A stretch of DNA of 38,147 nt from positions 104,265-142,411 of the forward strand of contig CAOKHZ010000008.1 of NCBI GenBank assembly GCA_948468385.1, given 5' to 3'. Under the pieces are notes generated by a model. That model was not told the DNA's origin, did no database searches, and saw nothing but the letters and a program-made list of their open reading frames with translations. The DNA comes from an uncultured Faecalicatena sp. GTDB lineage: Bacteria > Bacillota > Clostridia > Lachnospirales > Lachnospiraceae. Made by a program: the position numbers and the translations under genes. Positions 1 through 38,147 of the stretch are shown piece after piece. Each line of letters begins with the position of its first letter. The stretch's first letter is position 1.

Positions 1-1463
1 ACTGCCCGGTATCCTTTGTAATAAATGAGCGGCACTTCATATTCGATACCATTTTCGTTGCTAATCGTAAATTCTACCGAGCCCTGAAACCGGGTGGTCT
101 CGATTTCTTTTCCGTCGCATAAGACGACACCGGCGGCCGTCAATGTTGTTACGTCTTCCTCCAATGATATTGGAAGCCATTCCCCCCTGCCCACGTAATT
201 ATTATTTCGGGCAATAAATTCCTCTGACAAATCCGTCGTATATTTTTCAATATATTCTTGTAAGACGGTATAGTTCTGCCAGATTCCGAAAAATATTGTC
301 AACGCGATAATCAGTCCGCGGATGGTTTTCGCTTGAGGTTTTTCGGAGTGTTCGGATAATATCATGCAAATGCCCAAAATGAAAAAGCAAAGTGCATAAG
401 GATATAAACGGAACGGAAATTGCAGCATGTTAAAAATCGTGTTGTCAAGCAGTCTCCACGGAAATAGCGTTGTTGTCATTAAAAATAAGAAAATGCCGGA
501 AAAATAAAATCCGTCGGCCCATTTATTTTTCGGTCTTCCATAAATCGCCCGGCAGAATACGAGCAAAAGAAGCGGTATGCCGACTCCGACATAGGCGACA
601 TTATAAAAATATCCCGTAGAATAAAAAAGTACGGAAAAAGGCTGTACGTATTCGCTAACATGAACCCAGGGAAGCAAATATCCGTAGTCTGCCGATTTCA
701 TTTGCTCCAGCATGGGAAAAAGGTAATAGGAGGTTCCCAACAACGTTACAAATGCCGTTATTATTAGTTTTCCCATTCGCTTTTTCTCAAAAAACAATTT
801 TCTTTTCTGTGGATGAAGAAACATCATGATAAAGATGACCACGGTAATGACGATACCGATAAAGGTCATGATGGTATGCGATAAAAGCATCCCGGCAAAT
901 GCGATGCCCATCAGATATACTTTTTTTCCATCCCGCTGAAAAAAATCATAGATTCCGGCCACGAGCATCGGCAGAAAAATAAATGCCAAATATTCACTGA
1001 TTCCCACGCGAAGCATCAAGTCGGCGAGATAAAACTGGCTCAGCATCAAAAGAGTTGTTCCGGTTACCGCGTACCGCCAGTCGCGGATGATGTATTTAAA
1101 ACAGAAATAAGTGGACAAGGAGGCAGTTGTTGTGAGCAGAAGTGCGAATAATTTCCAGGTGACGGATGGTGAAAATCCCAAAATCCGTAGTATAGCCGGA
1201 ATCACAAAAAAGAGATCCGGGTAAAAGAGCGGACTTCCATAACCATATCCATTGAAAAAGTTTTCATAGATGTGTACGGGAAATTTGCCTTGTAACAAGG
1301 CATCCTTGATGCCCTCCACGCGCAGTAAATGGTATAATAAATCCTTGTCGTAACCGCTAATGCCGTTTTTTAGATACGGGAATCCCGTCACCAGGACAAT
1401 CAGCAAGAGCATTACGATAACGACACAAATTTCTTTTTTTCTTTCACTCCAGTTTTTTAGCAT
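1..1463 (-). CDS. Polytopic membrane protein, 6-pyruvoyl-tetrahydropterin synthase-related type (3' end cut by window edge)
   Basis: The frame is open from ATG at 1463 to the left edge, giving 487 codons without a stop, so the C-terminus is missing. A GGAG lies 9 bases before the ATG. After one N-terminal membrane segment comes an outside loop with YHLLRVEGIKDALLQGKFP and then NGYGYGSPLFYPDL. This is the pattern of the PTPS-related/YfhO-like family, whose members are thought to act as GT-C-like sugar transferases in the membrane. Many hydrophobic segments follow, then a soluble, probably extracellular, segment begins near residue 400. The gene is third in a minus-strand set after the CoA-transferase and the unknown-family protein, 74 bases behind the latter. 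The family call rests on the N-terminal motif. Substrate is unknown. Confidence 0.72.
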   Translation of the reverse strand, partial: MLKNWSERKKEICVVIVMLLLIVLVTGFPYLKNGISGYDKDLLYHLLRVEGIKDALLQGKFPVHIYENFFNGYGYGSPLFYPDLFFVIPAILRILGFSPSVTWKLFALLLTTTASLSTYFCFKYIIRDWRYAVTGTTLLMLSQFYLADLMLRVGISEYLAFIFLPMLVAGIYDFFQRDGKKVYLMGIAFAGMLLSHTIMTFIGIVITVVIFIMMFLHPQKRKLFFEKKRMGKLIITAFVTLLGTSYYLFPMLEQMKSADYGYLLPWVHVSEYVQPFSVLFYSTGYFYNVAYVGVGIPLLLLVFCRAIYGRPKNKWADGFYFSGIFLFLMTTTLFPWRLLDNTIFNMLQFPFRLYPYALCFFILGICMILSEHSEKPQAKTIRGLIIALTIFFGIWQNYTVLQEYIEKYTTDLSEEFIARNNNYVGRGEWLPISLEEDVTTLTAAGVVLCDGKEIETTRFQGSVEFTISNENGIEYEVPLIYYKGYRA

Positions 1464-1537
1464 TATTTTTCACTCCATTTTGCTTAAAATGATAGGGCTA
1501 ATCGAAACCGTTAACCGGATAAGTTGTCTCATAGTTT

Positions 1538-2779
1538 TTAATATAGCAGGTTCCCATTACACCAATGTAGCAAGTAATTGTTTAAAAACTTTCCAATCCA
1601 TTCGGTAATGTTACAGATATACACGTCTCCCAGTGGTTGAAATAAAAACGGATAAATCAATAGTAAAATGGAACCGGGATGTCGTTTGATTGCAGCTAGC
1701 GATTCTTGTGCCTGCTGTTCAATCAACGGATCCTTCATCGCCAAAAGAGACAGCAGAATAACAAAATAGTAGCATATGATGGAAAATATCCAGCGTCCCG
1801 AGTCCACTTTCAATAAAATATCCGGCAAAATCGTTCCGGCACCGGCGATTATAAAAAAGTATTTCCACTTTTCCAGCTTATCTTGTGCCTTGCCTAACAA
1901 TCCGCGGAAAAATTTTATGGCAATCACCAGGTACGGGAGCATTGCCACGATAAAAATCGGGTATTGTATGATGTTGAAAATACGCCATGTCATTTCCCTG
2001 TCCGTCAAGTCGATGCCAAGGATTTCATGGTCTATCACGTCTGCATGGTATTCACCGTTTTCACACAAGGCGGATGCCTTGGCCACGATGTCATCATAAA
2101 TGTTTGTTCCATTAAAGTGGCTAAACAGCTCGAACCATAAAAACAAAACGGAAGCAATCATAAAGCAGAATAAAAAAAGTCGAAAATATTTTTTACGTTC
2201 TTTTTCTTTCTGGCTTAATGCCTTGTAAAGGGTCAGTACAAGGATGATGTTTAAAAACATGAACACGTTTCCCTGGTGGACCATCACTCCCAATGCGGCG
2301 ATTGGCACCAACAGCCATTCAAAGCGTCCCGCTATCAGCAATGCCGCGCCGATCAAGCTTAGCATCACGCAATAGACGTCTAAACGGCCAAAATTAAATT
2401 GACAGCAGAACATGGGAACCGCGAACATTAAGAATAAGATTGCCAAATAGCGCATGCTTTCTGCTTGTTCCTTTCGGCACTTTTTCAGGCAAAAGACTAA
2501 AAAAGAAATTAGAATTACATAATAAACCAGCGTGATGGCAAGTGTAAAACGATACGTCCATGTATAATTCATCATGTCAAATGGTAAAATCCGATTCAGC
2601 GCGGCATATATGGTGCCAATCAATCCGCGAGAAATGAATCCGTATTTATATGAAAATGCCAACATCGTGGCGTTAATTTGATTCACCGTTCCATCAAAAA
2701 ATCTGACAAACAACACGAAGGTAAACAATATCAACACTAGCGAGAACCGTTTCGTAGAATTGCTATTTATTGTCCGCAT
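1538..2779 (-). CDS. Polytopic membrane protein of unknown family, copy 1 of 3
   Basis: I do not recognise this 413-residue protein as a named family. It has about ten hydrophobic segments. It shares with the proteins at 4428-5672 and 6971-8191 a set of fixed positions: SYKYGFISRG near residue 43, NFGRLD near 129, an H-Q/V-G near 168, a His near 221 (F-S-H or V-R-H), an E-I-L near 252, PYLVIAI near 282, AGTILPD near 314, KVDSGRWIF near 324 and DVYI near 385. Conserved Arg, Asp and His facing a membrane recall Wzy/EpsG-type polymerases or GT-C enzymes, but that comparison is inference. ATG at 2779 follows GAGGG at about 9 bases. It is probably transcribed with the CoA-transferase upstream (77-base gap). 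Confidence 0.8.
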   Translation of the reverse strand: MRTINSNSTKRFSLVLILFTFVLFVRFFDGTVNQINATMLAFSYKYGFISRGLIGTIYAALNRILPFDMMNYTWTYRFTLAITLVYYVILISFLVFCLKKCRKEQAESMRYLAILFLMFAVPMFCCQFNFGRLDVYCVMLSLIGAALLIAGRFEWLLVPIAALGVMVHQGNVFMFLNIILVLTLYKALSQKEKERKKYFRLFLFCFMIASVLFLWFELFSHFNGTNIYDDIVAKASALCENGEYHADVIDHEILGIDLTDREMTWRIFNIIQYPIFIVAMLPYLVIAIKFFRGLLGKAQDKLEKWKYFFIIAGAGTILPDILLKVDSGRWIFSIICYYFVILLSLLAMKDPLIEQQAQESLAAIKRHPGSILLLIYPFLFQPLGDVYICNITEWIGKFLNNYLLHWCNGNLLY

Positions 2780-2856
2780 TTTTCAGTGTCCCTCGTTTCT
2801 TAATTTTTTCATCTTTTTTCATACTCTTCCTTTCTTTGCTGTCATTTAACGAACCG

Positions 2857-4119
2857 TCATAGTACATGCTTTTCTTTGAGAATCAAATATTCTTCTTCGC
2901 CAAGCCCGACCGTTTTCGTGAAGAACTCGTGATTGTCTTGTCCTAATTGTGGTGCGGGGGTGCGAATGGATGGTTTTGTGTCCATCAGCTTGATGGCACA
3001 TCCGTTCAAGGTGATGGATCCAAGGGTGGGATGGTCGGTTTTGACAAACATCTCACGTTCCTTGACGTGAGGATCCTCTAAAATTTGCCGGATATCCATA
3101 ATCGGCCCTGCCGGTATTCCGCAATCAAGTAAGATGTCCGTGGCCTCGGAAGCAGTCTTATCCTTGAGCCACTCTTCGATGACGGCTTTGATATCGTTTT
3201 GATATTTTAAACGGCCGGACATGTCGGTAAAGCGCGGATCTGTAATCATGTCAGGACGTTTCAATATTTTTTTGCAAAGAATGTCGAAAAGCTTTTGGTT
3301 GCCGATTGCGATAATGACGTTGCCGTCCTTGCATTGGAAACTGTCGTATGGGGAAACCGAGGCATAACGGTTCCCGATTCGTTTGGGAAGTTTGCCGCTT
3401 TCCATGTATTTTAATGCCATGTTTTCCGTGGCGGCAATCACGCTGTCCATAAGAGAAACATCAACCTTCTGGCCGACACCGGTGATGTGCCGGGCATTGA
3501 CCGCGGCCAGAATCCCGATTGTGACGTTCAGCCCGCCCAATATGTCGCCCAGGGCACTTCCAACCCTTGTGGGATCTCCGTCTTTCGCACCCGTGATGGA
3601 CATCATCCCACCCATGGCCTGGGCCAGGATATCGTAGCCGGGTCTCGTACAATACGGACCGTAAGAGCCAAATCCAGAGACGGCGGCATAAATAATACGG
3701 GGATTGCGTTCTTTCAGGACGTCATATCCGATGCCGAGACGTTCCATGACGCCGGGACGATAGTTTTCAATGACGATGTCCGCTTTTTCAACCATCCGTT
3801 TAAAAAGTTCCTTCCCCTCGGGTGTTTTCAAATTTAAGGTGACCCCTTTTTTATTGCGGTTTAAATTGGCAAAATAGAGGCTTTCTTGTTCTCCGTTCAA
3901 ATTCTTTTCACGGAAGGGGGGATAAAAGCGGGTATCATCTCCAAAAGTGGGAGGTTCAATTTTAATCACGTCCGCCCCCATGTCCGCCAGAAGCATGGTG
4001 GCGTAGGGTCCGGCTAGAACGCGCGTCAAATCCAGAACCGTCAAATTTTCGAGAGCCATGTGCTGTTGGTTCGAACGGGAGAAAACGTGGTCGTTCGAAG
4101 CGTTTGAAAAATCATCCAT
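2857..4119 (-). CDS. CoA-transferase family III (CaiB/BaiF/Frc)
   Basis: Class III CoA-transferases move CoA between carboxylic acids in the cytosol. The family start is visible as LDLTRVLAGPYATMLLADMG followed by GADVIKIEPP. The likely catalytic Asp lies in DVSLMDS. The open frame extends up to a TTG at 4209, but a good promoter (-10 at 4181-4186) lies inside that extension, so the TTG cannot be the start. ATG at 4119 (420 residues) has GAAAGGA about 14 bases upstream. ATG at 4059 (400 residues, the usual family length, MALENLTVLDL) has no clear ribosome site. The substrate acid is not predictable from sequence. No acyl-CoA dehydrogenase or racemase gene is adjacent, so its link to the surrounding glycan genes is unclear. 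Confidence 0.9.
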   Translation of the reverse strand: MDDFSNASNDHVFSRSNQQHMALENLTVLDLTRVLAGPYATMLLADMGADVIKIEPPTFGDDTRFYPPFREKNLNGEQESLYFANLNRNKKGVTLNLKTPEGKELFKRMVEKADIVIENYRPGVMERLGIGYDVLKERNPRIIYAAVSGFGSYGPYCTRPGYDILAQAMGGMMSITGAKDGDPTRVGSALGDILGGLNVTIGILAAVNARHITGVGQKVDVSLMDSVIAATENMALKYMESGKLPKRIGNRYASVSPYDSFQCKDGNVIIAIGNQKLFDILCKKILKRPDMITDPRFTDMSGRLKYQNDIKAVIEEWLKDKTASEATDILLDCGIPAGPIMDIRQILEDPHVKEREMFVKTDHPTLGSITLNGCAIKLMDTKPSIRTPAPQLGQDNHEFFTKTVGLGEEEYLILKEKHVL

Positions 4120-4180
4120 ATGAATTTGGTTTATCCTTTCCAGTGTCTCGCAATATTGCCATTGGGCGCATACAACCCGT

Positions 4181-4209
4181 AGTATAGCATATTTTTCGGG
4201 ATTCAACAA
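4181..4209 (-). promoter_or_regulatory. Promoter of the CoA-transferase gene
   Basis: On the minus strand, TTGTTG (4204-4209) is separated by 17 bases from TATACT (4181-4186). Transcription should start near 4174, inside the frame-compatible extension of the gene, which fixes the translation start downstream. It is back-to-back with the plus-strand promoter at 4225. Confidence 0.7.
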
Positions 4210-4224
4210 GTGTAAAAATAGTTC

Positions 4225-4254
4225 TTGCAGTCATTGCCGCATGCGTGTTATAAT
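4225..4254 (+). promoter_or_regulatory. Promoter of the copy 2 membrane protein
   Basis: TTGCAG (4225-4230), 18 bases, then a perfect TATAAT (4249-4254). The start point falls near 4261, only a few bases before the three-hairpin repeat, so the repeat makes up nearly the whole 5' leader. The segment from -35 to just past -10 resembles that of the copy 3 promoter at 6894. Confidence 0.75.
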
Positions 4255-4266
4255 CTCAAAGTATTT

Positions 4267-4393
4267 ATACGCAAGGGGCAAATATTTTTGCCCCTTGCGT
4301 ATACGAGGATGCACACAGCCGCATAAGGAAATATGCTGCTTCGCGGCTGCGGCTGGCGCAATACTCACGGCAGATAAAATCTGCCGTGAGTAT
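4267..4393 (+). repeat. Three-hairpin dispersed element, copy 1 (complete)
   Basis: Hairpin A is a perfect 16-bp stem with a TATT loop (4267-4282/4287-4302). Region B (about 4309-4360) folds by CAGCCG/CGGCTG with an inner GCTGC-TTC-GCGGC hairpin and a flanking TGCAC/GCGCA pairing. Hairpin C is a perfect 15-bp stem with an AAA loop (4361-4375/4379-4393), starting ATACTCACGG. It lies between the TATAAT at 4249 and the ATG at 4428. Hairpin A is not followed by a U-run. Function is unknown: it could be a structured leader RNA or a miniature mobile repeat. Confidence 0.85.
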
Positions 4394-4427
4394 ATTTAGA
4401 AAATGAATGTGTTTGAGAGGAATAGAC

Positions 4428-5672
4428 ATGTTGAAGGAGTTTGATAAAAGAAAAAAAAGAAACCTGCGGAGAGTGGTGCTTATTTTCGTTTTCGGTATCG
4501 TGCTTTCCGCGCGGTGTTGGGTTGGCATCGTTAACTGTCTAAATACGACGGTATATGCCTTTTCCTATAAGTATGGATTCATTTCCCGGGCGTTCATGGG
4601 GACGGTGCTGCGTGTTTTTAATCTTGTTTTGAACATCTTCGCTCCTTACGACCTGCTGACGTACGAGGGCATCGTATTTTTCTCGAAACTGCTAAATACG
4701 ATATTTATCGCCATGTTGATGGTATTGTTTTATATGTGCCTGAACGCGGTGGAAGAGAGGATGGAAGTCCCTATGTTGGCGGTGATGTTCGTATTTTCTA
4801 TTTTTGCTTTTCCCGAGTATTTGACGGAACAGAATTTTGGCAGAAGCGACATTTGCATGGCGATGGTGACGCTTCTTGGCTGTTATCTTTTGATAAAAGA
4901 AAAATGGGAATACCTTATCATTCCCTTGTCGGCCATTGCCGTTTGCATTCACCAGGGATATGTGCTGATGTTTTTTAACGTGCTATTGGTGATTTTGTGG
5001 TGTAAGATATTTGACAATGAGGGCGGCAAGAGAAAGAAATATATCACGATTTTCGGAGCCTCCTTTCTTGTGGCGAGCGTATTGTTTTTATATTTGAATT
5101 TTTTCAGCCATCAGAACGGAAAAGAAATTTATGACGAGATTTATAACATTGCAAGCTCTCTGGCGCATGACGGCGTAGTGCACACTAATTTGATCCTGCA
5201 CGAGATACTGGGAGAGAGCCCGTTTGTAAATGAATGGCCGGAGCACGTCCATAATTTTCAGGAGCTTCCGGTATTCCTCGTTCTGATGTCGCCGTATCTG
5301 GTCATTGCCTTCCGGTTCTTCCGAAATACGATTCGTGAGGCCAAGGGCGCGTACAAATTGAAATATTTGGCGGTTGCCGTCGGGGCGGCGACGATATTGC
5401 CGGATTTAATCGTAAAGATAGACTATGGGAGATGGATGTTTTCCATTATATTTTATTACTTTGTGACAATCTTGGTTTTATTGGCCAGAAGGGATCCGAT
5501 TATTGTCCGTAATTTTCAGATAGAGACAGATCGGATGAAGCAAAGGCCGGCGTTTTTCATGGCACTTTTGATTTATCCGGTTTTATTTACGCCACTTACA
5601 GACGTGTATATTTGTGAATTGACAAATAACATTACCAATTATTTGATTTGGCGACTCGGAGGGGGAGTTTGA
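4428..5672 (+). CDS. Polytopic membrane protein of unknown family, copy 2 of 3
   Basis: This 414-residue protein is a paralogue of 1538-2779 and the closer of the two. It shares SYKYGFISR near residue 46, NFGRSD, IHQGYVLMF, LFLYLNFFSHQNG, HEILGE, PYLVIAF, ATILPDLIVKIDYGRWMF and DVYICELT. About ten membrane segments alternate with short charged loops such as GGKRKKY. ATG at 4428 has AGAGGA 6-7 bases upstream and gives an N-terminus matching the other copies; the ATG at 4407 has no such site. Its mRNA leader is almost entirely the three-hairpin repeat. The 3' end overlaps the convergent acyltransferase gene by 41 bases. A role in surface polymer assembly is inferred from the neighbours only. 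Confidence 0.82.
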   Translation: MLKEFDKRKKRNLRRVVLIFVFGIVLSARCWVGIVNCLNTTVYAFSYKYGFISRAFMGTVLRVFNLVLNIFAPYDLLTYEGIVFFSKLLNTIFIAMLMVLFYMCLNAVEERMEVPMLAVMFVFSIFAFPEYLTEQNFGRSDICMAMVTLLGCYLLIKEKWEYLIIPLSAIAVCIHQGYVLMFFNVLLVILWCKIFDNEGGKRKKYITIFGASFLVASVLFLYLNFFSHQNGKEIYDEIYNIASSLAHDGVVHTNLILHEILGESPFVNEWPEHVHNFQELPVFLVLMSPYLVIAFRFFRNTIREAKGAYKLKYLAVAVGAATILPDLIVKIDYGRWMFSIIFYYFVTILVLLARRDPIIVRNFQIETDRMKQRPAFFMALLIYPVLFTPLTDVYICELTNNITNYLIWRLGGGV

Positions 5673-6729
5673 CTTCAAAAATAATGTAGGTGATTTCACC
5701 GACAATCAATGTGAGTGCCGCAATCATGCACCAAATTGCCCAACTTCCGTAATCAAGATTCCAGCCGAAGAGGAGGTTTAGCCAGGAAACGGTTGTTAAT
5801 ATTGGCAGGTTTCCCAAAAATATGGACATGCTACGGTTTCCCGCCCATACAAACGGCGGGAAAGAAAGGATTTTCTGTAGGGCACCACTGTTTATGATCA
5901 AATATACCATGCATGGCCAGGTGAGGTATGTCTGCCAAATCGTAAAACCGTTATGATTGACCGCCAATGTGATGATTGCCATGATGACGATTAATAAGAC
6001 GGCCATGCACATCCCTTGCGTTTTTCTTTCTTTGCCCATAGCATCCATCGCGACATGCATGACGATTCCCGCGAAAAAGAAAAGTAATCCTCTCGCGGAA
6101 CATTCATACAATAAGGGGGCGTGTACCGGATGGAAGGTGAATATTATGCCGATGATGCCAATAATCACATAAACGCCCCATTCTACTTTTCTATTTCGGC
6201 AAAACTTTACGATGAGAAAAAAGAGAACATAACAAATCAACAACGTCGTGACGAACCAGCTCGGTCCGTTGACCGCCATCGAGTCTGATTCGGCGAATAA
6301 TCCGCTCTGTACCCCGAACACGCTGGCAATCAATGCCTTTAACGAGTATCGTATTTCACCTCCATCCGCGTGCAATGGGTAAAATCCGAGCTGTAGTTTC
6401 CCGATATTTTCTATTATGAAAAGGTAGACATGAAAAAAAATCATCAACGGGTATATTTTTTTGAATTTCGGAGCCAGATAATCTTTGAAAGCAAGTCCGT
6501 TTTTAATTCGCTGCCGATAGTTGTGGTACATGAAATATCCGCTCATGATAAGAAAAACGTTTGGGGCGGTCAACCCGAATACGTAAAATAGTTGGAATAA
6601 TTTTACCCCTGCCCAGCTTGAGGCTGGAATCGTATCATACAACATGGCATAATGAAATCCCAGTGCCGTCATCAAGACCAAGATGCCCCTTAGCCCGGTC
6701 ACGCCCATGTTTCGTTTTACCTTGTCCAT
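5632..6729 (-). CDS. Acyltransferase 3 family membrane protein
   Basis: This 365-residue protein is probably an integral-membrane O-acyltransferase of the OafA/WecH type, which passes acyl groups to sugars of surface glycans. The family's opening is present as TGLRGILVLMTALGFHYAML, with the conserved R and the catalytic-type His in GFHY. NVFLIMSGYFMY and GPSWFVTTLL follow, then a series of membrane helices. The frame is open to 6816, but ATG at 6729 is preceded by GAGGA at 8 bases and places the family motif at the proper distance. It is convergent with the gene at 4428-5672 (41-base overlap) and divergent from 6971-8191, so it is a single transcription unit set between two paralogues. Confidence 0.85.
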   Translation of the reverse strand: MDKVKRNMGVTGLRGILVLMTALGFHYAMLYDTIPASSWAGVKLFQLFYVFGLTAPNVFLIMSGYFMYHNYRQRIKNGLAFKDYLAPKFKKIYPLMIFFHVYLFIIENIGKLQLGFYPLHADGGEIRYSLKALIASVFGVQSGLFAESDSMAVNGPSWFVTTLLICYVLFFLIVKFCRNRKVEWGVYVIIGIIGIIFTFHPVHAPLLYECSARGLLFFFAGIVMHVAMDAMGKERKTQGMCMAVLLIVIMAIITLAVNHNGFTIWQTYLTWPCMVYLIINSGALQKILSFPPFVWAGNRSMSIFLGNLPILTTVSWLNLLFGWNLDYGSWAIWCMIAALTLIVGEITYIIFEVKLPLRVAKSNNW

Positions 6730-6893
6730 TTGTAATTCCTCACTTTCCGTTCGTCCTATGTGAAACATGCATTTGTGATGTAAGAGGGATGCATAATACA
6801 AAGCAGGTATCATCATTTCAATCAGTATACACCATGTTGGATGTAAAGAAAAGAGCAGAAAAGAAAATATTTTGGACGTGGAAAATTATGGAC

Positions 6894-6922
6894 TTGAGTC
6901 ATCGAGGCATGTGTGCTATAAT
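6894..6922 (+). promoter_or_regulatory. Promoter of the copy 3 membrane protein
   Basis: TTGAGT (6894-6899), 17 bases, TATAAT (6917-6922), with a start expected near 6929. Spacer and downstream bases (GCATGTGTG before, TTCAAGG after) closely match those of the copy 2 promoter at 4225, suggesting the promoter was duplicated with the gene. Confidence 0.75.
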
Positions 6923-6970
6923 TTCAAGGCACTTACATGACGTATTTGTTCTTTTGATGGGAGAGGCAAT

Positions 6971-8191
6971 ATGGCAAAGGAAAAAAGAATCAGAAGGTTT
7001 TTAGTGATGTTGGCGGTTTTCGCGGCCGTTTCTGTCGTGTTTTTCTTTGAGTGGCGGATGAACGCGCAGAATACGACGGCATTGGCGATTTCCTATCAAT
7101 ATGGGATTGTGCCGAGGGGATTTGTCGGTACGATTCTCTACATGATAAAGGAATTTTTGGGCATCAGTTTCTATTCGTATAAACGGGCGTGTTATTTTTC
7201 AGCATTAGTGACGGCAGTTTATTTTGCCGTATTGTTTGTGTTTTTTAGGTTGTGCTTGAAAAGGACAAAAGAAGAGCACATGAGAATTGTTGAGACGATA
7301 CTCATATTTTTGTCGATCTTCATGTTTTCGGAATTTTTAACCTGGAACAATTTCGGCCGGCTGGACGAGTATTTGATGATTATCACCCTGCTCTGTCTAA
7401 TCTTGCTTGTGTGGGAAAAAGCGGAATTTTTAGTGATTTTGCTTTGTTGCATCGCAGGCTTGATTCATGTCGGATTTGTATTTACAAACGTGGGCGTGAT
7501 ATTGGTGGCGATTTTATGGAAGGCGTTTGAGCGGACGGGTTGGGAACGTAGAAAATATATTTTGCTGTTTCTTGGTTGTTTCTTGAGTGTCTCCGCATTG
7601 TTCCTTTACTTTGAAATCGTCCGGCATCCGCTTGGCATGACGGAATATGAAAGTATCGTGGAACTGGCAAAGAGCATATCGGAGGATGGAAATAGCATCA
7701 GCGATTCCTTGCTTGATTCGGAGATTTTGAGACTGGACGTGTTTGAGGACGAATGGGTGTGGCATACGAAGAATTATGTGGAAACGCCGGTGTTCCTCGT
7801 GTTTTGGAGCCCTTACTTGTTAATCGCGTTTCATTTTTTCAAAACGCTTATCCAGAGCGCAAAGACAAAATGCGAGAAGCTAAAATATGGGATGGTTCTT
7901 GTCGGGGCGGGCACCATTGTCCCGGAATTGATTTTAAAAGTCGATTATGGAAGATGGATGTTTTGCATCGTGGCGTATTATTGTTTGATTTTGTTAGTGC
8001 TGACCGTACTGGGCGATAGCATGGTGATTCAATGTCTCAGGGAGACGAAAGAGTGGGTGGCGAAAAAAGTTCCATTTTGGTGGGCACTGTTGATTTATCC
8101 GATCTTTTTCGTGCCGTTCCGTGACGTGTATATCAGTGACGTGACGACGAGAATCATGGATTTTATCGCCCCGATTTTGCATATTTGGTAG
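6971..8191 (+). CDS. Polytopic membrane protein of unknown family, copy 3 of 3
   Basis: At 406 residues this is the most divergent of the three paralogues. It keeps SYQYGIVPRGFVGT near residue 41, NFGRLDEY, PYLLIAFHFF, GAGTIVPELILKVDYGRW and RDVYISDVT. The His-Gln-Gly of the other copies is IHVGF here, and the internal HEILG is SEILR, so those positions tolerate change while the Arg of R-G, NFGR-x-D and K-x-D-x-GRW do not. ATG at 6971 follows GGGAGAGG. Unlike copy 2, its roughly 40-base leader lacks the three-hairpin repeat. A copy of that repeat lies instead downstream of its stop. Unknown function; a surface glycan role is inferred from context. Confidence 0.82.
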   Translation: MAKEKRIRRFLVMLAVFAAVSVVFFFEWRMNAQNTTALAISYQYGIVPRGFVGTILYMIKEFLGISFYSYKRACYFSALVTAVYFAVLFVFFRLCLKRTKEEHMRIVETILIFLSIFMFSEFLTWNNFGRLDEYLMIITLLCLILLVWEKAEFLVILLCCIAGLIHVGFVFTNVGVILVAILWKAFERTGWERRKYILLFLGCFLSVSALFLYFEIVRHPLGMTEYESIVELAKSISEDGNSISDSLLDSEILRLDVFEDEWVWHTKNYVETPVFLVFWSPYLLIAFHFFKTLIQSAKTKCEKLKYGMVLVGAGTIVPELILKVDYGRWMFCIVAYYCLILLVLTVLGDSMVIQCLRETKEWVAKKVPFWWALLIYPIFFVPFRDVYISDVTTRIMDFIAPILHIW

Positions 8192-8208
8192 AAACTTGGC
8201 AGTCATTG

Positions 8209-8250
8209 CATGATACCAAGCGTCGGACAAATTTGATGCCTGGTATCATG
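8209..8250. repeat. 10-bp perfect inverted repeat downstream of copy 3
   Basis: CATGATACCA (8209-8218) and TGGTATCATG (8241-8250) are separated by 22 bases. There is no U-tract after either arm, so it is not a typical intrinsic terminator, although it follows the gene ending at 8191. It directly abuts the short palindromic repeat at 8251. Confidence 0.6.
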
Positions 8251-8278
8251 GCGCGGCCGCAGGCCGTGAATCGTAGTT
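8251..8278 (+). repeat. Short palindromic repeat, copy a
   Basis: The core GGCCGCAGGCCGTGAATCGT matches the cores at 22603 and 31580 (consensus GGCCGYAGGMCGTGAATMGT). CGGCC-GCA-GGCCG can form a small hairpin. It lies between the inverted repeat at 8209 and the three-hairpin element at 8279. Confidence 0.6.
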
Positions 8279-8403
8279 ATACTGAGGGGCAAAAAGATTT
8301 ACCCCTCAGTATATGAGGATGCGCACGGTCGCATAAGGGAATATGCCGCTTTGCGGCTACGACCGGCGCAATACTCACGGTAGATTTCATCGACCGTGAG
8401 TAT
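8279..8403 (+). repeat. Three-hairpin dispersed element, copy 2 (complete)
   Basis: Same orientation and layout as copy 1. Hairpin A (8279-8312) opens with an 11-bp stem ATACTGAGGGG/CCCCTCAGTAT and has one C-A mismatch further in. Region B uses CGGTCG/CGACCG and GCCGC-TTT-GCGGC. Hairpin C (8371-8403) has a 15-base stem with one mismatch and a TTC loop. Relative to copy 1, several base pairs are changed on both sides so that pairing holds. No plus-strand gene follows. Hairpin C instead runs into the 3' end of the minus-strand gene 8387-10051. Confidence 0.85.
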
Positions 8404-10051
8404 AATAATCCGATTTTCGTGTCCACTCACGGGTTCCAAGATCGTAAGAATAAAGAACGATATCGTCCGCACTGTTTCGTTCCATCCAATCGGTTGCTTT
8501 CGCGTCAATATTTTCATCCGCCATGTACAAATCCCAACCGTCGGGATACATTCCAGAATAGCCGTTCAGTGTTTTTAAATCATAGGTTTGTGCAATCGCC
8601 CAGGCATCCATTTGAAATTCTTCCCAACCATCGTTGGCGGTGGAAGCGTGTTTGTAATCCGTCAGGTAGAAGACTTCACAGTCATCGGGAGGCGCGGGGA
8701 CGGAAGATGTGAACGCGTTTTCCGATGCGGCGTTCCAGGTGGTGGTGACACCCACGGTGGAATGATTGCAGAGAAATACGGTTAGCGCGAGGGCGGGGAG
8801 GATACAACGGCGTCCGGCTTTGTATTTCCCAAGGCAGACATCGGCGAATGCGGAAAAGCAGATGGAGACGGGGAGCGTGATAAAGGTCAGCCAACGACCG
8901 ATACCGCGTATGGCCGATGCACCGGGGATGAATTTGAAAAAGAAATACCACAAGGAAAAGCCGTTGTCCCAGAGAATCACCAGGAAAAGGGAAACGATGC
9001 AGGAGACGGCCAGAGACAGACTCCATATTTCCTTATATCCATGTCTTTTGTTCTTGACGGCAAGACAGACATGGCACACCATTGTGAGGATGAACAGTGC
9101 CAAATAGAGCGGGGGAAATCCTGTCTTAAGATGATACACCGACAAGTCGAGGTTGAAAATGTTGTTGATGTCTTGTCCAATGAGATTGGGAAGCGTGGGG
9201 GAATACATGACGACATCACTCCAGCTTCGCCCGCCGACATTTTGAAAGTTGGGGAGGTAGAGGTATAAAAAGGGGAGCATGGCAACGACGCACAAGGCGA
9301 GGTAGAGCAGATATTCCGGCCAGTGCACGGACGCTTTGCGGATGGTTGAAAAAATATTTTTCGCCGGGATGCATAGGCAGGCAGATAGGCAGAACAGTGG
9401 CACGAAGAGGAACAAAAACACACAAGTGAAGTAAGCCACGTAGAACGCCGTATAAAAAAGCAGGACAAACAGCCCCAGTCCGGCCAGGGCAAAGAAAACC
9501 CGCCTTTTGTCATAAAAATATTTTGCATAACAAAAAGCGCAAATCAGGATGATTGGGAGCAGGCTTTCCGCAAACATCTGCGGGTTGGCAGTGATGGCGT
9601 AATATCCGTTGGAGAAGGAAAAACCCACGACGGCGGCCAGGGAAGCCCAATGGGAGCATTTCAGGCAACGGTTCATGAAGAACCAGAGCGCGATACTGCC
9701 CAGAAGGTGAACCAAGATTACAGAGTATTTAAACGCCATGTACATGTCGACTCCAAACAGCCGGAAGAGGCTGTAGGGCAGGGCGAACCCCAGCATGACG
9801 TCGGAATAGGACAAAACGTTTTGCGCGGGATAAAAAGCTCGAAGTTGCATCCAACTTTCGTTCCCGCAAAATACCTGAAACCAGTGTTCGACAAAAAAAG
9901 TGTTCAATCTGCCGTCAACGCGGCTGCCAATCAGGTGATCATTTAATAAAACATTATCAAAGAATATATAAGTTCCCGCCAAAATCAAAAGTATGGCGAA
10001 GAAAGACGTTAGGAATGGTAAGAGTCTTTTTTGATTTAGTTTGTTGCTCAT
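8387..10051 (-). CDS. Large polytopic membrane protein, probable GT-C-like glycosyltransferase
   Basis: This 554-residue protein has an N-terminal signal-anchor helix, then an extracytoplasmic loop with SRVDGRLNTFFVEHW, AFYPAQNVLSYSDVM and GFALPYSLFRLFG, then about eleven hydrophobic segments. A soluble C-terminal part of about 130 residues starts near 430. This resembles bacterial GT-C/YfhO-type transferases that use polyprenyl-phosphate sugars outside the membrane, but I cannot assign a named family with certainty. Its start overlaps the stop of the kinase/nucleotidyltransferase gene by four bases (ATGA), so the two are translationally coupled. Its last codons (ending YYTHGR) and stop lie in hairpin C of the dispersed element, suggesting the original C-terminus was replaced or extended. 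Confidence 0.72.
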   Translation of the reverse strand: MSNKLNQKRLLPFLTSFFAILLILAGTYIFFDNVLLNDHLIGSRVDGRLNTFFVEHWFQVFCGNESWMQLRAFYPAQNVLSYSDVMLGFALPYSLFRLFGVDMYMAFKYSVILVHLLGSIALWFFMNRCLKCSHWASLAAVVGFSFSNGYYAITANPQMFAESLLPIILICAFCYAKYFYDKRRVFFALAGLGLFVLLFYTAFYVAYFTCVFLFLFVPLFCLSACLCIPAKNIFSTIRKASVHWPEYLLYLALCVVAMLPFLYLYLPNFQNVGGRSWSDVVMYSPTLPNLIGQDINNIFNLDLSVYHLKTGFPPLYLALFILTMVCHVCLAVKNKRHGYKEIWSLSLAVSCIVSLFLVILWDNGFSLWYFFFKFIPGASAIRGIGRWLTFITLPVSICFSAFADVCLGKYKAGRRCILPALALTVFLCNHSTVGVTTTWNAASENAFTSSVPAPPDDCEVFYLTDYKHASTANDGWEEFQMDAWAIAQTYDLKTLNGYSGMYPDGWDLYMADENIDAKATDWMERNSADDIVLYSYDLGTREWTRKSDYYTHGR

Positions 10052-12057
10052 GGGCGCGGCTCCTTGTCTTGCATGGTTTTTGATGTACGCAAAGGCCTTC
10101 GGTAGCTGACGAACGTGTCGTAGTAGCGGGCAGGAATTCCGACATCGTAGCTTTCTCCGGCGATATCAACGGCCGTCAGTTTGTGTCGGTCCGTCATGTG
10201 CCGAAGGGCACCGGTCAAATCAATTTCGGCCGTGTCTTCGCGCTGTTCGTTTTCTTCAATTTGCAGCCCCAGATAATCGAACACGTCTTTCGTCAGGATA
10301 TACTGACCGAAGGTGGCAAAATAGAGTTTTTCTCCTTCTTCGCCGCATATGCCAAGGTGTTCCCTGGCAAACTCGGTGGAGGGCTTTTCCACGATGTCGG
10401 AAACATCCATCAAATATGGCCGTTCGGAATCAAACGTCCCGGTGAGGACGGCATAATCCGAAACCTGCTCAAGCGGAACGGGCTTGATGGAAACCACGGC
10501 CTTGTCCCCGCCGCTCTTATTGTATGCATTGATCGTCTGCGTCGTACAAGAAAAGGCGATTTTGCTTTTGTAGATAAAGTCACCGAGCAATAATAGTACG
10601 GGGTCGTCCTTTACCAGTTCGTGCGCCTGGTAGATGGCATGGCCGAATCCTTTTTGCTCCTTTTGCACGACATATGTGATTTTTCCGCCGATTCCGTAAA
10701 TCCAGTGATAATAGTCGCGGACATTTTTCGGGAGCTTCTTTAAGTAGCTTTCATCAAGCTTGTATTCAAAAAGCTTTTTATAGTCTTCGATTTCATTCTC
10801 GCCTATAATTAATATGATGTCCTCGATTCCGGCGGCATCCAGTTCTTCGATGATGCACATAAGGACGGGCTTGACGACCTCGTTTTCATCAATGACGGGT
10901 AAAAAGGCTTTTTTGGTGAAATGCGTCTGCGGATACATCCGCGTGCCAAAACCGGCAATCGGAATGATGGCCTTGCGGATTTTTCCACCTGCCTGCAGTT
11001 CGAAGGGAAACGCCTCCATCTTCCGTTCACTGTTGAGATAATCGACGAGTGCCTGCTGGCAGGCCTTGTCCTTTGCCAACAGCTGGACGCTTCCGTCTCC
11101 CTGGGAACCAACCCCCTTCGCGCCCCAGATGTAAGGCTGGATTTGCGGGTCGTTTAATACGGAATGAAGGACGGGGGAGGTTAATTCCTCCGGGCAAGCG
11201 GGCGCAATTTTGGTATCAAAGAGTCGTTGGGCCTCGGTCATGATATGGCCAAGTGCCTCGGCATCGCCTTCCTCGATGGCCTGGCTGGCCCTGGCAATAA
11301 TCTCGTAATTGTCCTTGCCAAGGGCGTCTTGTACGTTTTGGTACATCTCGTTCTGGGCGAACGGGTAGGCACGGTTTAAGTGGGACAGTATTTTCCGGGT
11401 ATCCTTGCTGGCGCACAAATCAGCGAACACCCAGTGCATAGTCTTGCCCACCTTCAGTTTCTTGATGCTGATTTCTTCGTCTGAAAATTTCATGATGATG
11501 GGTTGCTCACCGAACGCGCAGGCCTGGTCAAGCCGCCCACAGCGGGATTGTGTGAGCCTCTCGCCATAGTATGCGGCGCGCATCTCGCCCTGGACGCTTA
11601 AATGAAGCTGGTACAGCTTGCTGAACGCACGGGCAATCAGTACGCAGATGGCGGCACTGGAGGACAGACCCTTTTTCATGGGGAGCGTGACTTTCTTCAC
11701 TTCGATGGAGATTCCGCCGACGTGATAGTTTTCGACCATGTAAGCGGCGACACCGCAACAATAGCTGAAGAAATTGTCTTTCAGGGCGTTTTCACGCAGG
11801 GTTTCCGCGTCTATGCCGCAATGGAACTCTACGGATTCCCCTTTTTGATTGACGGATTTTATATAGAAGTCGTCATTTGCCTTGGCAGTTGCATAAATGC
11901 CTAGGTTGATGCCCGTGACAATGGCCTGGCCTTCGAGGATGTCCGGGTTTTGGCTGACATATTTCCCGGCCCAGTCACTGTGTTCGCCGAACAAGCACAA
12001 CCTGCCGGGAACGAATAATTGGATTTCTCTTTGCGGACTTTGTGTGTAATGTTCCAT
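10048..12057 (-). CDS. Bifunctional GHMP sugar kinase / sugar-1-phosphate nucleotidyltransferase
   Basis: A 669-residue cytosolic fusion. The N-terminal half (about 1-340) is a GHMP kinase: VPGRLCLFGEHSDW (motif 1, galactokinase-like), PMKKGLSSSAAICVL (ATP loop) and WGAKGVGSQGDGSVQ (motif 3). The C-terminal half (about 345-660) resembles GalU-type uridylyltransferases: KAIIPIAGFGTRMYP, TKKAFLPVIDE, then LLLLGDFIY and VSIKPVP. Together they would phosphorylate a free sugar at C1 and activate it as an NDP-sugar, as FKP does for fucose, but here the kinase comes first. The sugar is unknown. The frame is open to 12285, but ATG at 12057 (MEHYTQSP) fits because the promoter lies upstream of it. It is coupled to the membrane protein gene downstream and divergent from the glycan operon. 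Confidence 0.88.
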   Translation of the reverse strand: MEHYTQSPQREIQLFVPGRLCLFGEHSDWAGKYVSQNPDILEGQAIVTGINLGIYATAKANDDFYIKSVNQKGESVEFHCGIDAETLRENALKDNFFSYCCGVAAYMVENYHVGGISIEVKKVTLPMKKGLSSSAAICVLIARAFSKLYQLHLSVQGEMRAAYYGERLTQSRCGRLDQACAFGEQPIIMKFSDEEISIKKLKVGKTMHWVFADLCASKDTRKILSHLNRAYPFAQNEMYQNVQDALGKDNYEIIARASQAIEEGDAEALGHIMTEAQRLFDTKIAPACPEELTSPVLHSVLNDPQIQPYIWGAKGVGSQGDGSVQLLAKDKACQQALVDYLNSERKMEAFPFELQAGGKIRKAIIPIAGFGTRMYPQTHFTKKAFLPVIDENEVVKPVLMCIIEELDAAGIEDIILIIGENEIEDYKKLFEYKLDESYLKKLPKNVRDYYHWIYGIGGKITYVVQKEQKGFGHAIYQAHELVKDDPVLLLLGDFIYKSKIAFSCTTQTINAYNKSGGDKAVVSIKPVPLEQVSDYAVLTGTFDSERPYLMDVSDIVEKPSTEFAREHLGICGEEGEKLYFATFGQYILTKDVFDYLGLQIEENEQREDTAEIDLTGALRHMTDRHKLTAVDIAGESYDVGIPARYYDTFVSYRRPLRTSKTMQDKEPRP

Positions 12058-12094
12058 GTGGATATTTGCTCTCTTTCTATTAAAGATGGTTCTC

Positions 12095-12123
12095 ATTATA
12101 AAGTATAAATCCTTATTTTGGAA
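12095..12123 (-). promoter_or_regulatory. Promoter of the kinase/nucleotidyltransferase gene
   Basis: On the minus strand, TTCCAA (12118-12123) is 17 bases from a perfect TATAAT (12095-12100). The -35 is weak. It leaves a leader of about 30 bases before the ATG at 12057. Confidence 0.5.
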
Positions 12124-12138
12124 GTCTTTTCGTAAAAC

Positions 12139-12167
12139 TTGTTGCAAAAATGTTGATTTTGTAATAA
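12139..12167 (+). promoter_or_regulatory. Possible promoter of the glycan operon
   Basis: TTGTTG (12139-12144), 17 bases, TAATAA (12162-12167) in the AT-rich stretch between the divergent units. Both hexamers are imperfect, but no better candidate lies before the ATG at 12255. It is back-to-back with the minus-strand promoter at 12095-12123, so the two units may be controlled together. Confidence 0.4.
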
Positions 12168-12254
12168 AGTTAAAAGATAGTGGTTTATGGTGATGGACAT
12201 GAGAACGGAAGAGTGGGAAAACTACCGGCATCGTGACATATGGAGAGGAGTAGT

Positions 12255-12971
12255 ATGGAAAAGTTATACATCGTAATTCCGGCATATAATGAGAGGGAAA
12301 ATATACGGCGGGTGATAGAACAGTGGTATCCTATCGTGGAGAGGACGGGGGCGGATTCCAGGCTGGTCATTGTAAATGACGGAAGCAAGGATGACACGTA
12401 CGAGATTATGCAGGAATGTGCGGTGGACAAGCCGCAGTTTGTCCCGCTGACAAAGGAAAACGGCGGGCACGGCGCGACCGTTCTTCATGCGTACAAGTAT
12501 GCGCTAAGCGAAGGCGCCGATTATATTTTCCAGACGGACTCCGACGGGCAGACGGTGCCGGATGAGTTTTGGCCGTTCTGGGAACAACGACATGACTATG
12601 ACATGGTAATCGGGCTGCGGGGCAGCAGGGAAGACGGATTGTCCCGGGTTCTTGTCACCAAGGTTTTGAAATTGACCTTGGTAGTCTGCTTTGGCGTGGT
12701 CGTGCCGGATGCCAATACCCCGTTCCGATTGATGAAGGCAAAGACGCTTGGGGAGAATATCGGGCTCATACCCAAAGACTTTAATTTATCCAACGTGCTC
12801 GTGGCGGTCATATATGAAAAGAAAAAATTGCGCGTGAAGTATGTACCGATTACTTTTTTACAACGGCAGGGCGGTGTCAACTCTATCAATATCAGAAAAA
12901 TTTTTGCAATCGGGATGCAGGCGATGAAGGATTTTTGGACAATCAATAGGTCACTAAAGGGTTTGAAATGA
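12255..12971 (+). CDS. Glycosyltransferase family 2 (polyprenyl-phosphate sugar synthase-like)
   Basis: This 238-residue protein has a GT-A fold without a C-terminal membrane segment. It probably transfers a sugar from an NDP-sugar to polyprenyl phosphate on the cytosolic face, as DPM1-like enzymes do. Visible motifs are VIPAYNERENI near residue 7, VNDGSKDDT near 40, QTDSDGQT (the DXD-like metal site) near 95 and FLQRQGGVNSINI near the end. ATG at 12255 is preceded by GGAGAGGAG; an in-frame ATG at 12240 lacks a ribosome site. It is first in an eight-gene operon whose next member is a GT39-like transferase that would use such a lipid-linked sugar. The stop is followed by an exact 15-bp duplication of the last codons. 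Confidence 0.88.
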   Translation: MEKLYIVIPAYNERENIRRVIEQWYPIVERTGADSRLVIVNDGSKDDTYEIMQECAVDKPQFVPLTKENGGHGATVLHAYKYALSEGADYIFQTDSDGQTVPDEFWPFWEQRHDYDMVIGLRGSREDGLSRVLVTKVLKLTLVVCFGVVVPDANTPFRLMKAKTLGENIGLIPKDFNLSNVLVAVIYEKKKLRVKYVPITFLQRQGGVNSINIRKIFAIGMQAMKDFWTINRSLKGLK

Positions 12972-12986
12972 AAGGGTTTGAAATGA
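12957..12986 (+). repeat. Tandem 15-bp duplication spanning a stop codon
   Basis: AAGGGTTTGAAATGA occurs twice, at 12957-12971 and 12972-12986. The first copy encodes Lys-Gly-Leu-Lys-stop of the GT2 gene. The second repeats it in frame, giving a second stop and extending the gap to the next gene. Confidence 0.9.
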
Positions 12987-12999
12987 GAGGGCTATGGTA

Positions 13000-14526
13000 A
13001 TGAAACATATATCACGTAAGTATTTCTATTTGATTGTTTTGGGGGTAATCACACTTATGGTGGCGGTTTACAGCCCCTTAAATCCGTTGACGCAAAAGGC
13101 AATCACGACGGATCAGGCGGTGTTTTTTACGATTGCCAAAGGGCTTTTGGAAGGAAAACTGGCATACGTGGATTTTTTTGACCACAAGGGCGTACTGCTG
13201 TACATGATTCTGGCGGCGGGGCTCTGGGTATCCAAAAGCCTGATTGGAAACTTTGTGATAGAGCTCGTGGTCATTTTTTCGTCCGCGTTTTTTATGTATA
13301 AGATTGCAAGGCTGTTTGCCGATGAATGGATGTCCCTTTTTGCGGTTTTCGTGGTATTTGCCTCGGACATTACACTTTTTACAAGCAGCAACAGCGAGGA
13401 ATATATATTCCCGCTCTTGTGTGCCTCGGTATATTTGTTCTTGTTGCAGTTGCGTGACGGGATTCGACTTAGGCAGGTGTTTTTTATCGGAGCCTGCGGA
13501 ATGCTGGTTTTTTTCATAAAGTACAATTATTGCCTGATTTGGGCGGCGCTGGGAATTCTTTTATTCATATATATGCTGTTAAAGCGCAGTGGTTTTTTGC
13601 AAGTGGCCAGGATGTGCCTTTCGTTCGGCGGCGGAATGCTCGCGGCGACACTTCCCTTTGCCGTTTATCTGCTTGCGACGGACTCTTTCGGCGCATTTAT
13701 GGATGTATATGTATTGTATAGCTTGCATTATGCAGAATTCACCGGGATATCAGAACGGTTAAACTGTATCCGCTTTCTGCTGGACACGCCAATCAATGTG
13801 TTCTATTATGCGGCGATTTTGATGTGCGTGGTTTTGGTCATTGGCATTTTTACGAAAAAGAAGTCGTTGGAACTTGGAATGAAGCAAAAGAAGATAGAGA
13901 TGCTTTTCTACTTTATGGTCTTGTCGATGGCGGGTTTAGCAGTTACGTCAAGCCCCGGACAATCATGGTATTATTACAAGCAGGCAACGATGGTCATTTA
14001 TGTCGTGCCGCTGGCCGTGTTTATGAAGGTGGCATGTCAGTGGCTTGTAAGGGTGATATCAGAGAAAACGGGGAAACATGTAAAACGAGTCACCGTGCTG
14101 GTAAGCGGCGCAATGGCTCTGCTCGTGCTTTTTTCGATTCGAAGCCGATTAACTCCAGAGCAATATAAGATGAATGCGGATGCCCGTTTTGCCAGTGCGA
14201 TGACCATCTGTAATCTGATAGACGAATATTGTGGGGAGGATGACACGATGATTTCTTTTTCGAATGATTGTACCATGTACTTTTATTCGGATTGCGAGAC
14301 CGCCTCGCGTATCTTTTTTCCCAGCGCGACCATTGTGGAGGACGCGTTGATTGATGAATTGATGCAGGATTTGGAGGAAAATGAACCCAAAGTCATCACT
14401 TACCAATGTGATTGGGAGGCGGGGTTGACGGAACGGATGAAGGAAGAAGCGAAAGATTTTACAGAAAAAAAGTATTCCCTGCTGTATGAGGATGAATATC
14501 GTTCGATGTACTTGAGGAATAATTAG
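13000..14526 (+). CDS. GT39/PMT-type membrane glycosyltransferase
   Basis: A polytopic protein of 508 residues. It is likely a GT-C enzyme that moves a sugar from a polyprenyl-phosphate donor to a glycan or protein outside the cell. The first outside loop contains TTDQAVFFTIAKGLLEGK and VDFFDHKGVLLY, the pattern of bacterial PMT_2-like proteins, with the Asp in T-D-Q as the likely catalytic-loop acid. About ten hydrophobic segments follow and a soluble C-terminal domain of roughly 110 residues starts near 400. ATG at 13000 has AGAGGG 8 bases upstream; the in-frame ATG at 12994 is too close to that site. The upstream GT2 is the probable donor-making partner. Confidence 0.8.
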   Translation: MKHISRKYFYLIVLGVITLMVAVYSPLNPLTQKAITTDQAVFFTIAKGLLEGKLAYVDFFDHKGVLLYMILAAGLWVSKSLIGNFVIELVVIFSSAFFMYKIARLFADEWMSLFAVFVVFASDITLFTSSNSEEYIFPLLCASVYLFLLQLRDGIRLRQVFFIGACGMLVFFIKYNYCLIWAALGILLFIYMLLKRSGFLQVARMCLSFGGGMLAATLPFAVYLLATDSFGAFMDVYVLYSLHYAEFTGISERLNCIRFLLDTPINVFYYAAILMCVVLVIGIFTKKKSLELGMKQKKIEMLFYFMVLSMAGLAVTSSPGQSWYYYKQATMVIYVVPLAVFMKVACQWLVRVISEKTGKHVKRVTVLVSGAMALLVLFSIRSRLTPEQYKMNADARFASAMTICNLIDEYCGEDDTMISFSNDCTMYFYSDCETASRIFFPSATIVEDALIDELMQDLEENEPKVITYQCDWEAGLTERMKEEAKDFTEKKYSLLYEDEYRSMYLRNN

Positions 14527-14557
14527 ACTAGGGATAGCGAAGCCGGGGAGGGTGACC

Positions 14558-15490
14558 ATGAAAAAATATATTAAAATCGCGAGGCCGGATCATTGGATTA
14601 AGCAGATGTTTGTATTCCCGGGATGTATGTTTGCCATCTTATTGGCAGATAGGACAAGAATGGGCGCGGGCATGATCTGGACGATTTTGCTGGGGTTTGT
14701 ATCGACTTGTTTTATCGCGTCGGCAAATTATGTCATCAATGAATGGCTGGATGCCGAGTTTGACAAGTACCACCCGACGAAGAAATACCGCAGCGTGGTG
14801 ACGGAAGACGTGAAGGGAAAAATTGTCTATATGGAATACGCGGCATTGACAGTCATCGGATTTGCCGTCGGCCTTGCGGCAAATAAACAGGTGCTGTTTT
14901 GCGAGGTTTGGCTGTGGGTGATGGGCATCCTTTATAATGTGAAGCCGTTTCGCACGAAGGACGTGGCGGTGTTGGACGTGCTTTCGGAGTCCATAAACAA
15001 TGCCATCCGCCTGTTGATTGGCTGGTTTTGTATCACGCAAATGCAATACCCGCCGATTAGCATCGTAGTGGGTTACTGGATGGGCGGCGCGTTTTTGATG
15101 GCGATGAAACGCTTTGCGGAATATAGCATGATAAACAATCCGGAGTTGGCAGGACTTTACAGAAAGTCATTTTCACATTATACCAAGGAACTTTTACTCA
15201 ACACGGCCTTCTTTTACGCCATGTGTTCCTCGTTTTTGATGGGCGTGTTTTTGATAAAATATAAAATTGAGTTTATGCTGTTCGTTCCATTTGTATTTGG
15301 TTTGTTCTGCTATTATTTCCATATTTCCTTCAAGGAGGATTCTGCGGCACAGAAGCCGGAAAAATTATTTAAAGAGAAGAAATTGATGGCATATGTCTTG
15401 TTTTTGGTGGTACTGTTTTTAATTCTTTTGACGGTTGACATCCCGGGATTGGAAATATTTTCCATGTACGAGCTGATAAATACGAAGTGA
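14558..15490 (+). CDS. UbiA-family prenyltransferase, decaprenyl-phosphate phosphoribosyltransferase-like
   Basis: A 310-residue membrane protein. The first Asp-rich motif reads NEWLDAEFDKYHPTKKYR (N61, D65, D69, K75, R78). The His-Pro-x-Lys ending is typical of the DPPR synthase branch, which joins PRPP to polyprenyl phosphate, rather than of quinone prenyltransferases. The N-terminus (ARPDHWIKQMFVFPG) also fits that branch, as does RTKDVAVLDVLSE for the second motif region. ATG at 14558 has GGAGGG at 6 bases; an upstream GTG at 14552 lies in the ribosome site. The next gene is a HAD phosphatase, as expected for removing the 5-phosphate from lipid-linked phosphoribose. The specific activity is inferred from motif and context. 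Confidence 0.85.
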   Translation: MKKYIKIARPDHWIKQMFVFPGCMFAILLADRTRMGAGMIWTILLGFVSTCFIASANYVINEWLDAEFDKYHPTKKYRSVVTEDVKGKIVYMEYAALTVIGFAVGLAANKQVLFCEVWLWVMGILYNVKPFRTKDVAVLDVLSESINNAIRLLIGWFCITQMQYPPISIVVGYWMGGAFLMAMKRFAEYSMINNPELAGLYRKSFSHYTKELLLNTAFFYAMCSSFLMGVFLIKYKIEFMLFVPFVFGLFCYYFHISFKEDSAAQKPEKLFKEKKLMAYVLFLVVLFLILLTVDIPGLEIFSMYELINTK

Positions 15491-15512
15491 TAAAGAAAGG
15501 GACAAGTTAAAA

Positions 15513-16085
15513 ATGAACGTGTATGATTTTGACGATACAATTTATGACGGGGACACGACGGTCGGATTTATCAAGTATACGGCACTGCATCACCCGTGGG
15601 CGATGGTCAGGGCCTTGCCGGTGCAGGTTGCGGCCATTATTTCTTATGCTTTGGGAAAGTGTAGCAAGACTCGGATGAAGTCCAGGGCGTTTATTTTTTT
15701 ACGTTACTTAAAGGACGTGGACGCGGATGTGGAAAAATATTGGGCGAAGCATAAGCACCAGATCAAGGGGTGGTATTTGCGGCAGCAAAAGGAAGACGAC
15801 GTGATTATCTCGGCATCTGCGGCGTTTTTGCTACAAGGGATTTGCGCGGACTTGGGAATTCGGCATTTGATTGCCACTCGGATGGACAAGCATACCGGAG
15901 TCATAGAAGGGGAGAATTGCAAGGGCAGTGAGAAGGTCAATCGGTTTTATGAGGCGTTTCCCGGAGGCGAGGTGGAAGAATTTTATTCCGACCATGATTC
16001 GGATCGTTTCATGGCAAGGCTGGCAAAGAAAAGCTATCTGGTGAAAAAGAACGAACTTGCAGAGTGGAAAATAGAAAAGGAGTAA
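15513..16085 (+). CDS. HAD-family phosphatase (subfamily IB type)
   Basis: A 190-residue soluble HAD hydrolase. Motif I is YDFDDTIYDGDTT (D5 nucleophile, D7 acid), motif II is the Ser of ISASAAF, motif III is the Lys of CKGSEK and motif IV is YSDHDSD. All catalytic residues are therefore present. It lies 22 bases after the UbiA gene and probably dephosphorylates the lipid-linked phosphopentose that enzyme makes. A lipid or serine phosphate substrate is the alternative for this subfamily. AAAGGGAC precedes the ATG. The next gene starts four bases after its stop. Confidence 0.88.
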   Translation: MNVYDFDDTIYDGDTTVGFIKYTALHHPWAMVRALPVQVAAIISYALGKCSKTRMKSRAFIFLRYLKDVDADVEKYWAKHKHQIKGWYLRQQKEDDVIISASAAFLLQGICADLGIRHLIATRMDKHTGVIEGENCKGSEKVNRFYEAFPGGEVEEFYSDHDSDRFMARLAKKSYLVKKNELAEWKIEKE

Positions 16086-16089
16086 GAGA

Positions 16090-17106
16090 ATGGATACAAA
16101 GTTGCAGACGAAAGGGAGTACGACGGGCTTGGCGGAAGGAGCTGGCAGAATTGCATATCTTGACGTGGCGCGGGGGCTTACGATGTTGATGATCGTGGTT
16201 TTTCATGTGTTGGGAGAAACAAGCTTGGTATACCACCGCTTTGTCGTTACGATGGGACTGCAGGTTTTTCTTTTTGTGTCGGGATTTTTTTATCGGGGCT
16301 TTCATTTGAAAAAAAATTTGCTGAAATTAGTGCTTCCCTATGCCCTGCTGTTGGTGGCGGTTCGCGTCTACTGGGACGTGGCGCTACGGATTGCATGGCC
16401 GGGGCAGGTTTTGGAGATTGTAAAGCAAATCGTATTGGGTTATACAATCGACCCACTGTGGCAAGGAAACGGGTTCTACGTAGGCATCGCATGGTTTTTG
16501 CCCATGCTGGTTGCCTCAAGGCTTGTGTACTGGTTTGTCTGCGAGTTGGGGAAGGATAATTATGCCATGCGCGGGGTGCTTGCGGTTCTTGTATCTTGTG
16601 CAGGTGTGGTGATTGGAAATCAGGGCATCAGGCTGCCGTGGAGTCTGGACGTGGCGATGGCTACGATTTTCTTCATGTATCTGGGGGATTTTACACGCCG
16701 ATATCAGGACAAAGTCATGGAGATTCTGGAGAAACCGTGGATATTTCTGGCGGCGTTCGTGACATGGGGTGTGTTGGTACACTGCTTTGGCTACAGCGAG
16801 CTGGCCATTCGCTCGTACCCTTACGGGATGACGTTTTTGCTTGTGTCGGCGTTGTCCATGGGGGTGGTCTTGGCAGTGTCTTACATGATTTCTTGTCATT
16901 TGCGCCATGTGACGAAAGCGTTGTGCGTGGCGGGAAAATATTCCTTTGCGATACTGTGCGCGCACGTCTTGGACAAGAGCTGCCTGGTGCATTCGGCGGA
17001 GACGAACATTTTTCTTTTGGCGGTTTGGGAATTGTTTCTGGCATGTGTTCCCGTGTTTGTAATTTGCTTTTATCGGTGGGCGAAAAGGAAAGGAAATAGA
17101 GGATGA
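16090..17106 (+). CDS. Acyltransferase 3 family membrane protein
   Basis: A 338-residue polytopic protein. After a short cytosolic tail comes YLDVARGLTMLMIVVFHVLG, the opening of acyltransferase-3 O-acyltransferases (conserved D and R of LDxxRG and the His of VFH), then GLQVFLFVSGFFYRGF. About ten hydrophobic segments follow. It is likely to move an acyl group across the membrane onto a sugar of the glycan made by this operon. It is tightly packed: the HAD gene ends four bases before it and the next gene starts in an ATGA overlap with its stop, so all three are translationally linked. Confidence 0.85.
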   Translation: MDTKLQTKGSTTGLAEGAGRIAYLDVARGLTMLMIVVFHVLGETSLVYHRFVVTMGLQVFLFVSGFFYRGFHLKKNLLKLVLPYALLLVAVRVYWDVALRIAWPGQVLEIVKQIVLGYTIDPLWQGNGFYVGIAWFLPMLVASRLVYWFVCELGKDNYAMRGVLAVLVSCAGVVIGNQGIRLPWSLDVAMATIFFMYLGDFTRRYQDKVMEILEKPWIFLAAFVTWGVLVHCFGYSELAIRSYPYGMTFLLVSALSMGVVLAVSYMISCHLRHVTKALCVAGKYSFAILCAHVLDKSCLVHSAETNIFLLAVWELFLACVPVFVICFYRWAKRKGNRG

Positions 17107-18956
17107 AATTAAAAAGTGTTTGGTCGAAGTTTGGAGGGCTCGTGAATCAAAAAACGATGGGAATCGCGATAGAGTCGGTTGCGTTTTTAATCGTTTTGGC
17201 ATGTATTTATTGTAGCGTCAAGATGAATCTTGTGGGCAGGACCCTTTGGCTTGACGAGGCCATGCTGGCGGTTTCATTTAACAAGCGGTCGCTCCTTGAG
17301 CTGTGCGCGTCGCCGCTAGAGTGGAACCAGAGCGCACCGGTGGGATATTTGTTGGTGGTGAAGGTGATTACCTCGTTGTTGGGAAATTCGGAGTTCATGT
17401 TCCGTCTCTTTTCCATCATTGCCTACGTGCTTTTGCTGGCCGTATTTTACATGGTGATAAAAAAGATGGTAAGGCTTCCCTATCCGATGTTGTGTACGGC
17501 GGGACTGGCCAACGTGGCATTCCTTTTGGAATATTCGAACATGTTCAAGACTTATATTTGCGATGCCTTGTGCGTGATGTTGGTTTTGCTGTTATATTAT
17601 TGTTACCAAGAAAATAAAATAAAATTCTGGTTCTTGTGTGTGGCGTATTTCGTCCTTATTTGGTTTTCCAACCCGGTGGCGTTTTTCACGGGGGGCATCG
17701 TGGCCTATGAGGTTCTTCGGGCCATGTGGCAGAAGGACAAGGGTAAGTTTGTGCGGGGAATTCTTTTGGGCGTCACGATTTGCGCAAGCTTTTTGATCAT
17801 GTATGTCGTATGGCTGAAGCCGACCATCGCGACGACGAATTTAAGTGAGTTTTGGGAGGGGTATCAATTTCCGTTTTGGATTGGCAGCGTGGAGGAATTG
17901 AAAGGGTTTCTGGAATTGGTTGCCTTTGTGACGCGTGGAACCGGGAAGTTGTGGAAGGAAGTTTTGTTACTGGCCATTTTTGCGGTACTTGCCAATATGG
18001 CAAAGGTTCGCGATGACTATGTGTGGGCGATCACGCTGGGAATCGCCATCACGCTTGTCGCTTCTCATTTTGGATTTTTCCCGATGTCGGATCGCTTGTT
18101 CTTGTTTTTGATTCCGATATTGGTGTTATTGGCGGCATTTGCCGTGAAATGGCTGGTGGAGAGGACCGCGAAGCCGGAATACGCCAAGGCTTGCGTGGCG
18201 GTGGTCTTGTTCTTGTTTCTTGTGACGGGAACCGGGTTTTCCATGTATCATGGGGGAATTGCCTATCGTGACGGGGAAGAGGCAAATGAGAGTATTTCCC
18301 ATATTCAGGAAAATCTTACGGAGGATGACATGATTTATGTGTATTATCCGGCAATCCCGGTGTTTCAATATAAAATGGGATATGACACGACGTCGGTTTG
18401 TGGCTTTGAGGACAACGTGTATCTGGGACATGGTTTTTTTTGCAAGGATGGTGGTTCTCCCGAGGACATTGAATATATTTCCGGGCAAAAAGGGATTTAT
18501 TTGCTGTTTTCCCATGTGGTGGATTACGAGCCTACGGACAATTTGATGGACGTGCTGAATAAAAAGGGAACCTTGGAAAAGATTGAAAACCAATATTTGT
18601 TTTATTATAGTTGTGACGGAAGCAGGAGTAAAGCGGATGTTTCCTGCCGGCTGGTTTCTGCATGGACGGACTTTGACGGGCATTGTACCGCGACCATCCG
18701 TGTCAGAAACGAGGGGGATACGTGGCTCAACAATGGACGTGAGACGTTCTGCCTTCATGGAACGGAACATGACGTGGATTACGGCGGGCAGGAAAAAGCG
18801 GTAATAGGCGACCTTGCTCCGGGGGAATCCGTGGAGGTGGTGTTTGAGTTTGACTGGAATGGCGAGGAAAAGAAGGAAATTTCATTGTTCAATGTCGGAA
18901 AATATGATATGATGGCAGATGGCGGGGAGCCGGTCGTGATTTGGCGGTGCAGGTAA
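17103..18956 (+). CDS. GT39/ArnT-like membrane glycosyltransferase with extracytoplasmic C-terminal domain
   Basis: This 617-residue protein has the GT-C signature in the first outside loop, TLWLDEAMLAVSF near residue 45 (D-E pair), followed by EWNQSAPVGYLLVV near 77, typical of GT39/GT83 enzymes. About eleven membrane segments reach to residue 370. A soluble outside region follows, and its last 110 residues look like a beta-rich domain (VRNEGDTWLN, LAPGESVEVVFEFDW) similar to CARDB/Ig-like folds that bind surface polymers. It probably transfers a sugar from a polyprenyl-phosphate donor, perhaps the pentose lipid made by the UbiA/HAD pair. The start ATG overlaps the previous stop (ATGA). Confidence 0.83.
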   Translation: MKLKSVWSKFGGLVNQKTMGIAIESVAFLIVLACIYCSVKMNLVGRTLWLDEAMLAVSFNKRSLLELCASPLEWNQSAPVGYLLVVKVITSLLGNSEFMFRLFSIIAYVLLLAVFYMVIKKMVRLPYPMLCTAGLANVAFLLEYSNMFKTYICDALCVMLVLLLYYCYQENKIKFWFLCVAYFVLIWFSNPVAFFTGGIVAYEVLRAMWQKDKGKFVRGILLGVTICASFLIMYVVWLKPTIATTNLSEFWEGYQFPFWIGSVEELKGFLELVAFVTRGTGKLWKEVLLLAIFAVLANMAKVRDDYVWAITLGIAITLVASHFGFFPMSDRLFLFLIPILVLLAAFAVKWLVERTAKPEYAKACVAVVLFLFLVTGTGFSMYHGGIAYRDGEEANESISHIQENLTEDDMIYVYYPAIPVFQYKMGYDTTSVCGFEDNVYLGHGFFCKDGGSPEDIEYISGQKGIYLLFSHVVDYEPTDNLMDVLNKKGTLEKIENQYLFYYSCDGSRSKADVSCRLVSAWTDFDGHCTATIRVRNEGDTWLNNGRETFCLHGTEHDVDYGGQEKAVIGDLAPGESVEVVFEFDWNGEEKKEISLFNVGKYDMMADGGEPVVIWRCR

Positions 18957-18974
18957 AAGAAAGGTATTTGGGAG

Positions 18975-20435
18975 ATGCTTTTTAATTCGGTTTCATTTTT
19001 GATATATTTTCCAATCGTGGTATTGATGTATTTTATTATACCGGCGAAAGGAAAGAATGTCTGGCTCCTGGTTGCCAGTTATTACTTTTATATGAGCTGG
19101 AACGTGCAGTATGGGCTTTTGATCCTTCTGTCCACCGTGATTACTTATGCTTGTGGACGCGTGGTCGAAAGGCAGGAGAACACGTTATGGAGAAAGTTGA
19201 CATTTGCACTAAGTTTGACCGCCAATTTTGGAATTTTGTTCTTTTTTAAGTATTTTGAATGGATGCTGGACAATATAAATCGTTTGCTGGGAAGCGGGTA
19301 TGGCTTTTCGTTCACGATTCTTTTACCGGTGGGCATATCCTTTTATACGTTTCAGGCGGTGGGCTATACGTTCGACGTGTATAGGGGGAAACTCAAGGCG
19401 GAAAAGAATTTTATTACGTACGCATTGTTCGTTTCCTTTTTTCCACAATTGGTGGCGGGACCAATCGAACGTTCGACCAATCTGCTCGGCCAACTGCAAA
19501 AGCCGTCCGTGTTCAAGGCGGAAAATGTCACGAAGGGATTGCAGGTCATGCTCTGGGGATATGTCGAGAAGATGGTAATCGCGGACAACCTGGCGATTCT
19601 GGTGGATCAAGTTTATAATAATTACGAAGCGTATGGTGGATTTATATTGGCACTTGCGTCCGTGCTGTTTACGATTCAAATATATTGTGACTTTGGCGGA
19701 TATAGCCATATTGCAATTGGGGCGGCAAAGGTGTTAAACATCACGTTGATGGAAAATTTTCGTCAGCCTTTTTTTGCCTGCGGGATTCGAGAGTTTTGGC
19801 AAAGGTGGCATATTAGTTTGTCGGGGTGGTTTCGAGATTATTTGTATATTCCGCTGGGCGGCGGCAGGTGTTCGAATTGGAGAAAATATTTTAACGTGAT
19901 GGTCACTTTTTTGGCAAGTGGAATGTGGCATGGGGCGAGCTGGCATTATATCATTTGGGGTGGGCTTCATGGTGCTTACCGGGTGATTGGCGAGATTTTA
20001 CATCCGCTGAAACGAAAGATTTGGGAGGCTCTGCATGTCAATCCGGAACATGCCTTGTATCAGACCGTGCAGCGGGTGAGTACGTTCTTTTTGGTCGTGG
20101 TCGCGTTTATTGTCTTTCGGGCGACATCGTTTCGTGAAACCTTACAAATTATGGGGATTATCGTATCTCGTTTTGGGGGATGTCAATTGACGGACGGTAC
20201 GTTGTTGACGCTGGGTCTGAATTTGGCACAGATTTTACTGACGGGACTGGCGATGGCGTTATTACTCATGGTAGACATTGTTCACGAAAAGGGTGGGCAT
20301 CTATCAATTTGGATAGGGAAGAGGCCGGCAGTGGTTCGTTACGGCATTTATTATGGTCTGATTTTATTGATTTTGACATCCGTGTTGCAGACGTTTGGCC
20401 AGAGTGCCGCGTCGTTTTTATACTTTCAGTTTTGA
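18975..20435 (+). CDS. MBOAT-family membrane O-acyltransferase (AlgI/DltB-like)
   Basis: A 486-residue polytopic enzyme. The N-terminus FNSVSFLIYFPIVVLMYF is typical of the AlgI/PatA group. Catalytic-region motifs are FWQRWHISLSGWFRDYLYIP (near residue 273) and GMWHGASWHYIIWGGLHG (near 317), each with its conserved His. Such enzymes pass an acyl group, often acetyl, through the membrane to an outside partner that modifies a polysaccharide. That partner is most likely the next gene. It lies 18 bases after the GT39 gene, with GGGAG directly before the ATG and AAAGG further up. Polysaccharide acetylation is the likely role; D-alanylation is less likely because no dltA or dltC is present. Confidence 0.9.
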   Translation: MLFNSVSFLIYFPIVVLMYFIIPAKGKNVWLLVASYYFYMSWNVQYGLLILLSTVITYACGRVVERQENTLWRKLTFALSLTANFGILFFFKYFEWMLDNINRLLGSGYGFSFTILLPVGISFYTFQAVGYTFDVYRGKLKAEKNFITYALFVSFFPQLVAGPIERSTNLLGQLQKPSVFKAENVTKGLQVMLWGYVEKMVIADNLAILVDQVYNNYEAYGGFILALASVLFTIQIYCDFGGYSHIAIGAAKVLNITLMENFRQPFFACGIREFWQRWHISLSGWFRDYLYIPLGGGRCSNWRKYFNVMVTFLASGMWHGASWHYIIWGGLHGAYRVIGEILHPLKRKIWEALHVNPEHALYQTVQRVSTFFLVVVAFIVFRATSFRETLQIMGIIVSRFGGCQLTDGTLLTLGLNLAQILLTGLAMALLLMVDIVHEKGGHLSIWIGKRPAVVRYGIYYGLILLILTSVLQTFGQSAASFLYFQF

Positions 20436-20472
20436 GGAGGCATGGAATAGACGTGCCTGACGGGAGGCGGAC

Positions 20473-21435
20473 ATGGCGAGGTATATTGGAAAGGTCATCG
20501 GGTTTCTTCTAATCTTGGGAGGGATGATAGTAGGGATTTTGCTGCTCTGTACGGTGAGTTCGCCGTCGGATCGTTTTTTTGCGTTTGTTACTTGCAGTGA
20601 CGATTATAATCGGGAGGACGTGGCACCTGAAATTTTGAAGACGGCCCAGGAGGGAAAAAACGGGTATCAACATATTTTAGTGGGGGATAGCGTGTGTTAC
20701 ATGCTTTTTGCCAATTCGGGGGAGATTAATGACGCGTATTTTCCTGCCGGAAACACCCGTCCTTGTACGATGGCGACACAGTACGTGCTTGTGAAAGAGT
20801 TCTTGGAGTCACATCCGGAAGCAAAAGACGTATATTTGTTTTATAGCAAGGAATCCTGGGAGTCGGTTGTTGACGTGAAGTGCGGTTATAGCTATGTGGT
20901 CGTGCCGCATATGCAGGCGGGGACGTTTGACAAGCTGGAGCGGGAAACGGTCGCGCAGGCTGAGGAAATGTTTGGTCCCCTTTTGATGAACGAGTTTATG
21001 GCGAATGCGTTTGACCGTTCATTCGTGGTTCGCAAAATTGTCTTGAATTCGTTGACGACATATCATGAAAAAGTGTTGGATGAGGATTTGTCAGCCCCGT
21101 TCGAGAAAACCGAAAACCGGATTTCGCCCCTGGCACTCTTATATTTTAAAAGAATAGTGGAGACATGTGACGCGCATCATGCGACCTTGCATCTGATTCA
21201 TGATCCGTTGGCGGACACGCCACAGAAACATGAGGAGGTGGAAATGGAAAGGAAGATGTTTGAGGAGGCGGGCTTGTATGAGGAATGGAAGGAATATTTT
21301 GACAGCGTCTTGTATTATCCCGAGGAACTGTTTTTTGACGGGGTGCATTTTCAGGCGGGAGAGGAACTAAATAATGCGGTCATTGACGATATCAGGGAAC
21401 ATACCGGACTGATGCGTGACATCTTTGAAAAATGA
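20473..21435 (+). CDS. SGNH-hydrolase-like partner of the MBOAT acyltransferase
   Basis: A 320-residue protein with one N-terminal membrane helix (about 7-28) and an outside domain. Two SGNH-type blocks are present: HILVGDSVCYMLF (the GDS nucleophile block, near residue 72) and FFDGVHFQAGEE near the C-terminus (the Asp-x-x-His block). This layout matches AlgX/AlgJ/DltD-type proteins that accept the acyl group from an MBOAT protein and hand it to the polymer. GGAGG lies 5 bases before ATG 20473. It is the last gene of the operon. The following 170 bases hold no clear terminator hairpin, only the promoter of nrdG. Confidence 0.75.
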   Translation: MARYIGKVIGFLLILGGMIVGILLLCTVSSPSDRFFAFVTCSDDYNREDVAPEILKTAQEGKNGYQHILVGDSVCYMLFANSGEINDAYFPAGNTRPCTMATQYVLVKEFLESHPEAKDVYLFYSKESWESVVDVKCGYSYVVVPHMQAGTFDKLERETVAQAEEMFGPLLMNEFMANAFDRSFVVRKIVLNSLTTYHEKVLDEDLSAPFEKTENRISPLALLYFKRIVETCDAHHATLHLIHDPLADTPQKHEEVEMERKMFEEAGLYEEWKEYFDSVLYYPEELFFDGVHFQAGEELNNAVIDDIREHTGLMRDIFEK

Positions 21436-21562
21436 ATTATTTCAAGAATCGGAATTGTTGGAATGAAACAGACTACCGTATTGTGGCATGATGAAAAAGA
21501 TACCAGATTCGGCGAGGTATAGAAAGTATGTAGAAATGAAATTATGTTAATAAGGAAACCCA

Positions 21563-21591
21563 TTGTTTAATAGAAAGAATTGTGGTATGAT
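21563..21591 (+). promoter_or_regulatory. Possible promoter of nrdG
   Basis: TTGTTT (21563-21568), 17 bases, TATGAT (21586-21591). Start would fall near 21598, leaving a leader of only about 8 bases containing part of AGAGGTG. This is unusually short, so a further upstream start is also possible. Confidence 0.45.
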
Positions 21592-21605
21592 ACTAGAGGT
21601 GTAAC

Positions 21606-22094
21606 ATGAATTATGCGAACATTAAAAATTACGACGTTGCCGATGGTCCGGGCGTGCGCGTGAGTCTTTTCGTGTCCGGTTGCCGTCACCATTGCAAGGG
21701 ATGTTTTAATGCTGAGACGTGGGACTTCAATTTTGGACAGCCCTATACGAAGGAGACCGAGGCCGAGATTTTAAAGTTCTTGGAGCCGGATTACATCCAG
21801 GGCTTTACGTTGCTCGGCGGGGAGCCGTTCGAGCCGGAGAACCAGGTGGAGTTGGTCAAGCTGCTTGGCCGTATTCGCCAGGAGTATCCAAGAAAGGATA
21901 TTTGGTGCTATACGGGATATCTTTATGACGTGGACTTGGCGGAGGGCGGCAAGGTGTTCACGGACGTGACGAAGGAAATGCTGTCCTATATCGACGTGTT
22001 GGTGGATGGGGAGTTTGTCGAGGCGCAGAGAGATTTGACACTTCGTTTCCGTGGAAGCCGCAATCAGCGGATTATCGAGCTCGCGCATGACTGA
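21606..22094 (+). CDS. nrdG: Anaerobic ribonucleoside-triphosphate reductase activating protein
   Basis: This 162-residue radical SAM enzyme generates the glycyl radical on the anaerobic ribonucleotide reductase NrdD. The cluster motif is CRHHCKGC (C26, C30, C33). NYDVADGPGVRVSLFVSGC, the TLLGGEPFEP block and VLVDGEFVEA are all typical of NrdG, and the length is normal. AGAGGTG precedes the ATG. The partner nrdD is not in this window, although in many anaerobes it lies just upstream. A copper-type regulator gene follows 76 bases later and may be cotranscribed. Confidence 0.95.
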   Translation: MNYANIKNYDVADGPGVRVSLFVSGCRHHCKGCFNAETWDFNFGQPYTKETEAEILKFLEPDYIQGFTLLGGEPFEPENQVELVKLLGRIRQEYPRKDIWCYTGYLYDVDLAEGGKVFTDVTKEMLSYIDVLVDGEFVEAQRDLTLRFRGSRNQRIIELAHD

Positions 22095-22170
22095 AGGGGT
22101 TAAGGAGCGCAAGTGGAGAAATGAAGGCGAAATGTAAAAGAAAGACGTGGGAGCAGGAAAAAAGGCGGAA

Positions 22171-22584
22171 ATGCAGAAGAAAGACGTAAAAATACAAAGC
22201 GAAGAGTTGGAAGTAAGGACGGTGCAAACGGCGCATGTACATACGCATGTGGACGAAGCCGGGCATATTTACATGCATGAGCATGAGTATCAGGCGGGCT
22301 TGCCCGGGGGACGGCGGCACGTGCATACGCAGGCGGAGAAAAAGGCGGTGTTAAACCGCATGGCGAAGGCGATTGGACACATGGAGGCGGTCAAGCGCAT
22401 GGTGGAACGCGACGAGGATTGCGGCGCGGTTCTCGTCCAGTTGGCGGCGGTGCGTTCGGCAATCAATAATACAGGAAAGTTGGTTTTAAAGAACCACATT
22501 AACCGTTGTATTATGGAAGCGGTGGAGGAGAACGATCAGGAGGCGATTGCCTTGCTAGACCAGGCCATTGACAAATTCATGTAG
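22171..22584 (+). CDS. CsoR/RcnR-family metal-responsive repressor with His-rich N-terminus
   Basis: A 137-residue all-helical DNA-binding repressor. The copper-site residues of CsoR are present with exact spacing: C84 (DEDC), H109 and C113 (NHINRC), 25 and 4 residues apart as in CsoR. The family core runs from about 52. Before it is a 50-residue extension with eight His (HVHTH, HEHE, HVHT), absent from standard CsoR proteins of about 90 residues, which may bind additional metal. ATG at 22171 has AGGCGG close upstream; a GTG at 22147 would add eight residues. No copper ATPase or chaperone gene is nearby, so its target lies elsewhere. The stop TAG is in a 13-bp near-duplicate found again at 22622. 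Confidence 0.88.
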   Translation: MQKKDVKIQSEELEVRTVQTAHVHTHVDEAGHIYMHEHEYQAGLPGGRRHVHTQAEKKAVLNRMAKAIGHMEAVKRMVERDEDCGAVLVQLAAVRSAINNTGKLVLKNHINRCIMEAVEENDQEAIALLDQAIDKFM

Positions 22585-22596
22585 TGGCGTTGGTTA

Positions 22597-22631
22597 TTAT
22601 CGTGGCCGTAGGACGTGAATAGTAGTGGTGT
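22597..22631 (+). repeat. Short palindromic repeat, copy b
   Basis: The core GGCCGTAGGACGTGAATAGT matches copies a and c with one change in the palindrome (GGACG instead of GGCCG). It is flanked by GTAGTGGCGTTGG (22581-22593) and GTAGTGGTGTTGG (22622-22634), which agree at 12 of 13 bases. The left one contains the stop codon of the upstream gene. Confidence 0.6.
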
Positions 22632-22751
22632 TGGCGGGCGAAGGGCGTTTTGAATCGGACGTTATGTGGTAGCATATGGGCAATGCAGGTTCAAGGGGAT
22701 TGTGGACTTGACGGGGATTGAAATCGGGAAGTAGATAAGGGGTGTTTACGA

Positions 22752-23813
22752 ATGAAAAGATCAAGATGGGAAGAGGCACGAGACTGGTTTATATTAGTGA
22801 TATGGAAGCCTTTGTGGGAAAAGGACTGGAAACAAGAGGGAAGGAAGGCAGGGGAGAAAGTACGAAACTCTGATTTGCCGGTACAATGGAAGAGCAGGAA
22901 AAAATGGATTTTGGTAGCGGGCTTGGTGATTTGTGCCGCGTTCGTTCTGTTTGGTGCATACCTTCTTTTACAAGGCGGAGAAGATAAGGAAGGCGTCAAG
23001 GCGGCGGATAACAAAAATCAGGAGCAAAGCCAAGAACCGAACCAGAAACAAGACCAAAATCAAGGGACGGGATTGGAAGAGGGTTCGGATCAGTCAGAGG
23101 AGGTGAACACGGTTCCCGAGGTGACGGATCCAAGGGACGCGGCGTTTGCCGTACAATCTGGTAACGTGCCGGGAACGTTCGAGGCGGGCGATGAGAAAGT
23201 GGTGTATTTGACGTTTGACGACGGGCCGTCGCGCAACACGGAGCGCGTGTTGGAAATCCTTGATCGTTATCAGGTAAAGGCGACGTTTTTCATTACCGGA
23301 CAGTGGCCGGAGTATAAGGCGATGATTAAAGAGGCCTATGATCGCGGGCACACGATAGGCTTGCATACGTATTCCCATGATTATGCGGCGGTATATTCAT
23401 CGGTGGACGCGTATTTTCAAGACTTGTGGGCGGCGGGCGAACTGGTGAAGGAGCAGATTGGGTACGTGCCATGCTTCATCCGTTTTCCGGGCGGCGCGTC
23501 AAATACCATTTCCGCAAATTATGCACAAGGCATTATGACGCAGCTCGTTTCATTGGTGCAAGAGCAAGGGTTCCAGTATTATGACTGGAATGCGTCAAGC
23601 GGGGACGGCGGCGTGTGCACGACCGAGGAGCTTATTCAAAATTCAACCTCTTATAGCCAGAATGTAATCATGTTGCTGTGCCATGACAGCGGAGCAAAGG
23701 ATAACACGGTGGAGGCCTTGCCGGCAATTATTGAGTACTTTCAAAGTCAGGGATATACGTTCAAGGCGATTGACCGTGAAAGCTATGTCGTACATCATGG
23801 TGTGAATAATTAA
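22752..23813 (+). CDS. Membrane-anchored polysaccharide deacetylase (NodB domain)
   Basis: A 353-residue protein with a cytosolic N-terminus, one membrane helix (about 52-76), an outside Glu/Gln/Asn-rich linker to about 120, and a NodB domain from about 145. Deacetylase motifs are complete: LTFDDGPS (near 152, with the D-D pair), HTYSHD (metal His pair near 204), RFPGG, DWNASSGD and MLLCHDS (catalytic His). It probably removes N-acetyl groups from peptidoglycan or a related surface glycan, giving lysozyme resistance. AGGGG lies about 10 bases before the ATG. It stands apart from neighbours, with an AT-rich 15-bp tandem repeat over its stop codon. Confidence 0.92.
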   Translation: MKRSRWEEARDWFILVIWKPLWEKDWKQEGRKAGEKVRNSDLPVQWKSRKKWILVAGLVICAAFVLFGAYLLLQGGEDKEGVKAADNKNQEQSQEPNQKQDQNQGTGLEEGSDQSEEVNTVPEVTDPRDAAFAVQSGNVPGTFEAGDEKVVYLTFDDGPSRNTERVLEILDRYQVKATFFITGQWPEYKAMIKEAYDRGHTIGLHTYSHDYAAVYSSVDAYFQDLWAAGELVKEQIGYVPCFIRFPGGASNTISANYAQGIMTQLVSLVQEQGFQYYDWNASSGDGGVCTTEELIQNSTSYSQNVIMLLCHDSGAKDNTVEALPAIIEYFQSQGYTFKAIDRESYVVHHGVNN

Positions 23814-23858
23814 GGTTAAAATAATAAAGGTTAAAATAATAAGGGTTTAAATAATTAG
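23805..23858 (+). repeat. 15-bp tandem repeat spanning a stop codon
   Basis: Three units of AATAATNAAGGTTAA (23805-23819, 23820-23834, then 23835-23849 with changes) plus a partial fourth unit ending in TAG. The unit length is a multiple of three, so the stop codon pattern is repeated in frame behind the deacetylase gene, giving at least three in-frame stops. Confidence 0.85.
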
Positions 23859-23885
23859 CCATAGGGTTACAATGTCAGACCCCGG

Positions 23886-23909
23886 CCAGTCACCACGTTG
23901 GTTGGCTGG
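23886..23909 (+). other. Hairpin upstream of maf
   Basis: CCAGTCACCA pairs with TGGTTGGCTGG across a 3-base loop (one bulge, one G-U pair), flanked by CCGG and CCGG. There is no U-run, so it is probably not a terminator. It lies 40 bases before the maf ATG. Confidence 0.4.
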
Positions 23910-23949
23910 GATGACGGCCGGCGCACGGCCGCGTAAGGACGGAGGAATT

Positions 23950-24621
23950 ATGAAACGGATTGTATTGGGGTCGGCCTCTCCCAGAAGGCGGGAATTGTTG
24001 CGGCTTATGGGGATTGAATTTGACGTCGTGGCGAGCGGGGAAGAGGAACGCTATCATAGCGTCTTCCCGCAAGACATCGTGAAAGAATTGGCATTGGCGA
24101 AGGCCGAAAACGTGGCAAGGATTTTGAGTGAAAGAGCTTTGACCAAGGCGGCAAAATGTCATGCCCCAACGATGGTGACCGGTGGCCAATCCGCGGTGGA
24201 GGCCGTGTTTGTGCCGGATTCACGCGTGATTATCGGGGCGGACACGGTAGTTGTCAGAGATGGAAAGATTTTGGGAAAACCGAGGGACGAGGCAGAGGCC
24301 GTTGTTATGTTGCAGGGGCTGCAGGGGCGGCCGCACGAGGTGTATACCGGCGTGGTGCTGTTGGAATGTGATGATGGGGGCATGCATGTGCGGGCGAGCC
24401 ATGCGGAGGAGACGAAGGTCTTCGTGCGTGGAATGGACGAGGAGGAAATTCGCGGGTACGTTTCCACGGGGGAGGCGATGGACAAGGCCGGCGCATATGG
24501 GATACAAGGCCGGTTTGCCGTATATATTGACCGCATCGAGGGAGATTATTACAACGTGGTCGGATTGCCGGTGTCATATTTGTATCGACAGCTGAAGAGC
24601 TTGGGCTTTTTGGCCGGTTAA
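23950..24621 (+). CDS. maf: Maf/YhdE-type nucleoside triphosphate pyrophosphatase
   Basis: A 223-residue house-cleaning enzyme that hydrolyses non-canonical or modified NTPs such as dTTP/UTP analogues. GSASPRRRELLRLMG near the N-terminus (phosphate loop), the Glu-rich metal region, IIGADTVVVRDGKILGKP, and the final GAYGIQGRFAVYIDRIEGDY block are all typical. ATG at 23950 has a GGAGG 5 bases upstream; the frame is open further but without support. Oddly, about 25-30 extra residues (AAKCHAPTMVTGGQSAVEAV) lie just before the IIGADTVV strand, making the protein longer than usual for Maf (about 190-200). Confidence 0.93.
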   Translation: MKRIVLGSASPRRRELLRLMGIEFDVVASGEEERYHSVFPQDIVKELALAKAENVARILSERALTKAAKCHAPTMVTGGQSAVEAVFVPDSRVIIGADTVVVRDGKILGKPRDEAEAVVMLQGLQGRPHEVYTGVVLLECDDGGMHVRASHAEETKVFVRGMDEEEIRGYVSTGEAMDKAGAYGIQGRFAVYIDRIEGDYYNVVGLPVSYLYRQLKSLGFLAG

Positions 24622-24719
24622 CCATAAAAAGGATGTCAAGGCTCGCGTTTCGCGCGAGGGAGTGCAGGCGGGAGTCCTTGATTATGGATGTATGGATGAT
24701 TTTGAAGGGAAGAATATTT

Positions 24720-26333
24720 ATGGACAAAATGCAGGGAGTGCGTTCGGTCATTGAAATGATGAATGACGTATTGAGCACGGTAAGGGACTATTATGATTCT
24801 GAATATGCGTATTATATTGAGAAAAATGACGAGGAAATTCTCAACGTTTACGAATGGTGTGCCGAGGGGATTCCGTGGCAGCGTGACCGTTTGATGATGC
24901 TGTCACCGGAGAAGCTTCCGAAGTGGGCGCGGCAGGAAAATACGGACACGACCGCGGAGAGTTATAGTATCATTTTGAAGCTTGAGGAGGATCGGGTGGC
25001 GGTTTTGGCAGCCGTGGGCGTGCATCGTGGTGGTTGCGACTTGTCGCTTTTGCGCACGCTTCTCCCATACATAGCGGAAATGCTCGCATTCCAGAAAATG
25101 CAGAAGCGGCACGAATATTTGAGCTATCATGACACTTTGACGGGACTTTTGAATCGTAACAGCTTCGTAAATTATCTGGAAGACACGAAACAGAAGAAAC
25201 TAAAGTCGCTGGGGGCACTTTCGGCGGACATCAATGGGTTGAAGGTATTTAACAAAGAGTTTGGCAGGGAGTATGGGGACGAGGTGGTCATCCGCGTCGG
25301 CGAGGTGCTTGAAGAGTATTTCCATGGGGCGGCCGTATATCGTCTGTCGGGAGACGAGTACCTCGTGCTTGCGGAAAATATTTCCTATGAGCGGTTTATG
25401 TCCAATGTCCGCGGCGCGCAGGAAAAGTTGGACAACATCAGCCTGGGGCTGGTGACTTTTGGTTATGCGTGGGAAAAGATTGACATTGACGCGGGAAGTT
25501 TGGTTAGTAGCGCGGAAAACATGATGCATGAGGAGAAAGAGAAGTATTATAAGCATTTGAAGAAGGGGCATCATGAACCGATCATCAAAGAAGACTTGTT
25601 GGCAGATATTGAAAGCGGCCGTTTTATCGTTTGTCTCGTGCCGGTCATGGATGCGTCGACGGAGGACGTGGTCGGAGCGGAGGCCGTGGTGCGCTACCAT
25701 CATCAGGATCTTGGAATCATGAATCCAGAGCGTTATGTCACGATGTTGGAAGAGACGAGGCTGTCACATTATTTGGATTTGTACGTGTTCGAGGAAGTGT
25801 GTAAGACGCTTCGGCGATGGGAAGTTCAAGACCTGCCGATGATTCCCATTTCCGTGAACTTTTCGGGGGCGACACTTCGTCAGGCGAATGTTGGTGACAA
25901 GATTGTGGGATTGGTGGAAAAGCATCACGTATCTTGTGAATACCTCCAGATTGAAGTCTCGGAGGGACGGGAGATGAATCAGGAAATGCTGGCTGAGACC
26001 AGCAACAAAATCCGCAAGGCGAACGTGCGCGTTTTGCTGGATCATTTTGGAGCGAAGGATTCTAGTTTTTCGATTTTGTCGATTATGGAGTTCGACGCGT
26101 TGAAATTGGACAGCGGAATTATCAACAGCATTATCAGCAATGGGCGTAGCCAAATCGTGGCGAAGGCGGTCATCGACATTTGCCGCCGCCTGGGGGCGAT
26201 GGTGTACGCGGCAGGGATAGAGACGCAGGATCAGCTCAACATGCTGAAAGAGCTTGGGTGTGATTATGTTCAGGGGACGCTTTTTAACAAACCGATTACG
26301 ATAGAGACGTTCGAGGTACGGTACATGCAGTGA
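24720..26333 (+). CDS. GAF-like/GGDEF/EAL protein with degenerate EAL domain
   Basis: This 537-residue cytosolic protein has an N-terminal sensor-like part (about 1-130), a GGDEF domain (about 140-290) and an EAL domain (about 295-537). The GGDEF signature is SGDEY (S210-Y214) after ADINGLKVFN, so diguanylate cyclase activity is possible. The EAL domain keeps E321 (AEAV), the Asn of ISVNFSG, the Glu of EVSE, the Lys of LKLD and the Gln of YVQG. The metal-site Asp pair is DH (D441-H442) and the following loop is GAKDSS instead of GTGYSS, so phosphodiesterase activity is doubtful and it may only bind c-di-GMP. ATG 24720 (AGGGA, 9 bases) and ATG 24684 (GGGAG, 9 bases) are both plausible starts. 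Confidence 0.88.
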   Translation: MDKMQGVRSVIEMMNDVLSTVRDYYDSEYAYYIEKNDEEILNVYEWCAEGIPWQRDRLMMLSPEKLPKWARQENTDTTAESYSIILKLEEDRVAVLAAVGVHRGGCDLSLLRTLLPYIAEMLAFQKMQKRHEYLSYHDTLTGLLNRNSFVNYLEDTKQKKLKSLGALSADINGLKVFNKEFGREYGDEVVIRVGEVLEEYFHGAAVYRLSGDEYLVLAENISYERFMSNVRGAQEKLDNISLGLVTFGYAWEKIDIDAGSLVSSAENMMHEEKEKYYKHLKKGHHEPIIKEDLLADIESGRFIVCLVPVMDASTEDVVGAEAVVRYHHQDLGIMNPERYVTMLEETRLSHYLDLYVFEEVCKTLRRWEVQDLPMIPISVNFSGATLRQANVGDKIVGLVEKHHVSCEYLQIEVSEGREMNQEMLAETSNKIRKANVRVLLDHFGAKDSSFSILSIMEFDALKLDSGIINSIISNGRSQIVAKAVIDICRRLGAMVYAAGIETQDQLNMLKELGCDYVQGTLFNKPITIETFEVRYMQ

Positions 26334-26351
26334 CCATTGTCTCGTTCGCGA

Positions 26352-26395
26352 AAACCGGCCGTGGACGTGTTTACACGCTTGTCCACAGCCGGTTT
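26352..26395. terminator. Bidirectional terminator between convergent genes
   Basis: A long hairpin: AAACCGGC (26352-26359) with GCCGGTTT (26388-26395), GTGGAC with GTCCAC inside, and CGTGT/ACACG at the top. T-rich bases follow on both strands. It lies between the stops of the GGDEF-EAL gene and the YgjP-like gene and includes the last codons and stop of the latter. Confidence 0.75.
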
Positions 26396-26928
26396 CCATT
26401 TTCACGGAGCCATTTTCTCTGTTGTTTATAGTTTGGCAAAACCGCTTCGACAATCGCGTAGAATGCTTTCGAGTGGTTCATTTCACGGCGATGTGCCAGT
26501 TCGTGTACCACGACGTAGTCCAACACTTCTTCCGGCGCGAAAATGAGCCGCCAGTTGAAATTGAGGTTTCCCTTGCCACTGCAGCTCCCCCAACGGGTTT
26601 TTTGCTCTTTGATGGAAATGCGTCCGTAAGTGACGTTCATGATTGCGGCATAATAAGCGGCCTTTTGTGTGAAAATGTCCCGTGCGACGCTTATGTAGTG
26701 CCGACGTGTGGGCGCGTCAAGCGTGGGTGAGGGTTGGGATTGCCTCTCGCTTGCTTTTTGCAAATGTTTTAGAATCCAGCTTTCTTTTTCTGTCAAAAAA
26801 CGGTCGATGGTCGATTTTGGAGTGCGCCTTGGAGCGCGTACGGTAACTTGGCCTTGGGCGTTGATTTGGATTGCCAGGGTCTTGCGGTTGGAATAAACAA
26901 TGTCGTATGGAAAGGGATGTGAATTCAC
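26371..26928 (-). CDS. YgjP/SprT-like zinc metallopeptidase (DUF45)
   Basis: A 185-residue soluble protein. The zinc motif is VHELAHRREMNHS (H142, E143, H146 and a third His at 152), preceded by KTRWGSCSGKGNLNFNWRL and FAPEEVLDYVV, which define the YgjP-like family often annotated as M48 family metallopeptidase. Such proteins are frequently near restriction or helicase genes, but their substrates are unknown. The start is GTG at 26928 with AGGAGG 7 bases upstream, which decides it. It is convergent with the c-di-GMP gene and shares its terminator hairpin. Confidence 0.9.
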   Translation of the reverse strand: MNSHPFPYDIVYSNRKTLAIQINAQGQVTVRAPRRTPKSTIDRFLTEKESWILKHLQKASERQSQPSPTLDAPTRRHYISVARDIFTQKAAYYAAIMNVTYGRISIKEQKTRWGSCSGKGNLNFNWRLIFAPEEVLDYVVVHELAHRREMNHSKAFYAIVEAVLPNYKQQRKWLRENGNRLWTSV

Positions 26929-26984
26929 TTTTTTCCTCCTGATATTTTGCGGATGTCGATATTATAGTATTTTATATAGCATTC

Positions 26985-27028
26985 CAATAGTATTTCAATA
27001 GTATTTCAACGGTAATTCAATGGCATTT
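26985..27028 (+). repeat. Degenerate 11-bp tandem repeat in an AT-rich spacer
   Basis: Four units of CAATAGTATTT: two exact (26985-27006), then CAACGGTAATT and CAATGGCATTT, with a looser fifth behind. It lies in the 461-base gap 26929-27389 upstream of the amt promoter. One turn-length spacing (11 bp) could suit a binding protein on one face of DNA, but nothing else supports that. The rest of the gap up to 27138 is AT-rich without a recognisable gene. Confidence 0.7.
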
Positions 27029-27138
27029 ATTATAGCATTTTTTGTATGAAAAAAATAGAGAAAATATCTTGAAGATTTGTCTGTCCTTTGTAGGATATGA
27101 CAAAAAACGTTGATTTCTAAAAAAATATAAAATGTTGG

Positions 27139-27167
27139 TTGACTTTTGGAGGTTCAAGTGCTAAGAT
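27139..27167 (+). promoter_or_regulatory. Promoter of the amt leader
   Basis: TTGACT (27139-27144), 17 bases, TAAGAT (27162-27167). Transcription should begin near 27174, only about 10 bases before a strong terminator hairpin. Confidence 0.75.
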
Positions 27168-27181
27168 ACACGGCATGAAGC

Positions 27182-27221
27182 AAGGGTGCTGCGAAGACGA
27201 TTCGTGGCACCCTTCTTTTTT
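27182..27221 (+). terminator. Intrinsic terminator in the amt leader (hairpin 1)
   Basis: AAGGGTGC (27182-27189) pairs with GCACCCTT (27207-27214), with an inner CGAA/TTCG and a GACGA loop, followed by CTTTTTT. It lies about 10-50 bases after the predicted start and 170 bases before the amt ATG. It would release a transcript of about 48 bases unless read through, so it is a candidate attenuator. Confidence 0.8.
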
Positions 27222-27295
27222 ACCATATATCATGTATTATTTATCACTAGATATCGGTATCAGAAGTATCGTGGAAGTGAATTCTAGAGACAAGG

Positions 27296-27345
27296 AACGA
27301 GGCGACGGGGCCAAAGTATTGGAAGACCGTCGCTTCGTTTTGTTT
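27296..27345 (+). terminator. Second terminator-like hairpin in the amt leader
   Basis: AACGAGGCGACGG (27296-27308) pairs with CCGTCGCTTCGTT (27327-27339) with one G-U pair; CCAA/TTGG pair inside. The 3' arm runs into TTTTGTTT. It ends 45 bases before the amt start, so two transcription stop points precede the gene. Confidence 0.65.
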
Positions 27346-27389
27346 CTGGGACAAATTTCCGCAAGCGTTTTCGAATGGAGGTAAGGAAG

Positions 27390-29138
27390 ATGACAGAGGA
27401 AATTTTGAGTGTTGTAAACGGTCAGGTGTTCGCGGTCTGGTTTTTGATTGGTGCCGCGCTGGTGTTCTGGATGCAGGCAGGATTTGCCATGGTGGAAGCG
27501 GGATTTACGAGGGCGAAGAATGCCGGAAACATTATCATGAAGAATCTGATGGATTTTTGCATTGGCACGGTGACGTTCATCCTGATTGGATTTAGCTTGT
27601 TGCTGGGAGAGGACTTGTTGGGATTCATCGGAAAGCCCGGGTTTGACATTTTTACGGGCTATGCAAATTTTGACTGGTCTAATTTTGTGTTTAATCTGGT
27701 ATTTTGCGCGACGACGGCGACCATTGTTTCCGGGGCGATGGCGGAGCGGACGAAGTTTTTGTCCTACTGTGTGTATTCTGCAGTGATATCTGCGTTGATT
27801 TATCCGATTGAGGCACACTGGATTTGGGGCGGTGGCTGGCTGTCACAGATGGGCTTCCATGACTTTGCCGGTTCCTGCGCGATTCATATGGTGGGCGGCA
27901 TTTCCGCATTGATCGGGGCCAAAATCCTTGGACCGCGTATTGGAAAATTTATGAAGGACAAGAACGGAAATGTTACGAAAATCAATGCCTTTCCGGGGCA
28001 TAACCTTCCGATGGGGGCGATGGGCGTGTTTATTTTGTGGTTGGGCTGGTATGGGTTTAACGGCGCGGCGGCCACGAGCGTGGAGCAGCTCGGTTCCATT
28101 TTCCTGACGACCACGGTGGCTCCGGCGATTGCCACGGTTACTTGCATGATTTTTACGTGGGTTCGCTATGGGAAGCCGGACGTGTCCATGTGTCTCAATG
28201 CGTCGTTGGCAGGCCTCGTGGCCGTTACCGCGCCTTGTGACGTGACGGACGCGCTGGGGGCGGCAATCATTGGCATCGTGTCGGGCTTGTTGGTGGTGTT
28301 TGGAGTTTGGTTTTTGGATAACGTGCTGCATATTGACGATCCGGTCGGGGCGGTCGCGGTACATTGCCTGAACGGAATCTGGGGAACCGTCGCGGTTGGC
28401 TTGTTCGCGACGACTTCCGCGCCGGGAAACGATTCGTTTACGGGCTTGTTTTATGGCGGGGGATTTGAACTTCTTGGAATCCAGTTCGTGGGAATGCTTT
28501 CCGTCATTGCTTGGACCACGGTGACGATTACGATCACGTTCCTTGTGATTCGGGCGGTTTTCGGCCTGCGCGTGAGCGAGGAAGAGGAGATTATCGGTCT
28601 GGACGCGACAGAACACGGTCTCGCGTCGGCCTATACGGGCTTTAGCATCATGGACGTTTCTAACACGATGACGATGGACGTCAATGAAAATACCAACATT
28701 GGCACGGACGATTACATTTTGGCGTCCGAGGTGCAAAAAGACGCGGCGGTCAAGGTCGTGAAGGCACCGGTCGCGTCCGAGGGCGGCATTTACAAGGTGG
28801 TCATCATAGCCAAGTTGACCAGGTATGAGAAATTGAAAAAGGCAATGAACGATTTAGGCGTGACCGGAATGACCGTGACGCAGGTGATGGGGTGCGGCGT
28901 TCAGAAAGGTGCCGGGGAAAAATATCGTGGGGTCGAGATGGACGCGACGTTGCTTCCGAAGGTGAAAGTTGAAGTCGTCATTAGCAGTATACCGGTCGAC
29001 GACGTAATCGAGGTTGCAAAGAGGACGCTCTATACTGGTCACATCGGCGACGGCAAAATCTTTGTCTATAATGTTGACCGCGTGGTCAAGATTCGCACGG
29101 GCGAAGAGGACGTGGCGGCGTTGCAGGACGTGGAATAA
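27390..29138 (+). CDS. amt: Ammonium transporter fused to a C-terminal PII signalling domain
   Basis: A 582-residue protein. Residues 1-400 are an Amt/Rh channel of about eleven helices. The two pore His are kept (H166 in SCAIHMVGG, H325 in AVAVHCLNG), as are GFAMVEAG and the GFNGAAA region. After a roughly 60-residue linker, residues 465-582 are a PII (GlnB/GlnK) domain: YKVVIIAKL, the T-loop GCGVQKGAGEKYRGVE with the Tyr used for modification in other PII proteins, LLPKVKVEVVI, YTGHIGDGKIFV and RTGEED. PII proteins normally plug Amt reversibly in response to 2-oxoglutarate and ATP/ADP; fusion would tie the plug to its channel. ATG 27390 has GGAGG 10 bases upstream. No separate glnK is nearby. 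Confidence 0.95.
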   Translation: MTEEILSVVNGQVFAVWFLIGAALVFWMQAGFAMVEAGFTRAKNAGNIIMKNLMDFCIGTVTFILIGFSLLLGEDLLGFIGKPGFDIFTGYANFDWSNFVFNLVFCATTATIVSGAMAERTKFLSYCVYSAVISALIYPIEAHWIWGGGWLSQMGFHDFAGSCAIHMVGGISALIGAKILGPRIGKFMKDKNGNVTKINAFPGHNLPMGAMGVFILWLGWYGFNGAAATSVEQLGSIFLTTTVAPAIATVTCMIFTWVRYGKPDVSMCLNASLAGLVAVTAPCDVTDALGAAIIGIVSGLLVVFGVWFLDNVLHIDDPVGAVAVHCLNGIWGTVAVGLFATTSAPGNDSFTGLFYGGGFELLGIQFVGMLSVIAWTTVTITITFLVIRAVFGLRVSEEEEIIGLDATEHGLASAYTGFSIMDVSNTMTMDVNENTNIGTDDYILASEVQKDAAVKVVKAPVASEGGIYKVVIIAKLTRYEKLKKAMNDLGVTGMTVTQVMGCGVQKGAGEKYRGVEMDATLLPKVKVEVVISSIPVDDVIEVAKRTLYTGHIGDGKIFVYNVDRVVKIRTGEEDVAALQDVE

Positions 29139-29160
29139 ATTTATGCGGGGGCGGAGAGGT

Positions 29161-29191
29161 CTGGGGCAGGTTCGTCCTTGCCCCGGATTTT
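29161..29191 (+). terminator. Terminator after amt
   Basis: CTGGGGCA (29161-29168) with TGCCCCGG (29179-29186), plus GG/CC inside a one-base bulge, then ATTTTC. It is 23 bases behind the amt stop. The rest of the gap to 29366 contains a TTGACA at about 29257 but no matching -10 at a normal distance. Confidence 0.7.
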
Positions 29192-29366
29192 CATAATATA
29201 ATGTGCGTGTAACCCTTATACTGATTTTAAGGTTTCTTCAGAAAGTTTTAGGAATCTTGACACTTGTTTTTTCCATTTTGTCTGGTAGATTAATAGCATC
29301 TTCTATAGATGGCGACACTGCATAGGCAATGAAAATGACAAAGTACAAGTAAGCGGGGTGCAAGTA

Positions 29367-29876
29367 ATGAGCGTACAAATGTTGACGAATTATTTTCTGG
29401 AGTATGGGGCGTTTTTTATTTTCTTAATCGTGTTTTTGGAATATTTAAACCTTCCCGGCTTTCCGGCGGGGGTCATCATGCCGACGGCCGGGATTTGGGC
29501 CGCGAAGGGGGAAATCAGTTTTCCGCTGGTAATGCTTTTGACCGTGGCGGCGGGGCTGTTGGGGAGCTGGATGCTGTATTTTCTCGGAAGATGGGGCGGC
29601 GCGAAGGTGTTTGGCTGGTATTTTAGGAAATTCCCCAAGCAGAAGCCGGTCATCGAGGAGAAAATGGAAATGCTGCGGGAGAAAGGTGGAATCGGCGTTT
29701 TTGTAAGCAAGTTGTTGCCGATGGTACGAACCATTATCTCCATCCCCGCAGGCATGGTCAGGATGAATTTTGTAAAGTATACCGTAAGTTCCGCGTTGGG
29801 CGTATTCCTATGGAACCTGGTGTTCATCGGTGCTGGATATTTTCTCGGAGAATCCGTGATAGGAATGTTGGGATAA
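29367..29876 (+). CDS. DedA-family membrane protein
   Basis: A 169-residue protein with the DedA/SNARE-associated layout: an amphipathic start, EYLNLPGFPAGVIMPTAG (re-entrant region with the conserved E and P-G), GSWMLYFLGRWGG and a second half with SKLLPMVRTIISIPAGMVRM, containing the conserved Arg of F-x-R/VRT. DedA proteins are thought to flip polyprenyl-phosphate or phospholipid across the membrane. Recycling the lipid carrier would suit the glycan region, though this gene is far from it. ATG 29367 has GGGG at 9 bases; a GTG at 29358 is less likely. A terminator follows directly. Confidence 0.92.
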   Translation: MSVQMLTNYFLEYGAFFIFLIVFLEYLNLPGFPAGVIMPTAGIWAAKGEISFPLVMLLTVAAGLLGSWMLYFLGRWGGAKVFGWYFRKFPKQKPVIEEKMEMLREKGGIGVFVSKLLPMVRTIISIPAGMVRMNFVKYTVSSALGVFLWNLVFIGAGYFLGESVIGMLG

Positions 29877-29884
29877 GAAGAAGG

Positions 29885-29911
29885 GGGAGCCTGCAAAATC
29901 GGCTCCCTTTT
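29885..29911 (+). terminator. Terminator after the DedA gene
   Basis: GGGAGCC (29885-29891) and GGCTCCC (29901-29907) with a 9-base loop, followed by TTTT. An A-rich run on the other side means it may also work for the convergent deoC transcript. Confidence 0.85.
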
Positions 29912-29964
29912 CGCTAATCATGCTGCCGCCCGGACATCTACGAGATTTTGCCCATGTCAGTACA

Positions 29965-30615
29965 CTAGGCTTTTACAAGTTTGACCAGCCGGCTCGTGCC
30001 AAGCCGGTTCGCGCCGAGGCGAATCAGTTCTTCCGCGTCTTCGAAAGAGGAAATGCCGCCTGCCGCCTTTATTTTTACGTCTTTTCCGACATGGGCCTTC
30101 ATCAGTTCGACGTCGGCCGGCGTGGCGCCCGCGGTCGAGAAGCCGGTGGAGGTCTTGATATATTCCGCTCCAGCATTCGTGACGATTTCGCACATCCTGA
30201 TTTTTTCTTCTTCCGTCAGAAGGCATGTCTCGATGATGACTTTTAAGGTTTTCCCGCCGCATGCCTCGTGAACCTGGCGTATCTCGTCTTGTACCTCTTG
30301 ATATCGTTTGTCCTTTACGAACCCGACGTTAATTACCATGTCAATTTCGTCTGCGCCGTTCGCTATCGCGTCTTTTGTCTCATGGACTTTTACCGCCGTC
30401 GTATGATAACCGTTTGGAAAGCCGATGACCGTGCAGATTGGCACCTTGCCGTTTACATGTCCGGCCGCTTGTTTTACGTAAGCGGGCGGGATGCAGGCGG
30501 AGGCCGTTCCATATTTTATCGCGTCGTCAAGGGTCTGTCGAACGTCCTCCCAGGTGGCCGTCTGGGCAAGCATGGTGTGGTCTACGATACTTAAAATTTC
30601 TTTTTTTGACATCAT
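29965..30615 (-). CDS. deoC: Deoxyribose-phosphate aldolase
   Basis: This 216-residue class I aldolase splits 2-deoxyribose-5-phosphate into glyceraldehyde-3-phosphate and acetaldehyde in deoxynucleoside breakdown. Active-site residues are visible: D92 in EIDMVIN, the Schiff-base K154 in YIKTSTGFS and K183 in KIKAAGGIS. The length is normal. ATG at 30615 has AGGAG 6 bases upstream. It lies 84 bases behind the AIM24-family gene and is probably cotranscribed with it. No other deo genes (phosphorylase, phosphopentomutase) are in the window. Confidence 0.97.
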
Positions 30616-30699
30616 GTCATACTCCTAAAGTGTTATTTGCGTCGACATTTGAAGGGCGTGCCCCGGTACGCCGACGTGGCTATTTGTGAAAATGACTTG

Positions 30700-31380
30700 T
30701 CAACCCCTTGCCGGCATAAACTTGAGGATTTCGTTTGCTACGGCGTTAATCGGCATCGTTTGCAGCCATATGTGTCCCGGACCGGTGATGACCGTGTTAA
30801 AAAGTCCTTCGCCGCCGAATACGATGTTTTTCAGGCCGGGCACGGATTGGATGTCCATGCTGCAGGTGGCGTCGAGCGCGGCCAAATATCCGGTGTCCAC
30901 GATGATTTGCTGTCCCGGCGCCAGGTCGTATTCCACGATGTGTCCGTCAAATTCCACGAACGCGGTTCCCTGGCCGGACAAACGTTGCATGATGAAGCCT
31001 TCGCCGCCGAAGAGCCCGGCTCCGAGTTTTTTCTGGAAAAACACGGAGAGGTTCACGCCGATTTCAGAAGCGAGGAAACCGGCTTTCTGCACGATCATGT
31101 CCCGTCCCGGTTCAATGTCAAATGCAAGGATTTTTCCCGGAAAGCTGGACGCGAAAGCAATCATGCCTGCCCCGCCCATGGCGGTATATGTATTTTGGAA
31201 CATGGCTTCTCCTGAAAACATTCGTCCGAAAGCCTTTCCAAGACCGCCGTTCGTGCCGGTTTCCATCTTCATGTTAGGGGACATCCAGCTCATGGATCCC
31301 CTTTCCGTAATCATTTTTTCTCCGTTTTCCAATTCGCAAACGACGACTGGAAGCGTTTCACCCTTGATTTCGTATCTCAT
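30700..31380 (-). CDS. AIM24/TIGR00266-family protein
   Basis: A 226-residue soluble, beta-rich, Gly-rich protein. The repeated pattern (RGSMSWMSPNMKMETG, GLGKAFGRMFSGE, FFQKKLGAGLFGGEGFIMQR, GLKNIVFGGEGLFNTVITGP) is typical of TIGR00266 proteins, relatives of yeast mitochondrial AIM24. The bacterial function is not established. ATG at 31380 has GGGAG 6 bases upstream and fits the usual family N-terminus (MRYEIKG). The frame is open to 31401 without support. Its leader carries nested inverted repeats, and deoC follows on the same strand. Confidence 0.9.
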   Translation of the reverse strand: MRYEIKGETLPVVVCELENGEKMITERGSMSWMSPNMKMETGTNGGLGKAFGRMFSGEAMFQNTYTAMGGAGMIAFASSFPGKILAFDIEPGRDMIVQKAGFLASEIGVNLSVFFQKKLGAGLFGGEGFIMQRLSGQGTAFVEFDGHIVEYDLAPGQQIIVDTGYLAALDATCSMDIQSVPGLKNIVFGGEGLFNTVITGPGHIWLQTMPINAVANEILKFMPARG

Positions 31381-31407
31381 AAGTAACTCCCTTCCTTTCA
31401 TAAATAG

Positions 31408-31506
31408 AATGATGATGCCAGGGTCAAAAGGTCATGGGTTTCATGCCTGCGACACGAGTCCTTTCGGGCATGAAAAAAGCATGACTTTAAGATGCGCATC
31501 ATCATT
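31408..31506 (-). promoter_or_regulatory. Structured leader/operator region of the AIM24-deoC unit
   Basis: Three nested inverted repeats on the minus strand: an 11-bp perfect outer pair (31496-31506 with 31408-31418), a middle pair with one bulge (31480-31488 with 31427-31436) and a 9-bp perfect inner pair (31467-31475 with 31439-31447) closing a 19-base loop. The promoter-side arm of the outer pair overlaps the -10 and start site, so in RNA only the inner two are complete. It could be a leader hairpin, an operator, or both. Confidence 0.6.
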
Positions 31507-31532
31507 ATATCGCAGTTGCCAAAACCATGCAA
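31504..31532 (-). promoter_or_regulatory. Promoter of the AIM24-deoC unit
   Basis: On the minus strand, TTGCAT (31527-31532), 17 bases, TATAAT (31504-31509). The start is expected near 31497, giving a leader of about 115 bases. Confidence 0.75.
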
Positions 31533-31570
31533 GTATAACGAGAAGATTAAATTGCAGGGTACTTTTCCCG

Positions 31571-31604
31571 TTACTATCGCGGCCGTAGGCCGTGAATAGG
31601 AACC
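31571..31604 (+). repeat. Short palindromic repeat, copy c
   Basis: The core GGCCGTAGGCCGTGAATAGG matches copies a and b. CGGCC-GTA-GGCCG is a perfect small palindrome. It lies between the divergent promoters at 31504-31532 and 31643-31671. A second GTGAATCGTAATAA fragment at 31626-31639 may be a remnant. The 327-base gap 31381-31707 is thus filled by leaders, promoters and this repeat. Confidence 0.6.
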
Positions 31605-31642
31605 TTGAAAAAGGCGACATACGCGTGAATCGTAATAATTTG

Positions 31643-31671
31643 TTGACTGTCGTGAATGGAGTGCGTATAAT
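31643..31671 (+). promoter_or_regulatory. Promoter of the CPBP protease gene
   Basis: TTGACT (31643-31648), 17 bases, TATAAT (31666-31671): the best promoter match in the window. The start should be near 31678, so translation begins at the downstream ATG 31708, not at the ATG touching the -10. Confidence 0.85.
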
Positions 31672-31707
31672 ATGAATAATGTGAGTTTTGCACGAGGAGG
31701 AGAGCGG

Positions 31708-32559
31708 ATGAAAGAGAAAGCACAAAGCTTTATGAACGGGCATGCGTTGGTATATTGTGTCATTATGGAAATCGCGGGATTGGGAGGAATGCTTTTGGCA
31801 GGATTCCTGATGCAGTTATTGTTAAACATCGTAGCACCCACGGTGGATTATTATGTGGTCTTGTTTCTACAAGAGGCGGTAGGTGCAATCATCATGATTG
31901 GGCTGATAAAGTTAAGCGGCTTGGAGGAAGTGGTGCATCGCAGGGGAATTGGTTTTGGCCGCGGTCTTTTGGTGGGCATGTATTTCTTGGTAATCTCCAT
32001 TTATACGCTGGTGGTTTCCGTGCTGATTTATGAAGGCGCGCGTGTGTATCGACCATGGTATTTGATTTTGATTTATGTTTCGGGCATGATGATGGTGGGT
32101 GTCGCCGAAGAGTTTTTATTTCGCGGAATTATCGCGGAAATTTTGCTTCGACATTTTGGCGCGACCAGAGCGGGGGTATGGAAGGCCGTGGTCATATCGG
32201 GATTTTTGTTCGGGTGCGCGCACTTGACGAACCTGATGGGGGGAGAGCCGGTGGGCGTCCTGGTGCAAGTGGCCGTGGCCTCGGTCATGGGAATGGTGTT
32301 TGCGGCCATTTATTTCCGCAGCGGGTGCATTTGGGTCACGGTCTTTTTGCATGGATTGGTGGATGTCGCGGGCACGATCGTCACGGGCATCTATGTTGGC
32401 GACGCCACGGTCGTGGACGTGATTTCGTCTTATACTCCGTTGCAACTGATTGGGATGATACCATATTTGATCGTGTTGTTGGTGCTTTTGCGCGGGAGCA
32501 AAATGGAAGAACTTTTGCGGAGGATGAACGGGGAGTTGCCGAATCAAGGGAAATGGTGA
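31708..32559 (+). CDS. CPBP (CAAX/Abi-type) intramembrane protease
   Basis: A 283-residue polytopic protein. The CPBP motifs are complete: AEEFLFRG (E134, E135, R139), FGCAHLTN (His near 172) and VFLHGLVD (third-motif His). Family members cleave membrane peptides, such as in bacteriocin self-immunity or maturation, but many have no known substrate. ATG 31708 has GGAGGAGAG upstream and lies about 30 bases after the predicted start. tadA follows 39 bases after its stop, behind a duplicated 14-bp segment. No bacteriocin-like small gene is seen alongside. Confidence 0.92.
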   Translation: MKEKAQSFMNGHALVYCVIMEIAGLGGMLLAGFLMQLLLNIVAPTVDYYVVLFLQEAVGAIIMIGLIKLSGLEEVVHRRGIGFGRGLLVGMYFLVISIYTLVVSVLIYEGARVYRPWYLILIYVSGMMMVGVAEEFLFRGIIAEILLRHFGATRAGVWKAVVISGFLFGCAHLTNLMGGEPVGVLVQVAVASVMGMVFAAIYFRSGCIWVTVFLHGLVDVAGTIVTGIYVGDATVVDVISSYTPLQLIGMIPYLIVLLVLLRGSKMEELLRRMNGELPNQGKW

Positions 32560-32590
32560 AAGGCAATACGTGTAAAATGAACGGGGAGTT
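32524..32590 (+). repeat. Direct 14-bp duplication across the CPBP stop, giving the tadA ribosome site
   Basis: ATGAACGGGGAGTT is found at 32524-32537 (inside the CPBP gene) and again at 32577-32590 (after its stop). The second copy supplies the GGGGAG located 10 bases before the tadA ATG. Confidence 0.8.
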
Positions 32591-32598
32591 ACAAGGTC

Positions 32599-33099
32599 AT
32601 GGAAAAGGATGAAAAGTACATGCGCGAGGCCATCAAGCAGGCGAAAAAGGCGTATGCATTGGAAGAGGTTCCCATCGGGTGCGTGATTGTTTACGAGGGG
32701 AAGATTATCGGGCGGGGGTATAACCGGCGCACGGTGGATCGAAACACGTTGGCACATGCGGAGCTTTTGGCCATCCGAAAGGCCGGAAGGAAATTGGATG
32801 ACTGGCGGCTTGACGGCTGCACGATGTACGTGACGCTTGAGCCTTGCCAGATGTGTGCCGGGGCCATCGTTCAGGCGAGAATCAAGCGGGTGGTGGTGGG
32901 ATGCATGAACCCGAAAGCCGGCTGCGCCGGGTCGATCCTGAATTTGCTCGATGTCGAAGCGTTTAATCATCAGGCGGAATTGACGACGGGGGTTTTGGAA
33001 GAGGAATGCAGTGCCATGATGACGGGGTTCTTTCGTGAACTGCGGGGAAAGCAAAAGAAGATGAAGGCGGCGGGACGCGTGGAAGAGCATGCAAGATAA
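32599..33099 (+). CDS. tadA: tRNA-specific adenosine deaminase
   Basis: A 166-residue zinc deaminase that converts A34 of tRNA-Arg(ACG) to inosine. The zinc and catalytic residues are HAELLAI (H53, E55) and PCQMCAGA (C83, C86). EVPIGCVIVYEG, the NPKAGCAGSILNLL block and the C-terminal helix ending in FFREL are typical of TadA rather than of free-nucleoside deaminases. The tail after 150 is Lys/Arg-rich. It is probably read from the CPBP promoter. In many Firmicutes tadA is followed by the SRP RNA and dnaX on the same strand; here the SRP RNA is on the opposite strand. Confidence 0.94.
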   Translation: MEKDEKYMREAIKQAKKAYALEEVPIGCVIVYEGKIIGRGYNRRTVDRNTLAHAELLAIRKAGRKLDDWRLDGCTMYVTLEPCQMCAGAIVQARIKRVVVGCMNPKAGCAGSILNLLDVEAFNHQAELTTGVLEEECSAMMTGFFRELRGKQKKMKAAGRVEEHAR

Positions 33100-33131
33100 A
33101 CGCCTTGCGGCGGTTGCAGGTAACGGGGCGT

Positions 33132-33156
33132 AAAAAAATATCCCGCAATTGGCGGG
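33132..33156 (-). terminator. Terminator of the SRP RNA gene
   Basis: On the minus strand, CCCGC and GCGGG (33142-33146/33152-33156) form a hairpin followed by ATATTTTTTT. It lies about 20 bases past the expected mature 3' end. Confidence 0.75.
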
Positions 33157-33174
33157 AAAGGAATCCTTTGTTAC

Positions 33175-33437
33175 GTGCATTACGCTTCGAATGGAAATTC
33201 CCAGACGTTACCCTGACAGCCAACTCAATCCAGGCACCCTCACAACACCCATGAGGTTCTGCTTAGTGCTGCTCCGTTCCCGACCTGACACGGTTCACAG
33301 ATTCACGTCGCGTGAGACCCAGATTTTCAACATCGCTTTTCAGGGGCGGCTCTGCAAATCGCCACCCTCCGCGTAATATCACCCCTGCTATAGCGGATTG
33401 CAGGTACAAGGTACCGCTAACACCCCGGCTGCACGAG
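33175..33437 (-). ncRNA. ffs: Signal recognition particle RNA, large bacterial type
   Basis: The minus strand carries the SRP RNA core GTGTCAGGTCGGGAACGGAG followed by CAGCAC and later GTGAGGGTGCCTGG, which form helix 8 with its GGAA tetraloop. At the 5' side, TAGCGGTACCTTGTACCTGC, then AATCCGCT, match the Alu domain of the Bacillus-type RNA. GTGCA near the 5' end pairs with TGCAC at the 3' end. A promoter (33443-33471) puts the start near 33437, and a terminator lies at 33132. The length of about 263 bases agrees with the approximately 270-base large form. Exact ends are estimated. It binds Ffh and targets membrane proteins to the translocon. Confidence 0.95.
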
Positions 33438-33442
33438 TCTTT

Positions 33443-33471
33443 ATTTTACATTGTTTTAACGGAAAAGTCAA
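33443..33471 (-). promoter_or_regulatory. Promoter of the SRP RNA gene
   Basis: On the minus strand, TTGACT (33466-33471), 17 bases, TAAAAT (33443-33448). It lies in the 20-50 bases before the divergent radical SAM gene at 33492, so the two may share control. Confidence 0.8.
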
Positions 33472-33491
33472 GATGACGAGAGGATACATTT

Positions 33492-35324
33492 ATGAAAATT
33501 TTGTTGGTCGCGATAAACGCGAAATATATTCATTCGAATCTCGCGGTCTACAGTTTGCGTGCATATGCGGCAGAGCGCGTACCACAATATAAAAAAGGGC
33601 TGGAGATTGCCGAGTACACGATTAACCAGCCGCTGGATTATGTTTTGATGGATTTATATGAGAAAAAACCGGCCGTGTTATGCTTTTCATGCTATTTGTG
33701 GAATATAGATTATGTGCGGCGGTTGCTTGGCGAGTTGCCCAAGGTGTTGCCGCATGTGAAAATCTGGCTGGGCGGGCCGGAGGTGTCGTATCATGCCGAA
33801 CGGATTTTGCGTGGCTTCCCCCATGTCGAGGGAATCATGTGTGGCGAGGGGGAGGAAACGTTTGTAGAATTGCTGCGGTTTTATCATGGCGGGGCGGGGA
33901 ACCTTGCGGAGATTGCCGGAATCGTCTACCACGAAAGTCAGGCAAATTATTGGACGGGGGAACATTTTGAAGCGCAACAAAAAAGGCGGGACGAGGAGCT
34001 CGGCGCGCGTAAAATTCGCGTAAACGTGGCCCGGCGCGCGATGAATCTTAGCCGGTTGCCATTTGTTTACAAGGATATGGCTAATTTTGAAAATAGGATC
34101 ATTTACTATGAATCCAGCCGGGGCTGCCCGTTTTCGTGCAGTTATTGTCTGTCTTCCGTCGATAAAAATTTGCGCTTCCGGGATTTGGATCTGGTAAAGA
34201 AGGAATTGCAGTTTTTTATTGACCAAAAAGTGACGCAAGTGAAATTCGTCGACCGCACGTTTAATTGCCGTCATGGCCATGCGATGGAAGTCTGGTCGTA
34301 CCTGAAAGAACATGACCGGGGATATACGAATTTTCATTTCGAGGTGGCCGCGGATTTGTTGGACGAAGAGGAGTTGGAGCTGATTTGTTCCATGCGCCCG
34401 GGATTGATTCAGCTGGAAATCGGCGTGCAGTCGACAAATGAAAGGACGATTCAGGAAATCAGGCGCACCATGGATTTTTCCAAGGTGGCGGGGGTGGTAG
34501 GAAGGATTCGCGCCGCCGGTAACATCCATCAGCATTTGGACCTGATCGCCGGGCTTCCCTTTGAGGATTATGAGAGTTTTCGAAAGTCGTTTTGCGACGT
34601 GTATGCATTGTGCCCGGAACAATTGCAGTTGGGATTTTTGAAGGTGCTCAAGGGGTCGCTTATGGAGGAAAAGGCGGCCGAGTACGAATTACGTTATCAG
34701 GACGGGCCGCCATATGAGGTGCTTTCGACCAAGTGGCTTTCCTATGCGGACGTGATTCGTTTGAAAAGAATCGAGGAGATGGTCGAGGTTTATTATAATA
34801 GTGGTCAGTTCGCGCATACGATGAAATTGTTGGAGCATGAGTTTGACGACGCGTTTTGCATGTACGAGGCTTTGGCAAAGTATTACAAGGAACATGAACA
34901 TTTCGCGGTCAATCACACGCGGATTGCCAGATACGAGATTTTATACGCCTTCATTTTAGAACGTATGAAAGTGTCAGAACGTATGCAGGCGCAGTTTGAG
35001 AAGCGGGAGGGGGAAGCGGCGGTTTTTCGTGGCGCGGATGGGTATCGCCAGATGCTGGTTTATGATTTGTACTTGCGGGAAAACGTGAAAAATCGTCCGG
35101 CGTTTGCCGGGGAAGAGACCGTAACGAAGGAAGAGGCGGCTCGGATTTATGGCCAAGAGGCAAAGGAACATAAGCTTTTGGCAGGATATGAGGCATATGA
35201 CAAGCGGCAATTACGGAAGATGACGCATTTGGAAAGAATAAACGGGGAGCTGTTATTGTTTGACTATCAGAATCGTGACGTGCTCACGCGTCAGGCAAGA
35301 GTATGCCGGGTGGATGGCATGTAA
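33492..35324 (+). CDS. B12-binding radical SAM protein with C-terminal DUF4080
   Basis: A 610-residue cytosolic protein. An N-terminal cobalamin-binding domain (about 1-150, with FSCYLWNIDYVR and LGGPEVSYHA) is followed by a radical SAM domain with the cluster motif RGCPFSCSYC (Cys near 212, 216 and 219) and the downstream VKFVDRTFN, EIGVQST and LIAGLPFE blocks. The C-terminal third (from about 400) is the DUF4080 region. Such proteins are common in Clostridia. The reaction is unknown, though methyl or C-C transfer is typical of B12 radical SAM enzymes. AGAGGA lies 9 bases before the ATG. It is divergent from the SRP RNA. Confidence 0.92.
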   Translation: MKILLVAINAKYIHSNLAVYSLRAYAAERVPQYKKGLEIAEYTINQPLDYVLMDLYEKKPAVLCFSCYLWNIDYVRRLLGELPKVLPHVKIWLGGPEVSYHAERILRGFPHVEGIMCGEGEETFVELLRFYHGGAGNLAEIAGIVYHESQANYWTGEHFEAQQKRRDEELGARKIRVNVARRAMNLSRLPFVYKDMANFENRIIYYESSRGCPFSCSYCLSSVDKNLRFRDLDLVKKELQFFIDQKVTQVKFVDRTFNCRHGHAMEVWSYLKEHDRGYTNFHFEVAADLLDEEELELICSMRPGLIQLEIGVQSTNERTIQEIRRTMDFSKVAGVVGRIRAAGNIHQHLDLIAGLPFEDYESFRKSFCDVYALCPEQLQLGFLKVLKGSLMEEKAAEYELRYQDGPPYEVLSTKWLSYADVIRLKRIEEMVEVYYNSGQFAHTMKLLEHEFDDAFCMYEALAKYYKEHEHFAVNHTRIARYEILYAFILERMKVSERMQAQFEKREGEAAVFRGADGYRQMLVYDLYLRENVKNRPAFAGEETVTKEEAARIYGQEAKEHKLLAGYEAYDKRQLRKMTHLERINGELLLFDYQNRDVLTRQARVCRVDGM

Positions 35325-35391
35325 GACGGAGCATGGCATGTAAAACGGGTCATGGCATGTAAGGCGGGTCATGGCATGTAAGATGGGTCAT
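35316..35391 (+). repeat. 19-bp tandem repeat spanning a stop codon (four units)
   Basis: Four units of the form GGCATGTAARRYGGGTCAT, at 35316, 35335, 35354 and 35373, each 19 bp, with one to three changes. The first contains the last two codons and stop (GGC-ATG-TAA) of the radical SAM gene. The last ends two bases into an ATG that is in frame with the next gene. Confidence 0.92.
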
Positions 35392-35416
35392 GGCAAGGAA
35401 AATGCGGGGTGGTAAA

Positions 35417-36541
35417 ATGGGAAACATGATGGACTATTTGGATTGGCGGGGAGATTTGAGTTTGACTCGCGAGCCGTTTTGTGAGGTGGACAATCTTTTG
35501 ATGGCTTACCTGGCATACGTGCGGATGGACGGTATCGCGCCAGCACCGGGGGAACCGAAAAAATCGCTTCGAGAGATTTCGGAAGCGTTTTTCCAGACGT
35601 ATTCGGAGGAAAAACTAAAAAAGGAAAAATCATTGACCCGGCTGGCGTGGAAGGTCATGCCAAAACTGGTTGAAAGCACGCGTTTTGGAAACATTTGGAT
35701 CCAAAATTACGTGAATTATGTGAGTCAGGAGAAAGAAGCACAGTTTTGTGCCATGGAAATCCTTCTCGATGATGGCACGGCGTTCGTGGCCTATCGGGGA
35801 ACCGATGACACGATTGTGGGCTGGAAGGAAGATTTTGCACTGGTCACGGGGGAAGTCACGGCGCAGACGGCGGCAGTGGATTATTTGAACTACGTGGGTG
35901 GCGGAAGCGAACGGATGCTTCGGGTGGGCGGACATTCCAAGGGTGGAAACCTGGCCGTTTACGCGTCCGCACGGTGCAAGGAACAAGTGCAAAATCTGAT
36001 TTTGAAGGTATACGACAATGACGGGCCGGGATTTCGCCAGGAATTTTTGGAAACGCCGGAGCTTTTGGCAGTCACGCCGAAAATCGTGCGCATCATACCG
36101 GAATATTCCATCATCGGCTTGCTGCTGCTCCATAACGTAAAGCCGCTAGTCGTAAAAAGCTCGCAGAATGCCGCCATGCAACATGACGGATTAACCTGGG
36201 AGGTGCTTGGAAATCATTTCGTATACGCGAAAGAGGTGGGGGCGGCAAGTCTCGTGTTTGACAAGACGTTGAAAAACTGGATGGGAGAAATTGAGGAATC
36301 CAAGCGGGAAGCGTTCATCGATGACTTCTTTTCCGTTTTGCAGGCACCGGGGGTGGAAACCTTGACGGAATTGCAGAGCGGCGGATTGCGGAACTTGAAG
36401 GCGATGCTGTCTCGGGCGGAGGAATTGCAGCCGGAGAGCAAGAAAATTATTCAGCAACTGCTGAAGGAAATCTGGAATAGCTCGACGGAATTTTTCACGG
36501 GACTGGGGGCTTCGCCGCACGGCCCAAAGTCGGCAAAGTGA
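35417..36541 (+). CDS. DUF2974 (Mbeg1-like) lipase-like alpha/beta hydrolase
   Basis: This 374-residue protein begins GNMMDYLDWRGDLSLTREPF, the usual DUF2974 N-terminus. FVAYRGTDDTIVGWKEDFAL and the nucleophile elbow GGHSKGGNLAVYAS (Ser174) mark a class-3-lipase-like fold. YDNDGPGF and IIPEYSIIGLLL follow. Substrate is unknown. ATG at 35417 has GGGGTGG about 5 bases upstream and matches the family start. Two ATGs at 35390 and 35402 are in frame, but the first is formed by the 19-bp tandem repeat. Confidence 0.92.
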   Translation: MGNMMDYLDWRGDLSLTREPFCEVDNLLMAYLAYVRMDGIAPAPGEPKKSLREISEAFFQTYSEEKLKKEKSLTRLAWKVMPKLVESTRFGNIWIQNYVNYVSQEKEAQFCAMEILLDDGTAFVAYRGTDDTIVGWKEDFALVTGEVTAQTAAVDYLNYVGGGSERMLRVGGHSKGGNLAVYASARCKEQVQNLILKVYDNDGPGFRQEFLETPELLAVTPKIVRIIPEYSIIGLLLLHNVKPLVVKSSQNAAMQHDGLTWEVLGNHFVYAKEVGAASLVFDKTLKNWMGEIEESKREAFIDDFFSVLQAPGVETLTELQSGGLRNLKAMLSRAEELQPESKKIIQQLLKEIWNSSTEFFTGLGASPHGPKSAK

Positions 36542-36550
36542 CGGGGCAGT

Positions 36551-36582
36551 GGGGCGGCCTATTGCCGTAGGCCGGCCACCCC
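36551..36582 (+). other. GC-rich hairpin after the DUF2974 gene
   Basis: GGCCTA (36556-36561) and TAGGCC (36568-36573) enclose TTGCCG, with GGGG/CCCC further out across a small bulge. No U-run follows, so termination is uncertain. Its GCCGTAGGCC resembles the core of the short palindromic repeat. Confidence 0.45.
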
Positions 36583-36632
36583 GTGAAAGGTAACAGATTT
36601 TGAAAAAATATGAACGCATTTGTTGCGGACGG

Positions 36633-36661
36633 TTGAATTAGAGCCGCGTACATGGTATACT
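36633..36661 (+). promoter_or_regulatory. Promoter of the Uma2-family gene
   Basis: TTGAAT (36633-36638), 17 bases, TATACT (36656-36661). The start is expected near 36668, giving a leader of about 90 bases. Confidence 0.7.
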
Positions 36662-36667
36662 TTCAGA

Positions 36668-36756
36668 TTGGAGGAGAAATATATTTTTATTGAAGGCGGT
36701 TGAGGGAACCACCAGGCGTGACAACGCCGATGTCGGCGGTTAAGGAGGAATCATTT
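36668..36756 (+). promoter_or_regulatory. Possibly structured leader of the Uma2-family gene
   Basis: The leader contains an early AGGAG (about 36672) without a following gene, then GGTT-GAGGG-AACC and GGCGT-GACA-ACGCC hairpins in a row, then GGCGGTTAAGGAGG before the ATG. The GGCGGTT of the ribosome-site region repeats the GGCGGTT that begins the first hairpin. No known riboswitch was recognised. Confidence 0.4.
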
Positions 36757-37332
36757 ATGGCATTACCAGCAAAGCAGATGCGGTATACATTCGCTGATTG
36801 TCTCGCATGGAATGGAGACGAGCGTATCGAAATCATCAACGGCGAGGCGTTTATGATGGCAACGCCGTCCAGGTTGCACCAAGAAATCAGCGGAGAGATA
36901 TTCCGCCAGTTGGCTAACTTTTTGGAAGGAAAGCAGTGCAAAGTCTATGCCGCTCCGTTCGGTGTCCGCTTGTTTGAGCGGGAGGAAGACAAGCCGGAAG
37001 ACGTGGACACGCTGGTTGAGCCGGACATTTCTGTGGTGTGCGACAAAAACAAGTTGGATAAGCACGGATGTAAGGGGGCACCGGACATGGTCATAGAAGT
37101 TCTTTCTCCCTCGTCTTTGAGGCATGACCGGCTTGTGAAGCTGAACTTGTACCAGCGGGCGGGAGTTAGGGAATATTGGATTGTCGATCCGGAGTATAAG
37201 TCCATACAAGTGTTTTTTTCAGATGCCAACGGTTTCCTCCAGACGCACGAGGTCTACCAGCAGGGGGACGTGGCAAGGGTCGGTGTCTTGGATGGATGTT
37301 TTATTGATTTGGGCAAAGTGTTTTCTGAATAA
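36757..37332 (+). CDS. Uma2-family (DUF820) PD-(D/E)XK endonuclease-fold protein
   Basis: A 191-residue protein. NGEAFMMATPSRLHQEI, VEPDISVVCD (Asp of the nuclease-like site), APDMVIEVLSPSS (Glu) and the KLNLYQRAGVREYWIVDPE block are the full Uma2 signature. The fold is that of restriction endonucleases, and the biological role is unknown. The family is very numerous in cyanobacteria and some other genomes, and less so in Clostridia. ATG 36757 has AAGGAGG 8 bases upstream; the frame is open from 36700. It has its own promoter. Confidence 0.93.
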   Translation: MALPAKQMRYTFADCLAWNGDERIEIINGEAFMMATPSRLHQEISGEIFRQLANFLEGKQCKVYAAPFGVRLFEREEDKPEDVDTLVEPDISVVCDKNKLDKHGCKGAPDMVIEVLSPSSLRHDRLVKLNLYQRAGVREYWIVDPEYKSIQVFFSDANGFLQTHEVYQQGDVARVGVLDGCFIDLGKVFSE

Positions 37333-37373
37333 GCGGCGTGGTAAAAATTGGTGTTTTATGGTGAAGGATGGAC

Positions 37374-37455
37374 GGGATGCGCATAGCCGCATAAGGAAAT
37401 ATGACGCTCTGTGGTTGGTGCAATACTCTTGGCCGATGGAATCTGCCATGAGTAT
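37374..37455 (+). repeat. Three-hairpin dispersed element, copy 3 (hairpin A missing)
   Basis: Only region B (from GGATGCGCA at about 37375) and hairpin C remain. B keeps its pairing largely by G-U pairs (TAGCCGC with GTGGTTG). C (37423-37455) is still a 15-3-15 hairpin with two mismatches and a GGA loop. It ends 20 bases before the rpiB ATG, in the same orientation as copies 1 and 2. Confidence 0.75.
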
Positions 37456-37475
37456 AAGCAAGAGAGGAGAAGGAC

Positions 37476-37928
37476 ATGAGGATTGGAATTGGAAATGACC
37501 ATACGGCATTGGAACTAAAGGCGGAAATCATCGCGTTTCTGGAAGAGAACGGGCACGAGGTGGTCGACTATGGGACAAAGGAAGCGAAGAGTTGTGATTA
37601 TCCGGTATATGGGGAAATCGTGGCGCGCGCCGTGGCGGCGGGCGAAGTGGAGCGAGGGATTCTGATTTGCGGGACGGGGCTGGGGATTTCCCTGGCGGCC
37701 AACAAGGTGAAGGGCATCCGGGCGGCCGTTTGCAGCGAGCCATATACGGCGAAAATGTCCCGGGCGCACAATGACTGCCAGGTACTGGCATTTGGCGCGA
37801 GGATTGTCGGAGCGGAGCTGGCGAAGATGATCGTGGACGTGTGGCTGAACACGGAGTTCGAGGGCGGCAGGCACCAACGGAGGGTGGACATGATTAACGC
37901 CGTTGAGGCTGAAAGCAACTGGCATTGA
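37476..37928 (+). CDS. rpiB: Ribose-5-phosphate isomerase B
   Basis: A 150-residue enzyme that interconverts ribose-5-phosphate and ribulose-5-phosphate in the pentose phosphate pathway. The catalytic region GILICGTGLGISLAANK (C65), the N-terminal GIGNDHTALELK and RAHNDCQVLAFGAR (H98) are typical of RpiB/LacAB proteins. AGGAG lies 6 bases before the ATG. A three-hairpin element copy directly precedes it. The next gene, glmM, begins 90 bases later and may be cotranscribed. RpiB rather than a galactose-6-phosphate isomerase subunit is likely because the catalytic Cys is present and no second subunit gene is adjacent. Confidence 0.95.
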   Translation: MRIGIGNDHTALELKAEIIAFLEENGHEVVDYGTKEAKSCDYPVYGEIVARAVAAGEVERGILICGTGLGISLAANKVKGIRAAVCSEPYTAKMSRAHNDCQVLAFGARIVGAELAKMIVDVWLNTEFEGGRHQRRVDMINAVEAESNWH

Positions 37929-37963
37929 ACACTTAATGAGCGCGGAAAGCGCGAATTTAGTGT
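37929..37963 (+). other. Hairpin between rpiB and glmM
   Basis: ACACTTAAT pairs with ATTTAGTGT (one T-T mismatch), then a tandem GA/GA mismatch, then GCGC/GCGC closing a GGAAA loop. It starts right behind the rpiB stop. There is no U-run, so it may stabilise or process the mRNA rather than end it. Confidence 0.55.
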
Positions 37964-38017
37964 AAGGTATTTCGCATATGATGTAATCGTGAATATTTAG
38001 AAAAGAGGATGAAGAAA

Positions 38018-38147
38018 ATGGGCAAGTATTTTGGAACGGATGGATTTCGTGGGGAAGCAAACGTGGTACTGACTGTGGATCACGCGTTCAAGGTAGGACG
38101 TTTTCTGGGCTGGTATTATGGTCAGGAGCATAAGGCGCGGGTCGTGA
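38018..38147 (+). CDS. glmM: Phosphoglucosamine mutase, N-terminal part (cut by window edge)
   Basis: The first 43 codons read [19 protein letters not shown] and then [14 protein letters not shown], the standard GlmM N-terminus. GlmM converts glucosamine-6-phosphate to glucosamine-1-phosphate for UDP-GlcNAc and peptidoglycan synthesis. The phosphoserine loop and the rest lie beyond the window. ATG 38018 has GAGG 9 bases upstream; an ATG at 38009 is in frame but sits on the ribosome site. Confidence 0.93.

Follow-up and report, generated by a model that had tools for sequence, protein, structure and literature searches.

Overall Structure of the Element

The three-hairpin element in the window, i.e., the 38,147-nucleotide stretch of an uncultured Faecalicatena sp. 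genome (G000) analyzed here, is very probably a non-autonomous mobile DNA repeat rather than an RNA gene. Its unit appears to be approximately 123 bp long, with palindromic terminal hairpins A and C arranged around a conserved core hairpin B. The three dispersed copies described in the earlier note, the third of them shortened, were confirmed at positions 4266–4394, 8278–8404, and 37376–37456, all on the forward strand.

Copy 1 (4266–4394, +) is full length; it was located by blastn and folding, and its ends are inferred from the empty sites of other copies. Hairpin A (4266–4303) is predicted to form a 17-bp stem with a 4-nucleotide loop. Core B (4310–4360), whose layout recurs across lineages, contains TGCACA (4310–4315), stem P1 (4316–4323/4348–4355), the one-sided bulge TAAGGAAATAT (4324–4334), stem P2 (4335–4339/4343–4347), and GCGC (4356–4359). 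Hairpin C (4361–4393) has a 15-3-15 arrangement. A putative target duplication, judged from the same empty sites, places a TA at each end (4266–4267 and 4393–4394), and the element ends, TACT.. and ..AGTA, are inverted. Copy 2 (8278–8404, +), also full length by blastn and folding, comprises hairpin A (8278–8313), the core (8320–8370), and hairpin C (8371–8403), while copy 3 (37376–37456, +) is devoid of hairpin A and retains a decayed core (37376–37422) and hairpin C (37423–37455). The folds of copies 1 and 2 have z-scores of −10.6 and −8.4, respectively, with none of 200 shuffles as good; that of copy 3 hardly exceeds chance expectation (z = −1.07, with 23 of 200 shuffles folding at least as well). 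The pair-preserving change of CAGCCG/CGGCTG in copy 1 to CGGTCG/CGACCG in copy 2 is indeed present. Hairpin C, which had been described as always 15-3-15, keeps this length in all copies but not full pairing, since one stem position is unpaired in copy 2 and two are unpaired in copy 3.

The ORFs flanking the three copies are divergent, convergent, and in the same direction. Three genes of 406–421 aa in the window (1538–2779, −; 4407–5672, +; 6971–8191, +) look related by eye and gave no Pfam match; copies 1 and 2 adjoin two of them. A second palindromic repeat (ATGATACC..GGTATCAT, then GGCGCGGCCGCAGGCCGTGAATC) at 8210–8272 abuts copy 2. A tail resembling that of this repeat also lies beside L018, and its exact 22-base tail was found in 3 of 402 loci, each of which is copy 2 itself.

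Copy Number and Distribution

When the own genome was searched by blastn, 70 matches fell within E ≤ 10; the 50 with E ≤ 1e-3 collapse into 32 separate places, spread over 23 contigs, and 22 of these places are at least 70 bp long. The further copies that the earlier note had suggested looking for are thus found in the own genome as well as in many relatives. Within the genus, blastn detected the element in six of 12 genomes, own genome included. An exact 29-base pattern searched in named genome contigs returned 26 stretches, 25 from Lachnospiraceae bacterium and one from Eubacterium sp. Of 397 genomes searched within the family, 56 matched a covariance model built from 15 own-genome copies; they represent 54 of 334 genera and again include the own genome. 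Within the class, a core-only model matched eight of 391 genomes; G513 and G725 (family f24) and G499 (f42) are the three that lie outside the family. In a sample of the phylum it matched two of 398 genomes, both within the window's family. Because few candidates were scored in each genome, the genome counts from these wide searches are lower bounds. Of 15 chosen genomes in which more candidates were scored, 14 matched and G003 did not; core matches at E ≤ 0.01 numbered 47 in G006, 36 in G078, 53 in G184, 29 in G225, and 18 in G283. No match was obtained with four exact patterns in viral contigs, nor when copy 1 was compared with phages and plasmids by a blastn set for distant matches, both being weak tests for diverged forms.

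Insertion Sites

Comparison of 15 pairs of sites, all from the window's genus and involving copies other than those of the window, revealed two clean empty sites and one near-clean site. L174 (G011) carries the full element at a position where L176 (G000) has just one TA, and L117 (G010) and L188 (G007) show the same relationship. The net gain at both sites is 125 bp, equal to the 123-bp unit plus one TA. In the near-clean pair, L013 (G000) versus L076 (G011), the right TA reads TC. A TA would thus have been duplicated on insertion at the two clean sites and, nearly, at the third. Insertion is the simplest reading of the empty sites, precise loss being the alternative. The other 12 pairs comprise three that are one-sided (L164, L166, and L018), eight in which other sequence replaces the site (L157, L168, L159, L160, L123, L126, L120, and L129), and one internal deletion, L122 (G010) versus L189 (G007), in which the middle was lost between short matching stretches and the outer parts were left. 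The small number of clean or near-clean sites among 15 pairs counts against the mobile-repeat reading.

Conserved Core and Covariation

Across lineages, the core consists of TGYRCA, a P1 stem of approximately 8–10 bp, a one-sided AGGAAAT bulge, P2, the closing arm of P1, and GYGC. This core is conserved, and hairpins A and C vary by lineage. Among 15 full copies of the own genome, 12 of 43 pairs changed on both sides, giving 28 cells versus 8.4 in shuffled controls, and none of 500 shuffles reached 28. For the cross-lineage comparison, two misread matches (L108 and L110) and one duplicate were removed from 40 matches, and of the remaining 37 cores, six that belong to the window's genus were set aside, so that 31 cores were aligned. 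Fifteen of 18 pairs changed on both sides in this alignment, with 101 cells versus 26.3 for shuffled and at most 27 for slid controls; because the structure was defined from the window's genus, the slid controls lean in its favor. P1 itself turns over yet remains paired in these 31 cores. The covariation that the earlier note had suspected therefore stands well above both kinds of control.

With regard to coding capacity, one frame of the minus strand runs open through 33 of the 46 copies of standard length, compared with about 12% of shuffles. A small ORF starting in AGGAAATATG was rejected as a candidate since its ATG is not kept across genera.

Orthologous and paralogous copies were also compared. 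Between the members of three orthologous pairs of standard length, 12 changes were counted: 11 affect one arm, one is of another kind, and none is compensated. Within-genome paralogue comparisons, 222 in number and not independent of one another, gave 465 compensated changes out of 1844 (25%), along with 1244 in one arm and 135 of other kinds. Compensation among paralogues and its absence from the orthologous pairs, of which there are three, suggest that selection acts on spread and not on resident copies. In the spreading lineage, pairing would accordingly be retained or else re-established through an exchange of arms.

The compensated changes may also have arisen mainly from the copying of palindrome arms, through template switching or arm inversion, with little structural selection. 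This account, which is compatible with a mobile repeat, is possible but on the whole doubtful. An exact 20-bp inversion within the center of hairpin A, which distinguishes the orthologues L116 and L147, is what arm copying would produce. The same applies to ten sites in G225 (L303–L312), behind T-rich tracts, where, by eye, the copies have different outer arms in hairpin A that mostly remain complementary. However, arm copying leaves unexplained why AGGAAAT, TGYRCA, and GYGC stay constant while P1 turns over, and why compensated changes are absent from the three orthologous pairs.

DNA or RNA

The earlier note had left open a structured RNA family and a structured mobile repeat. The mobile part of this proposal is upheld by dispersal, by presence and absence between sister species, and by TA duplication; the RNA-family part is not. 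At the gathering score, Rfam matched the window solely at the large bacterial SRP RNA (33173–33436, −). Among 17 loci searched at E 10, nothing near gathering fell on the element, only weak hairpin-like matches, the best being mir-5697 in L109 (31.5 bits against 50, E = 0.017). Membership in an Rfam RNA family was thus rejected, in agreement with the earlier note, which had recognized no such family.

A functional RNA is expected to tolerate G·T mismatches. In the genus, G·T and A·C mismatches numbered 58 and 75 (p = 0.17), without an excess of G·T, in the best 55 of 73 matches; copies of other length were dropped, and the core was counted in 49 copies and hairpin A in 43. By helix, the ratios were 15:22 for hairpin A, 4:13 for the basal stem, 7:8 for P1, 6:4 for P2, and 26:28 for hairpin C. 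The cross-lineage ratio was 12:13 when two basal-stem pairs were excluded; these two stood at 13:0 (the outermost) and 0:7. Nine tRNA genes used as a control gave 19:0, although the finder itself prefers G·U. G·T tolerance of the kind expected of a functional RNA was therefore not observed, but decayed copies push any ratio toward 1:1, which weakens the test, and the result mainly indicates that copies, once resident, are not maintained as RNA. Parity would be expected in decayed copies whatever their function, and the lean of the basal stem toward A·C also fits the mobile-repeat reading less well.

Consequently, a structured RNA family (a small RNA or a cis-regulator) that was spread by mobility and is still active as RNA, with the AGGAAAT bulge as a putative binding site, is considered improbable. 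The sequence and structure of the core persist from genus to genus as the ends change, which such a family would also display, and in some genera a copy lies just downstream of a T-box (L106) or an FMN riboswitch (L111) found by the Rfam search. The basal-stem ratio and the 0:7 pair would correspond to an RNA read from the minus strand, while the outermost pair points in the opposite direction. Against it stand the lack of an overall G·T excess on either strand, the one-arm decay in the three orthologous pairs, the varied gene context, and the absence of any Rfam family near gathering.

Gene Context and Terminator-Linked Forms

In a crude ORF test, five of 15 own-genome copies overlap an ORF of at least 100 codons, and the rest lie in mixed contexts. 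In two species, the reading frame of a glycosyl hydrolase 3 gene (L012:541–3117, −, in G000; L163:3–1724, −, in G011) runs through one copy, which sits between the Fn3-like and GH3 N-terminal domains.

A different habit was observed in G184, in which 18 of the 20 copies fetched do not have their own hairpin A. By eye, the hairpin that precedes these copies differs from one to the next and carries a T-rich tract, which is weak in L271; at its end the core begins as TATGCRCA. A stricter, scripted terminator test at the core start was positive for 13 of 20 copies in G184 and five of seven in G283, versus 1.3% and 0.9% of control positions, respectively. None was positive in G078 (0/20), G225 (0/10), G393 (0/2), or G725 (0/1); the test examined the stretch directly before the core, where most copies of these four genomes carry hairpin A. 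The core and hairpin C also occur in tandem in G184, as judged by eye. No clean empty site of the terminator-linked form was found in the genus of G184, relatives being too distant.

In the window's genus, a 5′-side terminator preference was rejected, as one of 55 copies passed the test versus 3.2% of control positions. By eye, L013 lies behind a T-run, which the test overlooked because the loop is long. On the 3′ side, a terminator-like site on the other strand was found in seven of 55 copies versus 3.2% of controls. At one orthologous terminator, which we take to be a lysine riboswitch before dapA, the T-run is followed immediately by one subfamily in G184 and by another in G787 (by eye); the element is missing there from G788, and G786 and G789 are ambiguous by eye. 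Terminator adjacency in G184 and G283 and the two subfamilies behind one terminator would suit a cis-acting terminator companion, an insulator or 3′-end stabilizer copied because it is useful there, but this proposal is very improbable given the window's genus, the element-free terminator of G788 (beside the ambiguous G786 and G789), and the fact that the element would be absent from terminated transcripts.

Comparison with Known Systems

The element shares the general features of MITEs: it is short, dispersed, present in many copies, and lacks a gene of its own. Ordinary MITEs have conserved ends and a variable middle. The conserved middle and variable ends of the present element are the reverse, which counts against the mobile-repeat reading, as a functional RNA core would give the same pattern.

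RUP inserts at TA targets, and a TA flank is also known for Correia elements and ERIC. In the RAYT system of REP sequences, the enzymes recognize single-stranded DNA. Group IIC introns insert behind terminator stem-loops, whereas the hallmark of Rickettsia palindromic elements is in-frame insertion into coding genes. BOX elements are built of modules in an order that differs from that of the present element.

REP sequences and the element are both hairpins in many copies, and single-stranded DNA recognition, a RAYT feature, can only be inferred for the element. Any resemblance to group IIC introns would be confined to the terminator-side position in G184 and G283 and does not extend to the window's genus; moreover, the element measures 80–130 bp, and no group II intron family appeared among the Rfam matches of 17 loci. 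The copy in frame in the glycosyl hydrolase gene of two species recalls Rickettsia palindromic elements, which, compared by description, differ in host and layout, with a third of the own copies overlapping an ORF in the crude test.

RUP is 107 bp long and has many copies, inverted-repeat ends, target duplication, and a predicted secondary structure (PMC3049150), and in these last four respects the two are alike. The element differs from RUP in its two separate terminal hairpins, conserved asymmetric core, and occurrence in many genera, and no IS630-type transposase was found in its own genome. Correia elements and ERIC are small non-autonomous repeats (PMC10969869); the element is likened to them in these two properties and, by description, set apart by its three-hairpin layout and conserved middle. 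BOX elements consist of modular hairpin units, one of which forms a composite structure with T boxes (PMC3049150), and modularity of hairpins is, by that description, common to both. No published description of the present repeat was found among the titles and abstract openings listed from the open-access literature. Another short hairpin repeat, GCAGAAAGCCTGCC..GGCAGGCTTTCTGC, was noticed in more than 30 places in G007 (e.g., L198–L217).

Search for a Mobilizing Enzyme

The own genome, at 94% completeness, yielded no match to Y1 (IS200/RAYT) or DDE_3 (IS630-type) transposases, and this argues against the mobile-repeat reading. Y1 matches were obtained in 20 of 30 chosen genomes; the element-bearing genomes without one are G000, G078, G163, G320, and G374. 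DDE_3 was matched in eight of 30, six over the cut-off, with matches in G007, G010, G078, G062, and G163 and none in G000, G006, G011, G184, G225, and G283. Y1 and DDE_3 were therefore rejected as required mobilizers, being unmatched in the own genome and several other element-bearing ones, and an IS630/RUP-type MITE was likewise rejected because DDE_3 is unmatched in six element-bearing genomes.

RAYT-like Y1 fragments in G225, G393, G513, G725, and G004 had REP_Tyr_transpos as their best NCBIfam model, at 50.7–62.4 bits against a cut-off of 80. The RAYT-like Y1 frames of these five genomes (L379–L390) are about 165–293 aa long. No core was found beside Y1 genes in 20 loci examined of 60, with flanks of up to 2 kb. 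Unlike REP/RAYT systems, then, the element shows no core beside RAYT-like Y1 genes and is present in G000 and G078 without a Y1 match; membership in this group was rejected, as no Y1 gene flanked by the repeats was found. No autonomous element sharing the terminal inverted repeats was seen in the loci read.

Proposed Mechanism and Implications

The mobile repeat is envisaged to be moved by a protein supplied in trans that would recognize the folded DNA of both core and hairpins, either single-stranded or extruded. If the protein recognizes folded DNA, hairpins would stay paired in the spreading lineage and decay freely once inserted. The same core is combined with different terminal hairpins in other genera; in at least two genera, where most copies have no 5′ hairpin of their own, it adjoins an intrinsic-terminator hairpin of the host that varies from site to site. 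It is conceivable, and put forward tentatively, that the core marks an undescribed folded-DNA mobility system of this bacterial class. Such a system would require a hairpin on the 5′ side, either the element's own (TA-targeted forms) or one borrowed from the host by insertion at the 3′ end of an intrinsic terminator, and its enzyme would be neither IS200/RAYT nor IS630. The best reading of the data as a whole is a widespread structured mobile-repeat family with a conserved core, exchangeable ends, and a terminator habit in some genera, working like a MITE or REP.

For the Lachnospiraceae, which dominate among gut bacteria, no small repeats of this kind were found described in the literature searched. 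For RNA-discovery pipelines, the element is a warning that mobile DNA can yield strong covariation. A repeat with a conserved folded core, exchangeable hairpins, and a position behind terminators in some genera would allow the recognition of structured DNA by a mobility enzyme to be tested, and it would account for many unannotated intergenic hairpins.
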